Below, in pieces: positions 1 to 64,000 of a DNA stretch of 64,000 nt (within the stretch, counting starts at the first letter, position 1; the number at the start of each line of letters is the position of its first letter). The notes below the pieces were generated by a model. That model worked only from the letters and a program-made list of their open reading frames with translations. It did no database searches and was not told where the DNA came from. The stretch is from positions 1 through 64,000 of the IMG/VR virus record IMGVR_UViG_3300028590_000009, one strand, 5' to 3'. The position numbers and the translations under genes are program-made. The DNA is from a virus.

Positions 1-132
1 ATCGAGAAGGAAGCCTAGGCGGAAGCTGAGGCGCAACAGCCGGTCATGCTCGACACTCCTGGCGATTTCGTAGGCGGAAAGCCTGCCGCTGAGGATCCAG
101 CCGAGGATGACCCGTTCGCCAAGGCTGCCTGA
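1..132 (+). pseudogene. Portal protein C-terminal end (partial), reading frame broken by TAG
   Basis: The frame that ends at the TGA at 130-132 reads as an Ala/Glu/Asp/Pro-rich tail (ending DDPFAKAA), the kind of low-complexity C-terminus phage portal proteins have, and it sits directly before a minor capsid gene, where portal is expected. The same frame contains a TAG at 16-18, with similar acidic/alanine codons on both sides (IEKEA then AEAEAQQ). Either the portal really ends at 18 and the rest is relict sequence, or the last 37 residues need amber readthrough, or there is an error in the read. The stop at 130-132 overlaps the next start (ATG at 132), which fits translation continuing to 132. 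The portal assignment rests on position and composition only. Confidence 0.35.
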
Positions 133-1100
133 TGCCGCTCACCCCCACTTATGGCGATGGCCGTGTCGGCCCGGTGATGCTGCTCTATCTGGCGGGGGAG
201 CGGGCACTGTGGCGACTGATCGGCCAGTATTTGACGGACGGTCGCGGTTTGCGCCGCCCGTGGGTGACTCGACAACTGTTGCGGATCCCCGCGTTTCGTC
301 GTGGCGCTGCCCGCATCGTGATCGGTGTCGCGACACAAGCAGCGGTCTTGATCGCCGCCCTGCTGCTGCGAGCCTTCCGTGACGGTGCCGCTGCTGCCCG
401 CGCTGACCTACCGGGCCGTCCGCGCGTCCTCGCTGTCGAGTCGACAGCTGTCGAGCACGCCGCGCGCGTGCTGGAGGCGTTGAAGCCACTACATGACAGC
501 CTGCCAAATGTCGCCGAGCGTGTGTATCGGACAGTGCTGGATGACGTTGCGCGCGCGGCAGATCCCCTCTCGGATGCAGATCGTGACGTGATCGTGCGCA
601 AAGCGTTGGAGCGTGAAGCCCGCCGAGGATTCACAGGCTACGTGGATCCGCGCGGGCGCCGCTATGAGGCGATTGGCTGGATCGAGATGTTGATCCGGGC
701 GACCTGCACTCACGCCGAGGTCGACGGCTACTGCGAACAGTTGACGGCCGAGGGGCATGACCTGTTCGTCGTCTCCGACGTGCCTGGCGCGTGCGAACTT
801 TGTCGACCGATGGAAGGTCACGTAATCAGCATCTCCGGGTCTACAGTCGGTGCGATTACGCGTGAGTCGAGTACCGGACGAACTGTCACAGTGACGGTTC
901 TGTGCTCGTTGGCTGAGGCACGGAAACGCGGCCTATTCCATCGCGGCTGCCGACATTCGATCCGAGTGTGGACACCTGACGATCCCGCACCGCCCCGCGC
1001 CATCCGCGCGACCCCCGCTCAACGTGCCGCCCGATCGAATGATCGCGCCGCAATACGTCGCCGCCGATCCCTCGACAGGATCGCTGCCGCAACACGATAA
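132..1100 (+). CDS. Minor capsid protein (phage minor head protein 2 / MuF-like)
   Basis: A 322-residue protein immediately after the portal frame. Residues 1-95 are basic and hydrophobic. The C-terminal half carries the metal-site signature of phage minor capsid proteins: CELC (C221, C224), then GLFHRGCRHSI with H270, C273 and H275 about 50 residues later. Family members sit in the procapsid next to portal, and some are internal head proteins. The tail (residues 290-322) is strongly Arg/Ala-rich and could contact DNA. The start overlaps the preceding stop (TGATG). No protease active site is apparent, so it is not called a maturation protease. Confidence 0.8.
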   Translation: MPLTPTYGDGRVGPVMLLYLAGERALWRLIGQYLTDGRGLRRPWVTRQLLRIPAFRRGAARIVIGVATQAAVLIAALLLRAFRDGAAAARADLPGRPRVLAVESTAVEHAARVLEALKPLHDSLPNVAERVYRTVLDDVARAADPLSDADRDVIVRKALEREARRGFTGYVDPRGRRYEAIGWIEMLIRATCTHAEVDGYCEQLTAEGHDLFVVSDVPGACELCRPMEGHVISISGSTVGAITRESSTGRTVTVTVLCSLAEARKRGLFHRGCRHSIRVWTPDDPAPPRAIRATPAQRAARSNDRAAIRRRRSLDRIAAATR

Positions 1101-1127
1101 CTGAATTCGCGCCCGAACAGGGCTCTC

Positions 1128-1166
1128 AATGACCCGGATGGTTTCTTACCTCCGGGTTTCGTCATT
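1128..1166 (+). terminator. Weak hairpin between minor capsid and scaffold genes
   Basis: AATGACCCGGA pairs with TCCGG and GTCATT, with a five-base bulge and a 12-base loop. No T-run follows, so it may be a processing site or partial terminator. It lies in a 122-bp gap that otherwise holds only the scaffold ribosome-binding site. Confidence 0.25.
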
Positions 1167-1222
1167 TCAACACCGTCCCGGCCTGGTGCCGCGCGGTGTT
1201 CACGTGTCCCAGGAGGACATTC

Positions 1223-1954
1223 ATGGCCGACGAAGCCACCCCCCAGGAAACCACAACTGAAGATACTGCCGCCGAAATCGAAGCCGATTCGACGGATTCG
1301 GATACCGAGGTCAGTGCCGATGTACAGGGCACTGAAACCGATACCGAAATTGCGGCCGAGGAAACTGCGGCTGCCGAGAAAACCTATGGCGAAACGTACG
1401 TCAAGAAATTGCGTGCCGAAGCCGCCAACGCCCGCGTCAAAGGCGCTGCCGCAGCGGAGAAAGCAGCCCAGGAGGCTGCCGTCAACGCCGAGAAGGCACT
1501 CACTGAAAAGTGGGCGAAGGCTCTCGGGCTCGCTGGCGACGACACCGAACCCGACCCGGCTGAACTGCTGAAACAGGCAGAGAAGCAGGCCGCGGAGTAT
1601 GCGCAGGAACGCGATTCCTACGCCGAAAAGCTCCGCAACTATGCACGCAAGGACGCACTGACCGACGCCGCCCGCACAGCGGATGGCGATCTCGATGCGA
1701 TCCTCGATTCCCGCAAGATCGCGGGCGAAATCGAAAAGCTCGACACGACCGCAGACGATTTCCCGGCCCTGGTGGCCGAAATCGTCAAGAGCGCGGTCGA
1801 TTCCAATCCGAAGCTGAAAAAGGCCGCCGACCGGGTGTCGGCTCCTCGTAGCGGCGGTGACCCTTCCGGCGGTAACGCAGCCCCAAATTCGCGTTCGCCG
1901 AAAACCGTTGACGACTTCCGCAAGGCAATGCAAGACGCCGCGAAGTCGAAGTAA
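1223..1954 (+). CDS. Capsid scaffolding protein
   Basis: A 243-residue, very acidic, Ala/Glu-rich protein with long heptad-like helices (about residues 50-150) and a basic C-terminal end (DDFRKAMQDAAKSK), directly upstream of the major capsid gene. This composition and position are typical of phage scaffolds, which template procapsid assembly and contact the coat through a short basic C-terminal helix. The start is set at 1223, where AGGAGG lies six bases upstream; the in-frame GTG at 1196 has no such site and would put the ribosome site inside the gene. No fused protease domain is visible. Confidence 0.85.
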   Translation: MADEATPQETTTEDTAAEIEADSTDSDTEVSADVQGTETDTEIAAEETAAAEKTYGETYVKKLRAEAANARVKGAAAAEKAAQEAAVNAEKALTEKWAKALGLAGDDTEPDPAELLKQAEKQAAEYAQERDSYAEKLRNYARKDALTDAARTADGDLDAILDSRKIAGEIEKLDTTADDFPALVAEIVKSAVDSNPKLKKAADRVSAPRSGGDPSGGNAAPNSRSPKTVDDFRKAMQDAAKSK

Positions 1955-1966
1955 AAGGAGCCACTA

Positions 1967-2908
1967 ATGGCGAATACCCTTCTCACTCCCGATGTGCTGG
2001 CGACTGCCGCGCTCGCGAACCTGTACGAGCAGTTGGTCATGGTACCGCTGGTGTACACCGATGTGTCGAGCGATTTCACTCGCGCGAAGGTCGGCGAGAC
2101 CGTCAACATTCGCAAGCCCGCGACCTTCACGGCGCAGACCTTCGTTCGCGCTGACGGCATCACCATCCAGAACGCGACCGAGACCAGCGTCCCGGTCGTC
2201 CTGAACACCATCAAGGACGTGTCCTTCGCGATCACTGCGGAGGATCTGACCCTGCACCTGAACGACTTCACCGAGCAGCTGCTGCGTCCGGCGATGGAAG
2301 CTCTGGCGCAGTCGATCGACCGGGCGATCATCGCCCAGGCCAAGGCCGACTTCACCGCCATCGCGGGCGACGAGTACTTCCCCGGCACCACGACCGGCGC
2401 GCACGACAACTGGCAGCATCCCGAGGTGCTGATCGAGGCGGGCCGCCTGCTCGACATCTCGAATGTTCCGGACAGCGAGCGCGCAGCCGTTGTCGGTCCG
2501 ACCACGAAGGCTAAGTGGTTGAACGCCGACATCCTCAAGCACGCCGACAAGTCCGGTTCGACCATGGCTCTGCGCAAGGGCAGCATCGGCGAGAACCTGT
2601 TCTCGTTCGACGCCTACATGACGCAGAATATCGTGCAGCCCGCCGGCAGCCCGTCGACCGGTCAGCCCACCACCGAGGTCGGTTTGGCGTTCCATCGCAC
2701 CGCGCTGGCGCTCGCCTCGGCCCCGCTCGCGGCCCCGTCCGACGGCTCCTGGCATTCGGTCCAGTCCTACAAGGGCCTGAGCCTGCGACTGGTCAAGAAA
2801 TACGACATCAACAAGAAGCAGGACGTCTGCTCGGTCGACATCCTGTTCGGCACCAAAACCTTGGATGCCAACCGCGGCGTGCTCCTCAAGGGCGACAACG
2901 CCTCCTGA
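1967..2908 (+). CDS. Major capsid protein (P22 coat-like family)
   Basis: A 313-residue HK97-fold-type coat protein of the P22 gp5-like family common in actinophages. The N-terminal region (LLTPDVLATAALANLYEQL) and the segment around VNIRKPATFTA are characteristic, followed by the AITAEDLTLHLNDF helix. A strong AAAAGGAG site stands before the ATG. The gene follows the scaffold and is followed by a perfect hairpin, which would help set high coat expression relative to downstream connector genes. The insertion domain typical of P22 itself appears short or absent. Confidence 0.92.
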   Translation: MANTLLTPDVLATAALANLYEQLVMVPLVYTDVSSDFTRAKVGETVNIRKPATFTAQTFVRADGITIQNATETSVPVVLNTIKDVSFAITAEDLTLHLNDFTEQLLRPAMEALAQSIDRAIIAQAKADFTAIAGDEYFPGTTTGAHDNWQHPEVLIEAGRLLDISNVPDSERAAVVGPTTKAKWLNADILKHADKSGSTMALRKGSIGENLFSFDAYMTQNIVQPAGSPSTGQPTTEVGLAFHRTALALASAPLAAPSDGSWHSVQSYKGLSLRLVKKYDINKKQDVCSVDILFGTKTLDANRGVLLKGDNAS

Positions 2909-2922
2909 TCCAACCCATCCTG

Positions 2923-2954
2923 ACGGCCTCGAACCCAGCACGGTTCGAGGCCGT
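2923..2954 (+). terminator. Hairpin terminator after major capsid gene
   Basis: A perfect 13-bp stem (ACGGCCTCGAACC with its complement at 2942-2954), a six-base loop and a short TTT. It lies 15 bp after the capsid stop and probably attenuates transcription into the connector genes. Confidence 0.75.
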
Positions 2955-2983
2955 TTGGGATGCAACGACTTTGGAGTATCGAA

Positions 2984-3184
2984 GTGCACGGATACCGTGA
3001 CATTCATACCGGGCAAATCGTTCTGTCCGACCAGCCGCGCGACGACCTGCTGGAGTGGGCGTATTGGCGAGAGCTTTCACCGGCCGAGGTCGCTGAACTC
3101 GACAAGGCCGACGAGCCCGCCAAGAAAGCCCCGGCGAAGAAGGCCGCACCACGCGCATCCGCGAAGGCGGAAGGCGGCGAGTAG
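2984..3184 (+). CDS. Small head protein with Lys/Ala-rich tail, function unknown
   Basis: A 66-residue protein between coat and connector genes. The N-terminal half is a compact acidic module (YRDIHTGQIVLSD); the C-terminal third is a run of PAKKAPAKKAA-type residues, seen in several actinophage head-region proteins of unknown role. The GTG at 2984 is preferred because GGAG stands seven bases upstream; the in-frame ATG at 2960 abuts the terminator hairpin and has no ribosome site. It could be a decoration or head-completion protein; nothing decides. Confidence 0.7.
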   Translation: MHGYRDIHTGQIVLSDQPRDDLLEWAYWRELSPAEVAELDKADEPAKKAPAKKAAPRASAKAEGGE

Positions 3185-3187
3185 CTG

Positions 3188-3622
3188 ATGCTCGTTTATG
3201 CCGCACCTGATGACCTGGCCGACTGGATCGGCGCCGACGACCTCCCGGATGATTCGGAAGGTGAACGGCTGATCAAGTACGCGTCCCGTCTGGTGCGCAA
3301 AGCCACCCGCTGCGACCGCTACGAGGTCGACCCGACCGGACTGCCTGTCGACCTGGATGTACTACATCCGATGCGGGACGCCACCTGCATTCAGGTCGCC
3401 GCATGGGTTGCTGCGGGGATCGATCCTGCTGGCGGTGTAGCTGGTCGTGAGATCGGGATCGCTTCACAGTCGGCGGACGGCGGATCGGTGTCTTACGCCG
3501 ATTCGGTGACTGCCGACGAGGTGCGCGAAACGGTCGAACGTCTCACTCCTGCCGCGCTGGATGTGCTGCGGGAGAACAAGCTCGCATCCGGGCGGCCGAC
3601 CGTGCTGGGGCAACGATGGTGA
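3188..3622 (+). CDS. Head-tail connector (adaptor-type)
   Basis: A 144-residue, mostly helical acidic protein (DDLADWIGADDLPDDSEGERLIKYASRLVRKAT begins the helical bundle) in the position of the adaptor that docks under the portal ring in HK97/SPP1-type necks. The sequence pattern of a helix ending in a conserved Arg/Lys face, followed by a variable loop and a C-terminal helix, is typical of gp6/gp15-like connectors. It overlaps the next gene by seven bases. Assignment is by synteny and fold-like pattern. Confidence 0.75.
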   Translation: MLVYAAPDDLADWIGADDLPDDSEGERLIKYASRLVRKATRCDRYEVDPTGLPVDLDVLHPMRDATCIQVAAWVAAGIDPAGGVAGREIGIASQSADGGSVSYADSVTADEVRETVERLTPAALDVLRENKLASGRPTVLGQRW

Positions 3623-3987
3623 ACTACGCGCCACCTGTGTACGCGGCGGGCGTGATGCTCACTGTGGTTCGCCGCGGCACCGCGAACGCGAAGGACTGGC
3701 AAGGCGACTTCGCCACACCCACTCCCGCCACACATCAGATCGGCCCATGCGACCTGAAGTGGCTGACCGACACCGAGGACACGTCGAAAGGCGAAGTTCT
3801 GATGCGGTCCGCCCAGGTCACCGCACCTGCTGGCTCGGATGTGCTGGATTCGGACACGATCCAAATCCCGGGCGTCGACGGCGAGTTCGTCATCGACGGC
3901 GCTGTCCGCATCTCCCCGAACGGGTTCACAGGCTGGGCCACCGGGAAGCGATTCAAGATCGCGAAGGACGGACCCCGTGGAGTATGA
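3616..3987 (+). CDS. Head-tail stopper / neck protein
   Basis: A 123-residue, beta-rich protein (KDWQGDFATPTPATHQIG and GEVLMRSAQVTAPAGSDVL) in the position of the head closure (stopper) protein. It begins inside the previous gene and ends inside the next one, as tightly coupled neck genes do. The family has a small SH3-like beta barrel; here this is inferred from strand pattern and gene order. Confidence 0.7.
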   Translation: MVNYAPPVYAAGVMLTVVRRGTANAKDWQGDFATPTPATHQIGPCDLKWLTDTEDTSKGEVLMRSAQVTAPAGSDVLDSDTIQIPGVDGEFVIDGAVRISPNGFTGWATGKRFKIAKDGPRGV

Positions 3988-4276
3988 CGGCTCAGACTTC
4001 GACCTCGACACCACCTTCATGCGGACGTCAGAGGAACTGACCCAGTTCGTGCAGGAGATCGCCGAACAGGGCGCCGATCGTTGGGCTGTCCGGAGTCGCT
4101 GGCGTACGGGCTTCAATGCAACGAGCGTTTCGGCCCATGCAGGTCCGGGCGAAAACGGCGACATCGAAGGCGTCACCTACGCCTCCGGTTACTACGCCCG
4201 ATTCCGCGAGCACGGCACCCGCTGGAACAGGCCAGAGCATGTGATGCGCGACTTCATTCGAGACGTGGAGGGCTGA
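3977..4276 (+). CDS. Tail-head joining protein (HK97 gp10-like)
   Basis: A 99-residue protein starting at a GTG that overlaps the end of the stopper gene. The segment TGFNATSVSAHAG followed by YYARFREHGTRWNRPEH is the signature region of HK97-gp10-like neck proteins (an F/Y-x-E-x-GT-x-x-x-PxH/RP motif). It acts at the head-tail interface in assembly. The longer upstream frame is rejected because it would overlap the stopper gene almost entirely. Confidence 0.8.
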   Translation: MEYDGSDFDLDTTFMRTSEELTQFVQEIAEQGADRWAVRSRWRTGFNATSVSAHAGPGENGDIEGVTYASGYYARFREHGTRWNRPEHVMRDFIRDVEG

Positions 4277-4659
4277 TGCCACTGCCCCCATACCCCGAAT
4301 TCGACGATGTCATGAAGGCGTTGTTGGACGATATCGCGCCCGTAGTCACGCACGAATCCGACGAGATCCCCCCGCCCTACATCTATGTCACCCGCGTCGG
4401 CGGCGCCGACAACGGATGGTCGGACAACCCGATCATCGACGTCGAATACGTGGCCGACTCCCGTGCCGAGTCGAAGACTCTGAAAACGGCTGGGCAGGAA
4501 CGTATTCGCGCGGCCGGAAACACCAGGCCAGGCGGGTACCTGATCGACACCGCCGAGGAAAACCCCGGTGGCGGCGGCCAGTACATCCCGCCGCAACAGC
4601 GTGACCGTCGCGGCGTGACCGCCACCGTGCGCCTCTCCTATCGCAGGCCCCGCGCCTAG
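4276..4659 (+). CDS. Tail terminator protein
   Basis: A 127-residue protein that follows gp10-like and precedes the major tail protein, the invariant slot of the tail terminator that caps the finished tail tube. It has a mixed alpha/beta pattern with an N-terminal helix (YPEFDDVMKALLDDIAPVV) and a central IYVTRVGG strand, consistent with the lambda gpU/HK97 family. It shares TGATG with the upstream stop. Confidence 0.75.
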   Translation: MPLPPYPEFDDVMKALLDDIAPVVTHESDEIPPPYIYVTRVGGADNGWSDNPIIDVEYVADSRAESKTLKTAGQERIRAAGNTRPGGYLIDTAEENPGGGGQYIPPQQRDRRGVTATVRLSYRRPRA

Positions 4660-4676
4660 CACTCTTTCACACTTTC

Positions 4677-4716
4677 ACGCCACCCCGACGCTTCTGCGGG
4701 CGGGGCTCTGTGGCGT
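4677..4716 (+). terminator. Hairpin ahead of major tail protein gene
   Basis: ACGCCAC pairs with GTGGCGT at 4710-4716, with an inner CCCG/CGGG pairing. There is no T-run. It sits in the 77-bp gap before the major tail gene, so it may be an RNA-processing or attenuating structure rather than a true terminator. Confidence 0.35.
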
Positions 4717-4736
4717 GCCCACACAAGGGATTGCCA

Positions 4737-5651
4737 ATGGCAGCAGTAACTTACGAAGACCTCGCTAATTGGAATGCCGCGACGATGCGGCGCGCCAACA
4801 AAGGCTTCGTCCTCATCGGCGACGATGACGCAACCATCCCCGCCGCCTTCACTGATGGTGTCAGCGCCGAATTCCAGGCCCTGCCGGACTTCCGCAGCTT
4901 GGGACTCATCGCGAAAGACGGCGCGCCCACATTCCGCCCCGAAGTCCAGTCCAACGATGTCGAGTCGTGGGGCGCGTTGGAGCCGACCCGCACCGACATT
5001 CTCTCGATGAACATGTCGGTGTCGTTCACCGCGCAGCAGACCAACCGCGACACCCTCGCCTTGTACGCGGGTATCAGCCTCGATGACGTCGTCGCCGATG
5101 CCACCACCAAGGAAATCCAGTTCAACAACCCGACCAGCCCGGCCACCCGGTACAACCGGTACATCTTCGGCATGGTCGACGGCGAAGGTGCTGACGCGAT
5201 CACGATCCTGCGGATTCTGCCTCGCGCCACCGTGTCCGAGATCGGTGAGCAGTCCTGGAGCCAGGAAAACGTCCTCACCTACAACTTTACCTTGAAGGCC
5301 AAGATCGACGAAGACCTCGGCTACTCGATGAAGAACGTGATCTGCGGTCCGGGTGTCGCCGGGATCCTCGCCGACATGGGCTTCACGGCCACCGCGCACA
5401 TCCCGATCATCTCGGGCCGCGCACCGTCCGGGAACCTCGCGACCGCTGGCGGCGAAATCCTGGTCCTGTCGGGCGACCACTTCACCGGCGTCACCGGCGT
5501 CACTGTCGGCGGCACCGCTGTCCTGGACTACCAGCTGGTCGACGACAACACGCTGTCGATCATCACCCCGGCCAAGAGCGCGTCCACGGTCAACATCGTG
5601 GTCACCAACGCTACCGGGCCTTCGGCGGGCTTCTCCGTCACCTACGCCTGA
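4737..5651 (+). CDS. Major tail tube protein with C-terminal Ig-like (IPT/TIG) domain
   Basis: A 304-residue protein. Residues 1-210 form the tail tube module (tyrosine/aromatic beta pattern ending LTYNFTLKAKIDEDLGYSM). Residues about 222-304 form a separate beta domain (GEILVLSGDHFTGVTGVTVGG, then TIITPA-type strands and TVNIVVTNATGPS), the pattern of IPT/TIG Ig-like folds that decorate the outside of many siphophage tails and can bind cell-surface sugars. The start at 4737 is chosen for AAGGGA seven bases upstream; GTG at 4710 lies in the hairpin. Confidence 0.88.
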   Translation: MAAVTYEDLANWNAATMRRANKGFVLIGDDDATIPAAFTDGVSAEFQALPDFRSLGLIAKDGAPTFRPEVQSNDVESWGALEPTRTDILSMNMSVSFTAQQTNRDTLALYAGISLDDVVADATTKEIQFNNPTSPATRYNRYIFGMVDGEGADAITILRILPRATVSEIGEQSWSQENVLTYNFTLKAKIDEDLGYSMKNVICGPGVAGILADMGFTATAHIPIISGRAPSGNLATAGGEILVLSGDHFTGVTGVTVGGTAVLDYQLVDDNTLSIITPAKSASTVNIVVTNATGPSAGFSVTYA

Positions 5652-5673
5652 TCTTCAGGCGCCCCTGATCGTC

Positions 5674-5706
5674 GTCCCGCGCGTGATTCCTGGCCGCGCG
5701 CGGGAC
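5674..5706 (+). terminator. Hairpin after major tail gene
   Basis: A perfect 10-bp stem, GTCCCGCGCG with CGCGCGGGAC, and a 13-base loop, 23 bp after the major tail stop. The lack of a T-run suggests attenuation rather than full stop. Confidence 0.55.
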
Positions 5707-5756
5707 GGCTCTACTCCCCAATTCTTCGCCAGGACATCCAAGCCAGGAGACCCCCC

Positions 5757-5960
5757 ATGGCTTTCACCCCTGTTCGCATGGCGTCACCGGACGGCCGCGA
5801 ATGCCTCGTCGGCTCCGCTACCGAGCGTGAACACCTGCGCGCCCGCGGCTACCGCATCGTCACCGCGCCGACCCCCGAGCCCGCGCCCGTCAAGGCCGAG
5901 CCGAAGCCTGCGCCGAAACCGGTCGCCAAGGTCGAGCCCGCGGACACCAAAAGCAAGTAG
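5757..5960 (+). CDS. Small tail-region protein, Pro/Lys-rich C-terminus
   Basis: A 67-residue protein with a strong AGGAG site. Residues 1-35 form a small conserved-looking module (SPDGRECLVGSATEREHLRA); residues 36-67 are an alternating Ala-Pro-Lys/Glu stretch. Actinophages often carry such a protein between the major tail gene and the tail chaperones; its role is unknown. The tail resembles the Lys/Ala/Pro tail of the small head protein at 2984. Confidence 0.75.
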   Translation: MAFTPVRMASPDGRECLVGSATEREHLRARGYRIVTAPTPEPAPVKAEPKPAPKPVAKVEPADTKSK

Positions 5961-5991
5961 CACCAACCACTTCTAGCCAGGAGTTTCAGAC

Positions 5992-6381
5992 ATGGCAGCC
6001 CCCAGGAAGACCGCCGCAACCGTCGAAACCGACGCCCCGAAAAAGAGCCGTTGGGCGACGCTGCGGGACGAGGCACGCGCCAAGCACAAAGCATTGCCGC
6101 CGTACGAGTTCGATGGCACCACCCCGCCGACTCTGATCAGCGCACCCGACACTGTCGAACGTGCGACTGCTCTCGCGCGACTGATCGACTCGAAGGGGCG
6201 CGTCGACGAACGCGACGTGGTGCCACTGTTCGAATCCGTGTGCGGCGCAGCGTTCGACACCGTCTGGGATGTCATCAAAGACGAACCGATGGAAGTGTTG
6301 TTCCCGTTGTTCGCTGACATCAACACCCACTTCAGCAGCATCCCCGACGACGAAGGCGACGACCTCCCGGGAAACGCCTAG
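5992..6381 (+). CDS. Tail assembly chaperone G
   Basis: A 129-residue, unshifted product of the chaperone pair that binds the tape measure while the tail tube polymerises. It is helical, with a basic N-terminus (MAAPRKTAATVETDAPKKS) and an acidic end (DDEGDDLPGNA). The frame ends at TAG 6379-6381, right after a slippery heptamer at 6369-6375, so most ribosomes make this product and a minority make the fused form. Position directly before the tape measure supports the call. Confidence 0.88.
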   Translation: MAAPRKTAATVETDAPKKSRWATLRDEARAKHKALPPYEFDGTTPPTLISAPDTVERATALARLIDSKGRVDERDVVPLFESVCGAAFDTVWDVIKDEPMEVLFPLFADINTHFSSIPDDEGDDLPGNA

Positions 6382-6824
6382 CCCTCGTACTCCTCATCGA
6401 GGACTACGGGGAAGAAATCGAATACGACCTCCAAGATTTCCTGAAGGTCGACCTGGGCGAGTTCTTCCGGGGCGAACGACCGTGGGGCCAGCTGTACCGG
6501 TTCTTGCGGCGTCTGCCCTCGCACGGCTGGTATCACAGCGCGCTTGCGATGAACGAAGACGTCGGACGCATGCGGGCCGAACAGCCTATGCCTGAGGATA
6601 TCCCGCCACCGACACCGCACGGCTACAGCTTCCCGGTGTTGCTGCAACTGCGAGTCATCGACTTGCAGAAGGAAATCCTTCGCGCCCTGCCCGCCATTTT
6701 CGGCGGCAAACTCGGGCCACCCTTCCCGCCCGAACCGCGCCCCATGACCGCGGAAATGCGATTCCGGGATCAACGCGAGACGAAGAACGTCCATTCCGTC
6801 CTGGCTCAAATGGGCATTCGATGA
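5992..6824 (+). CDS. Tail assembly chaperone G-T fusion (programmed -1 frameshift)
   Basis: About 277 residues, read as 5992-6375 joined to 6375-6824. After the G GGA AAC heptamer the ribosome steps back one base and continues as RLALVLLIEDYGEEIEYDL in the -1 frame, avoiding TAG at 6379 and reaching the TGA at 6822-6824, 15 bases before the tape measure start. The T part contains the F-rich helix DFLKVDLGEFFRGERPWGQL, typical of T domains. A separate start for the T frame (for example 6504) would lose this domain, so the fusion is the natural product. Confidence 0.85.
6369..6375 (+). promoter_or_regulatory. -1 ribosomal frameshift site GGGAAAC
   Basis: A canonical X-XXY-YYZ heptamer in the right register (codons GGA AAC in the zero frame), four bases before the G stop codon. 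It joins the G and T chaperone frames. Confidence 0.88.
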
Positions 6825-6839
6825 ATTAGGTGGTGCCGG

Positions 6840-9800
6840 ATGGCAACATGGCCGGCCTATAGCGCAGGCAGTGCGCGGATCACTTTGAAAGCCCAGCTCA
6901 GCAGTACTTTCAAGGCTGACACAAAAGCCCTCCTTGCTCCGATCAAGGAGGGCTTGAAGGTCACCGTCTCGCCTGCATTGGCGACAGGTTTCAAGGCTGA
7001 CCTGAAAGAGAAGATCAAGACCGCCGCCGAGGGCGTCGACCAGAAGATCGCGTTCAAGCCGAAGCTTGCCGTCGGGTTCAAAACCGATTTGAAAGCGTTG
7101 GTCAAGACTGCCACGACCACGCTCGATCAGAAGATCGAGTTTTCGGCGTCGCTGAAGACCGGTTTCAAAACCGATCTCAAGGACGCCATCGACCTGGAGC
7201 TGACCGAATTCGGTCCAGAAGCAGTCGAGTTCGCGCCCGCGCTGGTGACGGGGTTCAAGAAGACCTTGAAGTCGGCGATCGACACGGAACTCACCGAGTA
7301 CGTGGAGAAAGTCAAGTTCGCGCCCGAACTGAAGTCCGGGTTCAAGACTGACCTGACTTCCGCTATCGACACTCTGTTGAGCACGAAAGCGGCCACGAAG
7401 GTCGAGTTCGCGCCGAAACTCCGCAAGGGGTTCACCGCGGATTTGAAGCTGGCTCTTGGTGGCGTGCTGTCGAAGATCCGCCCGGAGACGATGATCGAGT
7501 TCCGGCCGAAGCTCGCCAAGGGTTTCCGCACGGATCTCAGCACCAAACTGACGACGTCGACGGGAACCCTGCGGCCGAGCATCCCCGTGGACGCGGATCT
7601 GACGCAGGCGTCGGCGCAACTGCTGGCGTTCCGTACCGCGCAGGCGAATGTTCCGTTGACGATGAACGTCAACGTCGACACGGCGTTGGCTGCCGCGCAG
7701 TTGATGGCCTTGCGGTCGCTGGCGTCTGCTGTCGGCACGCAGGTCGGCGAGATCGGCAACGGGGTCGGCGGACGCGGTTCGCGCGCATTGACGGGCAACA
7801 TCTTCACCCGCCCGATTCGCGCTATCCGTCTGCGGGTCGAGCTGGACCGCGCATCACTGGCAGCTGCCGAGGCGCGCTTGGCGAACATTCAGTCACGTCT
7901 GTCGAACGCTCGCGATTCCCAATCGGACGCGGTCGGCCGCTTGAACGAGGCTGAGGCGCGCCACAACGAAGTGATGCGGAACGGCAATTCGACGCTCTCG
8001 CAACGTATCGCGGCAACGAACCGTCTCGCGCGCGCACGTCGCGCGGCATCCGAGGCGAGTGGTCGCGTATCGGGGCTGATGGGCGAGGAGTACGACGCCA
8101 ACCGTCGGGTCGATCGCGAACGCGACAATCAGTCCGGGTTCCGTCGCATCAGCCGTCTCGCTTCGGCGGGCTTCAACGGGCTCACGTCCGCCATCGGCGA
8201 CAGTGCCAAAAGCATGCTGTCGTTCCGCAACCTCACCAACGTGGCGACCATCGCTCTCGTCGGCTTGGCCGCGGTGTCCCTGATCCCGCTGCTCGGCCAG
8301 CTGGCGCAGGCTGCGGGCGTTCTCGCCCTGCTCCCTGCTGCTGGCGCGGCTGCCGTGAGCGTCTTTGCCACCCTGGCCGTTGGACTCAACGGTGTCGGCG
8401 ATGCGTTCTCGGCCGCGAAGAAGGCTGCGGAATCGGCAGACGAAGACCAGGCTGCCGCTGCGAAGAAGGTTGCGTCGGCTGAACGTGGCATTACGTCTGC
8501 TGAGCGTGGCGTGCGCGACGCGCACAAGAACACCTTGCAGGCGCAGAAGGACCTCACCAAGGCGCGCAAAGACGCAGCCGAGGAAATCGACGACCTGAAC
8601 CGGGCGCTCGGTCGCGTCGCATTGACTGAAGAGGCCGCGGCTATCGCCGTGGCCGAGGCTCAGCGTGAGCTTTACCAGACGTTCATGGATCCCGATTCCG
8701 ATGCGATTGATCGCGCGCGGGCGCAAAACAATGTCAAGCAGGCATTGGCTGACCAGGACGACCTGCGGCGGTCGAATCGCAAACTCGCCGAGACGGTTGA
8801 GGAAGCGAATCAGAAAGGCGTCGAAGGCTCGGACGCCGTCGTTGAGGCCAAGGATCGTGTTACTGCGGCACAAGAGGCCGAAAGTGATGCGACACAGGCT
8901 CTTGCCGACGCATACGAGACTTTGGCCGAGGCGCAAACCGAAGCGTCGAAGAAGGCTGATGCCTTCAACGAGGCGATGGAGAAACTGTCGCCGAACGCAC
9001 AGGCTTTCGTCCGCGCCATCCTGGACTTGAAGGAGTCCTACAGCGGGTTGCGACGCGAAGTCCAAGATGCTCTGTTCGACAAGATGGGGATCGCGGTCTC
9101 CAGTCTCGCGACCAAGTCGCTGCCGACCCTGAAAACCGGCCTGACCGGTATCGCGACCGAGATCAATCAGGGCGTTCGCCGTGCGATGGCCGACTGGCAG
9201 TCCGATGCCACACAGTCCACGCTCGCCAAGCTGTTCGAGAACGTCAAGAACTCGGTCGGCGGCGTGGTCGACGGCATCAACAACCTCGTCCAGGGCTTCC
9301 TGAATCTCGCTGCGGTCGGATCCGAATCGCTGCCCGGACTGTCGAACAGCTTCGAGAACCTGACACTGCGGTTCCGCGAGTGGACCGAGAACAGCGAAAA
9401 CCAGCAGAAATTCCGCGACTTCCTTCGCGAATCGCTGGACACCCTGAAGCAGGTCATCGAAATCGGCGGGCAAGTCGGCGGCCTCATTAAACGCATCTTC
9501 GCGGGATCGGATGAAGTCGGCGAAGGCTGGCTGACGTCGATGTCGGAAACCTTGGACCGCTGGAACGCGTTCCTCGACACACCCCAGGGCAAGAAGGATC
9601 TTCAAGAATTCTTCGACGGGATCAAGGACACCGTAAGCGCTCTCGCTGCGGCACTCTCGACCGTCGCAGGATGGATCCAGAAAATTGACGGCTGGAATCT
9701 GGGCGACAAGCTCAACAGTTCGCCCGTCGGCGGCATCCTCGGCCTCTTCGATGGCAATAAGACGCCATGGGAGAAAGCGAAGGGTGTCGGATCTGCCGCA

Positions 9801-12161
9801 CGCGGCGCCGTCTGGGATCACAATATCCCGGCACAGTGGGCCGCCGATCAGGTTCTGAAACCCGAGCAGTGGACCATCGCCAAGGACGTCGCGAACGGCG
9901 TAGGCGACTGGTTCTCCGATCAAAGCCAGAAGGTCGCCGACGCGATCCCCAGCATGATCCTCGGGTTCAACGACCTCAAAACAGGGATCTCCGAATGGGG
10001 CACCAGCTTCGCCGACTTCAGCATCAACTGGGGCGAGGACTGGGACAGCGCGAAAGCGTCCGCCAAAGCGGGCGCGGAGTTCATCCTTGGCGAAGAGGGC
10101 CTGGCGAAGCTACAAAAAGGCTTCGACAACCTGCCCAACTACTTCTCGGGGCTGGTCGGCGCAATCGGCACCGCCTGGGACGGGCTGGGTTCACGCCTGC
10201 AAGGCCCGATCAACACCGTGATCGACGCCCTGAATTCGATGGGCGAAGTCTGGAACAAGGTCGCCAAGAAGCTCGGCTTGCCCGAATGGGATCCAATCCA
10301 GCCTGGGAAGGCGCAAGCGTCGCGGGCACCGAACCAGTTCAAGCCGATCCCAGGTCGCGCCAAAGGCGGTCCTGGTGGTCCGTACTTCTCCGGCCGCGTC
10401 GATGGCCCCGGCAACAGGTACGACGACCAGGCTGGCGAGTATCGACTGTCGCGCGGTGAGCACGTACTCACCGGCGACGAGGTTGATGCAGCGGGCGGCC
10501 ATGACGCCATTTTCCGGTGGCGTCGCAGCCTGCGGCAGGGCGGCGGCAAACAGTCGCGCGGTGATGGCTTCGCTGACGGCGGCGGCATCAGGCAAACCAG
10601 CGATCCGCTCGACCCGATCCAGTTGCACCTGTGGGATCTCGTGCGCAACGCGATCCCCAGCGCGGTACTGACTTCGGGTAAACGCTTTCAGGACGCAGGC
10701 AGTGGCTTCGACCTGCACATGCAGGGCAAAGCGATTGACCTCGGCGGCCCTATGAAGCAGATCGCCCAGTGGATCTACAACACCTACCCGCAGAGCGCGG
10801 AGTTGATTCACTGGCCGCTCGACGGATTCCAGAACATCAAGAACGGATCCCCGCTCAACTACGGCTCGGCCACCAACGAGGCGCATCGGGACCATGTCCA
10901 TTGGGGCGCAACCGATTTCCTCACCCAGCTCTCGGACGAGGACAAGGCGTCACTGTTCGATCGTGTCCGCTCCGGGCTCGGCGGCCTACTGTCCAGTGGC
11001 CGCGGCCTCCTGGTCGAGAACCTGGTTGGCAAGCCGTTGCGCGGCATCGCCGACAACGTGCCGGAACTCGGCGGGCTCGGCGAATTCGGCAAGTTCCCGA
11101 AAGCGTTCGCCCAGAAAATGGCGCAAGCCATCACCTCCTGGGTGAGCGAGCGTTTCGGCGGGTCCAGCGACAACCCCACCGACTACAACGTCACAGCAGG
11201 CGTTGAACAGTGGCGGGACATGGCACGAGAAGCCATGCGCCGCGTCGGTTTCGATGCCGACAACGAGCAGCAAGTCAACGCGATGCTGGCTCAAATCCAG
11301 TCGGAGTCCGGTGGCAACCCGAACATCGCCCAACAGATCACCGACATCAACGGCACCGGCGAACAGGCTGGCGTCGGACTACTCCAGGTCATTCCGGGCA
11401 CCTATGACGCATACCGGGATCCCGAACTGCCCAACAACCGGCGAGACGCGTTCTCCAACATGGTTGCGGCACTGCGGTATTACAAGTCACGCCACGGCGA
11501 CGACCTCACCAAAGAGTGGGGGAAGGGTCACGGCTACGACCAAGGCGGCATGTTCCCGCACAACACGTTCGGATTCAACATGTCCGGCCTGCCCGAAGCG
11601 GTCCTGACCAATCCGCAATGGAAACTGTTCGAGCAGTTCATCGGCCAAATGCCAGGCTTCAACAACCGGTTGCAAGCCCTCCCACAGCCACTCGGCGGAG
11701 GCACCAACGCAGACGGAACACCCGGCAACTTCGGTGTCCCGATCAGCCCTGGCGTCGACACCTTCGAGAAGGTTTTCGAGAAGGGCAAGGAACGGTTCGA
11801 GAACGTCGGCAAAACCGGGTTCGACGACCTCGTCTCCTCCACTCTCGGCCCGCTCGGCGTACCGGATCCGCGGTCGCTCATTCCGTCCGAGGTCACCGCA
11901 TACAAGGACACGCTGGACAAATGGCAGGTCGCTAGAGCCGCGTCCGCGCAAGCCTCGCAAGCCCTCGCCGATTCGGACTATCAGGCGGCACCGTCGCCTG
12001 TCGGTTCAGCCAATTCGGCCGTGCAGTCCGGTGGCGGCAATGGGGCGATGACGTCGAACGACTACTCGACGACCATCAACATTCAGACCGCCGACAACGC
12101 TGACGCATTCCGCAGGGCGCAACAGATCGCGGATCTTCGTGCAATTCAGCACGCCCGCTGA
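6840..12161 (+). CDS. Tape measure protein with M15-like and lytic transglycosylase domains
   Basis: A 1773-residue protein and the longest gene in the window, as expected for the ruler that sets tail length. In order: eight ~30-residue repeats (about 20-235); coiled coil (about 330-440); hydrophobic membrane-active segment (about 459-525); long Ala/Glu coiled coil (525-730); an M15/DD-peptidase-like domain near 1260-1360 with H1293, D1300, H1352 and H1354 in the DLHMQGKAIDL and HRDHVHWG motifs; then a soluble lytic transglycosylase domain near 1470-1560 with E1489 in QIQSESGGNPN. Such domains locally open the cell wall during DNA entry. The start at 6840 has AGGTGG upstream. Confidence 0.95.
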   Translation: MATWPAYSAGSARITLKAQLSSTFKADTKALLAPIKEGLKVTVSPALATGFKADLKEKIKTAAEGVDQKIAFKPKLAVGFKTDLKALVKTATTTLDQKIEFSASLKTGFKTDLKDAIDLELTEFGPEAVEFAPALVTGFKKTLKSAIDTELTEYVEKVKFAPELKSGFKTDLTSAIDTLLSTKAATKVEFAPKLRKGFTADLKLALGGVLSKIRPETMIEFRPKLAKGFRTDLSTKLTTSTGTLRPSIPVDADLTQASAQLLAFRTAQANVPLTMNVNVDTALAAAQLMALRSLASAVGTQVGEIGNGVGGRGSRALTGNIFTRPIRAIRLRVELDRASLAAAEARLANIQSRLSNARDSQSDAVGRLNEAEARHNEVMRNGNSTLSQRIAATNRLARARRAASEASGRVSGLMGEEYDANRRVDRERDNQSGFRRISRLASAGFNGLTSAIGDSAKSMLSFRNLTNVATIALVGLAAVSLIPLLGQLAQAAGVLALLPAAGAAAVSVFATLAVGLNGVGDAFSAAKKAAESADEDQAAAAKKVASAERGITSAERGVRDAHKNTLQAQKDLTKARKDAAEEIDDLNRALGRVALTEEAAAIAVAEAQRELYQTFMDPDSDAIDRARAQNNVKQALADQDDLRRSNRKLAETVEEANQKGVEGSDAVVEAKDRVTAAQEAESDATQALADAYETLAEAQTEASKKADAFNEAMEKLSPNAQAFVRAILDLKESYSGLRREVQDALFDKMGIAVSSLATKSLPTLKTGLTGIATEINQGVRRAMADWQSDATQSTLAKLFENVKNSVGGVVDGINNLVQGFLNLAAVGSESLPGLSNSFENLTLRFREWTENSENQQKFRDFLRESLDTLKQVIEIGGQVGGLIKRIFAGSDEVGEGWLTSMSETLDRWNAFLDTPQGKKDLQEFFDGIKDTVSALAAALSTVAGWIQKIDGWNLGDKLNSSPVGGILGLFDGNKTPWEKAKGVGSAARGAVWDHNIPAQWAADQVLKPEQWTIAKDVANGVGDWFSDQSQKVADAIPSMILGFNDLKTGISEWGTSFADFSINWGEDWDSAKASAKAGAEFILGEEGLAKLQKGFDNLPNYFSGLVGAIGTAWDGLGSRLQGPINTVIDALNSMGEVWNKVAKKLGLPEWDPIQPGKAQASRAPNQFKPIPGRAKGGPGGPYFSGRVDGPGNRYDDQAGEYRLSRGEHVLTGDEVDAAGGHDAIFRWRRSLRQGGGKQSRGDGFADGGGIRQTSDPLDPIQLHLWDLVRNAIPSAVLTSGKRFQDAGSGFDLHMQGKAIDLGGPMKQIAQWIYNTYPQSAELIHWPLDGFQNIKNGSPLNYGSATNEAHRDHVHWGATDFLTQLSDEDKASLFDRVRSGLGGLLSSGRGLLVENLVGKPLRGIADNVPELGGLGEFGKFPKAFAQKMAQAITSWVSERFGGSSDNPTDYNVTAGVEQWRDMAREAMRRVGFDADNEQQVNAMLAQIQSESGGNPNIAQQITDINGTGEQAGVGLLQVIPGTYDAYRDPELPNNRRDAFSNMVAALRYYKSRHGDDLTKEWGKGHGYDQGGMFPHNTFGFNMSGLPEAVLTNPQWKLFEQFIGQMPGFNNRLQALPQPLGGGTNADGTPGNFGVPISPGVDTFEKVFEKGKERFENVGKTGFDDLVSSTLGPLGVPDPRSLIPSEVTAYKDTLDKWQVARAASAQASQALADSDYQAAPSPVGSANSAVQSGGGNGAMTSNDYSTTINIQTADNADAFRRAQQIADLRAIQHAR
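6899..7545 (+). repeat. Eight degenerate ~30-codon repeats in the tape measure N-terminus
   Basis: Units share the core F-A/K-P-x-L-x-x-GFKTDLK, at about residues 44, 72, 101, 131, 160, 190 and 221, plus a divergent first unit near 23. Spacing is 28-31 residues, so the units are diverged at DNA level and probably structural rather than recombinogenic. Confidence 0.8.
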
Positions 12162-12175
12162 GGGGAACGCAATTG

Positions 12176-13102
12176 ATGCGTGATTCCGCCCGGATCGACA
12201 TCTACGGTGTGGACGGCTCGCATTTCGTCATCAACGGCCCGGGCGCGTCGGAAAAACTCTTTCTGCAAACAGATATAAAAGGAGTTTACGACGCCCCGGT
12301 CGTGACACGGCGAAAGTCGAGCGCCTACCAAAAAGGTGCGTCCTATGAGGGCAAAACATACAACCAGCGGGACATCACCTTTGGTGTAAGCATCAAAGGT
12401 GATGATCCCGCCGACTGGCAAAACCTCCAGGATCGCTGGAATGCCGCATGGGACTACGAGGTAGACCCGTGGGATCCCGATTCGACACTCACGAAAATGT
12501 CGGTCACCACCCCATCCTCGGGCACTCGCAGCCTGTGGCTGGCGAAATCTGACACAGCACAGTTCGAGTCGAAACATGACCCGCACATCACCCGCACGTC
12601 GATACAGCCGATGGCCGTTGTCGCCGATCAGCCGTTTTGGTTCGAAGACAAATGGGAGAACACTCCCTATGACTACTTCGAGACGGGCTCGTCGGGCACC
12701 TCCGAAGGCTTCGTGTCGATCGTCAACCCGACCGATCAGCCGATGTGGCTGCAATGGGTTGTCACCCGCGGCACCTGGACGCTCCCCGACTTCACCTGGA
12801 CGGGCAAGAAGCATCAGCGCGTACCAGGCGGGGCCTATCCGAATCGGAAGATCACACTTCCGGAGCTGACTGCGCTGGAGGGTGGCGCCCGCATCACCCT
12901 GTACCGCGACAAGTTGCAGGTACGCGACTGGGCTGGCACGAACCTAGCGGGGCGGATGAACGGAATCAGCTTCCTTCACCGCATCCCACCGAAGACGCCT
13001 GAAACCAACTTGCCCGTGAAGGTCGTCGGCGCACCTGTCGGCGGTGCGCGGGTCGAAGTTTACTGCGCGCGTCGATGGACTCACGTTTGGGAGCGTCGAT
13101 GA
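12176..13102 (+). CDS. Distal tail / minor tail protein (Dit-like)
   Basis: A 308-residue protein right after the tape measure, the Dit position. It has a beta-rich N-terminal half (ARIDIYGVDGSHFVINGPG) and a central aromatic stretch (WNAAWDYEVDPWDPDS), as in the actinophage minor tail proteins that start the baseplate and tail tip. AGGGGA nine bases before ATG 12176 sets the start; TTG 12173 is possible. The end overlaps the next gene (ATGA). Confidence 0.82.
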   Translation: MRDSARIDIYGVDGSHFVINGPGASEKLFLQTDIKGVYDAPVVTRRKSSAYQKGASYEGKTYNQRDITFGVSIKGDDPADWQNLQDRWNAAWDYEVDPWDPDSTLTKMSVTTPSSGTRSLWLAKSDTAQFESKHDPHITRTSIQPMAVVADQPFWFEDKWENTPYDYFETGSSGTSEGFVSIVNPTDQPMWLQWVVTRGTWTLPDFTWTGKKHQRVPGGAYPNRKITLPELTALEGGARITLYRDKLQVRDWAGTNLAGRMNGISFLHRIPPKTPETNLPVKVVGAPVGGARVEVYCARRWTHVWERR

Positions 13103-15276
13103 CAGACCTTCTAGAGCTGAGCCTTGAACAGCAATGTCGCGAGATCTGGGACGTCACCCTCGCGGCCGAGGAGGCGGACCGTAGGGCACGCCTGGAACCG
13201 CCGTTCGTCAGGATCTGGACAGGCGATTGGGACCTGAAAGGGATCCTGAACAGCGAATTCGTTGCCAACTTCAACTGGATTGAAAACGACGCGGGGACCG
13301 GCCTGACCGAAATTCCGCTCGATGACGATCTCGCGCGATGGATTTGGCAAGTTAGATCCCGCATCGACAACGGCGAGAAGCGGCACGTCTACATCACCGT
13401 CGAGAAAGACGGGGCGCAATGGTCGGGCCGCATCTTCGACCACAGCGTTGAGAAGCGCGAGGACGGCACGCGAGTACTGTCGGTGCGCTGGGTTCACGAC
13501 TTCGATCTACTGCGCAAGTATCTCGTTTGGTGCTCACCCTTTCTCCCCGACTTCGTGCAGGCGCCGCACGTCTTTTTCGTCCCAGGTCCCAGCATTTGGA
13601 GTCTGAAAACTTGCCTTTTCCTGAACGTAATGCGCGAACAGGAATCGCTGTACGAACTCGATGACGACCCACTCGATTTCGGCTCGGTCGGCATGTCGAA
13701 CTGGTCCGTTGTCGTCAAACCGACGACGTTTCTGGACGACCTGAACGCGGGCACTATCTGGTCTGTCCCGAACTCGCGGTTCAAGTACTGGACCGACATG
13801 TCGAAAGACATCCTCGAAGACGCTCAACTGTCCATTCAGGTGCGGCGTTTCATCGAGGGCGAGGATGAGCAGCCGATTGCGGGCGAAACCCTCCGTAACG
13901 GTGCGCTCGTCGTCGACATCGTAGACAAGTCGGGCTATTACAGCGACACCAGCAACGGTGGCGACCCCTTCACGGGACTCGCTCGCACGTTCGCGCAGTT
14001 CGCCGAAGACTTCATCGACGAGGTCATCGAGGATGTTGTCGACCCGGCAACGCCTGCTTCGTACAAGGTGCCCGGTCAACGCCTGACGGACAAGACATGC
14101 CCGTACGTGGTGTATCTGGAGGGCGAAGAGACCGGTATCGAGTCCGGGAAGTTCACGGCCACACCGAATTCGGCGATCCAGGTGGTTGCTGGAGGGCACT
14201 CGATGCCCTTCGTGAACGAGTTGATAAGCGCAGCGATCCAGTGCGTTTCGGGGGATACGGTCATCGATGGCCCCGATGGCGAGCAGCGAATCGATGCTCT
14301 CGCAGCCCGCGGCGGCCCGTTCCAAGTTTGGGCACTGACGCCCTCTGGCGAACGGGTTGCGGCTACCGCTGCCTTTGCCTTCAAAAAGGGGCGAGCCGAG
14401 CTTTTCCGATACACCTTCGCGAATGGTCGCTCCCTGACTGCGACGGCACGTCATCGCTGGCTGACGCGACAAGGATGGACCGCAACCGGGGAAACTCCAG
14501 TCGGTGCCGAGGTCGCCTCGGTCCGATACGAGCATCCCGAGGCGTACGTCACTGCGCCGGACGCCGATCTGGCGGACGAGGAATGGGTCGGCCTGGATGG
14601 CGGCGCAGTCGCCTATTCCGCGCTCGTGTCCGTGACGTCAGTCGGCGTTCGCGACTTCTACGACATGCACGTCCCAGGGTGGGTGAACTACTCCAGTGGT
14701 GGCGTCTGGTCGCACAACACAGCGGGCGACCTACTGGCCGCAGCTATCGTCATACCCCCCATTGGCGGGGCAGTCGATGCGGTGGCTCAGATTTTCTACT
14801 GGGACGCACTTTTTGCCTGGATGCATGCGAGAAGTAGTGGCCGAGTAGCGAATTCAGGATGGTCACGCCCGTTCGAGGTGATCGCGGCAGACGGCGACCG
14901 GGCGTACACACTCGAAGCGCTGCTATCTCTCCGCAAATCACTGCATGAGACGCGCTCCTACTTCTCGCACGAGATCAACATCCGCGACGGCGCCCCCTGG
15001 TACATCGGCGACCGAGGCAAAGGCCACTTCTTCCTCGGTGACCGCATCGGCGCGCAGGTGATCGGCGACTACGGCACCACCATGTTCGTCGACGACCACA
15101 CCATCTACGTCGACCGCGTCCGCGAACTGACCCTCGCATGGGATCGCGAATCGCCTCCCGAATGGGTCGCGACCATCGGCGACCAGGAAAAGAACAAAGA
15201 CCGCGGTCAACGCGCACTGGGCGCTATCGCCAATCTCGGCGGCCTCGTCCAACAGCTCGCCGTCCACGGCAAGTAG
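13099..15276 (+). CDS. Minor tail protein, ReqiPepy6 Gp37-like, interrupted by a mini-intein
   Basis: A 725-residue precursor. The N-extein (1-381) contains the beta-rich GDWDLKGILNSEFVANFNWI region of Gp37-like tail proteins, and the C-extein (541-725) contains the domain around FFLGDRIGAQVIGDYG with a conserved end. Residues 382-540 form an intein that begins with Cys and ends His-Asn before Thr. After splicing, SAAIQ would join TAGDLL to give a 566-residue tail protein, the normal length for the family. Members act at the tail tip, next to Dit. The start overlaps the upstream stop (ATGA); the 13075 start lies inside the previous gene. Confidence 0.9.
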   Translation: MTDLLELSLEQQCREIWDVTLAAEEADRRARLEPPFVRIWTGDWDLKGILNSEFVANFNWIENDAGTGLTEIPLDDDLARWIWQVRSRIDNGEKRHVYITVEKDGAQWSGRIFDHSVEKREDGTRVLSVRWVHDFDLLRKYLVWCSPFLPDFVQAPHVFFVPGPSIWSLKTCLFLNVMREQESLYELDDDPLDFGSVGMSNWSVVVKPTTFLDDLNAGTIWSVPNSRFKYWTDMSKDILEDAQLSIQVRRFIEGEDEQPIAGETLRNGALVVDIVDKSGYYSDTSNGGDPFTGLARTFAQFAEDFIDEVIEDVVDPATPASYKVPGQRLTDKTCPYVVYLEGEETGIESGKFTATPNSAIQVVAGGHSMPFVNELISAAIQCVSGDTVIDGPDGEQRIDALAARGGPFQVWALTPSGERVAATAAFAFKKGRAELFRYTFANGRSLTATARHRWLTRQGWTATGETPVGAEVASVRYEHPEAYVTAPDADLADEEWVGLDGGAVAYSALVSVTSVGVRDFYDMHVPGWVNYSSGGVWSHNTAGDLLAAAIVIPPIGGAVDAVAQIFYWDALFAWMHARSSGRVANSGWSRPFEVIAADGDRAYTLEALLSLRKSLHETRSYFSHEINIRDGAPWYIGDRGKGHFFLGDRIGAQVIGDYGTTMFVDDHTIYVDRVRELTLAWDRESPPEWVATIGDQEKNKDRGQRALGAIANLGGLVQQLAVHGK
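14242..14718 (+). mobile_element. Mini-intein (159 residues, no homing endonuclease)
   Basis: Block A is CVSGDTVIDGPDG with Cys1. Block B is GRSLTATARHRWLT with the TxxH residues. Block F is RDFYDMHVPGWVNYSSGG and block G is VWSHN, with the penultimate His and terminal Asn, followed by Thr as the +1 residue. All residues needed for class 1 splicing are visible. Length excludes a LAGLIDADG or HNH endonuclease, so it is a minimal splicing element fixed in the host gene. Confidence 0.9.
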
Positions 15277-15289
15277 GCCAGGAGCAGGA

Positions 15290-15955
15290 ATGTCTGAAGT
15301 CGATCAACTGCCGAAGCTGAAACCAGGGCAGTTTCCCGCGCAGGAACTCGTCAATCCGGACTGCCCTGAAGAGGCGTTCGTGTGGATGTTCAGTGGATTG
15401 CCTTCGATGAAAGGCGCACCGCTCCCATTTCCTATCGAGTACCTGAAACAGGTGTCTCGCCGGATGTGGGATTGCGGCGCCCGTCCGATGGGTTCGACTG
15501 TCCCGCCCGAGCAGACGATCAAGTATCAGCTGCCACGGAATACGGATCCGCATTGGTTGACGAGTCCGGGAGTGTGGGTGCCCATCGACGCGCCTGATCG
15601 TTCGAAACTTGATTACAAGGAATTCGTCAAGTCGTTGCCGCAGGACGCACGCCGACAGTTGGCGGAAGCGATGGGTTTCGATCCGATCGCCGCGGTTCCT
15701 GACGATCAACGTTTGGCCGACGCGCCTCCGACGCCGATGAAGTACGGCAAGCCGTCACGTGACGGTGCGAGTGTGAGCAACGAGCCCGTGCGTGATCCGG
15801 GCTGGAATCCGACTTCGCACCCTGTCGCCGAGGTGCTGGCGTATCTCGCGGAAGCGGATGACGCCGAGCGTGATCGTGTCCTGTCGATCGAACGCTACCT
15901 CGCGGCCAAGCCGCGCAAATCTATCCTCTCGCGATACCCGGAGGTGGGCGTCTAA
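15290..15955 (+). CDS. Phage gene 29-like protein (DUF2744 family)
   Basis: A 221-residue protein located between tail and lysis genes, as in L5-like and related actinophages. Two features match the gp29 family: an N-terminal region rich in Pro (PKLKPGQFPAQELVNPDCPE) and a short helical C-terminus with SIERYLAAKPRKSILS. Its role is unknown, probably tail-associated. The stop overlaps the endolysin start (TAATG). Confidence 0.75.
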   Translation: MSEVDQLPKLKPGQFPAQELVNPDCPEEAFVWMFSGLPSMKGAPLPFPIEYLKQVSRRMWDCGARPMGSTVPPEQTIKYQLPRNTDPHWLTSPGVWVPIDAPDRSKLDYKEFVKSLPQDARRQLAEAMGFDPIAAVPDDQRLADAPPTPMKYGKPSRDGASVSNEPVRDPGWNPTSHPVAEVLAYLAEADDAERDRVLSIERYLAAKPRKSILSRYPEVGV

Positions 15956-17010
15956 TGCCTGCACCACTTTTCAGAGAAGTCGACGTGATGGGCGGATCCC
16001 GGTCTAACCGCTGGGGCGCCCGCGTCGTGAACTTCCTTCTGCACACCGAGGAGGGCGGGAGTTCGGCACAGAACCTCGCCAACTACCTCAACAACAGCAA
16101 CAACGGTGTCAGCTACCACTACACGCTCCGCGACGGCATCCTCTGCGATGTGGTCGACACCGACTTCGCATCGTGGTCTGTGCTGGATGCGAACAGCCGC
16201 ACCATCAACCTGTGCTTCGCGGGCAGCCGCGCCAGCTTCTCGCGCGCACAGTGGCTCGAACGCGACCAGGATCTACGCATCGCTGCATGGCTGGCCGTGC
16301 AGGATGCCCGCAAATACGGCTTTGCGTCCGATGTGATCGCCCCGGATTACTACCGCGGCGAGGGCATCTCGGATCACAAGTACGTGACGAAGATCCTCGG
16401 GTTCGGCGACCACACGGACGTCGGCTGGAACTTCCCGTGGGATGTGTTCGAAGGCTATGTCGCCGAGTATGCGAGCGGTGTTGCCGCAGCCCCCGTGGTG
16501 AATCAGATCGACCTGGAGGCCGAGCGCGCCACGGGTTGGATCGGCGCCCGCAAGACCGTGGGGGAGAACGTCGCCCCCGACGGCGAGGGCCGCTGGGCCG
16601 AGTTCGAAAACGGCTACATCTACTGGCATACCCGCACGGACGCGCACGCGATCCCGACGAACATCTTCGAAGTCTGGGCCGATCTCGGCTGGGAGGCTGG
16701 CCCTCTCGGCTATCCGACCGGTGACCATTCGGTGCTCGACGGTATCGGAGACGTGCAGGGCTTCGAGGTCGGCGCCATCTATCGCCGCTACGACCAGCCC
16801 GGTTTCTGGGTGCATGGCGATATCCGTGAGCGTTGGAACCGCAGCGGGTTCGAGAACGGCCCCTACGGCTGGCCGACGAGCAACGAAGTCGAGTTCGATA
16901 CCGGCTCCTACCAGGACTTCGACAACGGCCGCATCTACTTCACCCCGAAGCGAACCCTCGGGTTACTGACCGGGGACGGCGCTGACACTCCTGTCGCTGA
17001 CGCCGCCTGA
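15955..17010 (+). CDS. lysA: Endolysin (LysA): N-acetylmuramoyl-L-alanine amidase with LGFP repeats
   Basis: A 351-residue enzyme predicted to cut the MurNAc-L-Ala amide bond of host peptidoglycan. Residues 15-170 form an amidase_2/PGRP-type zinc domain: H30 in VNFLLHTEEGG, H141 in ISDHKYVT and D155 in HTDVGWNFPW are the likely zinc ligands. Residues about 195-340 hold LGFP-type repeats (for example WEAGPLGYPTGDHSVLDG and ENGPYGWPTSNEVEF), wall-binding modules typical of proteins from mycolic-acid bacteria. No signal peptide is visible, so release depends on a holin. No second lysin (LysB) is seen in the window. Confidence 0.92.
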   Translation: MPAPLFREVDVMGGSRSNRWGARVVNFLLHTEEGGSSAQNLANYLNNSNNGVSYHYTLRDGILCDVVDTDFASWSVLDANSRTINLCFAGSRASFSRAQWLERDQDLRIAAWLAVQDARKYGFASDVIAPDYYRGEGISDHKYVTKILGFGDHTDVGWNFPWDVFEGYVAEYASGVAAAPVVNQIDLEAERATGWIGARKTVGENVAPDGEGRWAEFENGYIYWHTRTDAHAIPTNIFEVWADLGWEAGPLGYPTGDHSVLDGIGDVQGFEVGAIYRRYDQPGFWVHGDIRERWNRSGFENGPYGWPTSNEVEFDTGSYQDFDNGRIYFTPKRTLGLLTGDGADTPVADAA

Positions 17011-17047
17011 CCCCCCAATCTTCTACAACTGAACGAGGTATCTCCTC

Positions 17048-17389
17048 ATGGCTTCTTTCGAATCGTTGCGCGATGTCACTGCTGAGGTTCGCGGTCGCAT
17101 CTACGCCACTCTCATCCCCGCGCAGGTCGCCCTGGTCGCTTTCGGCCTGCTGAACGATCAAGCTGCGGCCCTGTGGATCGCCGCTGTCGGCGCCATCCTG
17201 GGCTTCGGTGTTGCCGCGGCGAACAGCACCGCCACGTGGCGCACTTGGCTGTATGGCCTGCTGGTTCCCGCGCAGGCGCTCACGATCTATTACGGGGTGT
17301 TCGCGGAGAATCAGGCGGCAACGCTGGCGTCTCTGGTTGCGACCGCTCTCGGCCTCGGTGTCGCCGCGGCGAAGACTCCTGTCCTGTGA
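17048..17389 (+). CDS. Holin candidate, four hydrophobic segments with internal duplication
   Basis: A 113-residue protein directly after the endolysin. Four hydrophobic stretches (about 20-37, 42-62, 69-86 and 91-108) are arranged as two similar halves: IPAQVALVAFGLLNDQAA then VPAQALTIYYGVFAENQAA, each followed by a Gly/Ala-rich segment. Size, position and topology fit a holin that permeabilises the membrane at lysis. Its stop overlaps the next start (GTGA). Confidence 0.75.
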   Translation: MASFESLRDVTAEVRGRIYATLIPAQVALVAFGLLNDQAAALWIAAVGAILGFGVAAANSTATWRTWLYGLLVPAQALTIYYGVFAENQAATLASLVATALGLGVAAAKTPVL

Positions 17390-17850
17390 CGTTCGGGCTT
17401 GACCGCCCGCACCCCACGCTTTCGTCGCTTGTTCGGCTTCGGGTCAGGTTGATCTGGCCCGAGGTTGTCGCCATCCAATTCTGTGTCCTGATCGCGGCCT
17501 TAGCACGCGGCCTGGACTATCTGCTGCCGCCGCACGCCGATGCCCGCACTTTGAGCGTCATCGAGCAGGTGATGCCGGTTTGGTGGTGGGGGATCCTGTT
17601 CATCCTGGGCGCGGTTTTGGGGTTGGCGGGTTTGGTGGTCGACCGCTATCCGGTTTCGTTCGCCGGCCACGCGGTCCTTGTCGCTGTCTATGCGGGGTTC
17701 ACGGTGGGCGCGATGTGCGATGTGGCGACTCGTTCGCCGATCGAGGGGTGGCGTACGCCTGCGGATTGGCTGCTGGTGTTCGTGGTGGTGCATTGGGGGT
17801 TCGCTGACGCTGCTATTGATGTGTGGAGGGAGCGGCGACAACGTGAATGA
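17386..17850 (+). CDS. Membrane protein of the lysis cassette
   Basis: A 154-residue protein starting at a GTG overlapping the holin stop. About four hydrophobic segments (VVAIQFCVLIAALA, VWWWGILFILGAVLGLAGLVV, FAGHAVLVAVYAGFTVGAM, WLLVFVVVHWGF). Actinophages often have several small membrane proteins beside lysA; this may be a second holin or antiholin. The next gene overlaps its last codons. Confidence 0.8.
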   Translation: MTFGLDRPHPTLSSLVRLRVRLIWPEVVAIQFCVLIAALARGLDYLLPPHADARTLSVIEQVMPVWWWGILFILGAVLGLAGLVVDRYPVSFAGHAVLVAVYAGFTVGAMCDVATRSPIEGWRTPADWLLVFVVVHWGFADAAIDVWRERRQRE

Positions 17851-18241
17851 AATTGCACAGTTTGCCCCGGAGTGGCTTGTTCTGATTGTTGTTGTTGCTT
17901 TCGCTCTCAAATATGTGGGCCAGCTTCTTTCTGAGGCTTCGGAGTCGTGGGCGAAGATCCTTGGCCCGCTTGGTCGGCGTTGGCGTGCGAATGGTTTGAA
18001 GCGTCAGCAGGAGCGTGTTGAGGCGCGTGAGATTCGCGCCGCCGATTTCGCTGATGTGAAGGGCCAGCTCGAATATATCGCTGATCAGTTGGAGCAGTGT
18101 CGGGCCGCTTCTGAGCAGCGTGACGCGTTTATCGCTTATGACGCGCGCTGGCATCGTGACTTGAATTTGCAGGCGATCGAGGCCGGGTGCGAGGTTCCCA
18201 CCTATTTGACTTTCCGTCAATGGTTGGCGCAGTCGAACTAG
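17843..18241 (+). CDS. Membrane-anchored coiled-coil protein of the lysis cassette
   Basis: A 132-residue protein starting at a GTG with GGAG upstream. One N-terminal membrane helix (WLVLIVVVAFALKYVG), then a charged helical stretch (residues 45-100) and a conserved-looking end (RDLNLQAIEAGCEVPTYLTF). The layout resembles a spanin-like or antiholin partner, but no lipobox is present. Function unproven. Confidence 0.78.
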   Translation: MNEIAQFAPEWLVLIVVVAFALKYVGQLLSEASESWAKILGPLGRRWRANGLKRQQERVEAREIRAADFADVKGQLEYIADQLEQCRAASEQRDAFIAYDARWHRDLNLQAIEAGCEVPTYLTFRQWLAQSN

Positions 18242-18288
18242 CCTCCCATTTTTTGAAGAAAACTTAACGCTGATATCGGGGGTGACTA

Positions 18289-18945
18289 TTGACTGCCCCT
18301 AATCAGCCGAATCCTGATGGTTCTATTGAACTGGGCGGTTTCCGCGCGTTGCAGGAGGCGACTGCCGAGGATGTGCAAACGTCGTTGACGGCGGGCGCAC
18401 GGGTCTCGTATGAGACGGCGCACAGCACGCATGGCACGGAGGTTCGGACTCCGATCCAGGGTGCGTATACGGCTGCTCTTGCTGCTCAGGGCGCTGCGGA
18501 TGCTGTCGTGGACATTGCTGAGGCTGCGGCGAATGATGCGGCGGCGGCTGAGTCTACGGCGGCATCGGCGAGCGCGCGGGCGAGCTATTGGGAAGCCGAA
18601 TTCGTTGTCGCGTCGGCGGCTGTAGTCCTCGGCGTGAATGAACTTCTCATCGGCCTGTGTCAAAACGTGCCAGGTGGGCTCACGCGAACTATCACCGATA
18701 TGCACGTCGCCTTATTGTCGCAGCCGAACGGTATGGCTTTCGAGCTGAAGAAATTCAATGCGACAGGCACTTCGTCGTCGGTTCTCGACACGTACACACT
18801 TGCCGCGAATGTGACGCGAGCGAATTGGCCTGACCTCGGTTTCGATATGTCTTCCCGTGAGCGCGTGTTTATCAACGTTACTTCGGTGACCGGTTCCACG
18901 GCTCCGTTGGCCTTTCAGATTCTCTTGTTTGGAGTGATGGAATGA
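18289..18945 (+). CDS. Minor tail protein with N-terminal tail-anchoring motif
   Basis: A 218-residue protein starting at a TTG with GGGGG six bases upstream. The opening NPDGSIELGGFRALQEATAE is the type of N-terminus found on actinophage tail-fibre proteins that dock to the baseplate. It is followed by a long Ala-rich helix (residues 55-105) and a beta-rich C-terminal domain (120-218) that could be the exposed head. No enzymatic motif is seen. Confidence 0.75.
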   Translation: MTAPNQPNPDGSIELGGFRALQEATAEDVQTSLTAGARVSYETAHSTHGTEVRTPIQGAYTAALAAQGAADAVVDIAEAAANDAAAAESTAASASARASYWEAEFVVASAAVVLGVNELLIGLCQNVPGGLTRTITDMHVALLSQPNGMAFELKKFNATGTSSSVLDTYTLAANVTRANWPDLGFDMSSRERVFINVTSVTGSTAPLAFQILLFGVME

Positions 18946-19280
18946 AGCACTTCGAGACGCGTTACGGCGGCGGGGTCGGGCAAGAGCAAGTCGGCATCGA
19001 TCCTCGCCTCGAAGCGTTCTGGTTGGCGCTGTTCGATTCCGAACCTGACGATCTTGTGTTCGACCTGGATACCGCCGAGCGCGCTATTCCGAAGATCGAC
19101 GCTGCGATCAACCGTTTGAACCATGACCCAGACTCTTTGAGGCCATTGCTGCCCGAAGGCGTCAAGGGCGGCCTGATCCGTCGGCGCCAAGTTCTGGAGC
19201 AGATGCGGGCAACTCTCGCCGATCATCCTGACGCCTCTATCAGCGGCCCTCTGGAGCGCGATGTTCCTGCTGCGCCGTAA
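18942..19280 (+). CDS. Tail-region protein, function unknown
   Basis: A 112-residue protein overlapping the previous stop (ATGA) and extending 20 bases into the next gene. Mostly helical, with FETRYGGGVGQEQVGIDPRL at the start. Probably a small tail-tip component, judged by position only. Confidence 0.75.
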   Translation: MKHFETRYGGGVGQEQVGIDPRLEAFWLALFDSEPDDLVFDLDTAERAIPKIDAAINRLNHDPDSLRPLLPEGVKGGLIRRRQVLEQMRATLADHPDASISGPLERDVPAAP

Positions 19281-20493
19281 CCTGCCGTACGCCTGGGCGG
19301 GATTCCGCGACGATTTCAACACCTACCCGGTCGGCCCGGTCCAACGCCCGTGGGTCCATCTAGGCGACGGCTCACCAGCCGATATCAATTCATCCGGCGA
19401 AATGCGCTTGACCAACAACTTCCTCACCGCGAATGGCGGCGGGGAGTCCTACGAGTTCCAGCCTTTCACCCCGAATTTCGGCCTCGAATACGAGGTGTGG
19501 TATCCAGTTTCGGGCGTGGCTTCACAGTCGTTCGGCATGTTCTTCACCGACTCGTGGGCGACTATCGGTGCGGCGTTCATCAACTGCACTGGCGTCCGTT
19601 TGATCCACTCCGCGATCAGCGATGAAGTGGCCGTGCACGAATTCGCCAACATGTGGACCTCGGCTGGTGTACGCGCGTCCTATCCATCACCGGTCACATT
19701 CAACGGAACCGCATTGCATGTGAGGGTCTGGATCGAGGGTGACATATGGATGCGCATCTGGTTGAACGACATATATCTCGGTAGCTGCATGATCAGCCCG
19801 GGTTACAAACTCGGCCCGGGTCGACGCTGCCCTCGGTTCGTGAATCCGTCCCTTTGCGATGCGTGGGTGCGGTGGGTCGACAACTATGACCGCCCGCCGT
19901 CTGTGCCGCCGATCAATGTGTGGTCCTCGATCCTTTATGACGACTTCAATCGCGCGAATGGCGCGGTCGGTTCGCCGTGGACTCAATTGGGCGCGAACGC
20001 AGGCATCGTCAGCAACTCGTGGTCGACAACACTCACCACCGACGGCTCTCGCGGCCTGCTCTGGGATACGAGCCTGACCGGGGGGAAAGTCCGTGTCGAA
20101 GCAACAGTCGGCGGCAATATCGGACCCGCCACCAACTCTGCATCGAGCCTGATCGTCTGCTCTAACGGCGCGGGAACCCAAGGCTTGTGCGCCAATATTT
20201 TTTCGGGTGCCGTCTACCTTTCCCGATTCTCTACCGCTATCAGTGGAACGCCGACAATGACCGACTTTCAGGCATTGACGAGCGGCGTATCTATTGCCTC
20301 TGGGGACAAGCTCGCATTCTGTGTCTACAACGGCATCATCTACCTCGAAAAAAACGGGGCACCGATCGTTTATTCGGGCAACGCTCACGGCACGGTTCCC
20401 GCCTCCAACACTTACGCCGGTCTCCGCGTCGGCCGTACCAGCGGCACGAATTCCAACAGCTGGAATGACGTGCGCATCTACTCAGGCATCTGA
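19261..20493 (+). CDS. Minor tail protein with two lectin-like (jelly-roll) domains
   Basis: A 410-residue protein made of two related halves. Half 1 opens DDFNTYPVGPVQRPW near residue 17; half 2 opens DDFNRANGAVGSPWTQLG near residue 226. Each continues with strands ending in a short WVDN or RVGR motif, the pattern of concanavalin-A-like jelly-rolls in actinophage tails. These domains probably bind cell-wall sugars during adsorption. The start ATG 19261 lies inside the preceding gene. Confidence 0.82.
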   Translation: MFLLRRNLPYAWAGFRDDFNTYPVGPVQRPWVHLGDGSPADINSSGEMRLTNNFLTANGGGESYEFQPFTPNFGLEYEVWYPVSGVASQSFGMFFTDSWATIGAAFINCTGVRLIHSAISDEVAVHEFANMWTSAGVRASYPSPVTFNGTALHVRVWIEGDIWMRIWLNDIYLGSCMISPGYKLGPGRRCPRFVNPSLCDAWVRWVDNYDRPPSVPPINVWSSILYDDFNRANGAVGSPWTQLGANAGIVSNSWSTTLTTDGSRGLLWDTSLTGGKVRVEATVGGNIGPATNSASSLIVCSNGAGTQGLCANIFSGAVYLSRFSTAISGTPTMTDFQALTSGVSIASGDKLAFCVYNGIIYLEKNGAPIVYSGNAHGTVPASNTYAGLRVGRTSGTNSNSWNDVRIYSGI

Positions 20494-20512
20494 CGCCTGC
20501 CAGGGGGTTCCT

Positions 20513-20821
20513 ATGACGATCGGATTCGAACCGATCACAGAAACTCTTGTCCTGGTCGACGGACAGGATTTCGTTCACGACATTTTCCCGCCTGCGGGTG
20601 AGGAAATCCCGGCCGCGACAACCGCCGACCTCAAATTCTATGACCCTTCCGGTGATGTTTCAGCCACGTGGTCGGCGTCGGTTTCGTCTGCGGCTATCGC
20701 ATGGAATGTGTCTTCGGCATTGGCCGACACTATCGCAATCCCCTCCAGCTTCCGCATTTACGTCCATTACTCGGATGGCGCGGATTTCTGCTGGTTTCAG
20801 GGCCAGGTCACTCGGCCTTAA
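20513..20821 (+). CDS. LtfC-like beta-sandwich tail protein
   Basis: A 102-residue protein. The pattern ITETLVLVDGQDFVHDI, then TTADLKFYDPSGD and FRIYVHYSDGADFCWFQG, matches the LtfC/p132/Gp6 beta-sandwich family, which links fibres to the tail tip in actinophages. GGGGG ahead of the ATG serves as the ribosome site. Confidence 0.75.
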   Translation: MTIGFEPITETLVLVDGQDFVHDIFPPAGEEIPAATTADLKFYDPSGDVSATWSASVSSAAIAWNVSSALADTIAIPSSFRIYVHYSDGADFCWFQGQVTRP

Positions 20822-20833
20822 GGAGCACAAACA

Positions 20834-21187
20834 ATGGCAATTGCAACTGATGCAACCAGGCAGGTTTTGGCGGACGCCTACAAGGGCCTGAATGGCGGCT
20901 CGACGATTTATGTCAGCCTGCATACGGCGGATCCGGGCACTACCGGTACCAGCGAGGCGACTGGCGGTTCGTACGCACGCGTTCAGGGCACTTGGACGTC
21001 GGGCACCACGGGCACGCTGTCCATGGCTGAACTGACCTTCAACGCCGCGGCTGGCACCTACACCCACGTCGGCCTGTGGTCGTCTTCGTCTTCGGGCACG
21101 TTCCGTGACAAGTGCGCTCTGTCCCCGAACATCACGTTGAGTGCCACTGGCACGATCAAGGTGACCCCCAGCTTCACCCAGAGCTGA
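20834..21187 (+). CDS. Tail fibre-type protein, beta-rich
   Basis: A 117-residue, Gly/Ser/Thr-rich protein (LNGGSTIYVSLHTADPGTTG near the N-terminus) closely following the LtfC-like gene. Homologous short tail-fibre proteins usually sit here in actinophages. Probably an exposed tail-tip structural protein. Confidence 0.75.
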   Translation: MAIATDATRQVLADAYKGLNGGSTIYVSLHTADPGTTGTSEATGGSYARVQGTWTSGTTGTLSMAELTFNAAAGTYTHVGLWSSSSSGTFRDKCALSPNITLSATGTIKVTPSFTQS

Positions 21188-21189
21188 TC

Positions 21190-22713
21190 ATGGTCGCGCT
21201 CCCACAGCGGCAGTCCACGACTGCATCGCGTCCGGCGCGCACCACGGTCACGATCCCGCGACGGTTCCTGTACTCCCCGCCTCCGGTCGCTCACTGGTCC
21301 GGTGTGGGCACTCTCGCCGCGACAGCTGTGCCGCGAGCGCTCGCCCTGTTCACTGGTTCGGGTTCGGTTTCGGCTGCGGGTGGTGGCGTCGCTACTGCTG
21401 GCTTCACAGGCTCGGGTGAACTGTTCGCGTTCGTCGGCGATCCGCAAACGGGCGCGGCGTTCACGGGCGAGGGTGTGTTGTCGGCGACTGCGAAAGCGGT
21501 TGCTACAGCGGCATTCACTGGCTCAGGTAGCGCGTCTGCCTCCTCTGCGGGTGTCGGTTCCGCTGGGTTCTCCAGCGTCGGCACCGTTTCCGCGAGTGGT
21601 GCGGGTGCGGCTACGGCCGGGTTCACTGCTTCGGGTCTCGTTGCCGCGACTGGAGCGCCATCGGTCAGTGCAGCGTTCACCGGTAGCGGCACGCTGACAG
21701 CTTCGGGCGTCCAAGCCGCTACGGCGGCATTCACAAGCTCTGGGGCATTGTCGGCTACGGCTGTCGGTGTCGCTACGGCCGGATTCACGTCCAGCGGTAC
21801 AGCATCGGCCACGGGTTCACCGCAAGCCAATGCAGGCTTCACGGGCGCTGGCACGTTGGCTGCGTTCACGAACTCGACTTCGGCCCCGTTCACGAACAAC
21901 GGCAACCTTGCCGCGGTTGGTGCAGGCGGCGCGACGGGTCCGTTCACGAACTCGGGTGTCCTCGCTGCGGTCGGTTCGCCTCGCGTGACTCCAGGCTTCA
22001 CGAGCACGGGCACGCTATCGGCTACAGCGGTCGCTATCGCCAACGCACCGTTCACGAGTGCAGGCACCCTCGCCGCTCCTGGTTCACCCCAAGCGGCTGC
22101 GGGATTCACCAACAACGGCAACCTCGCTGCTGCTGGTTCTCCTCGCGGTTTGGCCGGGTTCACGAACACGGGCGATCTGGCGGCTTCGGGCGCGGGTCGT
22201 GGCACGGCAGCGTTCACCGGTTCGGCAACGGTCTCCGCGACTGGTGCTGGCGCAGGCAACGCGGCGTTCACGGGTTCGGGTTCGCTCAGCGCGTCGGGCA
22301 GTTCGACGTCGTTGTCTGCGATGGGCATGGACAAGTCCGGGACGATGGCTATCGCGTCCGATCAGACGGCCACGGTTACGGGTTGGACAGCACGGTCGGG
22401 CTACAGCGCGACGGTCATCACCAGCAATGCGTTGATGCCCGATGGTGGCGGTTCGGTCACGGTGCAGTGCAAGCTCACCTTGTCCTCGGCGTGGTTCTCC
22501 GGCACGGCGCTTGTTGTTCGTGTGATGAAGAACGGCTCCCAGATCGCGTCGAGCACGATCCCGTTCAACTCGGCGAGTGTGACGTTCAGTCCGATCTCGG
22601 CGACGCTCACGAACGGCGATGCACTCACTGTGCAGTTCACGAGCCCGTTCGGTGCTTCGGGAACGATCAACGCTGGCAGCACGTCCACTTATCTCTACTA
22701 CGACCTGGTCTGA
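21190..22713 (+). CDS. Tail fibre with nineteen 18-residue repeats
   Basis: A 507-residue protein. Residues about 36-375 are nineteen tandem units of consensus GFTGSGTLSATGxxxATA, predicted to form a regular beta structure (rod or solenoid). The C-terminal 125 residues are unlike the repeats (KSGTMAIASDQTATVTGW and a YLYYDL end) and may be the receptor-binding tip. It is the last gene of the late operon and is followed by a terminator. The upstream ATG-less frame from 21112 is not used; ATG 21190 is two bases after the preceding stop. Confidence 0.85.
   Translation: MVALPQRQSTTASRPARTTVTIPRRFLYSPPPVAHWSGVGTLAATAVPRALALFTGSGSVSAAGGGVATAGFTGSGELFAFVGDPQTGAAFTGEGVLSATAKAVATAAFTGSGSASASSAGVGSAGFSSVGTVSASGAGAATAGFTASGLVAATGAPSVSAAFTGSGTLTASGVQAATAAFTSSGALSATAVGVATAGFTSSGTASATGSPQANAGFTGAGTLAAFTNSTSAPFTNNGNLAAVGAGGATGPFTNSGVLAAVGSPRVTPGFTSTGTLSATAVAIANAPFTSAGTLAAPGSPQAAAGFTNNGNLAAAGSPRGLAGFTNTGDLAASGAGRGTAAFTGSATVSATGAGAGNAAFTGSGSLSASGSSTSLSAMGMDKSGTMAIASDQTATVTGWTARSGYSATVITSNALMPDGGGSVTVQCKLTLSSAWFSGTALVVRVMKNGSQIASSTIPFNSASVTFSPISATLTNGDALTVQFTSPFGASGTINAGSTSTYLYYDLV
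21295..22314 (+). repeat. Nineteen tandem ~54-bp coding repeats
   Basis: Units of 18 codons (one of 17), mostly starting with TTCACG or TTCACT and reading FT(G/S/N)xG. Repeats are diverged, but several neighbours share 12-20 identical bases, so copy number could change by recombination. Confidence 0.85.
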
Positions 22714-22726
22714 CCAGGCAGGCATC

Positions 22727-22758
22727 TCGGCCCCTCGACCTTCGGGTTGGGGGGCCGA
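22727..22758 (+). terminator. Late operon terminator with TTCG loop
   Basis: A 14-bp stem (with two G-T pairs), a TTCG tetraloop at 22741-22744, then TTTCGTCG. It ends the structural gene block. Confidence 0.85.
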
Positions 22759-22779
22759 TTTCGTCGTCTCTAGGCGCGG

Positions 22780-22890
22780 ACAGGAAGGGCGTTCCGACGG
22801 CGTTCGAACGCTCGCGGGGAAGGGGTAAGGGAAGGGGTTATCTCTCGTTACGTCGTACTTACGTTTTCTTAGATGACGCGCGCGCGAGTG
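22780..22890 (+). repeat. ~110-bp element, intergenic copy (second copy inside replication gene)
   Basis: The segment centred on GCGGGGAAGGGG, AAGGGGTTATCTC and GATGACGCGCGCGAG is closely similar to 43372-43491, within the replisome-organiser-like gene. Here it carries a stop in the frame used at the other site, so it is not coding. It may be a gene remnant or a functional DNA site such as an origin. Confidence 0.7.
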
Positions 22891-22905
22891 CGCGAGTGTA
22901 CATCC

Positions 22906-22932
22906 TGAACCAGAGTGTGTGATGTAAACTGA
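22906..22932 (+). promoter_or_regulatory. 27-bp element upstream of 22937 gene
   Basis: TGAACC, then GAGTG, then ATGTAAACTGA. TAAACT at 22925-22930 would serve as a -10 box. The gene starts five bases after the element, so the transcript may be leaderless or start within it. Confidence 0.6.
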
Positions 22933-22936
22933 TGGA

Positions 22937-23596
22937 ATGACGACGAGCCTTCGCACTCCATCTCGTTACAGCGCCTACGAGCGACTTCGGATTGACGAGC
23001 CGATCGTGCGTGGCATCGAACAGCACCTGTACATCGTCGAACTCGTCGGCGTTGGAGTGAAAGTCGGAATCACCATCAATCCGAAAGCGCGGATTGCGAC
23101 GCATCGTAGGGATGCGGCGGCGTACAAGCGCGAGGTTGGTCGACTGTATATTTCGATCCCCCATATCGAGGCGAGGGAGAATGAGCGCCGCTTGATCGCG
23201 TTGGGGGATGGTCGACGCGAGTACATGGATGTCGACTATGAACGGGCGCTGGACCTCGCGGGCCAGCTGCCGCGCACTCGCGCGACTCGTCAGCAGTCCG
23301 AATTGCTGAAGCCTGTCGAGCAGCCTGAATCGCAGTGGGAGTATTCGATCGAGGCTGCGGCGCAAGAGTTGCAGGGGGTGGGTTACATGACTGGCAGGAA
23401 GCGTTTGACGAAGCTCATGTGGTCTCTGGGCTGGCTGCGGCGGGCGCGGCAGGGAGGCGTTCGACCGACTCGGGATGCGATCCGGGATGGGTTTCTGATC
23501 TATGCGCCTGCGGATGATTCGAGCCCGTTTGAGGTTTGGGTGACAGAGTCCGGGTTGGCTCATTTGGCGGCGCTGTTCGAGCGAGCGGCGGCGTAG
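22937..23596 (+). CDS. GIY-YIG-like (T5orf172-type) protein with antirepressor C-terminal domain
   Basis: A 219-residue protein. Residues about 30-105 resemble the T5orf172/GIY-YIG core (LYIVELVG, VKVGITINP, then an R and E further on). Residues about 135-219 resemble the KilA-C/ANT domain of phage antirepressors (MTGRKRLTKLMWSLGWLRR and FEVWVTESGLAHL). The pairing suggests a DNA-binding regulator of the lytic/lysogenic choice or of early genes. No ribosome site is visible before ATG 22937. Confidence 0.75.
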   Translation: MTTSLRTPSRYSAYERLRIDEPIVRGIEQHLYIVELVGVGVKVGITINPKARIATHRRDAAAYKREVGRLYISIPHIEARENERRLIALGDGRREYMDVDYERALDLAGQLPRTRATRQQSELLKPVEQPESQWEYSIEAAAQELQGVGYMTGRKRLTKLMWSLGWLRRARQGGVRPTRDAIRDGFLIYAPADDSSPFEVWVTESGLAHLAALFERAAA

Positions 23597-23622
23597 TCGT
23601 GCCGTTGATTGTGTTTGAATCC

Positions 23623-23649
23623 TGAACTTGAGTGCATGCGATAGACTGA
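23623..23649 (+). promoter_or_regulatory. 27-bp element upstream of 23654 operon
   Basis: TGAACTTGAGTG, then CGATAGACTGA. The TAGACT at 23642-23647 fits a -10 box. It matches the other copies base for base at most positions. Confidence 0.65.
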
Positions 23650-23653
23650 ATGC

Positions 23654-23818
23654 ATGAAGAATCCCGATCGTATGTCGTCGAGTTGGGCGCGGGCCATCTT
23701 GAGCGGGTTGCAGCGTCTCCCGCACGTCTATCAGGGCACGGTGCCTGCTGATGTGGTGCAGGCGCGGCGTGTGAAGGGTCGTGCGGCCCGCAAGGCGCGA
23801 CGGGAGCAGCGGCGGTGA
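23654..23818 (+). CDS. Small basic protein, function unknown
   Basis: 54 residues, rich in Arg/Lys, ending ARKARREQRR. It starts four bases after the 27-bp element and overlaps the next gene by four bases, so it is the first gene of the operon. An overlapping ATG at 23650 opens a different frame and is not favoured. Confidence 0.6.
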   Translation: MKNPDRMSSSWARAILSGLQRLPHVYQGTVPADVVQARRVKGRAARKARREQRR

Positions 23819-24177
23819 GCGACTACATCCGCTTCATCGAAACCTGCGATCACGAGGGCGAGCGTTGGGCGTTCTGGCTCCAACGCGACGGCAACGAAGC
23901 AGCCCTCAACGAACTCGTCGAGATCATCAGTGCCGCCGAGGATGCGGCGACCGTAGCCGAGGGCTACTGGGAGCCTGCATATCAACTTCTCGGCGATATC
24001 GAACCCGAGGCAGTTGTCGACAAGCTGGTCGAGTACGCCGAGTCCGGTTACATGGATGACGTCAACAAGGTTGACGGGCGACTCGATGTGACCGGGTTGC
24101 GTAATCGGGACTGGGAGTCCGTCTTCGACCTGCTCTACAAGGGCGGCATCAAAGCGTTCTTCGAGGTGGCGGAATGA
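23815..24177 (+). CDS. Hypothetical acidic protein
   Basis: 120 residues, starting at GTG overlapping the previous stop. Acidic and helical (LNELVEIISAAEDAATVAEG) with a C-terminal LLYKGGIKAFFEVAE. No recognised domain. Confidence 0.78.
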   Translation: MSDYIRFIETCDHEGERWAFWLQRDGNEAALNELVEIISAAEDAATVAEGYWEPAYQLLGDIEPEAVVDKLVEYAESGYMDDVNKVDGRLDVTGLRNRDWESVFDLLYKGGIKAFFEVAE

Positions 24178-24368
24178 GCTACCACTCTGGCCGTCACTGG
24201 CCGCCGACGACAACGATCGAGGATGAGTGCCCGTGTCCGCAGGAGGCATGCGGGTTGGTGGACCTTCAGCGTGCCGTCCCAGAATGCGAACACCATCCAC
24301 TCAATCGGTGCAAGTCGATGCGGCAAGGTCATCGCGCGCAGGACTGCCCGGGGGAGCGTGCAGCATGA
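24174..24368 (+). CDS. Small Cys/His-rich actinophage protein
   Basis: 64 residues with EDECPCPQEACGLVD and CEHHPLN near the middle and a C-terminal RQGHRAQDCPGER. This Cys-Pro-Cys ... Cys ... His-His pattern recurs in small actinophage proteins of unknown function; it may bind zinc. Overlaps both neighbours (ATGA). Confidence 0.78.
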   Translation: MSYHSGRHWPPTTTIEDECPCPQEACGLVDLQRAVPECEHHPLNRCKSMRQGHRAQDCPGERAA

Positions 24369-24616
24369 CCGACTTCAACTTCACTCCACCCGAGCTGGAT
24401 TCGATGCGTGCAGCAGTCGCGATCTTGCGTGCAGCCGACCGCGAGAACGTCACCGCTATCGAACTGCTCGTCAACGGCGGGGACGCGCTGGAAATCGTGC
24501 AGTCCCTCGCCGCACTCACGCTCTCGATCACGAAGTTCATCGGCATGGACGTGCAGGACTTCACGGCGTTCGTCGCCAAGGACATCACCCGCATGGAAAG
24601 CGAGCGCGCCGCATGA
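24365..24616 (+). CDS. Hypothetical helical protein
   Basis: 83 residues, helical, with LDSMRAAVAILRAADREN and a short C-terminal DITRMESERAA. Shares ATGA with the neighbours on both sides. Confidence 0.75.
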   Translation: MTDFNFTPPELDSMRAAVAILRAADRENVTAIELLVNGGDALEIVQSLAALTLSITKFIGMDVQDFTAFVAKDITRMESERAA

Positions 24617-24897
24617 CGTATGAGTGGCATGTGTTCCGCGAGTACGGCGTCCGTTACTGGCTGGCGTGGCATCTGGTCCGCATCGCGCATCGAGTGAAGG
24701 ACACGACGTTCCATCAGGTGATCCGCATCGCGGATGGGTCTGCGGTCATGATCGAGGCGGATACGTGGGGTGCGGGTGTGACTTCCGCTTACGGCGTGTG
24801 CACAGACGTGCAGGACGCGGATGGCTGGCCTGAACTGCGCGACTTCGATGACTTCGATGAAGCCCTCGACTGGATGCACGAGGGTCACAATGTCTGA
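24613..24897 (+). CDS. Hypothetical protein, Trp/Asp-rich
   Basis: 94 residues: WHVFREYGVRYWLAWHLVRI at the start and an acidic DFDDFDEALDWMHEGH at the end. The N-terminal half could be a small alpha/beta fold. Overlaps the next gene by eight bases. Confidence 0.75.
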   Translation: MTYEWHVFREYGVRYWLAWHLVRIAHRVKDTTFHQVIRIADGSAVMIEADTWGAGVTSAYGVCTDVQDADGWPELRDFDDFDEALDWMHEGHNV

Positions 24898-25150
24898 TCG
24901 CATCTCCGACGCCCAACTGACCGAGTGGGTTGAGCGGTCCAGCTACCCGGATGCTGACGATGCTCACGCGATGGTGGATGAGCTGGTGTATCTGCGGGTG
25001 CTGCTCGCCGACTTCATTGATCCCGATCCGTGCTGGTTCGACCATCACGGCGGTTGTCAGGCGCACGGCTATCTGACGTTGGAACCAGGCGAGATGTGCC
25101 CGCAGGCTGAGGCTCGGCGCTACCTGGATGAGGTGAAAGACCATGGCTGA
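24890..25150 (+). CDS. Hypothetical protein with Cys/His cluster
   Basis: 86 residues; helical N-terminus (SDAQLTEWVERSS) followed by CWFDHHGGCQAHG and CPQAEARRYL. Two Cys-x-x-His/His-x-x-Cys pairs could bind a metal. Confidence 0.75.
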   Translation: MSDRISDAQLTEWVERSSYPDADDAHAMVDELVYLRVLLADFIDPDPCWFDHHGGCQAHGYLTLEPGEMCPQAEARRYLDEVKDHG

Positions 25151-25346
25151 ACACGAAGCCCTCACCCGCCTGCTGTCCGCGCATCAACCGAGGGGTCGCA
25201 TCTGCATCGGCTGCACCGGCTGCCCTGATGTCGAGTTCATGACCAGCGTTGACCACGCCGAGCATGTGGCCGAGTTGATCACCGCGGAGTTCATCGTCAC
25301 CCCGAAGTCGGCAAAGAATGCGCGCGAAGCGCAGACGGGATTCTGA
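25143..25346 (+). CDS. Small protein with Cys pair, function unknown
   Basis: 67 residues, with ICIGCTGCPDVEF followed by a helix (AEHVAELITAEF). It lies directly ahead of the RNA ligase gene, one base before its start, so the two are likely co-expressed. Confidence 0.75.
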   Translation: MAEHEALTRLLSAHQPRGRICIGCTGCPDVEFMTSVDHAEHVAELITAEFIVTPKSAKNAREAQTGF

Positions 25347-25347
25347 A

Positions 25348-26520
25348 ATGAAGTCACTCGAAAACGGCAAACTGCTGTCCTGGGCAACCGAGATCGACGA
25401 AGCCACGATTAAGCAGGCAACCGCCCTGACCAGGCTCCCGTTCGTGCATCCGCACGTAGCATTGATGCCCGACGCCCATGCAGGCAAAGGTTCTAGCGTC
25501 GGCACAGTGATTCCGACCGTCGGCGCGGTCATCCCCGCTGCGGTCGGCGTCGACATCGGGTGCGGGATGGTGGCCGTCGAAACGGATATTCGCGACACCG
25601 ATCTCTTGGGCAAAGATCTCTCGACACTCCGGGAGCGCATCGAACAGGCCATCCCGCTGTCGCCAGGCAACTACAACTCCAGGATCAACCGCGATTCGGC
25701 GCAGGAAAGCATCGACAAGCTTGAGCGAATCGCAGCCATCAACTCGGTGGATCTCTCGCACTCGCCGAAGTGGCGCGAACAGTTGGGCTCGCTCGGCGGC
25801 GGTAACCACTTCATCGAACTCTGCGTGGACAAAGCAGGCTGGGTGTGGCTGTTCTTGCACTCCGGGTCGCGCGGCGTCGGCAACAAGATCGCTCAGAAGC
25901 ACATCAAGATCGCGCAGTCGTGGTGCGCTGAGAACGGCATCGAACTGGAAGACAGAGACCACGCCTACCTGTCCGATGCGACATACGAGTTCCAGGACTA
26001 CATGTCAGAGCTTCGATGGGCGCAGAAGTTCGCCAGGCTGAACCGAGACGAGATGATGGATCGGTTCATGGACGTGTTCGAAGACTGGCTCGGCTGGGCA
26101 GTGGTCGCATGCAATCGGATCAATACACACCACAACTACACCGAGCAGGTCGATTTCGACAAGACGTCGGTCTGGCTGACGCGCAAGGGCGCAATCGATG
26201 CCTCCCTGGGCGTTTGGGGGCTCATCCCCGGTTCAATGGGTACCGGGTCGTATGTGGTTCAGGGTAAGGGCAATTCGCAGGCGCTGTACTCGGCCCCGCA
26301 CGGCGCTGGGCGTCGATTCTCTCGCACGCAGGCTCGAAAGACCTTTACCGCCGAAGATCTCGCGGCGCGCATGACCGGTATCGAGTACCGTCACGGCGAA
26401 GAGTGGATTGACGAGATCCCGGACGCATACAAGCCGATCACGGAAGTGATGGAAGCGTCAGCCGACCTGGTTGAGGTCAAGCATGAGCTTCGTCAGATCT
26501 TGAACGTGAAGGGTACCTGA
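25348..26520 (+). CDS. rtcB: RtcB-type RNA ligase (3'-phosphate / 5'-hydroxyl)
   Basis: 390 residues, complete. The family blocks are in order: PDAHAGKGSSVGTVIP, GVDIGCGM (C72), GSLGGGNHFIE, HSGSRGVGN, INTHHNYTEQ and APHGAGRRFSR with H318, the residue that is guanylylated in RtcB. The enzyme seals RNA broken with a 2',3'-cyclic or 3'-phosphate end, such as tRNA cut by anticodon nucleases. The start is set at ATG 25348, one base after the preceding stop; the GTG-like extension upstream overlaps that gene. A terminator follows, so it ends the operon. Confidence 0.95.
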   Translation: MKSLENGKLLSWATEIDEATIKQATALTRLPFVHPHVALMPDAHAGKGSSVGTVIPTVGAVIPAAVGVDIGCGMVAVETDIRDTDLLGKDLSTLRERIEQAIPLSPGNYNSRINRDSAQESIDKLERIAAINSVDLSHSPKWREQLGSLGGGNHFIELCVDKAGWVWLFLHSGSRGVGNKIAQKHIKIAQSWCAENGIELEDRDHAYLSDATYEFQDYMSELRWAQKFARLNRDEMMDRFMDVFEDWLGWAVVACNRINTHHNYTEQVDFDKTSVWLTRKGAIDASLGVWGLIPGSMGTGSYVVQGKGNSQALYSAPHGAGRRFSRTQARKTFTAEDLAARMTGIEYRHGEEWIDEIPDAYKPITEVMEASADLVEVKHELRQILNVKGT

Positions 26521-26544
26521 AGCTACGGAACCGCCCGAACGCCG

Positions 26545-26578
26545 GATGCCCGACCAGGATTCGTCCCGGTCGGGCATC
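26545..26578 (+). terminator. Bidirectional terminator between rtcB and the minus-strand operon
   Basis: Stem GATGCCCGACC with GGTCGGGCATC, 12-base loop. It separates rtcB (+) from the convergent operon that ends at 26583. Confidence 0.75.
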
Positions 26579-26582
26579 GTGC

Positions 26583-26948
26583 TCACTGAGGCGGCACGCG
26601 TACCGCGTCGGACCACACTGTTCCATTCCACCAACGCTGGCTACCTGAACCGTGTGGATCCATGTACCAGCCTGGGGGAGGAGCGACACCCGCAGTCGCC
26701 ATCGTCGGCGCGGATGTCCTGCGCACCAGATAGAACAGCAGCCACCCGAACGCGATGACCACACCGACCGGGATCGCCAACGCCACCAGAAAGACCGGTC
26801 CAGCACCCGCCATGTCGAAGCCCAGAACGTTCATGCCCACATAGATCAGGATGTACAGGACCACAGAAGCGCCAGCGCAGACGACCGCTTGAAGCCATGC
26901 GGGTGTAGGGCCAGCAGGCGGTTTGACCTGACCCTGCGGCGACTGCAT
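26583..26948 (-). CDS. Membrane protein with DUF2510 domain
   Basis: 121 residues. Two membrane helices (AVVCAGASVVLYILIYVGM and VFLVALAIPVGVVIAFGWLL), then a cytoplasmic-type DUF2510 module near the C-terminus (PPPGWYMDPHGSGSQRWWNG). DUF2510 is common in actinobacterial membrane proteins. Last gene of the minus operon; its start overlaps the stop of the DUF4352-like gene (ATGA). Confidence 0.8.
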   Translation of the reverse strand: MQSPQGQVKPPAGPTPAWLQAVVCAGASVVLYILIYVGMNVLGFDMAGAGPVFLVALAIPVGVVIAFGWLLFYLVRRTSAPTMATAGVAPPPGWYMDPHGSGSQRWWNGTVWSDAVRVPPQ

Positions 26949-27685
26949 CACCGCAAAGCGACCTTCGCCCCGCCAGAGAACATCGAATCGTGTAGCTCCA
27001 ACGTCGTTGGCACCGTCCCCGCGGGCACATCGAACACCAGAGCAACCTGGATCTTGAAGCCCGGATTCAAATCCGACTCCCAATCCTCAGAACCCAACGC
27101 CCGCACAGCCGAAGAGTCATTCGCGAACTCACGGCCCTGCTCATCAATCAACGTCTGATTGCTATCGAAATAGGATTGCGGCTTGTTGCCCGTGTTGGTG
27201 ATGTCCATGCGGATCACGATGAACTCACCCTTTGCGGTCACCGCCCGATAGCCGGATCCGAGCGCCGTAACAGGCGTTTCGACCGAGGTGACCTGGAACT
27301 CGAACTTGCCGTCACGCACCGCCGAACCAGGGGCTGCAACATTCTTGCCACGCGACGGCGCCTGACTGGTCGGGGCGGCAGGTGCGGGCGCTTGCGGCGC
27401 ACCCGGGGCGGCGACAGCCGCGATGGACGTCAGTGTCGTCGTCGATGCCGCATCTTTGGGATCGGAGTTGCTGGCAAGCCCCGCGATGCCCAAGCAGCCA
27501 CCGCACAGCAGGATCGGCACACCGATGATGATGAACGGCCAAACGGGCGTCTTTTTCTTCGGGGGACGCGGCGGATACTGGCCCGCCATCGGTTGACCGT
27601 AGGGCGGCGGCTGAACCGGGTAACCAGGCTGTGTCCCGTAAGGCTGTTGAGGCCCGTTAGGTGGTGGTTGCTGCGGCGGATAGGT
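26948..27685 (-). CDS. Membrane-anchored DUF4352-like secreted protein
   Basis: 245 residues. N-terminus rich in Pro/Gln (QPPPNGPQQPYGTQPG), one membrane helix (VWPFIIIGVPILLCGGCL), an Ala/Pro linker, then a beta domain near residues 130-245 (KFEFQVTSVETPV and FIVIRMDITNTGNKPQS) of the DUF4352/telokin-like type found in cell-surface proteins of actinobacteria. The GTG at 27685 has AGGGGA upstream; the alternative TTG at 27727 has no ribosome site. Likely exposed outside the membrane. Confidence 0.82.
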   Translation of the reverse strand, partial: TYPPQQPPPNGPQQPYGTQPGYPVQPPPYGQPMAGQYPPRPPKKKTPVWPFIIIGVPILLCGGCLGIAGLASNSDPKDAASTTTLTSIAAVAAPGAPQAPAPAAPTSQAPSRGKNVAAPGSAVRDGKFEFQVTSVETPVTALGSGYRAVTAKGEFIVIRMDITNTGNKPQSYFDSNQTLIDEQGREFANDSSAVRALGSEDWESDLNPGFKIQVALVFDVPAGTVPTTLELHDSMFSGGAKVALR

Positions 27686-27745
27686 CACGGATTCCCCTGC
27701 TGTGTTCGAGTTGATGTCATCAACCAATCGGTGTGGTCGATGACA

Positions 27746-27788
27746 CGTTACGGATGCCCACTATTGGGTATTGGGCGGTCAGCGTAAC
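27746..27788 (-). promoter_or_regulatory. Paired hairpin between minus-strand genes
   Basis: GTTACG pairs with CGTAAC and the inner GCCCA with TGGGC, spanning the gap between the 27779 and 26948 genes. It overlaps the end of the upstream gene, so it may be an internal terminator or processing site. Confidence 0.3.
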
Positions 27789-27979
27789 CGTTCGTCGGGG
27801 TACTCGGCGCGGCCCGCCGCGATAAACGCTTTCCGGCCCGCCCACATCCGCTCGAACACCGGGCCTGCTGTAGGTTCGCCCGCGTTGTTCCATGCCGTCA
27901 ACGCGGCCCTCCACTCATTGAGCGCGAGACGATACGAGTCCCTGTGTGGATGGATACGGATCACCTTCGCCGCGGTCAC
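27779..27979 (-). CDS. Small protein, function unknown
   Basis: 66 residues starting at GTG, sharing GTGA with the previous gene. Basic N-terminus (MTAAKVIRIHPHRDSYRL) and a helical remainder. Second half of a three-gene overlapping set. Confidence 0.75.
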   Translation of the reverse strand: MTAAKVIRIHPHRDSYRLALNEWRAALTAWNNAGEPTAGPVFERMWAGRKAFIAAGRAEYPDERLR

Positions 27980-28146
27980 GTCGACACCCGCTCCAACGCG
28001 CGGATCTCATCCAGGAACTCAGTCGCCCGACGCTTGCGGGGACACTCGTCGATGTCGCACGCATCGTGGATCCGCAGAATCCCTTCCGCGCGCCTCTGAT
28101 ACAGCGGCACAATGTTCGAGACTTCACAGTTGTCGTTGATGATCAT
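27976..28146 (-). CDS. Small Cys-containing protein (paralogue of next gene)
   Basis: 56 residues, start ATG 28146 overlapping the stop of the preceding gene (ATGA). Its HDACDIDECPRKRRATEFL matches HKGCRRDECARKGAAFNTL in the protein encoded just upstream, so the two are probably duplicates. Such short HxxCxxxxCxxxR proteins are common in actinobacteria and their phages; the role is unknown. The longer upstream frame would overlap the neighbour. Confidence 0.75.
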   Translation of the reverse strand: MIINDNCEVSNIVPLYQRRAEGILRIHDACDIDECPRKRRATEFLDEIRALERVST

Positions 28147-28376
28147 GATGTCCTGCTCGCATCGGGTTGGATCTTGCCCGCAGCCACGAGCGTGTTGAAC
28201 GCGGCACCTTTCCGGGCGCATTCGTCACGTCGACATCCCTTGTGCCGCTGCATCGCCTGATGGGCTTCGGGGATGGTGAGTTTCTGTTCGGGTGCTTCGT
28301 GCGGCCACTGCTCAGGCCAGTACACGGTGTCGAACTGTTCTTCGTCTCCGACGACGCGGATACCCCAACTGTTCAT
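28143..28376 (-). CDS. Small Cys-containing protein, first gene of minus operon
   Basis: 77 residues. Start ATG 28376 has GAGGCGAG just upstream; the frame extends further upstream but without a good start. It carries a WxxEQWPHEAPEQKLT region and the HKGCRRDECARKG motif shared with its neighbour at 27976. It leads the operon that ends with the membrane/secreted pair. Confidence 0.78.
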   Translation of the reverse strand: MNSWGIRVVGDEEQFDTVYWPEQWPHEAPEQKLTIPEAHQAMQRHKGCRRDECARKGAAFNTLVAAGKIQPDASRTS

Positions 28377-28642
28377 AGCTCGCCTCGAAATCGGTTCGCG
28401 GGCATGATGACCCCCTGATCGGCGTTGTGGGGTGCCCGGCCCCCTGGCCCAATCGCTGTGGAACGGCAGGGCCAGGGGTGGGAGCGGGATGAGGATTGCA
28501 GAGGCTCCCTGCCGGACACGCTTCAAGTACACCTCATTTCGGGCATACTGGAATCTCCAACGCGGATGTTCGAGTTAATCGGCTGGACGTCCAATGCGGG
28601 GCATTCCACTACGGATGCAACCAGATAGCGAGGCTAACGATC
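28377..28642. promoter_or_regulatory. Divergent intergenic region (266 bp)
   Basis: Lies between the minus operon (start 28376) and the HTH gene (start 28643). CATACT at 28545-28550 in GGGCATACTGG could serve as a -10 for the plus gene. No clear -35 or inverted repeat is obvious, and no further gene is seen. The GC-rich half near 28430 has no T-run hairpin. Confidence 0.5.
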
Positions 28643-29533
28643 ATGGCTGGTTCGACCCTCCCGCGACGCGCGATGGGACGCCTCCTTGGCAAGCTGCGCG
28701 CCAAGGCCAAAAAGAGTCAACTAGCAGCAGGCTTAGCGATCGAAATGTCACCCCAGTCGATCGGGCGACTAGAGGACGGCCAACCATGCCGAGTCAGCAG
28801 CCCTCAAATGGAAGTGCTGCTCGACCTGTACGAAGCCACGGACGACGACCGCGAGACAGTGCGAGCGTTGATGCAGGAAGTCAAAGCCGCGAAAGGTGAC
28901 CCGGCCGGCGGTTGGTGGCGCACCTACTCCGACGTCGTGTCATCACACTTCGACCACTTCATGAGCCTAGAGCAGGCTTGCGACCGATTACTGACATTCC
29001 AACTGACCTTGCTGCCCGGCCTGTTGCAGACGTCGGACTATCGACGTTGGATCGCCACGACAACCGATCCAGGAATGTCCGCGGTCGATGTGGAACGGCG
29101 CCTGGAGTTGATCGCTCGACGTCAACGCAGACTGGCCGAGGATCCCGATTTCACCTTGGAGGTGCTGTTGGGGGAGTCGGCGTTACGTCATCAGGTCGGC
29201 GGTCGCGAGGTGATGGCGCGCCAGTTGCTGCATTTGGCCGATGTGGGTGACCTGCCGAATGTTTCGATCCGAGTGATCCCGTACGGTGCAGGCGGTCATC
29301 CGGGGCTGGTGGTGCAGTCGTTCACTCTGTTCGAGTTCCCTCCGCTGCAATCGTCTCGAATGCTTGAGCCTCCCGTGGTGTTCGTGGAGGGCTTCACGGG
29401 CGCGTTGTTCCTGGAAGAGGACAGTGTGATCGATCGCCATCGGGAAGCTGCGGATGATTTGCACCAGGTAGCGTTGGATTCGGATGACACCAGGAGACTG
29501 GTGAAAGAGATTGCAGAGGAGTATGCATCGTGA
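28643..29533 (+). CDS. HTH regulator with DUF5753 domain
   Basis: 296 residues. Residues about 10-75 are an Xre-type helix-turn-helix (KKSQLAAGLAIEMSPQSIGR, then LEDGQPCRV). The rest matches the DUF5753 region found C-terminal to HTH domains in actinobacteria: WWRTYSDVV, LTFQLTLLPGLLQTSDYRR, IRVIPYGAGGH and FVEGFTGALFLEED. It is followed with GTGA overlap by a DUF397 gene. These pairs are common in Streptomyces and Nocardia chromosomes and act as regulators; the exact target here is unknown. A longer upstream frame lacks a start with a ribosome site. Confidence 0.9.
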   Translation: MAGSTLPRRAMGRLLGKLRAKAKKSQLAAGLAIEMSPQSIGRLEDGQPCRVSSPQMEVLLDLYEATDDDRETVRALMQEVKAAKGDPAGGWWRTYSDVVSSHFDHFMSLEQACDRLLTFQLTLLPGLLQTSDYRRWIATTTDPGMSAVDVERRLELIARRQRRLAEDPDFTLEVLLGESALRHQVGGREVMARQLLHLADVGDLPNVSIRVIPYGAGGHPGLVVQSFTLFEFPPLQSSRMLEPPVVFVEGFTGALFLEEDSVIDRHREAADDLHQVALDSDDTRRLVKEIAEEYAS

Positions 29534-29736
29534 CCAGGGAGTATTCCGGCGCGAAGTGGTTCAAGAGTAGCCACAGCCAGGCTGGCGGGGATTGTGTCGA
29601 GGTTGCCTTCTTGGATGAAGGCGGCATCGGTGTCCGCGACAGCAAGAATCCGACCGGTCCAGCGTTGGCGTTCACGCCTGGCGAGTGGGCCGCATTCACT
29701 GCGGGTGTGCGAGACGGCGAGTTCGACCGCGCCTGA
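29530..29736 (+). CDS. DUF397 protein
   Basis: 68 residues, starting at GTG overlapping the HTH gene stop. Shows the DUF397 pattern: KWFKSSHSQAGGDCVEVAF, then GGIGVRDSKNPTGPALAF, and WAAFTAGVRDGEFD at the end. In actinobacteria these small proteins pair with the neighbouring HTH-DUF5753 regulator. Followed by a strong terminator. Confidence 0.9.
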   Translation: MTREYSGAKWFKSSHSQAGGDCVEVAFLDEGGIGVRDSKNPTGPALAFTPGEWAAFTAGVRDGEFDRA

Positions 29737-29748
29737 CTGATCGACCTG

Positions 29749-29781
29749 AACCGCCCCGGTCCTGTGGAGACCGGGGCGGTT
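29749..29781 (+). terminator. Strong terminator after DUF397 gene
   Basis: A 13-bp stem (AACCGCCCCGGTC and complement), seven-base loop and a TTTTGTG tail. Confidence 0.9.
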
Positions 29782-29807
29782 TTGTGTTTCCGGGCGAGCG
29801 CGGGAGG

Positions 29808-29850
29808 TTGTGAGTATGTGCCGTGAACTGTAGGCTAGGAAACAAACTGG
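29808..29850 (+). promoter_or_regulatory. Promoter of excisionase-integrase operon
   Basis: TTGTGA (29808-29813), a 17-bp spacer and TAGGCT (29831-29836). The 27-bp element family recurs here as TGAACTGTAGGCTAGG then AAACTGG (29824-29850). Confidence 0.6.
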
Positions 29851-29920
29851 AAGCGTGAAGGCAACGGGTGGCGACCGATCCGGCCCTGGACTTTCACATA
29901 TCCGTTACCGGAGGCTCCCC

Positions 29921-30115
29921 ATGACCACAACCAACCAGTGGCTCACCCGCCGCGAAGTCGCGACACTCACCGGATTCTCCCCCAAAACCTTGGAGAACTG
30001 GGCTGCCATGAAACCACGCAAAGGCCCCAAATGCTTCAGGGTCGCCGGACGCGTCAGGTACTCGCTCGACGACGTCACCGCATGGCAGCAACGACAGACC
30101 GTCACGGCGGCGTGA
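29921..30115 (+). CDS. MerR-like winged-helix excisionase (RDF) candidate
   Basis: 64 residues, all one small winged HTH: LTRREVATLTGFSPKTLENW is the helix-turn-helix and RVRYSLDDVTAWQQRQ the wing. Proteins of this shape beside an integrase are usually directionality factors (Xis). GGAGG stands seven bases before the ATG. Twenty-two bases separate it from the integrase. Confidence 0.8.
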   Translation: MTTTNQWLTRREVATLTGFSPKTLENWAAMKPRKGPKCFRVAGRVRYSLDDVTAWQQRQTVTAA

Positions 30116-30137
30116 CCCACACCCCCTGGAGGCTGTC

Positions 30138-31394
30138 ATGGCGCAAGAAGCATTGGAAGCAGGCGGATGGCCGCCCAAACACAAACTGATCCCCGAGAAA
30201 GGCGCTGACGGGGTTTGGCGACTGACCAAGGTTCGCCACCGCACCTACGGCGGACGTTACGTGCGCACGAGCGGCGCGGGCGCCACAAGGAAAGAGTGCC
30301 TGTCCGATTGGGAGAAACGGTTCGAGGTGAACCGTCAGAAAGGCTCCGCGCACAGCAGTTCCACCAAACGCCGCGAGTTCGAACCAGCCGACAAGATGGC
30401 GGTCGTGTTCGACGCCTTCATCGCCGCACAGGAACGCAAATGTGAGGCAGGCAAGATCACGCGCCAAACGCTGGTGTCGTATCGGCAGTCGATCTACCCC
30501 GTCGAGAACGGTGGTAGCCCGGACTCGATCAAGCTCATGCGCGAACTGGGCGACCTGACGATCGCCGAGGTCGGCAAGCCGAAGTTCCTGGCCGACTACC
30601 TGGAAGACATCGCCGACGCCTCACCCGGGTATGCGGCCCGCCACCACCTGATCCTGACCGTGGTGTTCAAAATGCTCACCCTCGCAGGATTGTTCGACTT
30701 CTCCCCGATGGCGCCTGTTCCTCAGCCTGGTATTCGGGGTGGTTCGCAGCGGGCGTTGACCGCGGATGAGCGGGACGCCCTGTATGACGTGTTGTTGGCG
30801 GCGTCACCGCGCACGAAGTATCTGCGCCCGTTGACGTTGACGTTGCTGGGCACGGGGGTCCGTCCGGGGGAGGCGCTGGCCCTGCGGTGGATGGACGTCG
30901 ATGGTTTGGATGATCCCGAGGTGGATCGGGCGACGGCGTATGTGTGCGGAACTTTGGTGTCGCGCGGCGGGGTGACGTTTCGGCAGCCGAGGCGCAAGTG
31001 CGGCAACTCCTACTACCTGACTTTGCCGCGTTGGCTGACGACGGTGCTGCGGGCATGGAAGGCGGATGTGAAGCCATCGTCGGTGGAGCGTCCGATGTTC
31101 GAGTCGTTGCGGGGCGGGTTGTTGTCGCCGCGGACTGCTGAGAGCACGTTGAAGCGTGCGCGGACGGGTTCGGCGTTGGAGTGGGTGAAGTTCGGCAATC
31201 TCCGAGACACCGTGGCTACTCATGTGACTGGGGTGTCGGGTGATCCGAAGCATGCTAGTGCTCAGTTGGGGCATTCGGAGGGGGCGTCGTTGGCGATGCG
31301 TCATTACATCGATTCCGCTGGTTACAAGCATCCTGCGGTCGATAACGCGGACGCGTTGGAGCTGTTGGCGCCGAGCAAAGTTACACCAAAGTAG
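30138..31394 (+). CDS. int: Tyrosine-family integrase
   Basis: 418 residues. N-terminal arm-binding region (about 20-60), SAM-like core-binding domain (about 80-190) and catalytic domain (210-400). Catalytic residues visible: R242 in GTGVRPGEALALRW, R356 in NLRDTVATH, H379 in LGHSE and Y390 in MRHYI. The HxLRH box is altered: Gly353 stands where His is usual and Asp357 follows R356. It catalyses site-specific recombination between attP and a host attB. GGAGG lies seven bases before the ATG. Confidence 0.92.
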   Translation: MAQEALEAGGWPPKHKLIPEKGADGVWRLTKVRHRTYGGRYVRTSGAGATRKECLSDWEKRFEVNRQKGSAHSSSTKRREFEPADKMAVVFDAFIAAQERKCEAGKITRQTLVSYRQSIYPVENGGSPDSIKLMRELGDLTIAEVGKPKFLADYLEDIADASPGYAARHHLILTVVFKMLTLAGLFDFSPMAPVPQPGIRGGSQRALTADERDALYDVLLAASPRTKYLRPLTLTLLGTGVRPGEALALRWMDVDGLDDPEVDRATAYVCGTLVSRGGVTFRQPRRKCGNSYYLTLPRWLTTVLRAWKADVKPSSVERPMFESLRGGLLSPRTAESTLKRARTGSALEWVKFGNLRDTVATHVTGVSGDPKHASAQLGHSEGASLAMRHYIDSAGYKHPAVDNADALELLAPSKVTPK

Positions 31395-31491
31395 GAATCC
31401 AGGGGTTTTCGCTGAGACCCGCACCTATGCCTACCTGCGCGAATACCTATATTCTGCGCATATGAAGGTACGTATCCGTGGGGGGTTACTG

Positions 31492-31535
31492 TGACCTGCG
31501 GTTATAGTGATTTTTAGGCCGTTTGACCTGCGGTT
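31492..31535 (+). repeat. Two direct copies of TGACCTGCGGTT
   Basis: Copies at 31492-31503 and 31524-31535, spaced 32 bp (about three helix turns). This is the spacing expected for integrase arm sites or a dimeric regulator. An inverted third copy is at 37205-37216. Confidence 0.6.
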
Positions 31536-31625
31536 TTCCCGGATCGAACCTCCCGCGACTTCCCGCTGTCCCACTGCGTAATCCCGCTGTTTTGCGCTCA
31601 AAGTGACACTCAAAGTGACACTTTT

Positions 31626-31656
31626 GCCCCCGGAAACCCCCTCGGTTTCCGGGGGC
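31626..31656 (+). terminator. Terminator downstream of integrase
   Basis: A 13-bp stem (GCCCCCGGAAACC and complement), five-base loop, then TTTCTC. Confidence 0.88.
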
Positions 31657-31841
31657 TTTCTCGTCTCCTGAGGCACCGTCGGCGGACCCGATTTCAGCCC
31701 GGATCGCGACGACTGATCGCCCCTGTCCGAGCCGCCCGTTGCATCCACCCCTCAGCGTGTCGAATCCGAGACGCGCCGACGACTTTTCAACCCCCGCGAA
31801 CTCTCGGCAACCACAACTACCCATTCATTGAAATTATGGCA

Positions 31842-31868
31842 TGAACTGGAGTTGATGCTATAGACTGA
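31842..31868 (+). promoter_or_regulatory. 27-bp element before the 31900 operon
   Basis: TGAACTGGAGTTG then CTATAGACTGA, with TAGACT (31861-31866) as the possible -10. It precedes the gene start by about 30 bp. Confidence 0.62.
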
Positions 31869-31899
31869 GCAGATTCACTCCGACCGTGAGGATTCCCCA

Positions 31900-32169
31900 A
31901 TGCCTGATAGCGCAGCCCTGTTTCAGCTCATCCGAGGCGGCATCTACCGCAACCCTCTGGGCGCCGAGCTGACCGCCCTCATGCCAGCGCGGGATTGGGA
32001 CACCACTCGCCTCGGACCGATCGACCTCCAGCCAGTATTTGGCGACATCTGGATCGTTGAGGCCGCAGGCGGCATCTTCGGCGGTGCGCGCCACCTCGCC
32101 ACGGCAGATGGCCTCTCCGCTTACGGTTACCAGCTGGTTCCGGGCGCGACGGAGTTCAGCGATGTCTGA
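31900..32169 (+). CDS. Hypothetical protein, Gly/Ala-rich
   Basis: 89 residues with a beta-hairpin-rich pattern (FGDIWIVEAAGGIFGGARH). First gene of the plus-strand cluster. Overlaps the next start by eight bases. Confidence 0.75.
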   Translation: MPDSAALFQLIRGGIYRNPLGAELTALMPARDWDTTRLGPIDLQPVFGDIWIVEAAGGIFGGARHLATADGLSAYGYQLVPGATEFSDV

Positions 32170-32491
32170 CCCCTCCGAACTCCTCGCCGCCGCTATGGCG
32201 AAGTCGACCGACCGCCAAGCCCTCGAATACGGGGGAGCTGACTGGCGAACCACTGCCGTCGACGTCCTGGCCGAGGGCTGGCGTCCACCGCCGCGCGTCA
32301 TCACCGACCCCGCCGAAATGGATGCCATGGGGAACCGCGCGGTCGTGCGTGACGACACCGGTTTGACGTTCGCTCACGAATCGGGCAGTTGGTGTGTGGC
32401 GGGACCGATTCGCGGAACCCACTCCAGCGCCGAGGTGCTGGACATTTCCGATGGCAAAGTGACCGTTCTGTGGGAGCCCGCCGATGCCTGA
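32162..32491 (+). CDS. Hypothetical protein
   Basis: 109 residues; helical N-terminus (SELLAAAMAKSTDRQA) and a beta C-terminal part (VTVLWEPADA). No recognised domain. Overlaps its neighbours by 8 bases on each side. Confidence 0.75.
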   Translation: MSDPSELLAAAMAKSTDRQALEYGGADWRTTAVDVLAEGWRPPPRVITDPAEMDAMGNRAVVRDDTGLTFAHESGSWCVAGPIRGTHSSAEVLDISDGKVTVLWEPADA

Positions 32492-33086
32492 CCGCCTCAC
32501 TGACGAACGCCTGCACGCGCTCCGCGACGACGAGGCCATCTGCACCAACGCGGGGGAGCGGTCGATGGCCGCCGAATTGATCGAGGCCCGTGCCTGGATC
32601 TCGGCGGACAAGCTGACGTTGGATCGCGTGGCCGACGAACTCGGATGCAGCCGTCCGCAACTCGATCTCTGGTTCGCCCGCAACCTCATCGCCTCTCTGG
32701 AGGCGGATCGGAACGTGGTTGTCGGCCAGTTGCGAACCTCTCGCGAGATCGCCGCTGGGCTTCGACTGCTCGTCGCCAACGGTGAGCAGGAGATCGCAGC
32801 CTTGTACACCCGCGTCGCCAAGCTCGAAGGGGAGTTGCGCGAGGAAGGCAACCGCGCTGGCTATTTGGCGGACTTGTTGCGCGCAGCCTGCGTGGAGGGC
32901 GCGGACGCTCGCGCCCGCGTCCATGAACTCGGGAGGCAACTCGACCGCGTAACCGACCTGTTCGAGAAGTGGGCGGCCGAGGAGAACGAGCATCGCAAGG
33001 CGGGTGAGTTCGGTATCGCCGAAGGATTGCATGTCGCGATCGAGGAACTGCGGGCGGCAGTTCACGGCAAGGAGGATGACCGCTGA
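32484..33086 (+). CDS. Coiled-coil protein with N-terminal HTH-like segment
   Basis: 200 residues. Residues about 45-70 read as a small HTH-like region (DRVADELGCSRPQLDLWF), the rest as a long charged coiled coil (ARVHELGRQLDRVTDLFEKW). It may be a DNA-binding or scaffold-type early protein; the role is unknown. Shares its last base with the next start. Confidence 0.78.
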   Translation: MPDRLTDERLHALRDDEAICTNAGERSMAAELIEARAWISADKLTLDRVADELGCSRPQLDLWFARNLIASLEADRNVVVGQLRTSREIAAGLRLLVANGEQEIAALYTRVAKLEGELREEGNRAGYLADLLRAACVEGADARARVHELGRQLDRVTDLFEKWAAEENEHRKAGEFGIAEGLHVAIEELRAAVHGKEDDR

Positions 33087-33460
33087 TGGGGCACACGATC
33101 ATCAAACCGATCCGTGACGAGGACTTCTATGTCGTCTACTCGTCCGTCGTGGACGCGCCGATCCGGTGCGGCACCCGCGCGGAACTGGAAGCCACCTACG
33201 AGCACGCCGCAGCGGACCGGTTCGCCCGCGCCGACGAGCACGGTACATCCTCGAAACTCGGCTGGGACGGATGGGATCAGCAGACCATCACGGTGCGTGA
33301 AGGCTTCCGGCCCGGTGCGTGGCCGCCGAATGCCTGTTGGGCGAAAGTCGCCCGCGTGGACCTTCGCCAGCTCTGCGAATCCGTTGATGCCGACGGCTAC
33401 TGGAACCCACCCGAAGGGCTTATCACCTGGGAACACTTCGACGAGGAGGCCGACCGATGA
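33086..33460 (+). CDS. Hypothetical acidic protein, Trp-rich
   Basis: 124 residues with KLGWDGWDQQTITVREGFRP and WNPPEGLITWEHFDEE. No family is recognised; alternating hydrophobic and acidic blocks suggest a compact globular protein. Confidence 0.75.
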   Translation: MGHTIIKPIRDEDFYVVYSSVVDAPIRCGTRAELEATYEHAAADRFARADEHGTSSKLGWDGWDQQTITVREGFRPGAWPPNACWAKVARVDLRQLCESVDADGYWNPPEGLITWEHFDEEADR

Positions 33461-33747
33461 ATGACGACTACTACCGCGACGGCATCCTGAGGCGGACTGA
33501 ATTCCGGGGCAACGCCTTCGCGATCGACCCTGACGATTGCGGCTGCACCGACTGCATCACCGGGGAGGCATTCCACCCCTCCGACTCCCGGTTGTGCACC
33601 GCGATCCAGCAGGGCAGGACGCTCATCAACCGCACCGGGCATGAAGTGATCCTGCCCAACGGATACCGCCTCGATTACGGCCAGTCGTGGCATCCAAGGG
33701 CGCGGAATCACTGCCCCGGGTGCATTTGCGGCGAGAGGGAGTGGTGA
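33457..33747 (+). CDS. Small Cys-rich protein
   Basis: 96 residues. Two cysteine groups, DCGCTDCITGEAF and NHCPGCICGERE, look like a zinc-binding pair. Unknown function. Confidence 0.75.
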   Translation: MNDDYYRDGILRRTEFRGNAFAIDPDDCGCTDCITGEAFHPSDSRLCTAIQQGRTLINRTGHEVILPNGYRLDYGQSWHPRARNHCPGCICGEREW

Positions 33748-33753
33748 GCAGCG

Positions 33754-34017
33754 ATGAGTGAACTCCTGGGCACCGATTCGCGTCAGTGGCGGCATCTCTC
33801 GAACGACACCACTTGGCCCGCCCTCGAACACGACGACGACATCGACTCCGTGGAATGGCGGCTGCGACACGCCCCCGACTACCTGACGCCGCAAGACCTC
33901 GCGTTCGCGGCCTCAGTCATGTCCGCCTACGAACACCTCATCTACCACGCCGATCGGGCGACAGTCGCTCTCGTGCGACGCGAACTGCGGGAAGGGCTGA
34001 AGGAACGTCATGGATGA
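33754..34017 (+). CDS. Hypothetical protein
   Basis: 87 residues, mostly helical, including PDYLTPQDLAFAASVMSAYE. No domain recognised. Overlaps the next gene by eight bases. Confidence 0.72.
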   Translation: MSELLGTDSRQWRHLSNDTTWPALEHDDDIDSVEWRLRHAPDYLTPQDLAFAASVMSAYEHLIYHADRATVALVRRELREGLKERHG

Positions 34018-34465
34018 CGACGAGCACCTTGAGCGCGCCATGCGGATGTACGAACAGGCTGCCATCGCCGACATTCGACGCGAGACGGACGCGATGGAAG
34101 ATGGGCTCGCCGCGATCAGCGTTCCCGGTGCAGACGGAACGCCGATGCCGTCCACCTGCCACCCCTGCTACGCGAAGCAACGCCAGTTCATCACCGACTG
34201 GCTGGAGCGTCGCCCAGGCGCACCGAGCGGCCCATACCTGCTCCTCCCGAAGCCGATTCGGCCAAGGAGGTACGAGCACTTCGCCGCAGACGTGTCCCCG
34301 ACTACCCCAATGCTCGAAACGCTGGAATTGCAGCGCCGAACCGCTTGCGCCCCCGCGCCATACGTCGGCAGTCCATACTCTCTCACCTGGCAATGCGGCG
34401 TCGACAAGCTCGGTCGCGCCGTAGCTGGTGAGATCACCTACGAATTCCTCTACCCGGGCCTCTGA
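34010..34465 (+). CDS. Hypothetical protein, end of the 31900 cluster
   Basis: 151 residues; charged N-terminal helix (LERAMRMYEQAAIADIRR), then a mixed C-terminal half with two Cys (CHPCYAKQ) that could bind metal. The last 16 bases overlap a convergent minus-strand gene. Confidence 0.72.
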   Translation: MDDDEHLERAMRMYEQAAIADIRRETDAMEDGLAAISVPGADGTPMPSTCHPCYAKQRQFITDWLERRPGAPSGPYLLLPKPIRPRRYEHFAADVSPTTPMLETLELQRRTACAPAPYVGSPYSLTWQCGVDKLGRAVAGEITYEFLYPGL

Positions 34466-35142
34466 GCTTTGCTGTCTCGCCATCGCTTCCGCCACGTCTT
34501 CACCAGCCCGCGAATCCCCGCGACCGACGTGGCGACAAGGATCGGCACCGAAAACGCCGCCAACTGCGTGTCATACCGGTCGATCACCGACTCCGACGAC
34601 TCAGCGAGCAGCACAACGGTCACCACAGCCGACGCCAACGCAGCCAGAGCCGTCACCCACACCGTCACCATCGGCAACACACGCTTATGCCTCGTCGAAT
34701 ACAGCAACACGGCGCCCACCGACAACGCGATCAACGCCGTCAACCCTTGATACACAGTGCTGCCCGGTAACGGCCTTGCACCGAAACCCGAAGCAACCAC
34801 TTCCGCGGCCACGATCGCCAAGCAGTACACAACCCAGATCCGCACATGCAGCCGGTTCTTCCGCCACCGCAGGCACAGCACCCCGAACACGCAGCACGCG
34901 AAACCGCCGATCACCGCATGTAGCAGATCCGAGATGTTGGCGGGTGTCACTGGAGTTTCATCCAACCAGTCCGCCCAAGTCGGCACCTGAACCGCGTAAG
35001 TGCCTGCTACAGCGAACAGGGCCACGGTCATAAGTTTCCGGCCGGTAACGTCCACCTTGTCCGGGCATTCAGTAGGCAGCCGCCGCCAGATAGTGAGCCG
35101 TGCGACTGCTACGACCGCCGCGAGGATGACGAGGTACCACAT
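34450..35142 (-). CDS. Seven-helix membrane protein next to repressor
   Basis: 230 residues with about seven hydrophobic helices, including MWYLVILAAVVAVARLTIW, LLHAVIGGFACCVFGVLCL and VWVTALAALASAVVTVVLLA. It is immediately downstream of the Xre repressor on the same strand, so it would be made in the lysogen. This placement suggests a superinfection-exclusion or immunity role, but no family is recognised. No clear ribosome site precedes the ATG at 35142. Confidence 0.75.
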   Translation of the reverse strand: MWYLVILAAVVAVARLTIWRRLPTECPDKVDVTGRKLMTVALFAVAGTYAVQVPTWADWLDETPVTPANISDLLHAVIGGFACCVFGVLCLRWRKNRLHVRIWVVYCLAIVAAEVVASGFGARPLPGSTVYQGLTALIALSVGAVLLYSTRHKRVLPMVTVWVTALAALASAVVTVVLLAESSESVIDRYDTQLAAFSVPILVATSVAGIRGLVKTWRKRWRDSKAQRPG

Positions 35143-35160
35143 AACGGGAGGTTACCGCCG

Positions 35161-35174
35161 TAACAGGATTGTTA
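35161..35174 (-). promoter_or_regulatory. Shared operator-like motif TAACAGGATTG, copy 1
   Basis: TAACAGGATTGTTA lies upstream of the membrane protein gene, and the same 11 bases recur at 35626-35636 before the rightward gene. It is adjacent to GTTAC/GTAAC inverted arms at 35151-35164. Confidence 0.5.
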
Positions 35175-35197
35175 ACCCTCGGTTGCCCAAACTTGTA

Positions 35198-35506
35198 CTA
35201 TTCGCCGCCGAGTGCAGACATCCACGAATCCCCACCAGGGTCTTTGTGGTCGGTCATAAAGTCAGACGAAGCAGCAAGGCCCTCGGCCTCGGCAAGGATC
35301 TTCGACAAATCGGTACCCAGCACGGCCGCGACCGCCAACTGATCCTCCAGTTTCCAGTCGCTCCCGGTCTGCTCCCGCTTGCGATAAGAACTCTTGGACA
35401 TGCCGAGCTTTTCCCACATGGTCTGTTGGGTCATCCCCGCCTCTCGCCGTCGCTGTGCGACCACACGCCCGAAGGCACGTTGCAGTCTTTCTTGGTGCCG
35501 TTCCAC
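35198..35506 (-). CDS. Xre-family HTH repressor (immunity candidate)
   Basis: 102 residues with a helix-turn-helix at about 22-55: EAGMTQQTMWEKLGMSKSS then YRKREQTGSDWKLED. Small size and location beside an intergenic control region, on the opposite strand to the early operons, fit a CI-like lysogeny repressor. Start is GTG 35506, with AGGGTGAGG just upstream. Whether this or the HTH protein at 36469 is the main repressor cannot be told from sequence. Confidence 0.8.
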   Translation of the reverse strand: MERHQERLQRAFGRVVAQRRREAGMTQQTMWEKLGMSKSSYRKREQTGSDWKLEDQLAVAAVLGTDLSKILAEAEGLAASSDFMTDHKDPGGDSWMSALGGE

Positions 35507-35908
35507 GGCCTCACCCTAACGCGTGTGGCCGCGCGAAATGCGTTAGCGAAACGTTGCGCAAACACGCGGCGATCAAACCTTGCGGTACCGTCGTCACCGG
35601 TACTAGTCTTACATCCAATCGGATATAACAGGATTGATACCCAAAATATTCGTGTCAACACGCCCACCGTCGGGGGAGGGCAGGCTGACCCTATGGGGAT
35701 CCCTTTGATGAGGTAGAAGCCTAGACGCAACCAAACGGATGCTCGAAGACCCCGAAACCGGGTCTACGCACCCTCGGCGGCAACCAGAACGAGACCCAGC
35801 CGCCAGATCGCCCAGCCGCGCGGCACCCGACGCGCCCCGGGCGAATCTTCCGTTACACCTTGTTATCCCGCCCTCACGGGCGGCACTCGCGCACCCAAGG
35901 ACGACCCA
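35507..35908. promoter_or_regulatory. 402-bp control region between divergent repressor and early gene
   Basis: Contains TAACGC at 35517-35522 and GCGTTA at 35540-35545 as inverted arms, an AT-rich stretch at 35600-35655 with TATAAC (35624-35629), the TAACAGGATTG repeat (35626-35636) and a hairpin AGACCC/GGGTCT near 35746-35763. No extra gene is seen. This is the likely lytic/lysogenic switch. Confidence 0.6.
35626..35639 (+). promoter_or_regulatory. Shared operator-like motif TAACAGGATTG, copy 2
   Basis: The 11-base match to 35161, here overlapping the possible -10 box TATAAC. A repressor could shut rightward transcription by binding it. Confidence 0.5.
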
Positions 35909-36418
35909 ATGACGTACTCGCCCGACCGCCCACCAGAACCACACCCCGACTACGCCGAATACGTGCTCGCCGACACCGAACCCAACATCCTCGTGGACCT
36001 CGCAGTCCTCGGCGTCGTAGAACGAACCCCCATCGACTGCATGTGCTGGTGGGTCGACGACCAAAAGAAGCTGTGGAAGCAAATCGGACAAGTCGCCGTC
36101 AACATCGACACCGGAGTCATCGAATTGTGGCCCGCCGACGGCCCATACATGTACCCCAGCGATCACGGGCGACTCCGCGACGCCGGATTGAAAGCCTTCA
36201 TGGATCCGCCCAGCCTCGACACACACTGGTCGCGGGTAGTTCGCGAAACCCCTCAAGGCCCGGTCGGGTTCTGGGAAACCATGATCGCAGTGCAGGCAGA
36301 CGCAAAAAGCCTCCCGGTAAGGATCATCCGGGCGGCTCATGGGTTCGCGCAACGGCAAGAGATCGCGTTCTCACGCCGATATGTCAAAACAGCAGACGGA
36401 CAAAACACCGTCGCATAG
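35909..36418 (+). CDS. Hypothetical early protein
   Basis: 169 residues; acidic N-terminus (PPEPHPDYAEYVLADTEPN), a WxxW-type helix (CMCWWVDDQKKLWKQIG) and a basic C-terminus. First gene rightward of the repressor. It could be an antirepressor or early regulator by position; nothing in sequence confirms this. Confidence 0.72.
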   Translation: MTYSPDRPPEPHPDYAEYVLADTEPNILVDLAVLGVVERTPIDCMCWWVDDQKKLWKQIGQVAVNIDTGVIELWPADGPYMYPSDHGRLRDAGLKAFMDPPSLDTHWSRVVRETPQGPVGFWETMIAVQADAKSLPVRIIRAAHGFAQRQEIAFSRRYVKTADGQNTVA

Positions 36419-36435
36419 CAGGGGATTCACCAGGG

Positions 36436-36462
36436 GGTGGGCTCCACTATCGAGAGCCCACC
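36436..36462 (+). terminator. Bidirectional terminator between convergent genes
   Basis: GGTGGGCTC with GAGCCCACC (36436-36444/36454-36462), nine-base loop, lying between the plus gene ending 36418 and the minus gene ending 36469. Confidence 0.65.
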
Positions 36463-36468
36463 AGAGGC

Positions 36469-37062
36469 TCAGCCTTTGGAACGCGCAGTACGACGCGCAG
36501 GCTTCACATCTTCCTCGACACGCCTCAAAGCGCTACGACTGTCCTCGCCAGCTTCTATTCGCTGCAATGCGGGACCGGGACCGGGACCTAACCGTCTCCG
36601 TACAAGCTCGACGACTTGATCGTTTGTGAGCACCCCCGCAAGGATCTCGACATCGGTCGTCGGCAGCGGATCAGCCGTGATCCCCAGCTCCTCTTTGGTC
36701 ACATAGCCTGCCCGCACGATCACTTCGGAGATCGGCCGACGGAAGGTTTCCGCGACCTTGCGCACGATCGGCATCCGCGGCTGTTTGCCTTCGTCTTTCC
36801 AGGAGACCGGGGTTGTGGATGCGACGCCCAGGCGGCCGGCGAGGGCGTTGAAGCTGGGGATGCCTTCGATGTCCATGAGTTTCTGGATGTAGGGCCACCA
36901 GTCGGGGGCATTCGATTCGGTTGTGGCGGCAGCTTTGGCAGTCACGGTGGCACCCTTCACAGGTTTACCCATTGGCATGGAGTAGATGGTCGGTGCAACT
37001 GATGTTACGACAGCGTAGGGCGACATCGAAAGGGTGTGTCGCGAACCAATCGGCGGACACAT
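36469..37062 (-). CDS. HTH transcription regulator
   Basis: 197 residues. Start at ATG 37062 because TAGGAGG sits six bases upstream; the longer frame to 37092 and the internal ATGs at 36978 and 36972 lack such a site. The HTH lies at about residues 55-130: FNALAGRLGVASTTPVSWKD then IVRKVAETFRRPISEVIV. The C-terminus is charged. It faces the early recombination operon across a 240-bp region, so it may control that operon. Confidence 0.78.
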   Translation of the reverse strand: MCPPIGSRHTLSMSPYAVVTSVAPTIYSMPMGKPVKGATVTAKAAATTESNAPDWWPYIQKLMDIEGIPSFNALAGRLGVASTTPVSWKDEGKQPRMPIVRKVAETFRRPISEVIVRAGYVTKEELGITADPLPTTDVEILAGVLTNDQVVELVRRRLGPGPGPALQRIEAGEDSRSALRRVEEDVKPARRTARSKG

Positions 37063-37301
37063 GGTCCGCCTCCTAATCAAACCGCTGGTCATGCTTGGTT
37101 TGAGGGCATCCTAAATTCTTTGTCACACCACGAACTAACCGGTTTGTGCCCGCAATTCAGGTTACAGACTAGACTGAATGCTGTACGATAAACTGAGACC
37201 GCGAAACCGCAGGTCAACCATCCCTAGACATCAGAAAGGCCCGCCCCGACTGGCATCGGGACGGGCCACACACCCCACGACCCCTGGAAGGACCACGTGG
37301 A
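37063..37301. promoter_or_regulatory. Control region between 36469 regulator and early operon
   Basis: Holds a 27-bp element copy at 37170-37196 with a second TACAGACTAGACTGA half nearby, an inverted TGACCTGCGGTT copy (AACCGCAGGTCA, 37205-37216) and a GGCCCG/CGGGCC hairpin (37238-37267) in the likely leader. Confidence 0.6.
37170..37196 (+). promoter_or_regulatory. 27-bp element before the recombination operon
   Basis: TAGACTGAATG then TACGATAAACTGA; TAAACT (37190-37195) is the likely -10. It faces the genes from 37302. Confidence 0.65.
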
Positions 37302-37454
37302 ATGTCTGAACCCAATCGTAGTCATAAAGCTGTGAGCAGCCTGTGGCACATCGCCCGAGCACACCTCACCGTCGGCTTGAGCGTCGTCGGACTAATCGCC
37401 CTCGAAGCGCTCATCATCCTCAACCTCATGCCAGCGATCTGGAGCATGCCGTGA
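37302..37454 (+). CDS. Small single-helix membrane protein
   Basis: 50 residues, one hydrophobic helix (SVVGLIALEALIILNLMPA) near the C-terminus. The stop overlaps the exonuclease start (GTGA), so it is part of that operon. Function unknown. Confidence 0.6.
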   Translation: MSEPNRSHKAVSSLWHIARAHLTVGLSVVGLIALEALIILNLMPAIWSMP

Positions 37455-38383
37455 CGCCGCTCGAAGGTCACCAGCTTGCCGAAACGCTGGAGCCGGGCAG
37501 CCCTATCTGGTGGTCAAAGATGTCGGCCTCGAAGGTGGCCGCAGCAATCGGCCTGTCCCCGTGGGAATCCCGATTCTCCCTGTGGCACAAGATGGCTGGC
37601 AGCCTCGACAGCCCGCCCATGACGCCCGAACAAGCTCGCGGCCACTACCTCGAACCTGCCATTCATGCCTGGTTCTCCGACCAGCATCCCGAATGGGACG
37701 TCACGAAAACAGGCACCTGGCAGCACAACGAACGTGACTGGCAGATCGCCTCACCCGACGGCCTCATATGGGTGCCCACCGAAGACGGTGGACGCGAACT
37801 TCGCATCGGCGAATGGAAGACCGACGCCCACCCCGACGGCGGCGAAGACCCCGAATGGGGAGAAGAAGGCACCGACCGAATCCCCGCAGGCTACCGAGCC
37901 CAAGTCATGTGGACCATGGACACGATCGGCGCCCGAACCGCCCACATCGCCTGCCTCGGCGCGTTCCTCAACTTCCGGCAATACGTCGTCCACTACGACG
38001 CCGACGAAGCCGCCGACATCCGTACCCGCGTCACCGCATTCAGGGACACCCTGCCCGACGGCAAGAACCCGCAACGCCCAGACATCGACGCCCACACCGC
38101 CACCTACGAAGCGGTACGCGCCCTCAACCCGTTCATCGTCGACGACCGCATCGAACTCGACGCCGAAACCGCCATCCGCTACCTCGCCGCCCTCGACGCC
38201 GAAAAGGCCGCGAAGGACGAAAAGCGTATGGCTACTGCGCTCGTCGCCGACGAGATGGGCGACCTGAAATACGGAACCTATCTCGGCGTGAAAATCGCCC
38301 GCCGCGAACAGAAATCAGGCGGCACCCCCTACGTGAAAACCACCGGGCATCGCCCCAGCATCCAGGAGGCACAAGCAGCATGA
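37451..38383 (+). CDS. YqaJ-type viral recombinase exonuclease
   Basis: 310 residues, starting at GTG overlapping the previous stop. The YqaJ/lambda-exonuclease fold is visible: MSASKVAAAIGLSPWESRF, then ASPDGLIWV (D103) and ELRIGEWKT (E121, K123), the PD-(D/E)xK site. It resects DNA ends for single-strand annealing and overlaps the partner recT gene by four bases. Together they form the phage homologous recombination pair. Confidence 0.9.
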   Translation: MTPLEGHQLAETLEPGSPIWWSKMSASKVAAAIGLSPWESRFSLWHKMAGSLDSPPMTPEQARGHYLEPAIHAWFSDQHPEWDVTKTGTWQHNERDWQIASPDGLIWVPTEDGGRELRIGEWKTDAHPDGGEDPEWGEEGTDRIPAGYRAQVMWTMDTIGARTAHIACLGAFLNFRQYVVHYDADEAADIRTRVTAFRDTLPDGKNPQRPDIDAHTATYEAVRALNPFIVDDRIELDAETAIRYLAALDAEKAAKDEKRMATALVADEMGDLKYGTYLGVKIARREQKSGGTPYVKTTGHRPSIQEAQAA

Positions 38384-39252
38384 GCACCCCCACCACGTCC
38401 CAGGCCATCGCCAAACAGGACAACACGCCCGGCGCGATGATCAAGACCTACCAATCCGACTTCTCCCAGGTCATGCCGCAACACATCCGCCCCGACACCT
38501 GGATCCGCATCGCGCAAGGCGCATTGAAGAAAGGGCGCAAACAGGGCGGACGCTACGAACTGGAGATCGCGGCGGCGAACAACCCCGGAGTCTTCCTCGC
38601 CACCCTGCTCGATGCCGCACGACTCGGTCTCGAACCAGGCACCTCGGAATACTATCTGACCGCCCGAAAGGTCAAAGGGCAGCTCGAAATCCTCGGCATC
38701 CCCGGCTATCTCGGACTCGTCAAACTCATCTACAACGCGGGCGCCGTCTCCTCCGTCGTCGCCGAATGCGTGTACTCCAACGACCTGTTCTCCTACCATC
38801 CCGGCCGCGACGACATCCCCAACCATGAGATCGACTGGGACGCCGAAGACCGCGGCAACCTGCGCCTCGTCTACGCCTACGCGCGCATGAAAGACGGCGC
38901 CATCTCCAAAGTGGTGGTGCTGTCCAAGCACGACATCAAACGGATCAAGGAATCGTCGCAGGGCGCGCACTCGGAGTACTCGCCGTGGCAGAAACATGAG
39001 GCCGCCATGTGGCTCAAATCGGCGGTGCGGCAGCTCGCCAAATGGGTGCCCACCTCGACCGAGATCCGCAACGACGCGAAACAGGTCGAGTCCGCGCGCG
39101 CTGACGCCCCGGACACGTTCACGGCGCCCGCCTTGGATGCTGTCGATCCGGTCATCGAAGGCGAACTCGTCGACGACGGCGTATCCGATGCGCCCGACGC
39201 CTACTACGCCGAGACCGACGGCGGCATGTTCCCGCCCGAGGACCAGCAGTGA
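38380..39252 (+). CDS. recT: RecT-family single-strand annealing protein
   Basis: 290 residues with the RecT pattern: LLDAARLGLEPGTSEYYL, then VKGQLEILGIPGYLGLVKL and DWDAEDRGNLRLVYAYAR. It binds single strands made by the exonuclease and pairs them with homologous DNA. Directly coupled (ATGA) to the exonuclease gene and overlapping the next gene. Confidence 0.93.
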   Translation: MSTPTTSQAIAKQDNTPGAMIKTYQSDFSQVMPQHIRPDTWIRIAQGALKKGRKQGGRYELEIAAANNPGVFLATLLDAARLGLEPGTSEYYLTARKVKGQLEILGIPGYLGLVKLIYNAGAVSSVVAECVYSNDLFSYHPGRDDIPNHEIDWDAEDRGNLRLVYAYARMKDGAISKVVVLSKHDIKRIKESSQGAHSEYSPWQKHEAAMWLKSAVRQLAKWVPTSTEIRNDAKQVESARADAPDTFTAPALDAVDPVIEGELVDDGVSDAPDAYYAETDGGMFPPEDQQ

Positions 39253-39470
39253 AGTCGGTCGACCTGGACCCGCAATCCACGCCTTTCGAGGCGTGGATTG
39301 TGTTCCCCCAGGCTGGCGAACACGAGGGCGAAGGCGGCGACTGCTATGCGGTTTCTTATTTCGACAACGAACTCGAAGCCCTCCGATGTGCGAATCGCCG
39401 CGACGGATTCCGCGCGGTTCTCATCAAATCGGGTCAAACCATCCTCGAAGCAGTGGAGAAGCAGACGTGA
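39249..39470 (+). CDS. Hypothetical protein after recT
   Basis: 73 residues starting at GTG overlapping the recT stop. Globular with FEAWIVFPQAGEHEGEGGD. A hairpin lies inside the first 20 codons. No domain recognised. Confidence 0.75.
   Translation: MKSVDLDPQSTPFEAWIVFPQAGEHEGEGGDCYAVSYFDNELEALRCANRRDGFRAVLIKSGQTILEAVEKQT
39273..39300 (+). promoter_or_regulatory. Perfect 11-bp hairpin within the 39249 gene
   Basis: CAATCCACGCC, loop TTTCGA, GGCGTGGATTG. It covers codons 9-18 and could pause ribosomes or RNA polymerase after recT. Confidence 0.45.
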
Positions 39471-40159
39471 CCAGTTGGACCGATCAGCCGCTCGCAGCGT
39501 TCGACCTCGAAACCTCGGGCGTGGACATCTTCTCGGACCGCATCGTCACCGCGTGCGTCGTCCGCATCGATGGTGGTGAGGTTCAGCCGCGCAACTGGAT
39601 CGCGGACCCCGGTATCCCGATCCCTGCCGAAGCGACGGCAGTGCACGGAATCAGCACCGAGTACGCGCAGAAACATGGGCGCCCGCACTCGGATGTGGTG
39701 TCGGAAGTAGTGGCCGAACTGTATGCCTGCTGGAACGAAGGTCGCGGAATCGCCGTGTTTAACGGCTGTTTCGACTTCTCCATGTTGGCGACCCATGTCC
39801 CCGATTTCGATGCGCGTGGCCTGATCGTCGACGCGCATGTGCTGGACAAACAGGTCGATCGCTACCGCAAAGGCTCCCGCAAGTTGTCCGCGGTCATGAT
39901 CCAGTACGGGATGCGCCTGGACGACGCGCATGATGCCGAAGCTGATGCACTCGCCGCGGCTCGTCTGGCATGGAAACTGCCGCGCGTCTATCCCGCCCTC
40001 GCCGCGCTCACTACATCAGAACTGATGCAGTCCCAAGCCGCCTGGTACCGCGAACAAGCCGAGTCCTTCCGCGACTATCTGCGCCGCCAAGGCAAACCAC
40101 ACGACGACGTCTCAACCGACTGGCCCATCCGCAGGGCGAGCGAAAGTGAAGCAGCATGA
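39467..40159 (+). CDS. DnaQ-like 3'-5' exonuclease (DEDDh)
   Basis: 230 residues. D13 and E15 in AAFDLETSG, the mid motif NGCFDFSML and the H155-x4-D160 motif in DAHDAEADAL are the DEDDh site. Family members proofread or trim DNA ends. Start is GTG 39467 overlapping the previous stop; upstream frames lie inside recT. Confidence 0.9.
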   Translation: MTSWTDQPLAAFDLETSGVDIFSDRIVTACVVRIDGGEVQPRNWIADPGIPIPAEATAVHGISTEYAQKHGRPHSDVVSEVVAELYACWNEGRGIAVFNGCFDFSMLATHVPDFDARGLIVDAHVLDKQVDRYRKGSRKLSAVMIQYGMRLDDAHDAEADALAAARLAWKLPRVYPALAALTTSELMQSQAAWYREQAESFRDYLRRQGKPHDDVSTDWPIRRASESEAA

Positions 40160-40878
40160 CCACCTCGAAAAGTTGGCTCGCCCAAATGTACGAAGACGCG
40201 GGCTACCACAACGCCGACGCCACCCGAGCGCACCTCAAAACGTTCACCGACGCCGGCATCAACCTCAACCAAGTCGCCCGCGCCGCAAACGTCCCCTCCG
40301 CGATCGTCTACCGCATCGCCCGCGGCTACAGCAAAGTCCTTCGCCCCGACTGGGCCGCGATCCTCGCCGACCTCACCATCGAACAAGTCCGCGAACACAA
40401 GCGAGACGCCACACCGATCACTGTCAACTGGAACGCCCGCCGCTTCGAACAAACCGGCTACCACGACGCCGCAACCACCCGCGCCATCCTCAACACCCTC
40501 GCCGACGGCGGATGCACCATGTACCGGCTGTCCAAAATCACGGGCATCCACGACACCTGGCTCGGCGACATCAAACGCGGCAAAGCGAAATACGTGCACC
40601 CCGACGACGCCAAAACCATCGCCGCAATCGACGTCGAAGACCTCCTCGACCTCATCGCAGGCGAAAACTATGTCGACCCCGTGATGCTCGAACGCATCAT
40701 CCGCGGACAGCATCGCGGCAAGATCAGCACCGCCGAACGGAAAGCGGTCCTCAACTACGCGGTCGAACACAACTGGACCCGAACCGATTTGGCGCCCATC
40801 CTCGGCGTCAGTAGGGCGACCGCTGATCGGGCACTCGTCCGCAGACGGGCCAAGCTTCGCGAACGGGTCGCGGCATGA
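40156..40878 (+). CDS. Helix-turn-helix DNA-binding protein
   Basis: 240 residues with three HTH-like segments: NLNQVARAANVPSAIVYRIA, CTMYRLSKITGIHDTWLGDI and RTDLAPILGVSRATADRALV. It belongs to the multi-HTH proteins seen with RecT in actinophages, possibly acting in replication or early regulation. Confidence 0.8.
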   Translation: MTTSKSWLAQMYEDAGYHNADATRAHLKTFTDAGINLNQVARAANVPSAIVYRIARGYSKVLRPDWAAILADLTIEQVREHKRDATPITVNWNARRFEQTGYHDAATTRAILNTLADGGCTMYRLSKITGIHDTWLGDIKRGKAKYVHPDDAKTIAAIDVEDLLDLIAGENYVDPVMLERIIRGQHRGKISTAERKAVLNYAVEHNWTRTDLAPILGVSRATADRALVRRRAKLRERVAA

Positions 40879-41606
40879 CCGGGCTCACGCACCGCACAAA
40901 GCAGACCAAACTCTACAAATGGCGCAAAGCCAACGGCATTCAAGTGTTCACCGACGCCGCCCCGGTCCGCGCCCACATCCTCGAACTGCGCGCCGTCAAC
41001 GTCACCGACTCGATGATCGCCCACGCCTCCGAATGCGACCCGCAATACATCGCCTACATCGCGGACGGCACAACCCAGAAGATGCGGCCCGACATCGCGC
41101 GCCGCATCCTCGACGTCAGCCACATCCCCGACCCGCGGCAACACTTCGTACTCGCCATCGGCTTCGTGCGACGCATGCGCGGACTCACCGCCCTCGGATG
41201 GCCGTCCATGCTGATCGCCGAACGGCTCGGCGTGCACGGCAAAGACAAACTCAACAACATGGTCAGACAGACCGCGATCGGATACCAACGCTGGGCGGCC
41301 ATGCGTGACCTGTACGACGAACTCTCAGGCACGCCAGGCCCCAGCCGTCGCAGTGTCGCAGTCGGTCGACGGTTCCAATACATGCCGCCGCTCGCCTGGG
41401 AAGGCATCGACATCGACGATCCGCGAGCCCAACCCGACTGGGCGGCAGCTGGAGTCAAGCTCACCGACCGACCCATGTGCCCGAACAACCACCTGTACAC
41501 CGCGGACAACATCTATCGCGACAACCGTGGCAACCGTTCATGCAAGACCTGCCGGCGCAACGCGAACAGGCGCCGACGCCAGCGCGTTGCTAAGGGTGTG
41601 AACTAG
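40875..41606 (+). CDS. DNA-binding protein with C-terminal Cys/His finger
   Basis: 243 residues. N-terminal half has HTH-like segments (MIAHASECDPQYIAYIADG), and the C-terminus carries CPNNHLYTADNIYRDNRGN followed by CKTCRRNANRRRR, a finger seen in phage HNH-related and DNA-binding proteins. The N-terminal part resembles the previous protein and may be a paralogue. Confidence 0.78.
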   Translation: MTGLTHRTKQTKLYKWRKANGIQVFTDAAPVRAHILELRAVNVTDSMIAHASECDPQYIAYIADGTTQKMRPDIARRILDVSHIPDPRQHFVLAIGFVRRMRGLTALGWPSMLIAERLGVHGKDKLNNMVRQTAIGYQRWAAMRDLYDELSGTPGPSRRSVAVGRRFQYMPPLAWEGIDIDDPRAQPDWAAAGVKLTDRPMCPNNHLYTADNIYRDNRGNRSCKTCRRNANRRRRQRVAKGVN

Positions 41607-41625
41607 AGTGTATGGTGTGAACATA
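41599..41625 (+). promoter_or_regulatory. 27-bp element, copy before HNH operon
   Basis: TGAACTAGAGTG then TGGTGTGAACATA; the second half departs most from the others (TGAACA). It overlaps the end of the preceding gene. Confidence 0.5.
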
Positions 41626-41692
41626 ACGCGATGATCAAGCCCCTGGGCGGCGCGACATCGGAAGGTGCTCGACCAAATCGAGCGTAACGCAA

Positions 41693-41730
41693 TTCGGGCC
41701 GCCCCCTCGACCAAAAAGGGGCGGCCCGAA
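41693..41730 (+). terminator. Long hairpin in leader of HNH gene
   Basis: TTCGGGCCGCCCC with GGGGCGGCCCGAA (13 bp) around a loop containing AAAAA. There is no T-run after it, so it may attenuate the downstream operon. Confidence 0.5.
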
Positions 41731-41812
41731 CAAGCTTTGCACGCATTGGAGTGCGTGCGGCCAAGCAGTCAAATCGATTGCTGGCATGCGGCCCACCAGG
41801 AGGGGCCACCGT

Positions 41813-42931
41813 ATGAGTGTAACACGCAGACTGCGTTTCGAAATACTTCGGCGAGACGAGAATACGTGCCGATACTGCGGGGCCAAAGCGCCCGACGTAA
41901 AGCTCAACGTCGACCACGTGATCCCAGTCGCGCTCGGCGGTAGCGATGATCCGTCGAACTTGGTGACCGCTTGCGTCGATTGCAACGGCGGCAAGACCTC
42001 TATCGCGCCCGATAGTGCTGTTGTCGCGGACGTTTCGGCTGACGCTCTCCGCTGGAAAGATGCGTTGAAGCAGGCCGCAGCGGAGCGGGCAGCCGAATAT
42101 GCAGGCAATCGCGCCGTACACGATCAGTTCCAAGACCTCTGGAATGCGTGGACCTTCGACGGTCGAACAGTTCCGCTGCCATCAGATTTCGGCAGCTCGG
42201 TCAACACGTTTCTTGCGGCGGGTCTCACGTTCGCGGATCTCGAAGAACTGATCGACGTCACGATGGCGATGAAGACCGTCAAAACGGCTACGCACAAGTG
42301 GAAGTACTTCTGCGGCTGCTGCTGGAAGCTCATCAAACAGTCGCAGGAGCGGGCTCAGGAAATTGCCTCACACCAAGGAGCCGAACAAAAGGAACGTCAA
42401 CAGGCCGAGCAGGAACGGCACTGGCAGCAGGAACAGGGAAATTGCTGGCTAGATTCTGACTTGCGGCAACAAGAAGAGGCCCACTCAGACGAAATGGAGT
42501 GGGAATCTTGGCAGTCCGCTCGTCGGAGCGATGAATCGGCGCAGCCCGACGACGCGGTGAGCATAGGCCAGATATTCGACCAGCTATTCAGCCGACCCAC
42601 GACCGGGCCGCTCGTGGACCCCTTTGGCGCCTGGTCCGAATCGAACGTCCGAAAGCTCCTGCATTATGTGACCTCGCATGACGGTAGCGGGCATGACGAC
42701 GCCACGGTCGCTCAATGGGGCGAAGAGGCGAACCGCGAATGGGTGACAGATTCGGGTCTGTCGATGATCGGAGACGTTTTCACCACGGTCGGCACCTTCT
42801 TCTCCCAGCAAGAACATGGGCTCCGTCCCAATGAGGCAATCAGCCCGCAGGCCATCACTCAAATGATCGACTCCTATCGGCGCCCCGCCGCGGGGGAGCG
42901 TCACCTTAAGGCGGTTCCCGATGCCTCGTGA
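41813..42931 (+). CDS. HNH endonuclease
   Basis: 372 residues, start set at ATG 41813, with AGGAGG about ten bases upstream. N-terminal HNH: C19 and C22 in CRYCGAK, D34 H35 in VDHVIPVALGG, N49 in SNLVTACVDCN with C54 and C57. The rest is a long Gln/Glu-rich coil plus a C-terminal region with no known match. Phage HNH proteins nick or cut DNA; a DNA-packaging HNH would normally sit beside terminase, so this one may act in replication or recombination. Confidence 0.88.
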   Translation: MSVTRRLRFEILRRDENTCRYCGAKAPDVKLNVDHVIPVALGGSDDPSNLVTACVDCNGGKTSIAPDSAVVADVSADALRWKDALKQAAAERAAEYAGNRAVHDQFQDLWNAWTFDGRTVPLPSDFGSSVNTFLAAGLTFADLEELIDVTMAMKTVKTATHKWKYFCGCCWKLIKQSQERAQEIASHQGAEQKERQQAEQERHWQQEQGNCWLDSDLRQQEEAHSDEMEWESWQSARRSDESAQPDDAVSIGQIFDQLFSRPTTGPLVDPFGAWSESNVRKLLHYVTSHDGSGHDDATVAQWGEEANREWVTDSGLSMIGDVFTTVGTFFSQQEHGLRPNEAISPQAITQMIDSYRRPAAGERHLKAVPDAS

Positions 42932-43955
42932 CCACGGGCGGATCCTCGTCACCATCTGGGACGACCCAGACTTCGTTGACCTCACCCCAGAAGCTCAGCG
43001 CCTCTACATGCTCCTGCTTTCGCAGCGCGGCATCAACAACGCCGGAATGCTTCCCACTCAGATCGGGAAGTGGGCCAAGCGGAGCAGGCACACCACCGTC
43101 GCCGACATCGAAGCGGCGTTGGAGGAACTGATCGACACCCGCTTCGTCCTGTGCGACGGAGACACCGAAGAGACGTTGGTTCGGTCCTTCGTGCGCAATG
43201 ACGGCATCACCAAGAACGCCAACGTGTTCAAGAATGCCCTCGCCTGCGCAGAGGCCATCGAAAGCCCCTTTCTCCGCGCTGCCCTCGCCGATGAATTGAG
43301 GCGCCTCGGGCGTGGAGACGCGACCGAGGTTGCCGACCGGATGAGCCCTGTCGGCACGGCCGAAAACGAACGAACAGGAACGCCGTTCGAACGCCGTTCC
43401 GACGCCGTTCCGACGCCCGCGGGGAAGGGGAAGGGGAAGGGGTTATCTCACCTACTCGATAACTCTAGTTTTTCTGATGACGCGCGCGAGCGACGCCAGC
43501 CCAAGCGAAAGCCCGCCGCGCCCGCAGACCCGCTCGACAAACCCGGCCCCATCGTCCCCATCGACGGTCGCAAACTGGTTCGCTCCGTCATTCCCGACAC
43601 CGAACCCAGCGCCGTTCGAACCGAACTCGCCCTCCAGGCCGCGGCGATGCTCCGTCAGCAGCCACCCATCCCCTCCGAGGACATCCGCGCGGGACTCGAA
43701 CTCTGGCTGACCAAACCCGACCTCGGACCCCGCACCCTGCCTTCGCTCGTCTCCACCATCCAGCGGGGACGCAACCGCTCAAATGCCGCGCCAGTCGCGG
43801 CACCCCGTGAAGCCGCATCGGATCGCAAACGGCGCGAGCAACACGCCGTCTTCGAACAGTTGCGCGCGGAGGCCATCGCCCAACAGCGCGGCGCCCTCCA
43901 GTCGCCTCTCGTGCAAATCATCGACGCCGACCCTGAATGGAGCGCCAGCGCATGA
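42921..43955 (+). CDS. Replisome-organiser / DnaD-like replication initiation protein
   Basis: 344 residues. The N-terminal winged-helix region (WDDPDFVDLTPEAQRLYML, then MLPTQIGKWAKRSRHTTVAD) is that of phage replication organisers. The middle has a KGKGKG linker (residues about 165-180) that coincides with the GGGGAAGGGG DNA element. The C-terminus is helical and charged. It likely recruits the host or phage helicase at an origin, possibly inside its own gene as in lambda O. Confidence 0.75.
   Translation: MPRDHGRILVTIWDDPDFVDLTPEAQRLYMLLLSQRGINNAGMLPTQIGKWAKRSRHTTVADIEAALEELIDTRFVLCDGDTEETLVRSFVRNDGITKNANVFKNALACAEAIESPFLRAALADELRRLGRGDATEVADRMSPVGTAENERTGTPFERRSDAVPTPAGKGKGKGLSHLLDNSSFSDDARERRQPKRKPAAPADPLDKPGPIVPIDGRKLVRSVIPDTEPSAVRTELALQAAAMLRQQPPIPSEDIRAGLELWLTKPDLGPRTLPSLVSTIQRGRNRSNAAPVAAPREAASDRKRREQHAVFEQLRAEAIAQQRGALQSPLVQIIDADPEWSASA
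43372..43491 (+). repeat. ~110-bp element, coding copy within replication gene
   Basis: The partner of 22780-22890: AAGGGGAAGGGGAAGGGG, TTATCTC and GATGACGCGCGCGAG are shared. Here it encodes the KGKGKG linker. Repeated GGGGAA steps resemble iteron-like origins. Confidence 0.65.
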
Positions 43956-44545
43956 CCGCGCCCGACACCTACTACCTCGACGCCGCCAAAGCCGTCCTCG
44001 ACAATCTCCAAGAACACGACCTGTGGTTCCCGCAAGTCGGCGCCGCCGCCTCCACCGCCTGGGCCACCCACTTCGAAGCATCCACCCTGTCCAGTGAAGA
44101 ACTCCTCGACGGCGTCAACCACGCCCGCGCCACCCATATCAAAACCGCCGCCACCCGCGCCGAACAACGCGGTGAAACCGTCGAGCAATTCCGACCCACC
44201 CCCGACATCATTATCCGACACGCACACGCCGCCCGACGCGAAGTACTCGCGAACCTGCCCGACGCCCGCGTCAAAGAAATGGAACTCGCCAACCACGTCT
44301 TCCAAGACATGGGATTCCCGCCCCAGCAGGCACACCGCCTGTCCCGAGACATCGCGCTCGCCGTCGCGCTCGGCCGCAAACCGCGCGCCGACCTCACCGA
44401 CGAACAGCTCGACGAATTCCAAACCCGGTTCAAGCGACAGAAGCTGTCCGCCGCCGAATTCGTGGATCGACGCCGCGAACTCGCCCAAATGCTGCGTGTC
44501 GGTGACCTGTTCGCCCTCGAAGCCCGCCGTGGTGACGCCGCATGA
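43952..44545 (+). CDS. Replication-associated protein, function unknown
   Basis: 197 residues, start ATG 43952 overlapping the previous stop (the longer ATG at 43937 is inside it). Helical with a FPQVGAAASTAWATHFEAST region and a C-terminal charged helix. Directly after the organiser gene, so a helicase loader or accessory role is possible. Confidence 0.7.
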   Translation: MTAPDTYYLDAAKAVLDNLQEHDLWFPQVGAAASTAWATHFEASTLSSEELLDGVNHARATHIKTAATRAEQRGETVEQFRPTPDIIIRHAHAARREVLANLPDARVKEMELANHVFQDMGFPPQQAHRLSRDIALAVALGRKPRADLTDEQLDEFQTRFKRQKLSAAEFVDRRRELAQMLRVGDLFALEARRGDAA

Positions 44546-44967
44546 ACCGCGCCGAAATCACCCGCCTGCTCGAACTGGTCCAGCAGTACGACCAGCGCGA
44601 GGTCACCGCAGACCACATCACCAGCTGGCTTCGTCTCCTCGGCAATCTGTCGTTCAAGGTCGCCGAGGAGGCCGTGCACATCCATCACAAGACCAACGCG
44701 TTCGCTATCGACGCCGCGGTCGTGCTGGAGATCGCCGCACAGATCGAGGCCCGCACGGTGAGCGCGGCCCAACCGGTGCGTCGAGCCCGGATGGGTGCCT
44801 ACAACGTGACCGGCGCCCTCAACTACGCCTGCGAACGCTGCAAGGCCGAAGTGGGGCAGACGTGCACGAACAAGGACGGGGAAGAGACCGCGTCGCCGTG
44901 TGTGACGCGGTTGGTGGGTCGGCCGATCAATGAGGCCAAGCCGCCGAAGCATCGGCAAGCGGCGTGA
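44542..44967 (+). CDS. Helical protein with C-terminal zinc ribbon
   Basis: 141 residues. N-terminal helices (EITRLLELVQQYDQREVTAD) resemble phage helicase-loading or primase-associated proteins; the C-terminus has CERCKAEVGQTC, a zinc ribbon common in actinophage replication genes. It overlaps the previous stop (ATGA). Confidence 0.72.
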   Translation: MNRAEITRLLELVQQYDQREVTADHITSWLRLLGNLSFKVAEEAVHIHHKTNAFAIDAAVVLEIAAQIEARTVSAAQPVRRARMGAYNVTGALNYACERCKAEVGQTCTNKDGEETASPCVTRLVGRPINEAKPPKHRQAA

Positions 44968-45173
44968 GTGCGATGCCGCCTGCTTGTGGTGCGCCGCTGC
45001 TCGTCGCCGTCGTTGAGGCGTACGCCCGGAACTGGCCGCATTTGAAGCCGCCGATGTTTCGTGCCGCGGATGTTCTGCCGTTGCTGCATGGCGATGACCG
45101 CGAGTATGGCGCCGCTGTCCTGCTGCTCGATAGCGGGCGGGTCCACTATCTGGAAGGGGAGCAACCCGAATGA
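44964..45173 (+). CDS. Small hypothetical protein
   Basis: 69 residues starting at GTG overlapping the previous stop. Contains AYARNWPHLKPPMFRAADVL. An ATG at 44973 is an alternative. No domain recognised. Confidence 0.65.
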   Translation: MSAMPPACGAPLLVAVVEAYARNWPHLKPPMFRAADVLPLLHGDDREYGAAVLLLDSGRVHYLEGEQPE

Positions 45174-45361
45174 GCATCCACCTGTTGCGCAACGACGACG
45201 TGACTCTCGAAGAGATCGACCTGTTGGCGGGGTTTGTCGACACGTTGGCCGGTTCGGAGCTGCGGACGGCGTTGCTGTTCATGGCCGAGCAGTTGTGGGC
45301 GGGTGAGGATCTGGTGCTGACCGTGTCCGATCCTGGCGCAAACTACCAGCTCAGGGCATGA
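45170..45361 (+). CDS. Small acidic hypothetical protein
   Basis: 63 residues: LRNDDVTLEEIDLLAGFVD then a helix. Shares ATGA with the previous gene and ends the operon before the 45367 palindrome. Confidence 0.68.
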   Translation: MSIHLLRNDDVTLEEIDLLAGFVDTLAGSELRTALLFMAEQLWAGEDLVLTVSDPGANYQLRA

Positions 45362-45517
45362 ATCTGAAGTGGCATATGCCACTTGTGACGCAGTTTTGCA
45401 CAACTGTCTTAATTCCGGCCGGTAGAGCGATTGGACCCCCGAAACAGGCAATGTCCCGTTCTCGCACCGCCGATCGCTTCTACCCGCACCCACTTCATCA
45501 AGAACGAGGTTTCCAAG
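45362..45517 (+). promoter_or_regulatory. Intergenic region with an 18-bp palindrome
   Basis: A perfect AAGTGGCATATGCCACTT palindrome at 45367-45384, then CAGTT/AACTG arms at 45391-45406. Likely operator of an unknown dimeric regulator controlling the methyltransferase operon. No gene is seen here. Confidence 0.55.
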
Positions 45518-45802
45518 ATGACTGCTCGACTGACGCAAGCTGAAATCAGCGGCGGCTGGTGGAACGTGAACTGCTGCGACGGCAAGTTCTCCGGTTCGAT
45601 GACAGCGCATTGCACCGCCTGCTGCCAAACGTTTTCGCGGCCGACAGTCGCGGACAAGCATCGGCGGTATGGCAAGTGTGTCGACCCTGCGAGCCATCGC
45701 GACGTGAACGGCGCTCTCGTGTTCAAGGATGCCGGCCGCGCTTACCCGTGCTGGTCGGGCGCCGGCGATGAGACCGCGGCGTGGGTCGGGGCGCGGACGT
45801 GA
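45518..45802 (+). CDS. FDXHR-type putative zinc-binding protein
   Basis: 94 residues, start ATG 45518 with GAGG ten bases upstream; the upstream frame is rejected. The pattern HCTACCQTF, then ADKHRRYGKCVDPASH, follows the FDXHR family found near methylases in actinophages. It is coupled (GTGA) to the methyltransferase gene. Confidence 0.72.
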   Translation: MTARLTQAEISGGWWNVNCCDGKFSGSMTAHCTACCQTFSRPTVADKHRRYGKCVDPASHRDVNGALVFKDAGRAYPCWSGAGDETAAWVGART

Positions 45803-47226
45803 GGATCGGGTCACTTTTCAGCGGGGCGGGCGGACTCGACCTGGCTGCACTCGACCTGTTCCCCGGCTCGTCGATGGCGTGGCATTCGGAGATCGAACCT
45901 GCGGCGTGCAAGGTGCTCGCGCATCACTGGCCCGAGGTGCTGAACCTGGGTGATGTGAGCCGGATCGATTGGTCGACAGTCGAACCCGTCGATGTGCTCA
46001 CAGGCGGTTTCCCTTGCCAGGATCTCTCGCTCGCCGGTCAACGTCGCGGCATGGCTGAAGGCACCCGGTCGGGTCTGTGGTCGCACATGTTCGAAGCCGT
46101 TCGCATGCTGCGTCCGAAGTTCGTGTTGATCGAAAACGTTCGCGGGCTGCTGTCCGCGCAAGCAAGGAGGGGTGATGTCGGAGCCGTATGCGAGGTGGAA
46201 TCCGGAAGCGGGAGTGTGGGAGCAGGGGGAGACGGATCTCTTCGGGCGCTCGGCGCTGTACTCGGCGACCTTTCGTCAATCGGGTTCGATGCGTGCTGGG
46301 TGCTTGTACGAGCTTCCGATGTCGGCGCCTGCCATCAGCGAGCCCGCGTCTTCGTCCTTGCGTACCCTGCCGACTCCGCGGGCGAGTGCGACGCGTACGA
46401 GTCGATCGGCCGCGCTGGCGAAGGGGAGCCGGTCGGCACCCTCGTTGGAGCAGGCGACGGAGTTGATGCGAGGGGAGCTACCGAGGGAGTTCGACGGCTG
46501 GGCGGAGTTGCCTCCGTCGTGGCAGGTGGCGTAGCGAAGTTGCTGCCGACGCCGCAGGTGGCGGATGTGACAGGCGGGCACCGGACCAGGTCCGGTGCTC
46601 GCTCGAACGAACTGCTGTTGCCCGGTGTCGCGGAGGCATACACCGCTGGCGCGCTGCTCCCCACTCCCCGCGCATCGGACGGCACGAACGGTGGCCCGAA
46701 CCAGCGCGGCAGCAAGGGGGATCTGATGCTTCCGTCTGCGGTCGTGCAGTTGTTGCCGACACCGACGGCGTCGGAGGGCGAGCGGGGCGACTGTCCGGCC
46801 GAGCGAGCCCGGCGCACACCCGGCCTGATCTCGATCGATCACTACTTGCCGAGATCGAATGATTCGAATGATTCGTGGCGCTGGGGCCGGTTCGCGCCGG
46901 CTATTCACCGCCAAGAGCGACTGTCCAGGCCAGCGCCGCCCCCTACCGTACCTACCGAGGCGTGGCGCCGAATGGTCAAGCGTCGTCAGCAGTCCGGGTA
47001 TCCGAAGCCTGTCGGTATGCGCGGCTCGCTGGCGGTTCGCGTCCAGTTGAACCCGGCATTCGCGGAATGGCTCATGTTCTGGCCTGCGGGCTGGGTGACG
47101 GCTTCGGCGATCGGGTTGAAGCGCGCCGAGCAGCTGAAATGCATTGGCAACGGCGTGGTTCCGGTCCAGGCGGTGGCGGCGTTCCGGTTCCTGTTGTCTG
47201 CGGCGTCGAAGGCTGTCGCAGCGTGA
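45799..47226 (+). CDS. C5 cytosine DNA methyltransferase
   Basis: 475 residues, start GTG 45799 overlapping the FDXHR stop. Motif I: GSLFSGAGGLDL (9-14). Motif IV: GGFPCQDLS with C73. Motif VI: IENVRGLLS (111-119). Motif VIII: QRARVFVLA (180-188). Motif X at the end: CIGNGVVPVQ. The C-terminal half has repeated LLPTP units (PTPRASDG, PTPTASEG), a signature of a phage and actinobacterial subfamily. It methylates cytosine, perhaps to evade host restriction. Confidence 0.9.
   Translation: MRIGSLFSGAGGLDLAALDLFPGSSMAWHSEIEPAACKVLAHHWPEVLNLGDVSRIDWSTVEPVDVLTGGFPCQDLSLAGQRRGMAEGTRSGLWSHMFEAVRMLRPKFVLIENVRGLLSAQARRGDVGAVCEVESGSGSVGAGGDGSLRALGAVLGDLSSIGFDACWVLVRASDVGACHQRARVFVLAYPADSAGECDAYESIGRAGEGEPVGTLVGAGDGVDARGATEGVRRLGGVASVVAGGVAKLLPTPQVADVTGGHRTRSGARSNELLLPGVAEAYTAGALLPTPRASDGTNGGPNQRGSKGDLMLPSAVVQLLPTPTASEGERGDCPAERARRTPGLISIDHYLPRSNDSNDSWRWGRFAPAIHRQERLSRPAPPPTVPTEAWRRMVKRRQQSGYPKPVGMRGSLAVRVQLNPAFAEWLMFWPAGWVTASAIGLKRAEQLKCIGNGVVPVQAVAAFRFLLSAASKAVAA
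46175..46534 (+). CDS. Nested open frame inside methyltransferase gene (LPTP-type protein)
   Basis: 119 residues in the +2 frame relative to the methylase, with AAGGAGG upstream and ATG (or GTG 46172) start. It contains WNPEAGVWEQGETDLFGR, an AGCLYELPMSAPAIS segment and its own TLPTPRASATRTSRSAA unit, similar to the methylase repeats. Comparable small proteins occur beside phage methylases, so dual coding of this stretch is plausible, though unproven. Confidence 0.5.
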   Translation: MSEPYARWNPEAGVWEQGETDLFGRSALYSATFRQSGSMRAGCLYELPMSAPAISEPASSSLRTLPTPRASATRTSRSAALAKGSRSAPSLEQATELMRGELPREFDGWAELPPSWQVA

Positions 47227-47284
47227 CCTACATCGCTATTCAACTATGCGCATCCAACGATGTGATGCGCGGATCGGAGGAGTC

Positions 47285-47416
47285 GTGAGCAGGGCTGAGG
47301 AGATCGCGGTGGTGGCGTTGGTGTTGGCGCAGCGTGATCCGTGTCGTTGTGAGCCGTGGGTGTTCACTGCGGAGGCGACACGGATTGTGGATGCGCGGCG
47401 GGATGGGCAGTCGTGA
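47285..47416 (+). CDS. Small hypothetical protein
   Basis: 43 residues; GTG start with GGAGGAG four bases upstream. Contains LAQRDPCRCEPWVFTAE with a Cys-x-Cys pair. Overlaps the next gene by four bases. Confidence 0.65.
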   Translation: MSRAEEIAVVALVLAQRDPCRCEPWVFTAEATRIVDARRDGQS

Positions 47417-47619
47417 ACGACGTGTGCGATTCCTGCGGCGTCTATCTGCTGCATGGCGGTTTTTGCGGTACGTGCGTGTGTATCGAGCGTGCGCGGTTGG
47501 AGGTGAATGCGCTGGCGTGGGTGGCTGGCGTGGATTCGCTGGTATGTCTCGAAGCGATGCTGACCGCGTTGGATGCGGTGAATGCGCGGGTTGCTCGGCT
47601 GGAATTGCGGGATGCGTGA
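47413..47619 (+). CDS. Small Cys-rich protein
   Basis: 68 residues. NDVCDSCGVYLLHGGFCGTC is a two-Cys-pair zinc ribbon; the rest is a helical region. Start GTG overlaps the previous stop. Confidence 0.72.
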   Translation: MNDVCDSCGVYLLHGGFCGTCVCIERARLEVNALAWVAGVDSLVCLEAMLTALDAVNARVARLELRDA

Positions 47620-47653
47620 ATTCCGAGGTTGACATTCGGGGGATAGTCGTTTC

Positions 47654-48142
47654 ATGAAGGTATCGACTATCGCCGAATGGGTTGAATACTCGGCTGAAGA
47701 AGATGAACCGCGCGCGGAAGCTATCGGCGAATTAGCTGATGAAGTCCGTGCACGGTTCGGAGTGGGTCGACATTCGCGGGTCGACCTTTCCTGCGAGGTC
47801 GAATGGGAGTATTCGTCTTGCGATTGCTGCGCGGACTCCGAAGTGTGGTGGGTCATCGAATGTGGCGAGGAGAAGCGTCGCATCTCGACCGGCTATGGCG
47901 AGGCTGTCGACGGCTATCGCGCATGGCTGGACGAACCCCGCCGTATCCGTGAACGCGAGGAGGCGAAAGCGGCCCGCGACCTGGAGTGTAAGCGGAATGA
48001 TGAGGCGTTCACGGGTCGTATCGTGGGCGCTTTCACTACCGCCGTCGCCGATGTCGAAGCCACTGGATATAGCGATACCGGTGAATGGCATGACTTGATG
48101 ATGGATCGGCTCGGTGTGGGCGGGCATCGGTATCGGGAGTGA
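47654..48142 (+). CDS. Hypothetical acidic protein with CDCC motif
   Basis: 162 residues; helical N-terminus (RAEAIGELADEVRARFG), YSSCDCCADSEVWWV in the middle and a helical C-terminus. Preceded by a TTCCGAGGTTGAC element that recurs before 48187. Confidence 0.75.
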   Translation: MKVSTIAEWVEYSAEEDEPRAEAIGELADEVRARFGVGRHSRVDLSCEVEWEYSSCDCCADSEVWWVIECGEEKRRISTGYGEAVDGYRAWLDEPRRIREREEAKAARDLECKRNDEAFTGRIVGAFTTAVADVEATGYSDTGEWHDLMMDRLGVGGHRYRE

Positions 48143-48186
48143 ATTCGCCGAAATTCTGAGGTTGACGGGGTTGGGAGAATTGAAGC

Positions 48187-48492
48187 ATGCCGAAAGAATT
48201 GAGTCCGACCGAAATCCTCGCACTGCCGATGCAATCCAATGACGCTGATGCGGCGACCATTCGCGACTATCTCGTGAAGCTGCTCACCCTCGTCTGGGCG
48301 CACGGTGAAGGATTCAACGGCAAACGGCCATTCGGCAACAGCAGTTGGGACTGTGAACTGTATGAAGCGCTCGGCCGTGGAGGTGCGATCAACGTCGTAT
48401 TCGATGGTGACGGATTCCTCGAAGATTGGGATGACGTCCTCGGCGACAAACTGATTGCCGACGCAATCCGAGCGCTCGGAACGCCCGTGTGA
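48187..48492 (+). CDS. Hypothetical protein
   Basis: 101 residues. AAC-type helices and FNGKRPFGNSSWDCELYE. The upstream TTCTGAGGTTGAC (48153-48165) resembles the element at 47623-47635. No domain recognised. Confidence 0.75.
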   Translation: MPKELSPTEILALPMQSNDADAATIRDYLVKLLTLVWAHGEGFNGKRPFGNSSWDCELYEALGRGGAINVVFDGDGFLEDWDDVLGDKLIADAIRALGTPV

Positions 48493-48695
48493 TGGGCGAC
48501 GAGGAAGTGTCCGCGTGGATCATTACCCGCTTCCCGCACGCACTCGCATGGCAGGTCGATCGCGGCACCGACATCATCCGCGCGCGCCTCGAAGGTGCGC
48601 CAGTGGCTTGGATGCTCGGCACTCTCAAACCCCGAGACGCTGACCTCCTGCGCGGCATCGTCAACACCTACTTCCAGGAGCATGGCAATGAATGA
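48492..48695 (+). CDS. Hypothetical protein
   Basis: 67 residues: ITRFPHALAWQVDRGTDII then a helix. ATG 48492 overlaps the preceding stop; GTG 48489 is possible. It overlaps the next gene by eight bases. Confidence 0.7.
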   Translation: MGDEEVSAWIITRFPHALAWQVDRGTDIIRARLEGAPVAWMLGTLKPRDADLLRGIVNTYFQEHGNE

Positions 48696-49059
48696 GTTGA
48701 AGCCAGCGCGCACAGTCGAATTCGCGCCCGACAACACCATCATCATCGACGGCGAACCGTTGCCATGGAAGGTCACCACAGACGGGTGGGGCGTCTACTT
48801 CTATCCGAGCCCCTTCGCCGGCGCGCCCAGGACTCTGACGTTCGCCGTGCTGGCGGACAACGTCACCATCGGCGCGAACGACATCACGGTCATCGACGGC
48901 CATGAAGTCCCCTGGCTGCTCGTTGAACCGCCATACGTCACCGTGTCGAAGCTCGCGCCCTATGCGGTGCAGTTGAAGGTTCGCGTCGACACCAGCACCG
49001 ACGAAGCGGCCGATCTGGACGGCGACGGCGACCTGTCAGCCGAGGTGATCGCGGCATGA
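48688..49059 (+). CDS. Hypothetical beta-rich protein
   Basis: 123 residues with repeated DGEPLPWKVTTDGWG / DGHEVPWLLVEPPYV pairs, two related beta units. ATG 48688 is preferred to 48682 because AGGAG lies seven bases upstream. Acidic C-terminus. Confidence 0.75.
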   Translation: MNELKPARTVEFAPDNTIIIDGEPLPWKVTTDGWGVYFYPSPFAGAPRTLTFAVLADNVTIGANDITVIDGHEVPWLLVEPPYVTVSKLAPYAVQLKVRVDTSTDEAADLDGDGDLSAEVIAA

Positions 49060-49211
49060 CCAGCCCTGATCAACTGCAAGCCGAGATGGCATGGAATACA
49101 TGGCGGCTGCGTAACGGGTCCGCGGATGTAGTCCACGATCGGGCCGTGTTCCTCGCAGGCTGGGACGCGGCACGCAGGAAGCCGGTAGCGGGGGCGGTGG
49201 AGGACGAATGA
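49056..49211 (+). CDS. Small hypothetical protein
   Basis: 51 residues; Trp-rich helix (LQAEMAWNTWRLRNG) and an end rich in Ala. ATG overlaps the previous stop (ATGA), and its stop overlaps the next start. Confidence 0.65.
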   Translation: MTSPDQLQAEMAWNTWRLRNGSADVVHDRAVFLAGWDAARRKPVAGAVEDE

Positions 49212-49417
49212 TCCTCGCGTTCTGGATCGCGCTGGCGGCAGTCGTCGTTTACGTCGCATCAATGGTGTTTGCGGGCCTGTTCCTGGACACAGGCGGCGAA
49301 GCTCTCATCCACGTCGCACGCCTGGCCCGAATCGTCGCTATCGCAGCAGGGCTCGTGTTCGTCATCCTGTTCGGCCTCCACGCGCTCGGGGTCTCGATCG
49401 AAATCGGCAAGGAGTGA
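49208..49417 (+). CDS. Small two-helix membrane protein
   Basis: 69 residues: MILAFWIALAAVVVYVAS and AIAAGLVFVILFGLHALGV are membrane segments. The stop is followed by the related short protein at 49425. Unknown role. Confidence 0.7.
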   Translation: MILAFWIALAAVVVYVASMVFAGLFLDTGGEALIHVARLARIVAIAAGLVFVILFGLHALGVSIEIGKE

Positions 49418-49424
49418 GGCGCGC

Positions 49425-49544
49425 ATGAACGACAACTTCGGCGGTGACTTCATTGCCGCACTGCTGGTCATCTTCGGCTCACTCGCTGTATTCGGCGGTC
49501 TGTGGTGGCTGATCGTCGTAATCGTCCAGGCGGTGCACGCATGA
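49425..49544 (+). CDS. Very small membrane protein
   Basis: 39 residues, almost entirely one membrane helix (IAALLVIFGSLAVFGGLWWL). Overlaps the next gene (ATGA). Ribosome site GGAG about 12 bases upstream. Confidence 0.6.
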   Translation: MNDNFGGDFIAALLVIFGSLAVFGGLWWLIVVIVQAVHA

Positions 49545-49690
49545 CCGACGACCCCGCGCGCACTCGACGCAAGCAGTGGATCCGCGACCTCGACAACCCC
49601 GACCCGACCACACGCGCTGATGCCGCACAAGCACTCGGACAGTGGGTCGAGACAGGGGAATGGCCGAATACGGGAGGCGACAATGAGTGA
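49541..49690 (+). CDS. Small hypothetical protein
   Basis: 49 residues: RRKQWIRDLDNPDPTTRADA then GEWPNTGGDNE. The pattern suggests a short helix-loop-helix. Start ATG 49541 overlaps the previous stop. Confidence 0.6.
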   Translation: MTDDPARTRRKQWIRDLDNPDPTTRADAAQALGQWVETGEWPNTGGDNE

Positions 49691-50162
49691 GACTGTGGAC
49701 GACATCGACGCGTTGATCGAGGCAGCGTTGAAACGTGGCGAGTGCGGGCCTGGTCGTGAAATGTGCCCGAACCGTTTCTGTTCCGAACCCTGGCATGGCC
49801 TCGCGATCACTGCCCGCATGCGGCAGATGCGTGCCCGCGGACACGTCGACGACGACTACCGCTACAACACCGACACCTCCACCGTGCTCTGTCCAGGCAG
49901 CATGTTCGAGGGGGAGTATGCGGCGCCCGAACACGCGCCTGATGCTGTCGACGGTTGGGATAGCGCGGCGAATATGGAAGCGCTGCGGTTGATTCAGGCG
50001 ATGCCGCGCGAGATTGTCGACCTGCTGTTCGCGGGGCTCGGAGACGTGCTCGCAGAGATAGGTGAACCACCGACGTTGACCACCGTCCGTCAGTGGCGGG
50101 CGGGCGACACCGAAACCCCGCCGCATTACATCGAACCGCACGCGCAAGGAGAAGCGGCATGA
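49683..50162 (+). CDS. Hypothetical protein with Cys/His motif
   Basis: 159 residues; CGPGREMCPNRFCSEPWHG near the start has a CxxxxxxC, CxxxxxxH spacing that may bind zinc. C-terminal half is helical. Overlaps the previous gene by eight bases. Confidence 0.72.
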   Translation: MSETVDDIDALIEAALKRGECGPGREMCPNRFCSEPWHGLAITARMRQMRARGHVDDDYRYNTDTSTVLCPGSMFEGEYAAPEHAPDAVDGWDSAANMEALRLIQAMPREIVDLLFAGLGDVLAEIGEPPTLTTVRQWRAGDTETPPHYIEPHAQGEAA

Positions 50163-50605
50163 ACGCCGAGGAGATACGTCGCAAGGCTATCGAGCGTCTT
50201 GCGCGCGCCCAGTTCACCATCGACGAGACCGAATACGGCACGCCTGCCATGCCTGCGCGGGAATGGGACGACGTTCCTCGGGTGCATGAGCGCTATCGGG
50301 GCGACGCCGCGCCTCTGGTCGATGCACTCGGGGAGCTACTCCGCACCGAGCCTGACGCCTACGTGGTGCTGTCCAAACGCAAGGACGGCGACGAACGGTG
50401 GCCGTTCAGCGGGCCGTGGGACGAGGAAGCCACCGTGTTCGTCGACTACGACACTGCTGGCGACCTGATGGTCAATTGGGAAGTCGATCGGATCGAGTCG
50501 GGTCGGAATCCTGACATTTTCATGCTCGGCGAAGTTCGATTCGAGCAGACGCCGCTTAATGCGGAGTGGTTGCAGGCCATTCGCGACGAACGGCAGACGA
50601 AGTGA
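50159..50605 (+). CDS. Hypothetical protein (paralogue of 50602 gene at N-terminus)
   Basis: 148 residues: NAEEIRRKAIERLARAQFTI at the start matches NADDIRADVVEVLAESLFTI in the next protein, so the two share an N-terminal module. Remainder is mixed and acidic. Confidence 0.7.
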   Translation: MNAEEIRRKAIERLARAQFTIDETEYGTPAMPAREWDDVPRVHERYRGDAAPLVDALGELLRTEPDAYVVLSKRKDGDERWPFSGPWDEEATVFVDYDTAGDLMVNWEVDRIESGRNPDIFMLGEVRFEQTPLNAEWLQAIRDERQTK

Positions 50606-51039
50606 ACGCCGATGACATCCGCGCCGACGTGGTCGAAGTCCTCGCCGAAAGCCTGTTCACGATATGGGCGGCAGGGCGTGGCATCGAGGGATATATCTGG
50701 GCTGATTGCGAGGAGGCGATGCGGCGCGACTTCCTCGACCATGCCGAAATCCATGCCGACGCTCTCGCTGCTGCCGGATATCTGGTCGTCGCGCAGGAAG
50801 GCCGCTACATCGGGCGGGGCATGGCACGCCGAACCCGCTACGTCACCGGCTGGATCGAGCCCGAGACCGGTTCAGCGTTGACAACAGGATCCATGCGCGT
50901 CACCCGCGTGAAACTCACGGCCGAGCAGGTCGCGGAACGGCGCAAGTATGCCGAAAGTATCGGCGAACGTTCAGGAAATGGCCCGATTCCGTGCGGTGCG
51001 GAGAACGGCAATAAACCGAACGTTGAGGAGCCGTCCTGA
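50602..51039 (+). CDS. Hypothetical protein
   Basis: 145 residues starting at GTG overlapping the previous stop. Shares the N-terminal NADDIRADVV module with its neighbour, then has a helical body and an acidic C-terminus. Confidence 0.7.
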   Translation: MNADDIRADVVEVLAESLFTIWAAGRGIEGYIWADCEEAMRRDFLDHAEIHADALAAAGYLVVAQEGRYIGRGMARRTRYVTGWIEPETGSALTTGSMRVTRVKLTAEQVAERRKYAESIGERSGNGPIPCGAENGNKPNVEEPS

Positions 51040-51251
51040 TGGCCCGTTCCGAATACATCTACCTCGTTCACGAACTCGACATGTGCGGCAACCGTCTCGT
51101 TGCCGGGTTCACGGTGAAACGCGAACTCGTGGAATGGCTGCGAGGAAACAGGAGCCGCAAACTTCAGGCCATGCGCGTCCGCGACATCGGCAACAGCGCG
51201 TGGGCCGCCCTCGATCCCACCGAAATCGACATCCAGGAGCTACTGAAATGA
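51039..51251 (+). CDS. Small hypothetical protein
   Basis: 70 residues: YLVHELDMCGNRLVAGFTVK and a short basic helix. Overlaps the previous stop by one base and the next gene by four. Confidence 0.7.
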   Translation: MARSEYIYLVHELDMCGNRLVAGFTVKRELVEWLRGNRSRKLQAMRVRDIGNSAWAALDPTEIDIQELLK

Positions 51252-51553
51252 CCGAGCCCGTCAAGATCGACCGCAAACACGTCCACCTCCTCGTCGGCGA
51301 CATGGCGATAGGTGAAAGCGGATCCATCGGTATCGAACACATCTACATCGACGCCGACATGAACGTGTGGCTCGCATCCGATGCGCCACTCGACACCCAG
51401 TTCGACGCGGGAGTTGTTCGGCAAGAAGACGGCTGGCACCTGGTCATCGAGACAGGGCAGCGACTGGCCCGCAACGACGACCTCGGATTCCAGTCCATCA
51501 CACCCGTCGTCGCCGTGCATGTCGCCGAGCCGAAGCCGAGGGTTGCCGCATGA
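51248..51553 (+). CDS. Hypothetical protein, IGESG family-like
   Basis: 101 residues with LLVGDMAIGESGSIGIEHIY and FDAGVVRQEDGWHLVIE. Similar to the protein at 59713 (IGASGWVVPWALIVD), so the two may be paralogues. Confidence 0.7.
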   Translation: MTEPVKIDRKHVHLLVGDMAIGESGSIGIEHIYIDADMNVWLASDAPLDTQFDAGVVRQEDGWHLVIETGQRLARNDDLGFQSITPVVAVHVAEPKPRVAA

Positions 51554-51783
51554 GCCTGAAGAAGATCGAAGAGTACGAAACCCGCGTCAGCACGAAGTAT
51601 TTCGATGTCGCTGGCATAGGCATGAACCTCGGTGACCTGCGCGCCATCGTCGCCGCTTGCGAAGGCTTGGACGACAGTGCAGACATCCACGTTTCCGGGC
51701 TCACCAAGACGAGTGAAGACGGCCAGTACTGGCTCGACAAGATGCGCGTACGGATGCTGCGGAACGTCGATGACCCTGCCTGA
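51550..51783 (+). CDS. Small hypothetical protein
   Basis: 77 residues: TKYFDVAGIGMNLGDLRAIV and a beta C-terminus. Overlaps the next gene by 14 bases. Confidence 0.68.
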   Translation: MSLKKIEEYETRVSTKYFDVAGIGMNLGDLRAIVAACEGLDDSADIHVSGLTKTSEDGQYWLDKMRVRMLRNVDDPA

Positions 51784-51973
51784 GTTGATCGCGGAAGCCT
51801 GGGCGACCGACCGCGACCTGTACGAAGTCCTCGTGGAACACGGGCTTGCGCCGATCCCGCCGCGCGGATGGCAGTTCGGGCCAGGACCGGACGCGTTACG
51901 GATACCCGTCGCCCTGTTCGCGAACCTGCACGACCACCTCGACTACTACGGCATCACCGAAATAGGGGACTGA
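51770..51973 (+). CDS. Small hypothetical protein
   Basis: 67 residues, ATG 51770 overlapping the previous gene. LAPIPPRGWQFGPGPDALR is Pro/Gly-rich; no domain recognised. Confidence 0.68.
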   Translation: MTLPELIAEAWATDRDLYEVLVEHGLAPIPPRGWQFGPGPDALRIPVALFANLHDHLDYYGITEIGD

Positions 51974-51974
51974 C

Positions 51975-52490
51975 ATGGCATCGAAGAAGAAGCTGCGGAA
52001 GCGGATCCGCGAAATGGAAGCGCAACGCGACCTGTGGCGCAACGCCGTCGAAGGCCGCGACCGGAAATACAACGAACTGCGCGACAACGGGCGCTACCTC
52101 GCCGTATTCCTCACCGATCGTGTACTCAACCCGGGATGCCTCGACGGATCACCCATCGAAGCGACCGAACTCCGTGTGCGCGTGGATGCGCTGGAGAAGC
52201 TGACCAGTGATGGTGCATGGTCGTTGCAGCAGCTGTTGGAGTTGCGGAGCAAGTTGGTTGTCGACCGTTTCAGGGAGTTCATCGAGATCGCCGAAGCTGC
52301 CGAAACGAAGCTCGATCCGGCCGAGGGCGAAGACCGCGATTGGGTGGATGACCTGCCAGACGAGGCACCGGAACTCGCCAAGGTTGCCGCCAAATCGCCT
52401 CGATACACGCGCGCGCGAGAAGCCTTGTCGCCTGCCGCTGTCGCATGGATCGACACCTATTCCATCGACCCGAAAGCCGAGGCGGCATGA
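51975..52490 (+). CDS. Coiled-coil hypothetical protein
   Basis: 171 residues; a long charged helix (KLRKRIREMEAQRDLWRNAV), then a globular C-terminal region. May oligomerise. Start ATG one base after the preceding stop. Confidence 0.72.
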   Translation: MASKKKLRKRIREMEAQRDLWRNAVEGRDRKYNELRDNGRYLAVFLTDRVLNPGCLDGSPIEATELRVRVDALEKLTSDGAWSLQQLLELRSKLVVDRFREFIEIAEAAETKLDPAEGEDRDWVDDLPDEAPELAKVAAKSPRYTRAREALSPAAVAWIDTYSIDPKAEAA

Positions 52491-52669
52491 GCGCGGGCGC
52501 CGTTCCGGTCAAGTGGGTCATGTGCTGGGACTGTCAAGGCGACGAAGGCGAAGTAGTCGACGGGAACTGGATCGACTGCGAATGCTGCCAAGGCGAAGGC
52601 GGACACCCGCTCTACGTGGACTGGTCCTGCACCTGCGAACCACGCGACGACGAGAAGGAGGCGGCATGA
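52487..52669 (+). CDS. Small zinc-ribbon protein
   Basis: 60 residues: MCWDCQGDEGEVVDGNWIDC then CCQGEGGHP and CTCEPRD give a CxxC ... CxC-type ribbon. Overlaps its neighbours (ATGA). Confidence 0.72.
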   Translation: MSAGAVPVKWVMCWDCQGDEGEVVDGNWIDCECCQGEGGHPLYVDWSCTCEPRDDEKEAA

Positions 52670-52890
52670 GCTACGACGACGAAGACGAGCAGGAATCCGC
52701 ACGCGAGGCCAGTCTCCAGCGCGCACTGGACGAGCCGATGCCGGACGATCTCAAGTCCGCGATTGCAGACCTGATCGAACCGCACACGATGAACATGTAC
52801 CTCGATCACGGGGACACGATGACGTGCATCGAGGTCGCGTTCCCTGTCATTCGGGAGTGGCTGCGGGAACACGGGGAGATCGCGGCATGA
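52666..52890 (+). CDS. Hypothetical protein
   Basis: 74 residues; acidic N-terminus (SYDDEDEQESAREASLQ) and a helix around DLIEPHTMNMYLDHGDTM. No domain recognised. Confidence 0.7.
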   Translation: MSYDDEDEQESAREASLQRALDEPMPDDLKSAIADLIEPHTMNMYLDHGDTMTCIEVAFPVIREWLREHGEIAA

Positions 52891-53207
52891 CCGCCACCTG
52901 CTGGTGTGGTCGACCATCTCACAACGACCTGCTCGACGGCTGTGTCGGTGACGGATTCCTGCAGGCCATGTTCGCGCCGCCCGACTTCAACACGATGATC
53001 AAAACCATGATCCTCATGTACGGGGATCTACTCGCGATGGCTGCCGATGGTGACGAGCAGGCCGCGCAGTTCATCAGGGAGAACCCGTTGCCGAAACCGA
53101 GTGTTGAGCAGGACCGAGCGATGCTGCGACTGGCCGGCATGGACGTGACAGCGGACGACGTGCGGTCGATGCGGGCGCATTACGGCGGCAGTGAGGTGGC
53201 GGCGTGA
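52887..53207 (+). CDS. Hypothetical protein
   Basis: 106 residues, starting TATCWCGRPSHNDLLDGC; the first part has a Cys-x-Cys ... His ... Cys cluster. Helical afterwards (KTMILMYGDLLAMAADGDEQ). Confidence 0.7.
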   Translation: MTATCWCGRPSHNDLLDGCVGDGFLQAMFAPPDFNTMIKTMILMYGDLLAMAADGDEQAAQFIRENPLPKPSVEQDRAMLRLAGMDVTADDVRSMRAHYGGSEVAA

Positions 53208-53503
53208 GCAGGACAACCTTCACCCTGTACGCGCGCCGTGACGACCGCGGCATCGAGCAGTTCTATGCCGCCCTCTATCGCGTATTTCAGGCGGCCGATA
53301 CGGAACGGCCTGGACTGGTCTGGCATCCGCAGGAGTTCGGCGTGAACGCCAAATGCTACGAGGTCGAATGCGAGGGATTCGACGTCGACGTACAGCAGTT
53401 GATGAACGACATCGAATGGGACTGGCCGAAATCAGTCACTGTGTTCGCGCCGATCACGCACATCGAAATGTATCGACCGACAGCAGGCAAGGAAGCGGCA
53501 TGA
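53204..53503 (+). CDS. Hypothetical protein
   Basis: 99 residues: TTFTLYARRDDRGIEQFYAA and an acidic C-terminal region. No domain recognised; starts at GTG overlapping the preceding stop. Confidence 0.7.
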   Translation: MSRTTFTLYARRDDRGIEQFYAALYRVFQAADTERPGLVWHPQEFGVNAKCYEVECEGFDVDVQQLMNDIEWDWPKSVTVFAPITHIEMYRPTAGKEAA

Positions 53504-54006
53504 GGCAAACCAAGCTGCAAGCAGGGCTCGACCGGGATGAGGCCATCGCCAAGAAGGCGCAGGGTGTCGAACATGCGCACGGCGACGAACCCGAAGCCTG
53601 CGAGAGCGAGCGATGCGCGCACGATCGGAACATCGAGCCGTCGCGCGCGCTGAAGATCTTCGCAGCGTTGCGCAAGGTGCTGGACGAGCATCGCGAAAAG
53701 AACGGCTACTGCGACACCTGCCGCCACTACGACTACGCATACAGCTACGACCCTGTCCCATACCCGTGCCCGACCGTGCAAGCCCTCGAAAGCATCTACA
53801 CCGACGACCCCGAACCGCGCTACTACACAGTCCACGTCACCTGGTCCGAAGAGGACAGCGAACACGTCGGCACCTGCCCCGCCTTCCCGTCACTGTCCTA
53901 CCTCGCGCCAGGGTATTTCGACGCACTCCAAGGCATACATCAGCTGGTGCAAAACGTGATCGCGGACATGAACAGCCGTGGCGAACCATTGCCCGAGGAG
54001 AAGTGA
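53500..54006 (+). CDS. HicB-like domain protein with Cys-containing N-terminus
   Basis: 168 residues. Residues about 107-168 show the HicB pattern: YYTVHVTWSEEDSEHVGTCP, then FPSLSYLAPGYFDALQ and IADMNSRGEPLP. N-terminal region has C34, C39, C71 and C74, which may bind zinc. No adjacent HicA toxin (small dsRNA-binding-like protein) is found, so this may be a solitary regulator rather than a toxin-antitoxin partner. Confidence 0.75.
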   Translation: MRQTKLQAGLDRDEAIAKKAQGVEHAHGDEPEACESERCAHDRNIEPSRALKIFAALRKVLDEHREKNGYCDTCRHYDYAYSYDPVPYPCPTVQALESIYTDDPEPRYYTVHVTWSEEDSEHVGTCPAFPSLSYLAPGYFDALQGIHQLVQNVIADMNSRGEPLPEEK

Positions 54007-54012
54007 GACGAC

Positions 54013-54174
54013 ATGGATGAATACGTGATCGGCCCGCGTTTCGGCCCCGACGACTGCGGCATGATCCCCGACACGCCTGAATACCGGGATCACGTGCAGG
54101 CGTTGGAGTTGGCGTGGGACCACGAAGCACGCCCGGACTGGCAGGTCACCGTTGGCAACACGGAGGCGGCGTGA
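54013..54174 (+). CDS. Small hypothetical protein
   Basis: 53 residues: DEYVIGPRFGPDDCGMIPD and a helix. The stop overlaps the next start (GTGA). Confidence 0.62.
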   Translation: MDEYVIGPRFGPDDCGMIPDTPEYRDHVQALELAWDHEARPDWQVTVGNTEAA

Positions 54175-54515
54175 GCGACTTCCCACTGATGCGCCGCCCG
54201 CTCGGCAGCGACTGGCACGACACCTTCGACGCACCCACCGTCACCGTCAACAGTTGGTGCACGAACACGACCGTCGCGACAGGCAGCCTGCCGAGCGAGA
54301 TCAAATGGACCAACCCGCACATCACCTTCGACAGCGTGCGGTTCCAGCTCTACGGGCTCGACGGACGCACCTACACGCTCACGGGTCGGCACCTTCAGCC
54401 TGGCGATCGTCTGGACCTCGAACCCGCGGACGATGGTTACGTGTTGACCGTGACGCGCGGGGATGAGACGTTCACGCATCAGCTACGGCCAGACGAGCAG
54501 GATGAAGCGGCGTGA
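54171..54515 (+). CDS. Hypothetical beta-rich protein
   Basis: 114 residues; alternating strands (SVRFQLYGLDGRTYTLTGRH and GYVLTVTRGDETFTHQL). Starts at GTG overlapping the previous stop. Confidence 0.7.
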   Translation: MSDFPLMRRPLGSDWHDTFDAPTVTVNSWCTNTTVATGSLPSEIKWTNPHITFDSVRFQLYGLDGRTYTLTGRHLQPGDRLDLEPADDGYVLTVTRGDETFTHQLRPDEQDEAA

Positions 54516-54685
54516 GGCTGCGATGCCTGATCGGCTGGCATCAATGGCGGTCCATCATGCACATCTACCCGCCCGGCCTCTACGCCCACGAGCGCGAGGC
54601 AGGCTGGTTCGAGCAGCGATGCAGGCGTTGCGACGCGCCATGGAGGCCACGGCGCGAATTCCCGATCGAGATCCGTGAGCCGTGA
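54512..54685 (+). CDS. Small Cys-containing protein
   Basis: 57 residues, GTG start overlapping the previous stop; a WFEQRCRRCDAPWRPRR region with a CxxC pair. An overlapping frame elsewhere is a shadow. Confidence 0.62.
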   Translation: MRLRCLIGWHQWRSIMHIYPPGLYAHEREAGWFEQRCRRCDAPWRPRREFPIEIREP

Positions 54686-54704
54686 ATACCCGCCAGGAGT
54701 GAAC

Positions 54705-55091
54705 ATGTCGCAGCCCGCCGATATCCTGCCCATGCGCCGCATCCTCGTCTCGGGTTCGCGTGACTGGACCGACGTCGACCGTGTCCGCAACGCCCTCCGG
54801 CACGCCTGGGCATACCTCCAGCCCGGACCCATCACGCTCGTGCACGGTGCAGCCCGCGGACTCGACACCATCGCCGGACGCGTCTGGACCGGAGGCAACC
54901 TGCCGGTCGAAGTCCATCCCGCCGACTGGAACAAGCACGGGAAAGGCGCCGGCCCGATCCGCAATCAAGCCATGGTCGACCTGGGCGCCGATTTGCTGGT
55001 TGCGTTCCCGCTCGGGGCTTCCATCGGCACCCGAGACTGTATCCGGCGCGCGAAGGCCGCAGGGATCATCGTGTGGGAAGTGGAAGGCTGA
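54705..55091 (+). CDS. SLOG-family (YspA/DprA-like) Rossmann protein
   Basis: 128 residues, ATG 54705 with AGGAG seven bases upstream. Rossmann fold with RRILVSGSRDWTDVDRVRN (residues 11-29), TLVHGAARGLDTIAGRV (44-60) and GPIRNQAMVDLGADLLV (83-99). SLOG proteins bind nucleotides or DNA; some sit in anti-phage signalling. Last gene of the plus array before the minus-strand block. Confidence 0.85.
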   Translation: MSQPADILPMRRILVSGSRDWTDVDRVRNALRHAWAYLQPGPITLVHGAARGLDTIAGRVWTGGNLPVEVHPADWNKHGKGAGPIRNQAMVDLGADLLVAFPLGASIGTRDCIRRAKAAGIIVWEVEG

Positions 55092-55220
55092 CTACTCGGA
55101 CGGCCGCTTCGCCCGCTGATAGTTGCCATCCACCCGCTCGAAACAAGGCGCGCACATCATCTTGTCCGCCTCGCGCACGGGCCGTTCACCGCACAGGCTG
55201 CATAGCTTCGGTTCGCTCAC
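55092..55220 (-). CDS. Small zinc-ribbon protein
   Basis: 42 residues on the minus strand, GTG start overlapping the MarR stop. KLCSLCGERPVREADKMMCA followed by PCFERV has the CxxC ... CxxC spacing. Likely co-transcribed with the MarR regulator. Confidence 0.65.
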   Translation of the reverse strand: MSEPKLCSLCGERPVREADKMMCAPCFERVDGNYQRAKRPSE

Positions 55221-55726
55221 CAACCGATCCTACGACTCGTCTGAAACGCCTCCCGCGACGACCAACCCTCCAACTCCACCACACGAGCAAGTAGCCGGCG
55301 CGTCAACCGCAACCACTCCGCGACATCATCATCCGCCAGGCCATCCAACACCAGGGCGCGCACGATCTCGTCATACACAGGGACCGCGGCCTCATAAACG
55401 TCGCAGCCGGTCGGAGTCAACACGGCCTCTTTCGTGCGCCCATCCCAACGGCCCGCTATCCGACGCACCAAACCGCGCCGCTCCAAACCGTCAACACGGT
55501 GGGATAGTCGCGACCGTGACGAATCGACACCTGCTGCCAGCGCGGACATGGTGAGCCGATGTCGTGGCTGATCCGCCAACTCGTCCAAGATCCTGAATTC
55601 GATGTGTGTCAGGGAGCATTCGTGCCGTAGACCCGCGTCGACCGCATACCCGAGGTGCGCGGTGAGGGACACGAAACTCGTCCAGGCTTGTTGCCGCGGA
55701 TTACTGGCAGGAGTGTATTCGAGCAT
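55217..55726 (-). CDS. MarR-family transcription regulator
   Basis: 169 residues, start ATG 55726 with GAGGG about seven bases upstream; the longer start at 55768 is possible. Winged helix at about 35-100: LTHIEFRILDELADQPRHRL then MSALAAGVDSSRSRLSHRV and LERRGLVRRIAGRWDGRT. MarR proteins sense small molecules; one in a phage early region is unusual. Confidence 0.85.
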   Translation of the reverse strand: MLEYTPASNPRQQAWTSFVSLTAHLGYAVDAGLRHECSLTHIEFRILDELADQPRHRLTMSALAAGVDSSRSRLSHRVDGLERRGLVRRIAGRWDGRTKEAVLTPTGCDVYEAAVPVYDEIVRALVLDGLADDDVAEWLRLTRRLLARVVELEGWSSREAFQTSRRIGW

Positions 55727-55813
55727 CGCGCCACCCTCATCGGTTCGTTCCTGCCTCCACTGTCGCAACTCGACGACGTACGCGCAGCAAATTCGGGGAA
55801 ACCGGATGATGCA

Positions 55814-56089
55814 TCATGAGATCGAGACCGGGCGCGACTTCTCACAATGGCAATGCTCATCCAACGGCGGCGTGTACACGACCTTCCCGCAATCACACTG
55901 ATGCGTTCGATGACCGATGCGACCAGGCGCGACACACGGCACCCAACCAGCTGTCACCTGACGATTCGCCAGGATATGACCATCAGGGCAGCGGACAGGT
56001 TTCGGCTCGACCCAGTTCCCCTCGCCCAGGCGCACGAGCTGCCGGGGATCCTCGACTCGCCTGCCCTGGACCACGTAATGCTGCCGCAT
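55814..56089 (-). CDS. Small Cys/His-rich protein
   Basis: 91 residues; CPDGHILANRQVTAGWVPCV and CDCGKVVYTPPLDEHCHC give a likely double zinc site. Leader upstream of MarR on the same strand. Function unknown. Confidence 0.72.
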   Translation of the reverse strand: MRQHYVVQGRRVEDPRQLVRLGEGNWVEPKPVRCPDGHILANRQVTAGWVPCVAPGRIGHRTHQCDCGKVVYTPPLDEHCHCEKSRPVSIS

Positions 56090-56172
56090 CCGACCATCCT
56101 GACATCGAGGGGTGACAAGGCGGCTACAGTCAGTTGGTCAATGAGCGATCGGCGACGGTTACCCCAAACGCG

Positions 56173-56209
56173 ACAGTGCCCCGAACCATCGCACGGTTCG
56201 GGGCACTGT
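56173..56209 (-). terminator. Strong hairpin between minus-strand genes
   Basis: A perfect 15-bp stem (ACAGTGCCCCGAACC and complement) with a seven-base loop, in the gap between the 56220 gene and 56089 start. It terminates the operon that begins at 57284 or further upstream. Confidence 0.8.
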
Positions 56210-56219
56210 TGTAGGTCGA

Positions 56220-56570
56220 TCAATCCGCGGACTGCACATGTCGAGCTGCCGCGATCATCGCCGCAGCCTGCCGCAACGCGAGCTTCGGACTCGCGGGATT
56301 GCCGACACCCAATGATGCGACTCGTCCATGCTCGTCCAGTTTCACTGTCGCGAACTTGTCCACCTCGCTCACGGGCCACCTCGGGTCGCCAAAGTCGTCT
56401 GTAGCCGCCGTGGGCAACTCCACGATCGCGTGCCGCCCTCGCGGCGCGACCAGGAAAACGTTCATCACCGCGTCGGCTTGCCGTCGGTCGTTGTCGTTCA
56501 CCCGCGCGGTCACGCCACGACGCGACGCAGCCAACACCTTCGCGAGCGCTTCCCGAATGCCTTCATCCAT
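56220..56570 (-). CDS. Hypothetical protein
   Basis: 116 residues; ATG 56570 overlaps the end of the 56563 gene and has AGGA upstream. Helical N-terminus (DEGIREALAKVLAASRRG) and a beta region (AVMNVFLVAPRGRHAIVEL). The longer frame to 56801 covers the previous gene and is rejected. Confidence 0.68.
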   Translation of the reverse strand: MDEGIREALAKVLAASRRGVTARVNDNDRRQADAVMNVFLVAPRGRHAIVELPTAATDDFGDPRWPVSEVDKFATVKLDEHGRVASLGVGNPASPKLALRQAAAMIAAARHVQSAD

Positions 56571-56868
56571 CTCGCTTTTCCTGCTCTCGCTCATTCTTCG
56601 GCTTCCGCTTGTATTCCATCCCCGACGGGATCGGCTGTGCAGCATTCGACTCCCGTTGAGCCTGCCGACGACGCCACGCGGACAAATCGGGGCGTTCGGC
56701 ACCGGTCGCATCCCGACGCTGCAACAGTCGCTCCTTGCGCTGCTCATCCGTCGGCTCCACCCACTGATGCCATCCCACCTCGGGATGCCACAACTGCACA
56801 TGCCTCTCGCGATCCTCGCCGCACCAATGGCAGCCGTTCGGGTTGATCGGAGGTTGCAGGCGTGCCAT
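56563..56868 (-). CDS. Hypothetical protein with Cys/His motif
   Basis: 101 residues; HWCGEDRERHVQLWHPEVGW is a likely metal-binding pattern; the C-terminal half is basic (RRRQAQRESNAAQPIPSG). Overlaps neighbours. Confidence 0.7.
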   Translation of the reverse strand: MARLQPPINPNGCHWCGEDRERHVQLWHPEVGWHQWVEPTDEQRKERLLQRRDATGAERPDLSAWRRRQAQRESNAAQPIPSGMEYKRKPKNEREQEKRDG

Positions 56869-57284
56869 CAGGCATCCTCGGCGAGCTTCAAGAACGCATT
56901 GACTGCGGAACGAAGCTCGCGCGCAGTATCAACGCCGCTACGGGCCGCGAACTTGTCACCCGCATCCCGCACTGCGAACACCGCCCGCCGAACGGTCTGC
57001 GTTCTGCGATACTCCACCACCTGCGGGTCATCCCACGGGGCCAACTCGACACCACGCGCCCACGAGCCAGCACTAGGCCGCCGATGCAGCCAAACCGCCT
57101 CACCATGCGTCCAGGTGCGACTGACATTGAACTTCTCGACACGGTCATTCACGGTGACCGTGACATCGCGTTTACCGATGCGGGTCACAGTCGCGGGATA
57201 AACGGATTCACGCCCGCTCTCGCCCGACACGTGAGCAACCTGCGCCCCCTCGGTGAGCCATTCGAGGCCGGTCGATTCGGTCAT
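56868..57284 (-). CDS. Hypothetical protein (Trp-rich)
   Basis: 138 residues, start ATG 57284 with AAGGAG ten bases upstream. TESTGLEWLTEGAQVAHVSG begins the protein; the middle has KFNVSRTWTHGEAVWLHRRP and helical end. Preceded by a structured leader RNA candidate at 57317-57386. Confidence 0.72.
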   Translation of the reverse strand: MTESTGLEWLTEGAQVAHVSGESGRESVYPATVTRIGKRDVTVTVNDRVEKFNVSRTWTHGEAVWLHRRPSAGSWARGVELAPWDDPQVVEYRRTQTVRRAVFAVRDAGDKFAARSGVDTARELRSAVNAFLKLAEDA

Positions 57285-57316
57285 GATGCTTACTCCTTCG
57301 GATGGATGGGTTGGGG

Positions 57317-57386
57317 GTGGTGGCTGTCGCACACGGGGACATCGTCGGCCCCTCTGCACGCCGTTGGGCAGGGCGCCAGCCACCAC
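57317..57386 (-). ncRNA. Structured leader RNA candidate (three-way junction)
   Basis: On the minus strand a 10-bp closing stem GTGGTGGCTG/CAGCCACCAC, extended by GCGC/GTGC, encloses two hairpins: CTGC...GCAG and GGGG...CCCC. It lies between the 57390 stop and the 57284 start, just ahead of the ribosome site. No known riboswitch class is recognised by eye. Confidence 0.4.
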
Positions 57387-57389
57387 GAG

Positions 57390-57692
57390 TCAGGGACGGA
57401 TCGGGTGTGCAGCCCGGAAGCGTCGCCAACGCCGCACGGCCACACTGTGGCATTCGTCGTCGTCGCTTCGGCACGCGCAGGTGGGGCGGAAACGGCCGAG
57501 GACGCGACGCCCGTCGAGCAGGGCCATCGCCTTGCAGAGACGGGTGGGGCCGATCGACGTCAGGTCTGAATCGACCGCGTAGTAGTAGGTTTCGCCGTCG
57601 AAATCCCACCGCATGATGTGGATGCAGCGGTCGTTGAAGTAGGAGTAGCGGGTCTCGATGACGCGCTCGGTGGTGTCGGCGGTGGCGATCAT
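57390..57692 (-). CDS. Hypothetical protein
   Basis: 100 residues; AAGGAG six bases before the ATG. RYSYFNDRCIHIMRWDFDGE at the N-terminus and CACRSDDDECH near the C-terminus, a possible metal site. No domain recognised. Confidence 0.72.
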   Translation of the reverse strand: MIATADTTERVIETRYSYFNDRCIHIMRWDFDGETYYYAVDSDLTSIGPTRLCKAMALLDGRRVLGRFRPTCACRSDDDECHSVAVRRWRRFRAAHPIRP

Positions 57693-57726
57693 CGGGACTC
57701 CTTGGGTTTAGAGATGCAGGGGAAGG

Positions 57727-58092
57727 TCAGGCGCCGACGAGGTGGGCGGTGCGGTTGTAGGCAGCGAACCCGGCCTTGAGGGCGGGATCGGCGGGGGAGT
57801 AGGCGAACACGCGGGTCGGGTGGCCGTTGCGTGCGGTCCACACCTGTACGGGGGCGGCACCGGTGAGGGCGATGAATGCGGCCTTGACCTTCTTGCCAGC
57901 GTGGGAGGCGTAGCGGCGCAGCAGGTCTTCGTCGGCGCCGAGCTGGCCGAGTGCGGTGGTGATGGTGACGAGGGTTCCGGTGCCGAGGAAGCGGGTGGTG
58001 GCTGCGACGAGGGCGTGTTGGATGCGTCGACGCAGGGCCTTGGCGTTGGCGCGGCGGGTGGCGGTGCTGGCGCGGTAGGTGCTGCGGATCAT
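57727..58092 (-). CDS. Hypothetical basic protein
   Basis: 121 residues, start ATG 58092 with AAGGAG upstream; the frame extends to 58134 without a ribosome site. Basic N-terminal helix (RRANAKALRRRIQHALVAAT) and a C-terminal globular part. First gene of the minus cluster transcribed from a promoter near 58120-58145. Confidence 0.72.
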   Translation of the reverse strand: MIRSTYRASTATRRANAKALRRRIQHALVAATTRFLGTGTLVTITTALGQLGADEDLLRRYASHAGKKVKAAFIALTGAAPVQVWTARNGHPTRVFAYSPADPALKAGFAAYNRTAHLVGA

Positions 58093-58119
58093 CGGGGGCT
58101 CCTTCGGTAGCGGCTGATG

Positions 58120-58145
58120 TCTTCGACTGTACACTCAGTTTACGA
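58120..58145 (-). promoter_or_regulatory. 27-bp-element half copy controlling the minus operon
   Basis: On the minus strand: GTAAACTGAGTGTACAG. The TAAACT matches the other copies. Confidence 0.5.
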
Positions 58146-58185
58146 ACTGCACAATATGCTAGGTCATAAACTATGGCGGACCTGC

Positions 58186-58464
58186 TCACCCCTCGTCATC
58201 GGGCCGCCCCAACGCCGTCAGAATGTCGCCCAACAGGATCGGCAACGCCGGATCATGCAGGGTTCGCCCCGACCTCACGTCACGCTGCACGAACTCGACA
58301 CCCTTGCGATGCGCGTTGATGAGCATGGCGAGCACTTTGGCGCTCTGGTTGTACAAATCCGCCTTCGACAAGCCTGTTTGTGCCGCCAACTCGTTCATGT
58401 ACTGCATGGTGAAGGCGGTCTGAGTGAACGTGAGCCGGCGATCCGCGGGCTTACCGTCGCTCAT
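58186..58464 (-). CDS. Ribbon-helix-helix-like regulator
   Basis: 92 residues; LTFTQTAFTMQYMNELAAQT then GLSKADLYNQSAKVLAMLIN resembles a CopG/RHH-type DNA-binding fold. Start ATG 58464 overlaps the stop of a short frame (GTG 58502, 13 codons) that has a GAGGAG ribosome site, so translation may be coupled to it. Confidence 0.65.
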   Translation of the reverse strand: MSDGKPADRRLTFTQTAFTMQYMNELAAQTGLSKADLYNQSAKVLAMLINAHRKGVEFVQRDVRSGRTLHDPALPILLGDILTALGRPDDEG

Positions 58465-58690
58465 GTCGGCCCGGTCGAGCTGGGGGATCGGTCGGGGTTC
58501 ACGGGGGCTCCTCGGGTCGGCGTCGGGACCGCTCGAATGTACGCTCAGTTGACACGCTAGACAAGAGTGCAGGCCATGAACCGGATCGGTTACGAATCCG
58601 TGACTGATCGAGTATTGTCTACATCGCACACTTCAGTTTAGGCTGTGAACACAAACCGGCTGGCACCGGAAATCGACCCCTGGAGGACAC
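58465..58690. promoter_or_regulatory. Divergent control region between RHH regulator and plus operon
   Basis: Minus-facing element TCAACTGAGCGTACATTC (rc of 58536-58553). Plus-facing promoter TTGTCT (58615-58620), 18-bp spacer, TAGGCT (58639-58644). Also a short leader frame for the minus gene. No other genes. Confidence 0.6.
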
Positions 58691-58819
58691 GTGCGAGACG
58701 ACGAGGATTTCTACGAGCGGATCGACGCCTACCACCGTGAATGCGGCGGCCAAGGCTGCGGCATCTGCGGCTACAGCGGCGAAATCGCTGTCCGAGTGCG
58801 ACTGGAGGACATCGCGTGA
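58691..58819 (+). CDS. Small Cys-containing protein
   Basis: 42 residues; GTG start with GGAGG six bases upstream. The stretch HRECGGQGCGICGYSGEI is a small CxxxxC/CxxC ribbon. Overlaps the next gene (GTGA). Confidence 0.68.
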   Translation: MRDDEDFYERIDAYHRECGGQGCGICGYSGEIAVRVRLEDIA

Positions 58820-59112
58820 ACATCACACGGCAGGTACAGAACCTCCTCGACACCAACGACATCCGCGTAACTGGACGCGTCGGCAGTGACGCCTACTTCG
58901 CGGGCGAATGCGACGAATGCACCGCCCTCGGCGTGGTCCACATCGAAACCGTGATCCCCGTCGGCATCGGCGTGGTCCGCGAAGACGGCACCTACTGCCT
59001 GCACTGCGCCATCGAGCACATCGACGAACTCACATGGCTGGGCAACACCGACGACATCACCGTCACCGTCCCCGCGTCCCTGATCGACGCCATCAACCCG
59101 CTCGCCGCCTGA
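58816..59112 (+). CDS. Hypothetical protein with CxxC
   Basis: 98 residues starting at GTG overlapping the previous stop. CDECTALGVVHIETVIPVG and YCLHCAIEHIDEL give two CxxC-like pairs. No domain recognised. Confidence 0.7.
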   Translation: MNITRQVQNLLDTNDIRVTGRVGSDAYFAGECDECTALGVVHIETVIPVGIGVVREDGTYCLHCAIEHIDELTWLGNTDDITVTVPASLIDAINPLAA

Positions 59113-59123
59113 AAGGCCACATC

Positions 59124-59483
59124 ATGCGCGAATTCACCGAACTCGACGTCCGTCAGCTGCTCCAGCTCCCCGCCGACACCTTCCGCGTCCTCGTCGACAT
59201 CGACTGGGACGGCGACGACTTCAAAGACGTCCCCTGCTTCACCGACGACAGCCTCCCCGCCGCGATCCTCGTCAACTGGCAGGAACCCGCCGACCCGGAA
59301 GAACTCACCGAACACGGCTTCCGACCGGGCCACATCCTGCACGAGGAAGCCTATTCGGCGACCCACATGGCGGCTGCTCTCGCCCGAATCGTGGACGTGG
59401 CAGGCGATCACGACGGGGCGATAGAGGTCACCGTCAACTACTGGTGGCTGGCGTATGCGATGCCCGCCCAGGTTGCTGCGTGA
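59124..59483 (+). CDS. Hypothetical acidic protein
   Basis: 119 residues; LDVRQLLQLPADTFRVLVDI and VNWQEPADPEELTEHG. Globular, acidic. No domain recognised. Its stop overlaps the next start (GTGA). Confidence 0.72.
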   Translation: MREFTELDVRQLLQLPADTFRVLVDIDWDGDDFKDVPCFTDDSLPAAILVNWQEPADPEELTEHGFRPGHILHEEAYSATHMAAALARIVDVAGDHDGAIEVTVNYWWLAYAMPAQVAA

Positions 59484-59716
59484 TCGGGCGCACGGACGAC
59501 GGACGGGCTGTCACCCATCTCGGTGACGGCCCGATCCGGGACCACGAAGGCTACGTCGTCGACACGGCGGTAGCTGACGGCGCGCACCTCATGCAGTTGC
59601 GGATTGCGCTCGACAACACGCCCTGTCGCGGCATCCGCGCAGACCTGAATACGCAAGCAGTGGCCGAACTTCGGGACCGCTGCAACCAATTCCTCACAAT
59701 CCAGGAGACGAAATGA
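59480..59716 (+). CDS. Hypothetical protein
   Basis: 78 residues, GTG start overlapping the previous stop. GRTDDGRAVTHLGDGPIRDH then a helix ending RCNQFLTIQETK. No domain recognised. Confidence 0.7.
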   Translation: MIGRTDDGRAVTHLGDGPIRDHEGYVVDTAVADGAHLMQLRIALDNTPCRGIRADLNTQAVAELRDRCNQFLTIQETK

Positions 59717-60042
59717 CGAGCCTCGAAAAGGTCGCGCCGAACGCGACCCTTCCCAGCGAGTATCGCCCGTTCACGGTCGCCGATCTCGGTATCGGCGCTT
59801 CAGGATGGGTGGTTCCGTGGGCGTTGATCGTGGACAGCGAAAACCGGATGTGGATCAACCCGCGCCACACCGTCGCGTCGGATCGCCAGGGCATGTCGAG
59901 CGTGTTCGTGTCCCGTTGGCACGACGGCTACCACGTGACGATCGATGAGCCCGAGATCCGATACGTGTGCCGCATCGACGCAGGATCGCCCGACGCCAAG
60001 GCCGTTGTCGGACTGACCATCTACGAAGCGGAGAAGAAGTGA
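59713..60042 (+). CDS. Hypothetical protein, IGxSG-type (like 51248)
   Basis: 109 residues: YRPFTVADLGIGASGWVVPW parallels the IGESGSIGIEHIYID region of the 51248 gene. Same small fold likely, with different ends. Unknown role. Confidence 0.7.
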   Translation: MTSLEKVAPNATLPSEYRPFTVADLGIGASGWVVPWALIVDSENRMWINPRHTVASDRQGMSSVFVSRWHDGYHVTIDEPEIRYVCRIDAGSPDAKAVVGLTIYEAEKK

Positions 60043-60227
60043 TGCAGATCCCGAATCCGATCCGCGCCATCCTGTCCCGTCTCACCGCCTATTCGGGCGA
60101 GTCCGCGGAGCAACGGTTGCTTGCTCGCCTGTCTGACCTCGCCGCTGATCTCACCTGGGAGTTGAACCCGCGCGGGCAGCAACTCGCGGCAGCCGTCGAC
60201 ACCTACAAGATGGAGACCGGGCGATGA
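60042..60227 (+). CDS. Small hypothetical protein
   Basis: 61 residues: IPNPIRAILSRLTAYSGESA and a helix. ATG 60042 overlaps the preceding stop; GTG 60039 is an alternative. Overlaps the next gene by four bases. Confidence 0.66.
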   Translation: MQIPNPIRAILSRLTAYSGESAEQRLLARLSDLAADLTWELNPRGQQLAAAVDTYKMETGR

Positions 60228-60985
60228 GCGAGCATGTCACCGAATCCACTCGTTATGCGATCCGTCTGCCCAATGGCGAACTGGCGGATGACTTCGTGGG
60301 CGATCGACACGACGCCTACCTGCACGCGCTGCCCGACGGTAACCGCCCGTACGTTTGGGACGAGGCAGGCGATGCCCGGAAGTGCTTCGAACGCATCGGT
60401 ACCGAAGTCAACTTTCACGGCATGCGAGCCCTGTTCGAGGAGCATGCTGCTGTCGTCCGAATCGACATCCGCACCGTGCACACGATGGATGTACAGACCG
60501 TCGCCGAGGATGCCCCGATCGTGGAGGCGGAAGTCGCTGAGGTGAGCGTGCCGCGCTGGTTCGATCGCGCCGAGGATGTGCCCGTTGGTGTGCCAGTGCA
60601 GGCGGTCGGCTGGCCTTCGTCCGCGCCGCCCTTTATCCGCAACAGTGATGGCGTCTGGGGGCGTGTCGACGGCCTCTCGATGCATCTCCCGCCCGAGCAG
60701 GACCGGGACGCCTACCTCAATGGCGTATGGAGTCCGACCGGGACAGGGTTCGTGGAGATCCTGCCCGAGCCTGCCGAGCCCGGACCGCGCACGTGGGCGA
60801 CGGCCGAGGAGATCCCCTTCGGTGCGCAGTTTCGAGGCGTCGACTCCATTTCGGGCGCGGTGCTCACTCGCGGCAGGGGCGGTGCACGCACCGACAACCC
60901 GAGCCCGATGACCGAGGGGTACCACTACTCGACGGACACGCTCAACGATTTGTGCCCCAAAGGTTTCGTGGAGGTTCTGTCGTGA
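60224..60985 (+). CDS. Hypothetical protein with two similar halves
   Basis: 253 residues. Two related modules, each starting with a WxxAE(D/E)(V/I)P-(V/F)G core: WFDRAEDVPVGVPVQAVG (about 114-131) and WATAEEIPFGAQFRGVDS (about 188-205). N-terminal 100 residues are unrelated and acidic. No family is recognised. Confidence 0.72.
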   Translation: MSEHVTESTRYAIRLPNGELADDFVGDRHDAYLHALPDGNRPYVWDEAGDARKCFERIGTEVNFHGMRALFEEHAAVVRIDIRTVHTMDVQTVAEDAPIVEAEVAEVSVPRWFDRAEDVPVGVPVQAVGWPSSAPPFIRNSDGVWGRVDGLSMHLPPEQDRDAYLNGVWSPTGTGFVEILPEPAEPGPRTWATAEEIPFGAQFRGVDSISGAVLTRGRGGARTDNPSPMTEGYHYSTDTLNDLCPKGFVEVLS

Positions 60986-61068
60986 ACGGCCTCTATTGCG
61001 CATGGTGCAAGCACGTCATCGGCTCGGACGAGCCCACCTGCGAACACTGCCGAGACGAATCCCCCTAA
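60982..61068 (+). CDS. Mini zinc-ribbon protein
   Basis: 28 residues, GTG start overlapping the previous stop: YCAWCKHVIGSDEPTCEHC is a CxxC ... CxxC ribbon. Ends before the 61133 terminator. Confidence 0.58.
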   Translation: MNGLYCAWCKHVIGSDEPTCEHCRDESP

Positions 61069-61132
61069 AGCCTGCCCACTCTGGCCGCAGCCCCAGGATT
61101 CGCGCGCTGGCTGGCCGAGTAGCAGGAGGAGC

Positions 61133-61167
61133 GCGGCGCCCGAGATGACCAACCTTTCGGGCGCCGC
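61133..61167 (+). terminator. Hairpin after the 60982 gene
   Basis: GCGGCGCCCGA with TCGGGCGCCGC (11 bp) around a 13-base loop, no T-run. It may partially end the first plus operon. Confidence 0.55.
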
Positions 61168-61191
61168 CCCTACCAACAGACAAGGAACCCA

Positions 61192-61392
61192 ATGGAACTG
61201 ACATTGAAAGTCCCCGGCAAAGTCGCCAACACAGACGACACCACCAGCTGGGATCGCGGCGACATCGACATCACATTCGACACCGAATACGTCGAACTTA
61301 CTTACTGGGCCAACCGTTCGACGCAGGGCGCTCGAATCCCCATTGCCGAATTCCTCGCCATCGCCGAACTCGTGAAAGCGCAGACGCGATGA
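61192..61392 (+). CDS. Small beta-rich protein
   Basis: 66 residues: ELTLKVPGKVANTDDTTSWD with strands and a helical end. AAGGAA before the ATG. No domain recognised. Confidence 0.7.
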   Translation: MELTLKVPGKVANTDDTTSWDRGDIDITFDTEYVELTYWANRSTQGARIPIAEFLAIAELVKAQTR

Positions 61393-61697
61393 CCGACGAC
61401 CTCGGTACGCAGATCGCCCTCGCCGCCGCGCATGGTCTGGCTGTCGAATTCAGCGGAACCACAGACCGCCTGATCACGACCCTGAAGCACGATTCCGACC
61501 GCTACCAGGTGATGTCGAACGCGCTGCGTGATTTCGCCGACCAGCTCGACAGCCGCGACACCGCTGAACGGCTCTACGCCCTCCTGTGCCGCATCGAAGA
61601 ACTCGGCCCGGAACGCGCGGCAACCCTGTCGCGGCAAGTCAACTACTTCAACCCCGAAAGCCTCCGCATCGACCTCGATGCCGAATGGAGCGAATGA
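61389..61697 (+). CDS. Hypothetical helical protein
   Basis: 102 residues: helices around ALRDFADQLDSRDTAERLYA. Overlaps neighbours on both sides (ATGA). No domain recognised. Confidence 0.7.
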   Translation: MTDDLGTQIALAAAHGLAVEFSGTTDRLITTLKHDSDRYQVMSNALRDFADQLDSRDTAERLYALLCRIEELGPERAATLSRQVNYFNPESLRIDLDAEWSE

Positions 61698-61963
61698 TGC
61701 GCTGGCTGCACGAGAACACCGACAAGCAGCATCGCTGCCCGAAATGTCATTGCGTCATGCCGTGGCGGTACAGGCCCGTCCGCAAATGGCTGTTCGGGGA
61801 CATGGAAGGGCTCACGGAACTTCTGTACCGCGATGGGCTGCGATGGCTTTGGCGCAAATGGAAGCGTATCGACATCCTTCTGCCCCGCCGCTGCCGTGAA
61901 TGCATGGACGTGATCGCCGTCCCGACCTGGCTGGCTCGAATCCTCCGAATCAAGGAGTCCTGA
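61694..61963 (+). CDS. Hypothetical protein with Cys pairs
   Basis: 89 residues; RCPKCHCVMPWRYRPVRKW and CRECMDVIAVPTWL form two Cys-x-x-Cys groups separated by a helical region. Likely zinc-binding. Confidence 0.7.
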   Translation: MMRWLHENTDKQHRCPKCHCVMPWRYRPVRKWLFGDMEGLTELLYRDGLRWLWRKWKRIDILLPRRCRECMDVIAVPTWLARILRIKES

Positions 61964-62322
61964 TGGACTACAACTTCCGCCTAATCCGCACCGTCTACGA
62001 ACACCTGCTCGCTCACCCCGACGACCATGACCAGGGCACGTGGGCGCAATGCGTCGCAGGCCACACCATCCGCCTATCCGGGACTGATTGGGCGTTGATC
62101 CGCGACAGCCGCAAACATGTCGACGGCTCCGAAGTCACCAACATGCGTACCGGGGAACCCGCCGACACCGAAGACGTTGCCGCCGTCCTGCTCGGCATGG
62201 ACATCACGCAAGCCCGCGGACTGTTCGCGTGCGACAACCGGTTGGCCGTCGACTGGTTGGGCGACATTCTGGCCGCGCACGAAACGATCGTCCTCGACCA
62301 GCTCGCCGCGGAGATGGCATGA
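61963..62322 (+). CDS. Hypothetical protein
   Basis: 119 residues, ATG overlapping the previous stop; AAGGAG about eight bases upstream. LIRTVYEHLLAHPDDHDQGT then CVAGHTIRLSGTDWALIRD. Resembles small actinophage proteins of unknown role. Confidence 0.7.
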   Translation: MDYNFRLIRTVYEHLLAHPDDHDQGTWAQCVAGHTIRLSGTDWALIRDSRKHVDGSEVTNMRTGEPADTEDVAAVLLGMDITQARGLFACDNRLAVDWLGDILAAHETIVLDQLAAEMA

Positions 62323-62537
62323 GCAGCGTCGGCGGCTACTCCTCTCGACGTTACGAGACTCTGGAAGACCTCGCCGAACGCCTCGACTGGACCGCGAAGA
62401 ACAGTCCCGAGTTCGAGAAGGTGTTGCGCGAATACCTGGGCGTGCTGCACGGAAGCATGCAGATCCGGGCCGCGATGGACGACCATCAGCCGCCCGTCGA
62501 GCGCCGACACAACAACAAGCTGAGGAACGCGGCCTGA
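62319..62537 (+). CDS. Hypothetical helical protein
   Basis: 72 residues: SRRYETLEDLAERLDWTAKN then basic end. Starts at ATG overlapping the previous stop. Ends the operon before the 62600 promoter. Confidence 0.68.
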   Translation: MSSVGGYSSRRYETLEDLAERLDWTAKNSPEFEKVLREYLGVLHGSMQIRAAMDDHQPPVERRHNNKLRNAA

Positions 62538-62599
62538 CGGCGTCCTCGCTCGGACTCAAGTAGCAAACTCCCTCAACCGTTTTCGGCGGGTGTCGCACG

Positions 62600-62629
62600 T
62601 TGTCTGCAACTCAGTGTGTACGCTAAACT
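62600..62629 (+). promoter_or_regulatory. Promoter of the WhiB operon
   Basis: TTGTCT (62600-62605), 18-bp spacer, TAAACT (62624-62629), overlapping a 27-bp-family half site. Transcription toward 62688 would start near 62636. Confidence 0.68.
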
Positions 62630-62687
62630 TAAGTACACACCACAGACTCAACGACGACACCCGCCACACTCACCCCCGGAGGACGAC

Positions 62688-62795
62688 GTGAACACCAGAG
62701 CCATACTCCTCACCCCGATCGCCCTCCTCGCCGTGCCGATACTCCTGCTCGCCGGCATCATCCTCGCCATCGGTATTGCGGTGGTGCGCAAGTGA
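62688..62795 (+). CDS. Very small membrane protein
   Basis: 35 residues, one membrane helix (LLAVPILLLAGIILAIGIAV). GTG start with GGAGG five bases upstream. The stop overlaps the WhiB start (GTGA). Confidence 0.6.
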   Translation: MNTRAILLTPIALLAVPILLLAGIILAIGIAVVRK

Positions 62796-63136
62796 AGGCC
62801 CTGAAAGACGACCCGTTCAAAGGCGCCCCGTGCGTGAGTGAAGGCCACCAGCAGTGGATGGTCGAAAATCGGGGTGCGTCGCGTTGGGATTATGTGATTC
62901 CGGGGGAGTCGGAACGTCAGCAGGCGATTCGGCGGGCGTCGTCGGTGCGGGTGTGCAAGTCGTGTCCTGCGTTGAAGGCGTGCGAGGAGTTGCATGCGAC
63001 GTTCGAGCGTATCGACGGGCATCGACCGTCTCAAATCTGGGCGGGCAAAGTGTATTCGGAGAAGCTGCCGAAACTCGACAACGTTGACATGCCGCCGCTG
63101 CCCACCTACTCGCGTGACGAGTTGGAGGCGGCGTGA
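62792..63136 (+). CDS. WhiB-like iron-sulfur regulator
   Basis: 114 residues. Four cysteines in WhiB order: C14, then C55-x2-C58-x5-C64 in CKSCPALKACEEL, and the following SQIWAGKV (W83) in the place of the G(V/I)WGG motif. These proteins bind a 4Fe-4S cluster and act with the sigma factor; phage copies can alter host transcription. Start GTG overlaps the preceding stop. Confidence 0.85.
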   Translation: MKALKDDPFKGAPCVSEGHQQWMVENRGASRWDYVIPGESERQQAIRRASSVRVCKSCPALKACEELHATFERIDGHRPSQIWAGKVYSEKLPKLDNVDMPPLPTYSRDELEAA

Positions 63137-63450
63137 GCGAGCATCGGCAACGCGAATACCGCAAAACCGGGAGCACCTATACGGCGATCTGTGTGTGCGG
63201 GGTGCAGAAGTCAGGACCGGACCGGAACACGGCACAAGTGGCGCTGTACAGCCACATCATCGATGCAGGTCGGGAATGCCCGACACCGGAGAAGAAACAG
63301 TATCCGTGCGAGGAACACGCCCGCAACGCCATCTACAGCTTCCTTCGCCGCCCCAAACCAGGTGCACGACCCGCACGGGTCTACCTGTGCCCGTCCGGGC
63401 GGCATTGGCACACGACGAAACAGGCGGCACCGGAAAGGCGGGCGGCATGA
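63133..63450 (+). CDS. Hypothetical protein with Cys/His groups
   Basis: 105 residues; TAICVCGVQKSGPDRNTAQV, then CPTPEKKQYPCEEHARNAI, and a C-terminal YLCPSGRHWHTTKQ. Several Cys/His pairs suggest metal binding. Start overlaps the previous stop (GTGA). Confidence 0.68.
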   Translation: MSEHRQREYRKTGSTYTAICVCGVQKSGPDRNTAQVALYSHIIDAGRECPTPEKKQYPCEEHARNAIYSFLRRPKPGARPARVYLCPSGRHWHTTKQAAPERRAA

Positions 63451-63707
63451 GCGCGCAAACAGGCGAGCGGGTCGAGTCGATCGAGCAGTTCGACTGGACG
63501 CGGCCGTGCGAATCCCGTGCCCACAAACAGAATCCGCCACCCGCCAACTTCCTGGTCGACATCCACGGCTGCCTTGCGAAATTCGCTTGCCTCGACTGTG
63601 TGCGCTTTGACCAGACGGAGTTCGCCCGCCACGGTGGGTTCACCTGTCGTCACTGCGGCAAGTTCTTTGCCACATGGGCGGAAGCGGAACAGGTGATGCC
63701 ACTGTGA
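63447..63707 (+). CDS. Small zinc-ribbon protein
   Basis: 86 residues: CLAKFACLDCVRFDQTEFAR then TCRHCGKFFA, two CxxC groups. Start ATG overlaps the previous stop. Unknown role. Confidence 0.7.
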   Translation: MSAQTGERVESIEQFDWTRPCESRAHKQNPPPANFLVDIHGCLAKFACLDCVRFDQTEFARHGGFTCRHCGKFFATWAEAEQVMPL

Positions 63708-64000
63708 CCGCGACCTACACCCTCGACATTCCGATCTTGCGTCCGCCGTTGACGTCGAATCAGCAGCGTGGCGCGCATTGGACGCGGGTGCGTGAGGCGC
63801 GCAAGGAGGTCGGGCAGTGGGTGCGTTTGGTGGGTGGTGGTGATCTGCCCCGTATCGAACGCTGTCACGTGACGGTCACATGGCATGCCCCGGACAAGCG
63901 GATCCGCGACGCTGGCTCGATCTCAGCATTCGGGAAAGCCGTCATCGACGAACTCGTTGATCTCGGCGTTTTGACCAAAGACGACGCGAGATACGTCCTG
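63704..64000 (+). CDS. RusA-type Holliday junction resolvase (partial, runs off window)
   Basis: First 99 residues, starting at GTG overlapping the previous stop. RusA-like core visible: DIPILRPPLTSNQQRGAHWT, VTVTWHAPDKRIRDAGSIS and FGKAVIDELVDLGVLTKDD. The usual RRRDLDN motif is altered to RIRDAGS. Family members resolve Holliday junctions. The C-terminus lies outside the window. Confidence 0.78.
   Translation, partial: MTATYTLDIPILRPPLTSNQQRGAHWTRVREARKEVGQWVRLVGGGDLPRIERCHVTVTWHAPDKRIRDAGSISAFGKAVIDELVDLGVLTKDDARYVL

What the first reader, a model, noticed from the sequence alone, without database searches (positions are those of the whole stretch)
14242..14718. Mini-intein in a minor tail protein
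Seen directly: all class 1 intein blocks with Cys1, TxxH, HN and +1 Thr, inside a ReqiPepy6 Gp37-like tail protein, with clean extein junctions. Known: inteins usually sit in replication, nucleotide-metabolism or terminase genes; an intein in a tail-tip protein is rare. Inference: splicing would restore the normal 566-residue tail protein.
Basis: partly seen in the sequence, partly recalled or inferred. Interest (0 to 1): 0.75.

Follow-up and report, generated by a model that had tools for sequence, protein, structure and literature searches.

The report
Site-switching mini-intein in phage baseplate hub
A Nocardia-type phage carries a small self-splicing protein element inside the protein that plugs the tip of its tail, and close relatives of that element sit at several different positions in the same tail protein of other phages, which inteins are not expected to do.

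Summary
Window 14242-14718 encodes a 159-residue class 1 mini-intein (C1, TxxH, terminal HN, +1 Thr, no endonuclease domain). It lies in a PF14594 protein homologous to the solved trimeric baseplate hub of mycobacteriophages (PDB 9d93, 8zdo), so 'minor tail protein' can be sharpened to 'baseplate hub'. The intein model is very confident (pLDDT 96) and matches DnaB and RecA mini-inteins. Removing it gives a 566-residue hub that aligns to PDB 9d93 across the junction and to intein-free Nocardia hubs. The new result is the family. Every close relative found (ten distinct inteins in all, at least 46% identical) is in the same hub protein, but at four secure and probably five positions. Intein and hub identities do not correlate: window and L030 hubs are 77% identical with 46% identical inteins three residues apart, while window and L019 hubs are 39% identical with 67% identical inteins at one site. 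Trees reject grouping by site for two sites (p about 0.01 and 0.03). A second, unrelated intein occupies another hub site. No hub intein was found in 50,697 phage records. Splicing is inferred, not shown. How HEN-less inteins change site within one gene is open.

The parts
13099..14241 (+). N-extein: residues 1-381 of the baseplate hub (PF14594, Gp37-like)
   Evidence: PF14594 E=4e-83; phmmer to PDB 9d93 gp25 E=2e-69 and 8zdo gp18 E=4e-33
14242..14718 (+). Class 1 mini-intein, 159 aa: Cys1, block B T68-x-x-H71, block F around DFYDMHVPG, block G His158-Asn159; no homing endonuclease domain
14719..15273 (+). C-extein: residues 382-566 of the hub, beginning with the +1 nucleophile Thr (ACA 14719-14721)
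12173..13102 (+). Gene directly upstream: distal tail (Dit-like) minor tail protein
   Evidence: PHROG 106 E=6e-67, PHROG 33 Dit E=4e-4
6840..12161 (+). Tape measure protein (context: order TMP, Dit, hub)
   Evidence: PHROG 7025 E=1e-190
15290..15955 (+). Gene directly downstream: Phage_gene29 minor tail protein
   Evidence: PF10910 E=2e-32
30138..31394 (+). Integrase (temperate phage context)
   Evidence: PHROG 1 E=6e-29

Best explanation
The element is a HEN-less class 1 mini-intein that excises itself after translation from the trimeric baseplate hub of a temperate, probably Nocardia-infecting, siphophage. It joins residues 1-381 to 382-566, so that an intact hub can fold, trimerise and close the tail tip. 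It belongs to one intein family confined, as far as sampled, to this hub protein. The family has spread horizontally between divergent Nocardia-type phages and has changed insertion site within the hub gene several times. Shown by computation: the intein, its fold, the hub homology, the empty sites, the horizontal spread and the several sites. Inferred: active splicing (from conserved catalytic residues, purifying selection and the need for a whole hub), and movement by phage recombination or by a homing endonuclease acting in trans or since lost.
For: Catalytic residues C1, T68, H71, D141, H158 and N159 are invariant in ten members down to 46% identity, with dN/dS about 0.13-0.2 although dS is near saturation. 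The model has pLDDT 96 and TM 0.8 to Ssp DnaB and Mtu RecA mini-inteins. The spliced extein aligns to the PDB 9d93 hub through the junction, E=1e-96, and to intein-free Nocardia hubs without a gap. The same family occurs in hubs at sites after window residue 381 (window, Nocardia niwae L018, N. vulneris L019), 378 (L017, L030, L031), 410 (L014, L032), 152 (L015) and about 376 (L016). Intein and extein identity are uncorrelated, r=-0.08. The site 381 group is a clade (99/96). The three 378 inteins and the two 410 inteins are not clades (AU p 0.03 and 0.013 on the ten inteins; 0.038 and 0.006 with outgroups). In 152 Nocardia genomes family members score above 200 bits, all in hubs; the next best inteins score under 50 bits.
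Against: Splicing has not been tested here. Pfam's intein model is below its gathering score for this single sequence. The clade tests are of moderate strength and the groups were named after the sites were seen. Other genes could hold unsampled relatives: the collection scans use few short patterns, and the family- and class-level genome searches scored only nine candidates per genome. The L016 site could be the 381 site with a five-residue deletion in that divergent hub; a clade of L016 with the 381 inteins is not rejected (p=0.055).
Confidence: 0.87

Rival explanations
1. The intein is domesticated: splicing is delayed or conditional and acts as a timer or checkpoint for baseplate assembly, because an unspliced hub could not trimerise or seal the tail. 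This would explain why a HEN-less intein persists in one gene and keeps being placed in it.
For: HEN-less in all members; confined to one structural protein with several sites. Sites 376-410 fall by alignment in the fibre-binding (vertex) domain of Douge gp18, residues 369-486 (PMC13033339). Sites in multimeric proteins make splicing a precondition of assembly (argued for TerL in PMC5050341).
Against: Only 7 of 81 hub-bearing Nocardia genomes have a detected hub intein, so it is dispensable. Purifying selection is expected for any intein that must splice out of an essential protein. No regulatory feature was found.
Confidence: 0.12
2. Separate invasions: full inteins with a homing endonuclease, unsampled so far, entered different hub sites independently from an outside pool and then lost the endonuclease; no movement inside the gene took place.
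For: HEN loss is common in inteins (general knowledge). Sites in Prp8 are explained by independent invasion (PMC6805012). All ten members are HEN-less, so the mobile stage is unseen.
Against: Inteins at different hub sites are 46-67% identical, above the general relatedness of at most 30% quoted in PMC5050341, and no close relative was found in any other gene. The closest cross-site pair (L014 and L016, 66.5%) is closer than most same-site pairs.
Confidence: 0.3
3. The domain does not splice but cleaves (bacterial intein-like or hedgehog-like), so the hub works as two pieces.
For: One member gives a weak PT-HINT match. Cleavage without ligation occurs in some HINT domains (general knowledge).
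Against: Cys1, block B, block G and a +1 Thr or Ser are conserved in all ten members, and the best structural matches are splicing inteins. Intein-free hubs are continuous there.
Confidence: 0.04

Closest known systems
DnaB mini-inteins (Ssp DnaB M86, PDB 6frh; 1mi8) and actinobacterial DnaB inteins
   Same: Same HINT fold (Foldseek E 2e-11, TM 0.8); same class 1 blocks; best profile match is the intein region of PRK07773 DnaB; best phage match is the PaV-LD DnaB intein
   Different: Only about 23-30% identical; host is a virion structural protein, not a helicase; several sites in one gene
Mycobacteriophage terminase (TerL1-a to -e) inteins, PMC5050341
   Same: Actinophage inteins at several sites of one multimeric phage protein, in prophages too
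   Different: Packaging ATPase rather than tail hub; general intein relatedness is quoted there as at most 30%, against 46-67% between hub sites here
Prp8 inteins, seven sites (PMC6805012)
   Same: One essential assembly protein that is an intein hot spot
   Different: [quoted passage not shown] the hub inteins do not all group by site
Siphophage baseplate hub proteins: PDB 9d93 gp25; 8zdo Douge gp18
   Same: The extein is a member of this family, E=1e-96 and 2e-45 over the spliced sequence
   Different: The solved hubs have no intein

Membership tests
Class 1 intein | N-terminal Cys or Ser (block A) | tested here: met
   Cys1 at 14242; invariant in ten members
Class 1 intein | Block B TxxH | tested here: met
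   T68-A-R-H71; invariant T68 and H71
Class 1 intein | Block G penultimate His, terminal Asn, +1 Cys/Ser/Thr | tested here: met
   H158-N159, +1 Thr; +1 Thr in nine members, Ser in L017
Class 1 intein | HINT fold | tested here: met
   AF2 pLDDT 96; Foldseek to 6frh, 3ifj and others
Class 1 intein | In-frame insert absent from homologues, exteins continuous without it | tested here: met
   Intein-free hubs L068, L070, L072 and others align without a gap; PDB 9d93
Class 1 intein | Self-splicing activity | not testable with these tools
   needs expression
Mini-intein (no homing endonuclease) | No LAGLIDADG or HNH domain inside | tested here: met
   159 aa; only intein models hit in Pfam and NCBIfam; model shows only HINT plus a short linker helix
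Baseplate hub, PF14594 | Homology over the full hub and gene order TMP, Dit, hub | tested here: met
Allelic intein rule (inteins at one site more alike than inteins at different sites) | Family groups by insertion site | tested here: not met
   Site 381 is a clade, sites 378 and 410 are not (AU p 0.03 and 0.013; 0.038 and 0.006)

The most novel reading that the evidence does not exclude
A HEN-less intein family lives only in the baseplate hub of Nocardia-type phages and relocates within that one gene, by a route other than classical homing, because late removal of the intein is useful as a check on tail-tip assembly.
Probability: 0.15. Interest if true: 0.85.

Novelty: new variant of a known kind. 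Interest (0 to 1): 0.62.

Why it matters
Inteins are thought to stay at one site, since homing needs flanking homology (PMC1635734). A set of close relatives at several sites of one gene, with the flanks available, makes the question of how inteins reach new sites directly testable. It also adds a virion structural hub, with solved homologues, to the list of intein hosts, and offers compact 154-179-residue inteins with Thr or Ser at +1 for protein engineering.

Tried and rejected
A whole-precursor AlphaFold2 model was poor (pLDDT 42) and is not used. A shared homing endonuclease in trans was sought with the window's HNH gene (41786-42931): the other intein phages have only domain-level matches, so no support. 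A common DNA target at the insertion sites was looked for by eye: only the +1 codon (ACN or TCN) recurs, with Gln at -1 in five of seven. Insertion in the most conserved hub stretches was tested: sites 152 and 376 lie at about the 90th percentile, the others at the 54th-74th, and four spread sites together give p=0.08, so only a weak trend. The 130-residue intein in G076 and G090 hubs (site after residue 160, +1 Cys) is a separate lineage; its viral-contig relatives look like ordinary longer inteins in replication-type genes by inspection. The terminase intein L004 is only distantly related.

Full report
Observation. The reading frame 13075-15276 (+) encodes a protein whose two halves match PF14594 (Sipho_Gp37, E=4e-83) with a 159-residue insert at 14242-14718. 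Homologues place the start at ATG 13099 (MTDLLELS; compare L018 MTDLSTLS and L030 MTELLDLS), so the precursor is 725 residues and the spliced form 566. The insert begins CVSGDTV, has TARH in block B, DFYDMHVPG in block F and ends SHN, followed by Thr. It passes the cut-off of TIGR01445. On its own it is below the PF14890 cut-off, but all ten relatives match PF14890. The model built on ten relatives has pLDDT 96 and matches Ssp DnaB, Mtu RecA and Npu DnaB mini-inteins with TM about 0.8.

Host protein. The N-extein alone matches two solved structures, both named baseplate hub: 9d93 gp25 and 8zdo gp18 of mycobacteriophage Douge. The spliced sequence aligns to 9d93 from residue 14 to 540 at E=1e-96, running through the splice junction. 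The gene follows tape measure and Dit-like genes, as expected for a hub. Cryo-EM papers describe the hub as a homotrimer that closes the tail tube and gates release (PMC13252515; PMC13033339). By alignment the window's site falls in Douge's fibre-binding domain (residues 369-486). An unspliced hub could hardly trimerise there; that is inference. The window record is 85 kb, has an integrase and an endolysin with LGFP repeats, and its nearest relatives by this gene are Nocardia prophages.

The family. Scans of viral contigs and genomes with this intein and with family alignments returned relatives in Nocardia niwae, N. vulneris, three further Nocardia genomes (G156, G114 with two copies, G032) and four viral contigs. 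All are 154-179 residues, lack an endonuclease, and lie in PF14594 hubs. In the 152 Nocardia genomes the six loci of the family score 210-278 bits and the next inteins, such as those in DnaB, under 50. Samples of 401 genomes of the family and 395 of the class gave no further member, though only nine candidates per genome were scored. INPHARED holds the hub in 2,009 records, and relatives of this intein there are only in helicase, terminase, ribonucleotide reductase and other genes.

Several sites. After removing the inteins in a script, all hubs and 20 further Nocardia hub frames were aligned (one of those frames, L087, is the G114 intein-bearing hub itself). In window extein numbering the sites are: after 381 (window, L018, L019; +1 Thr), after 378 (L030 and L031 with Thr, L017 with Ser), after 410 (L014, L032; Thr), after 152 (L015; Thr) and about 376 (L016; Thr). 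Sites 381 and 378 cannot be confused: window and L030 hubs are 77% identical and align without gaps there. L016 is divergent and its site might equal 381 with a five-residue deletion, so I count four secure sites. A second, unrelated intein of 130 residues lies after 160 with +1 Cys in G076 and G090. Thus 7 of 81 hub-bearing Nocardia genomes have a detected hub intein.

Movement. Intein and extein identities over all pairs are uncorrelated (r=-0.08). Window and L019 share the site and 67% of the intein but only 39% of the hub. Window and L030 share 77% of the hub but 46% of the intein, three residues apart. L014 and L016 have 66.5% identical inteins at different sites in hubs 25% identical. 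In trees the 381 inteins are a clade (99/96), whereas holding the three 378 inteins or the two 410 inteins together is disfavoured (AU p 0.03 and 0.013 on the ten inteins; 0.038 and 0.006 with outgroups). dN/dS is about 0.13-0.2, with dS near saturation: the inteins are under purifying selection, as any intein in an essential protein should be. In intein-free hubs the residue at the +1 position of site 381 is usually Met, Phe or Ala, so gain there needs the Thr codon to come along.

Comparison with the known. As a mechanism this is an ordinary class 1 mini-intein. The unusual parts are the host, a virion baseplate hub, and the breach of the allelic rule. Published accounts hold that movement to new sites is very rare and that inteins at one site resemble each other more than inteins at other sites (PMC1635734). 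Prp8, with seven sites, obeys that rule (PMC6805012). The mycobacteriophage survey lists terminases, nucleases and other genes, and the word tail does not occur in its text (PMC5050341). I found no paper on a hub or tail intein of this kind in the open library, but the library is partial.

Verdict. The wider finding is a hub-confined, site-switching mini-intein family. What remains unknown is the route of movement and whether splicing is merely tolerated or used.

Noticed in passing
L108, L109, L111, L114 (G102:C10:245745-245794, G026:C1:9606509-9606557, G121:C162:81852-81896, G006:C54:3725-3774); L110 (G096:C8) and L112 (G078:C99): Six Nocardia prophage hub genes are interrupted by a 45-70 nt near-perfect palindrome (about 20-23 bp stem, fold z -6 to -11) carrying frame breaks or stops, at ..AAC CCC TTT| in four and ..TGC TGG| in two, within about 16 residues of intein sites 152 and 160. 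Stem sequences differ yet still pair, the rest of the hub looks intact, and a pattern for the four-genome type occurs in 152 Nocardia genomes only at these hub sites. Translational bypass, RNA removal, or a site-specific palindromic insert are all open. The window's hub does not have it.
   Followed up: partly
L089 1035-1424, L090 1086-1475: A distinct 130-residue mini-intein (+1 Cys) in hubs of two other Nocardia genomes, at FPKTWA|CFGPARW.
   Followed up: partly
L091 and L092 (G114:C98:122000-126000 and 179500-183500): One Nocardia contig holds two hub genes with the same intein-bearing hub protein, 57 kb apart. Two related prophages or an assembly duplication; not resolved.
   Followed up: no
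window 25318-26520: The phage encodes an RtcB-type tRNA-splicing ligase (PHROG 1075, E=5e-156).
   Followed up: no
window 41786-42931: Free-standing HNH endonuclease gene; a C5 DNA methylase lies at 45781-47226.
   Followed up: partly
L105 1201-1482 (Salmonella phage W5_chr3) and relatives: A partial intein-like match lies in the minor capsid or head morphogenesis protein of several Salmonella phages, a possible second case of a HINT domain in a virion or assembly protein.
   Followed up: no
L100 (G078:C99:25500-28000): A Nocardia ThyX-like protein with a 306-residue intein containing an HNH-like region, judged by eye.
   Followed up: no
L015 6001-6537: The L015 hub intein has an extra stretch CNCPHHGAAGLVRLCPVH in the linker where an endonuclease would sit, perhaps a zinc-finger-like remnant.
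   Followed up: no
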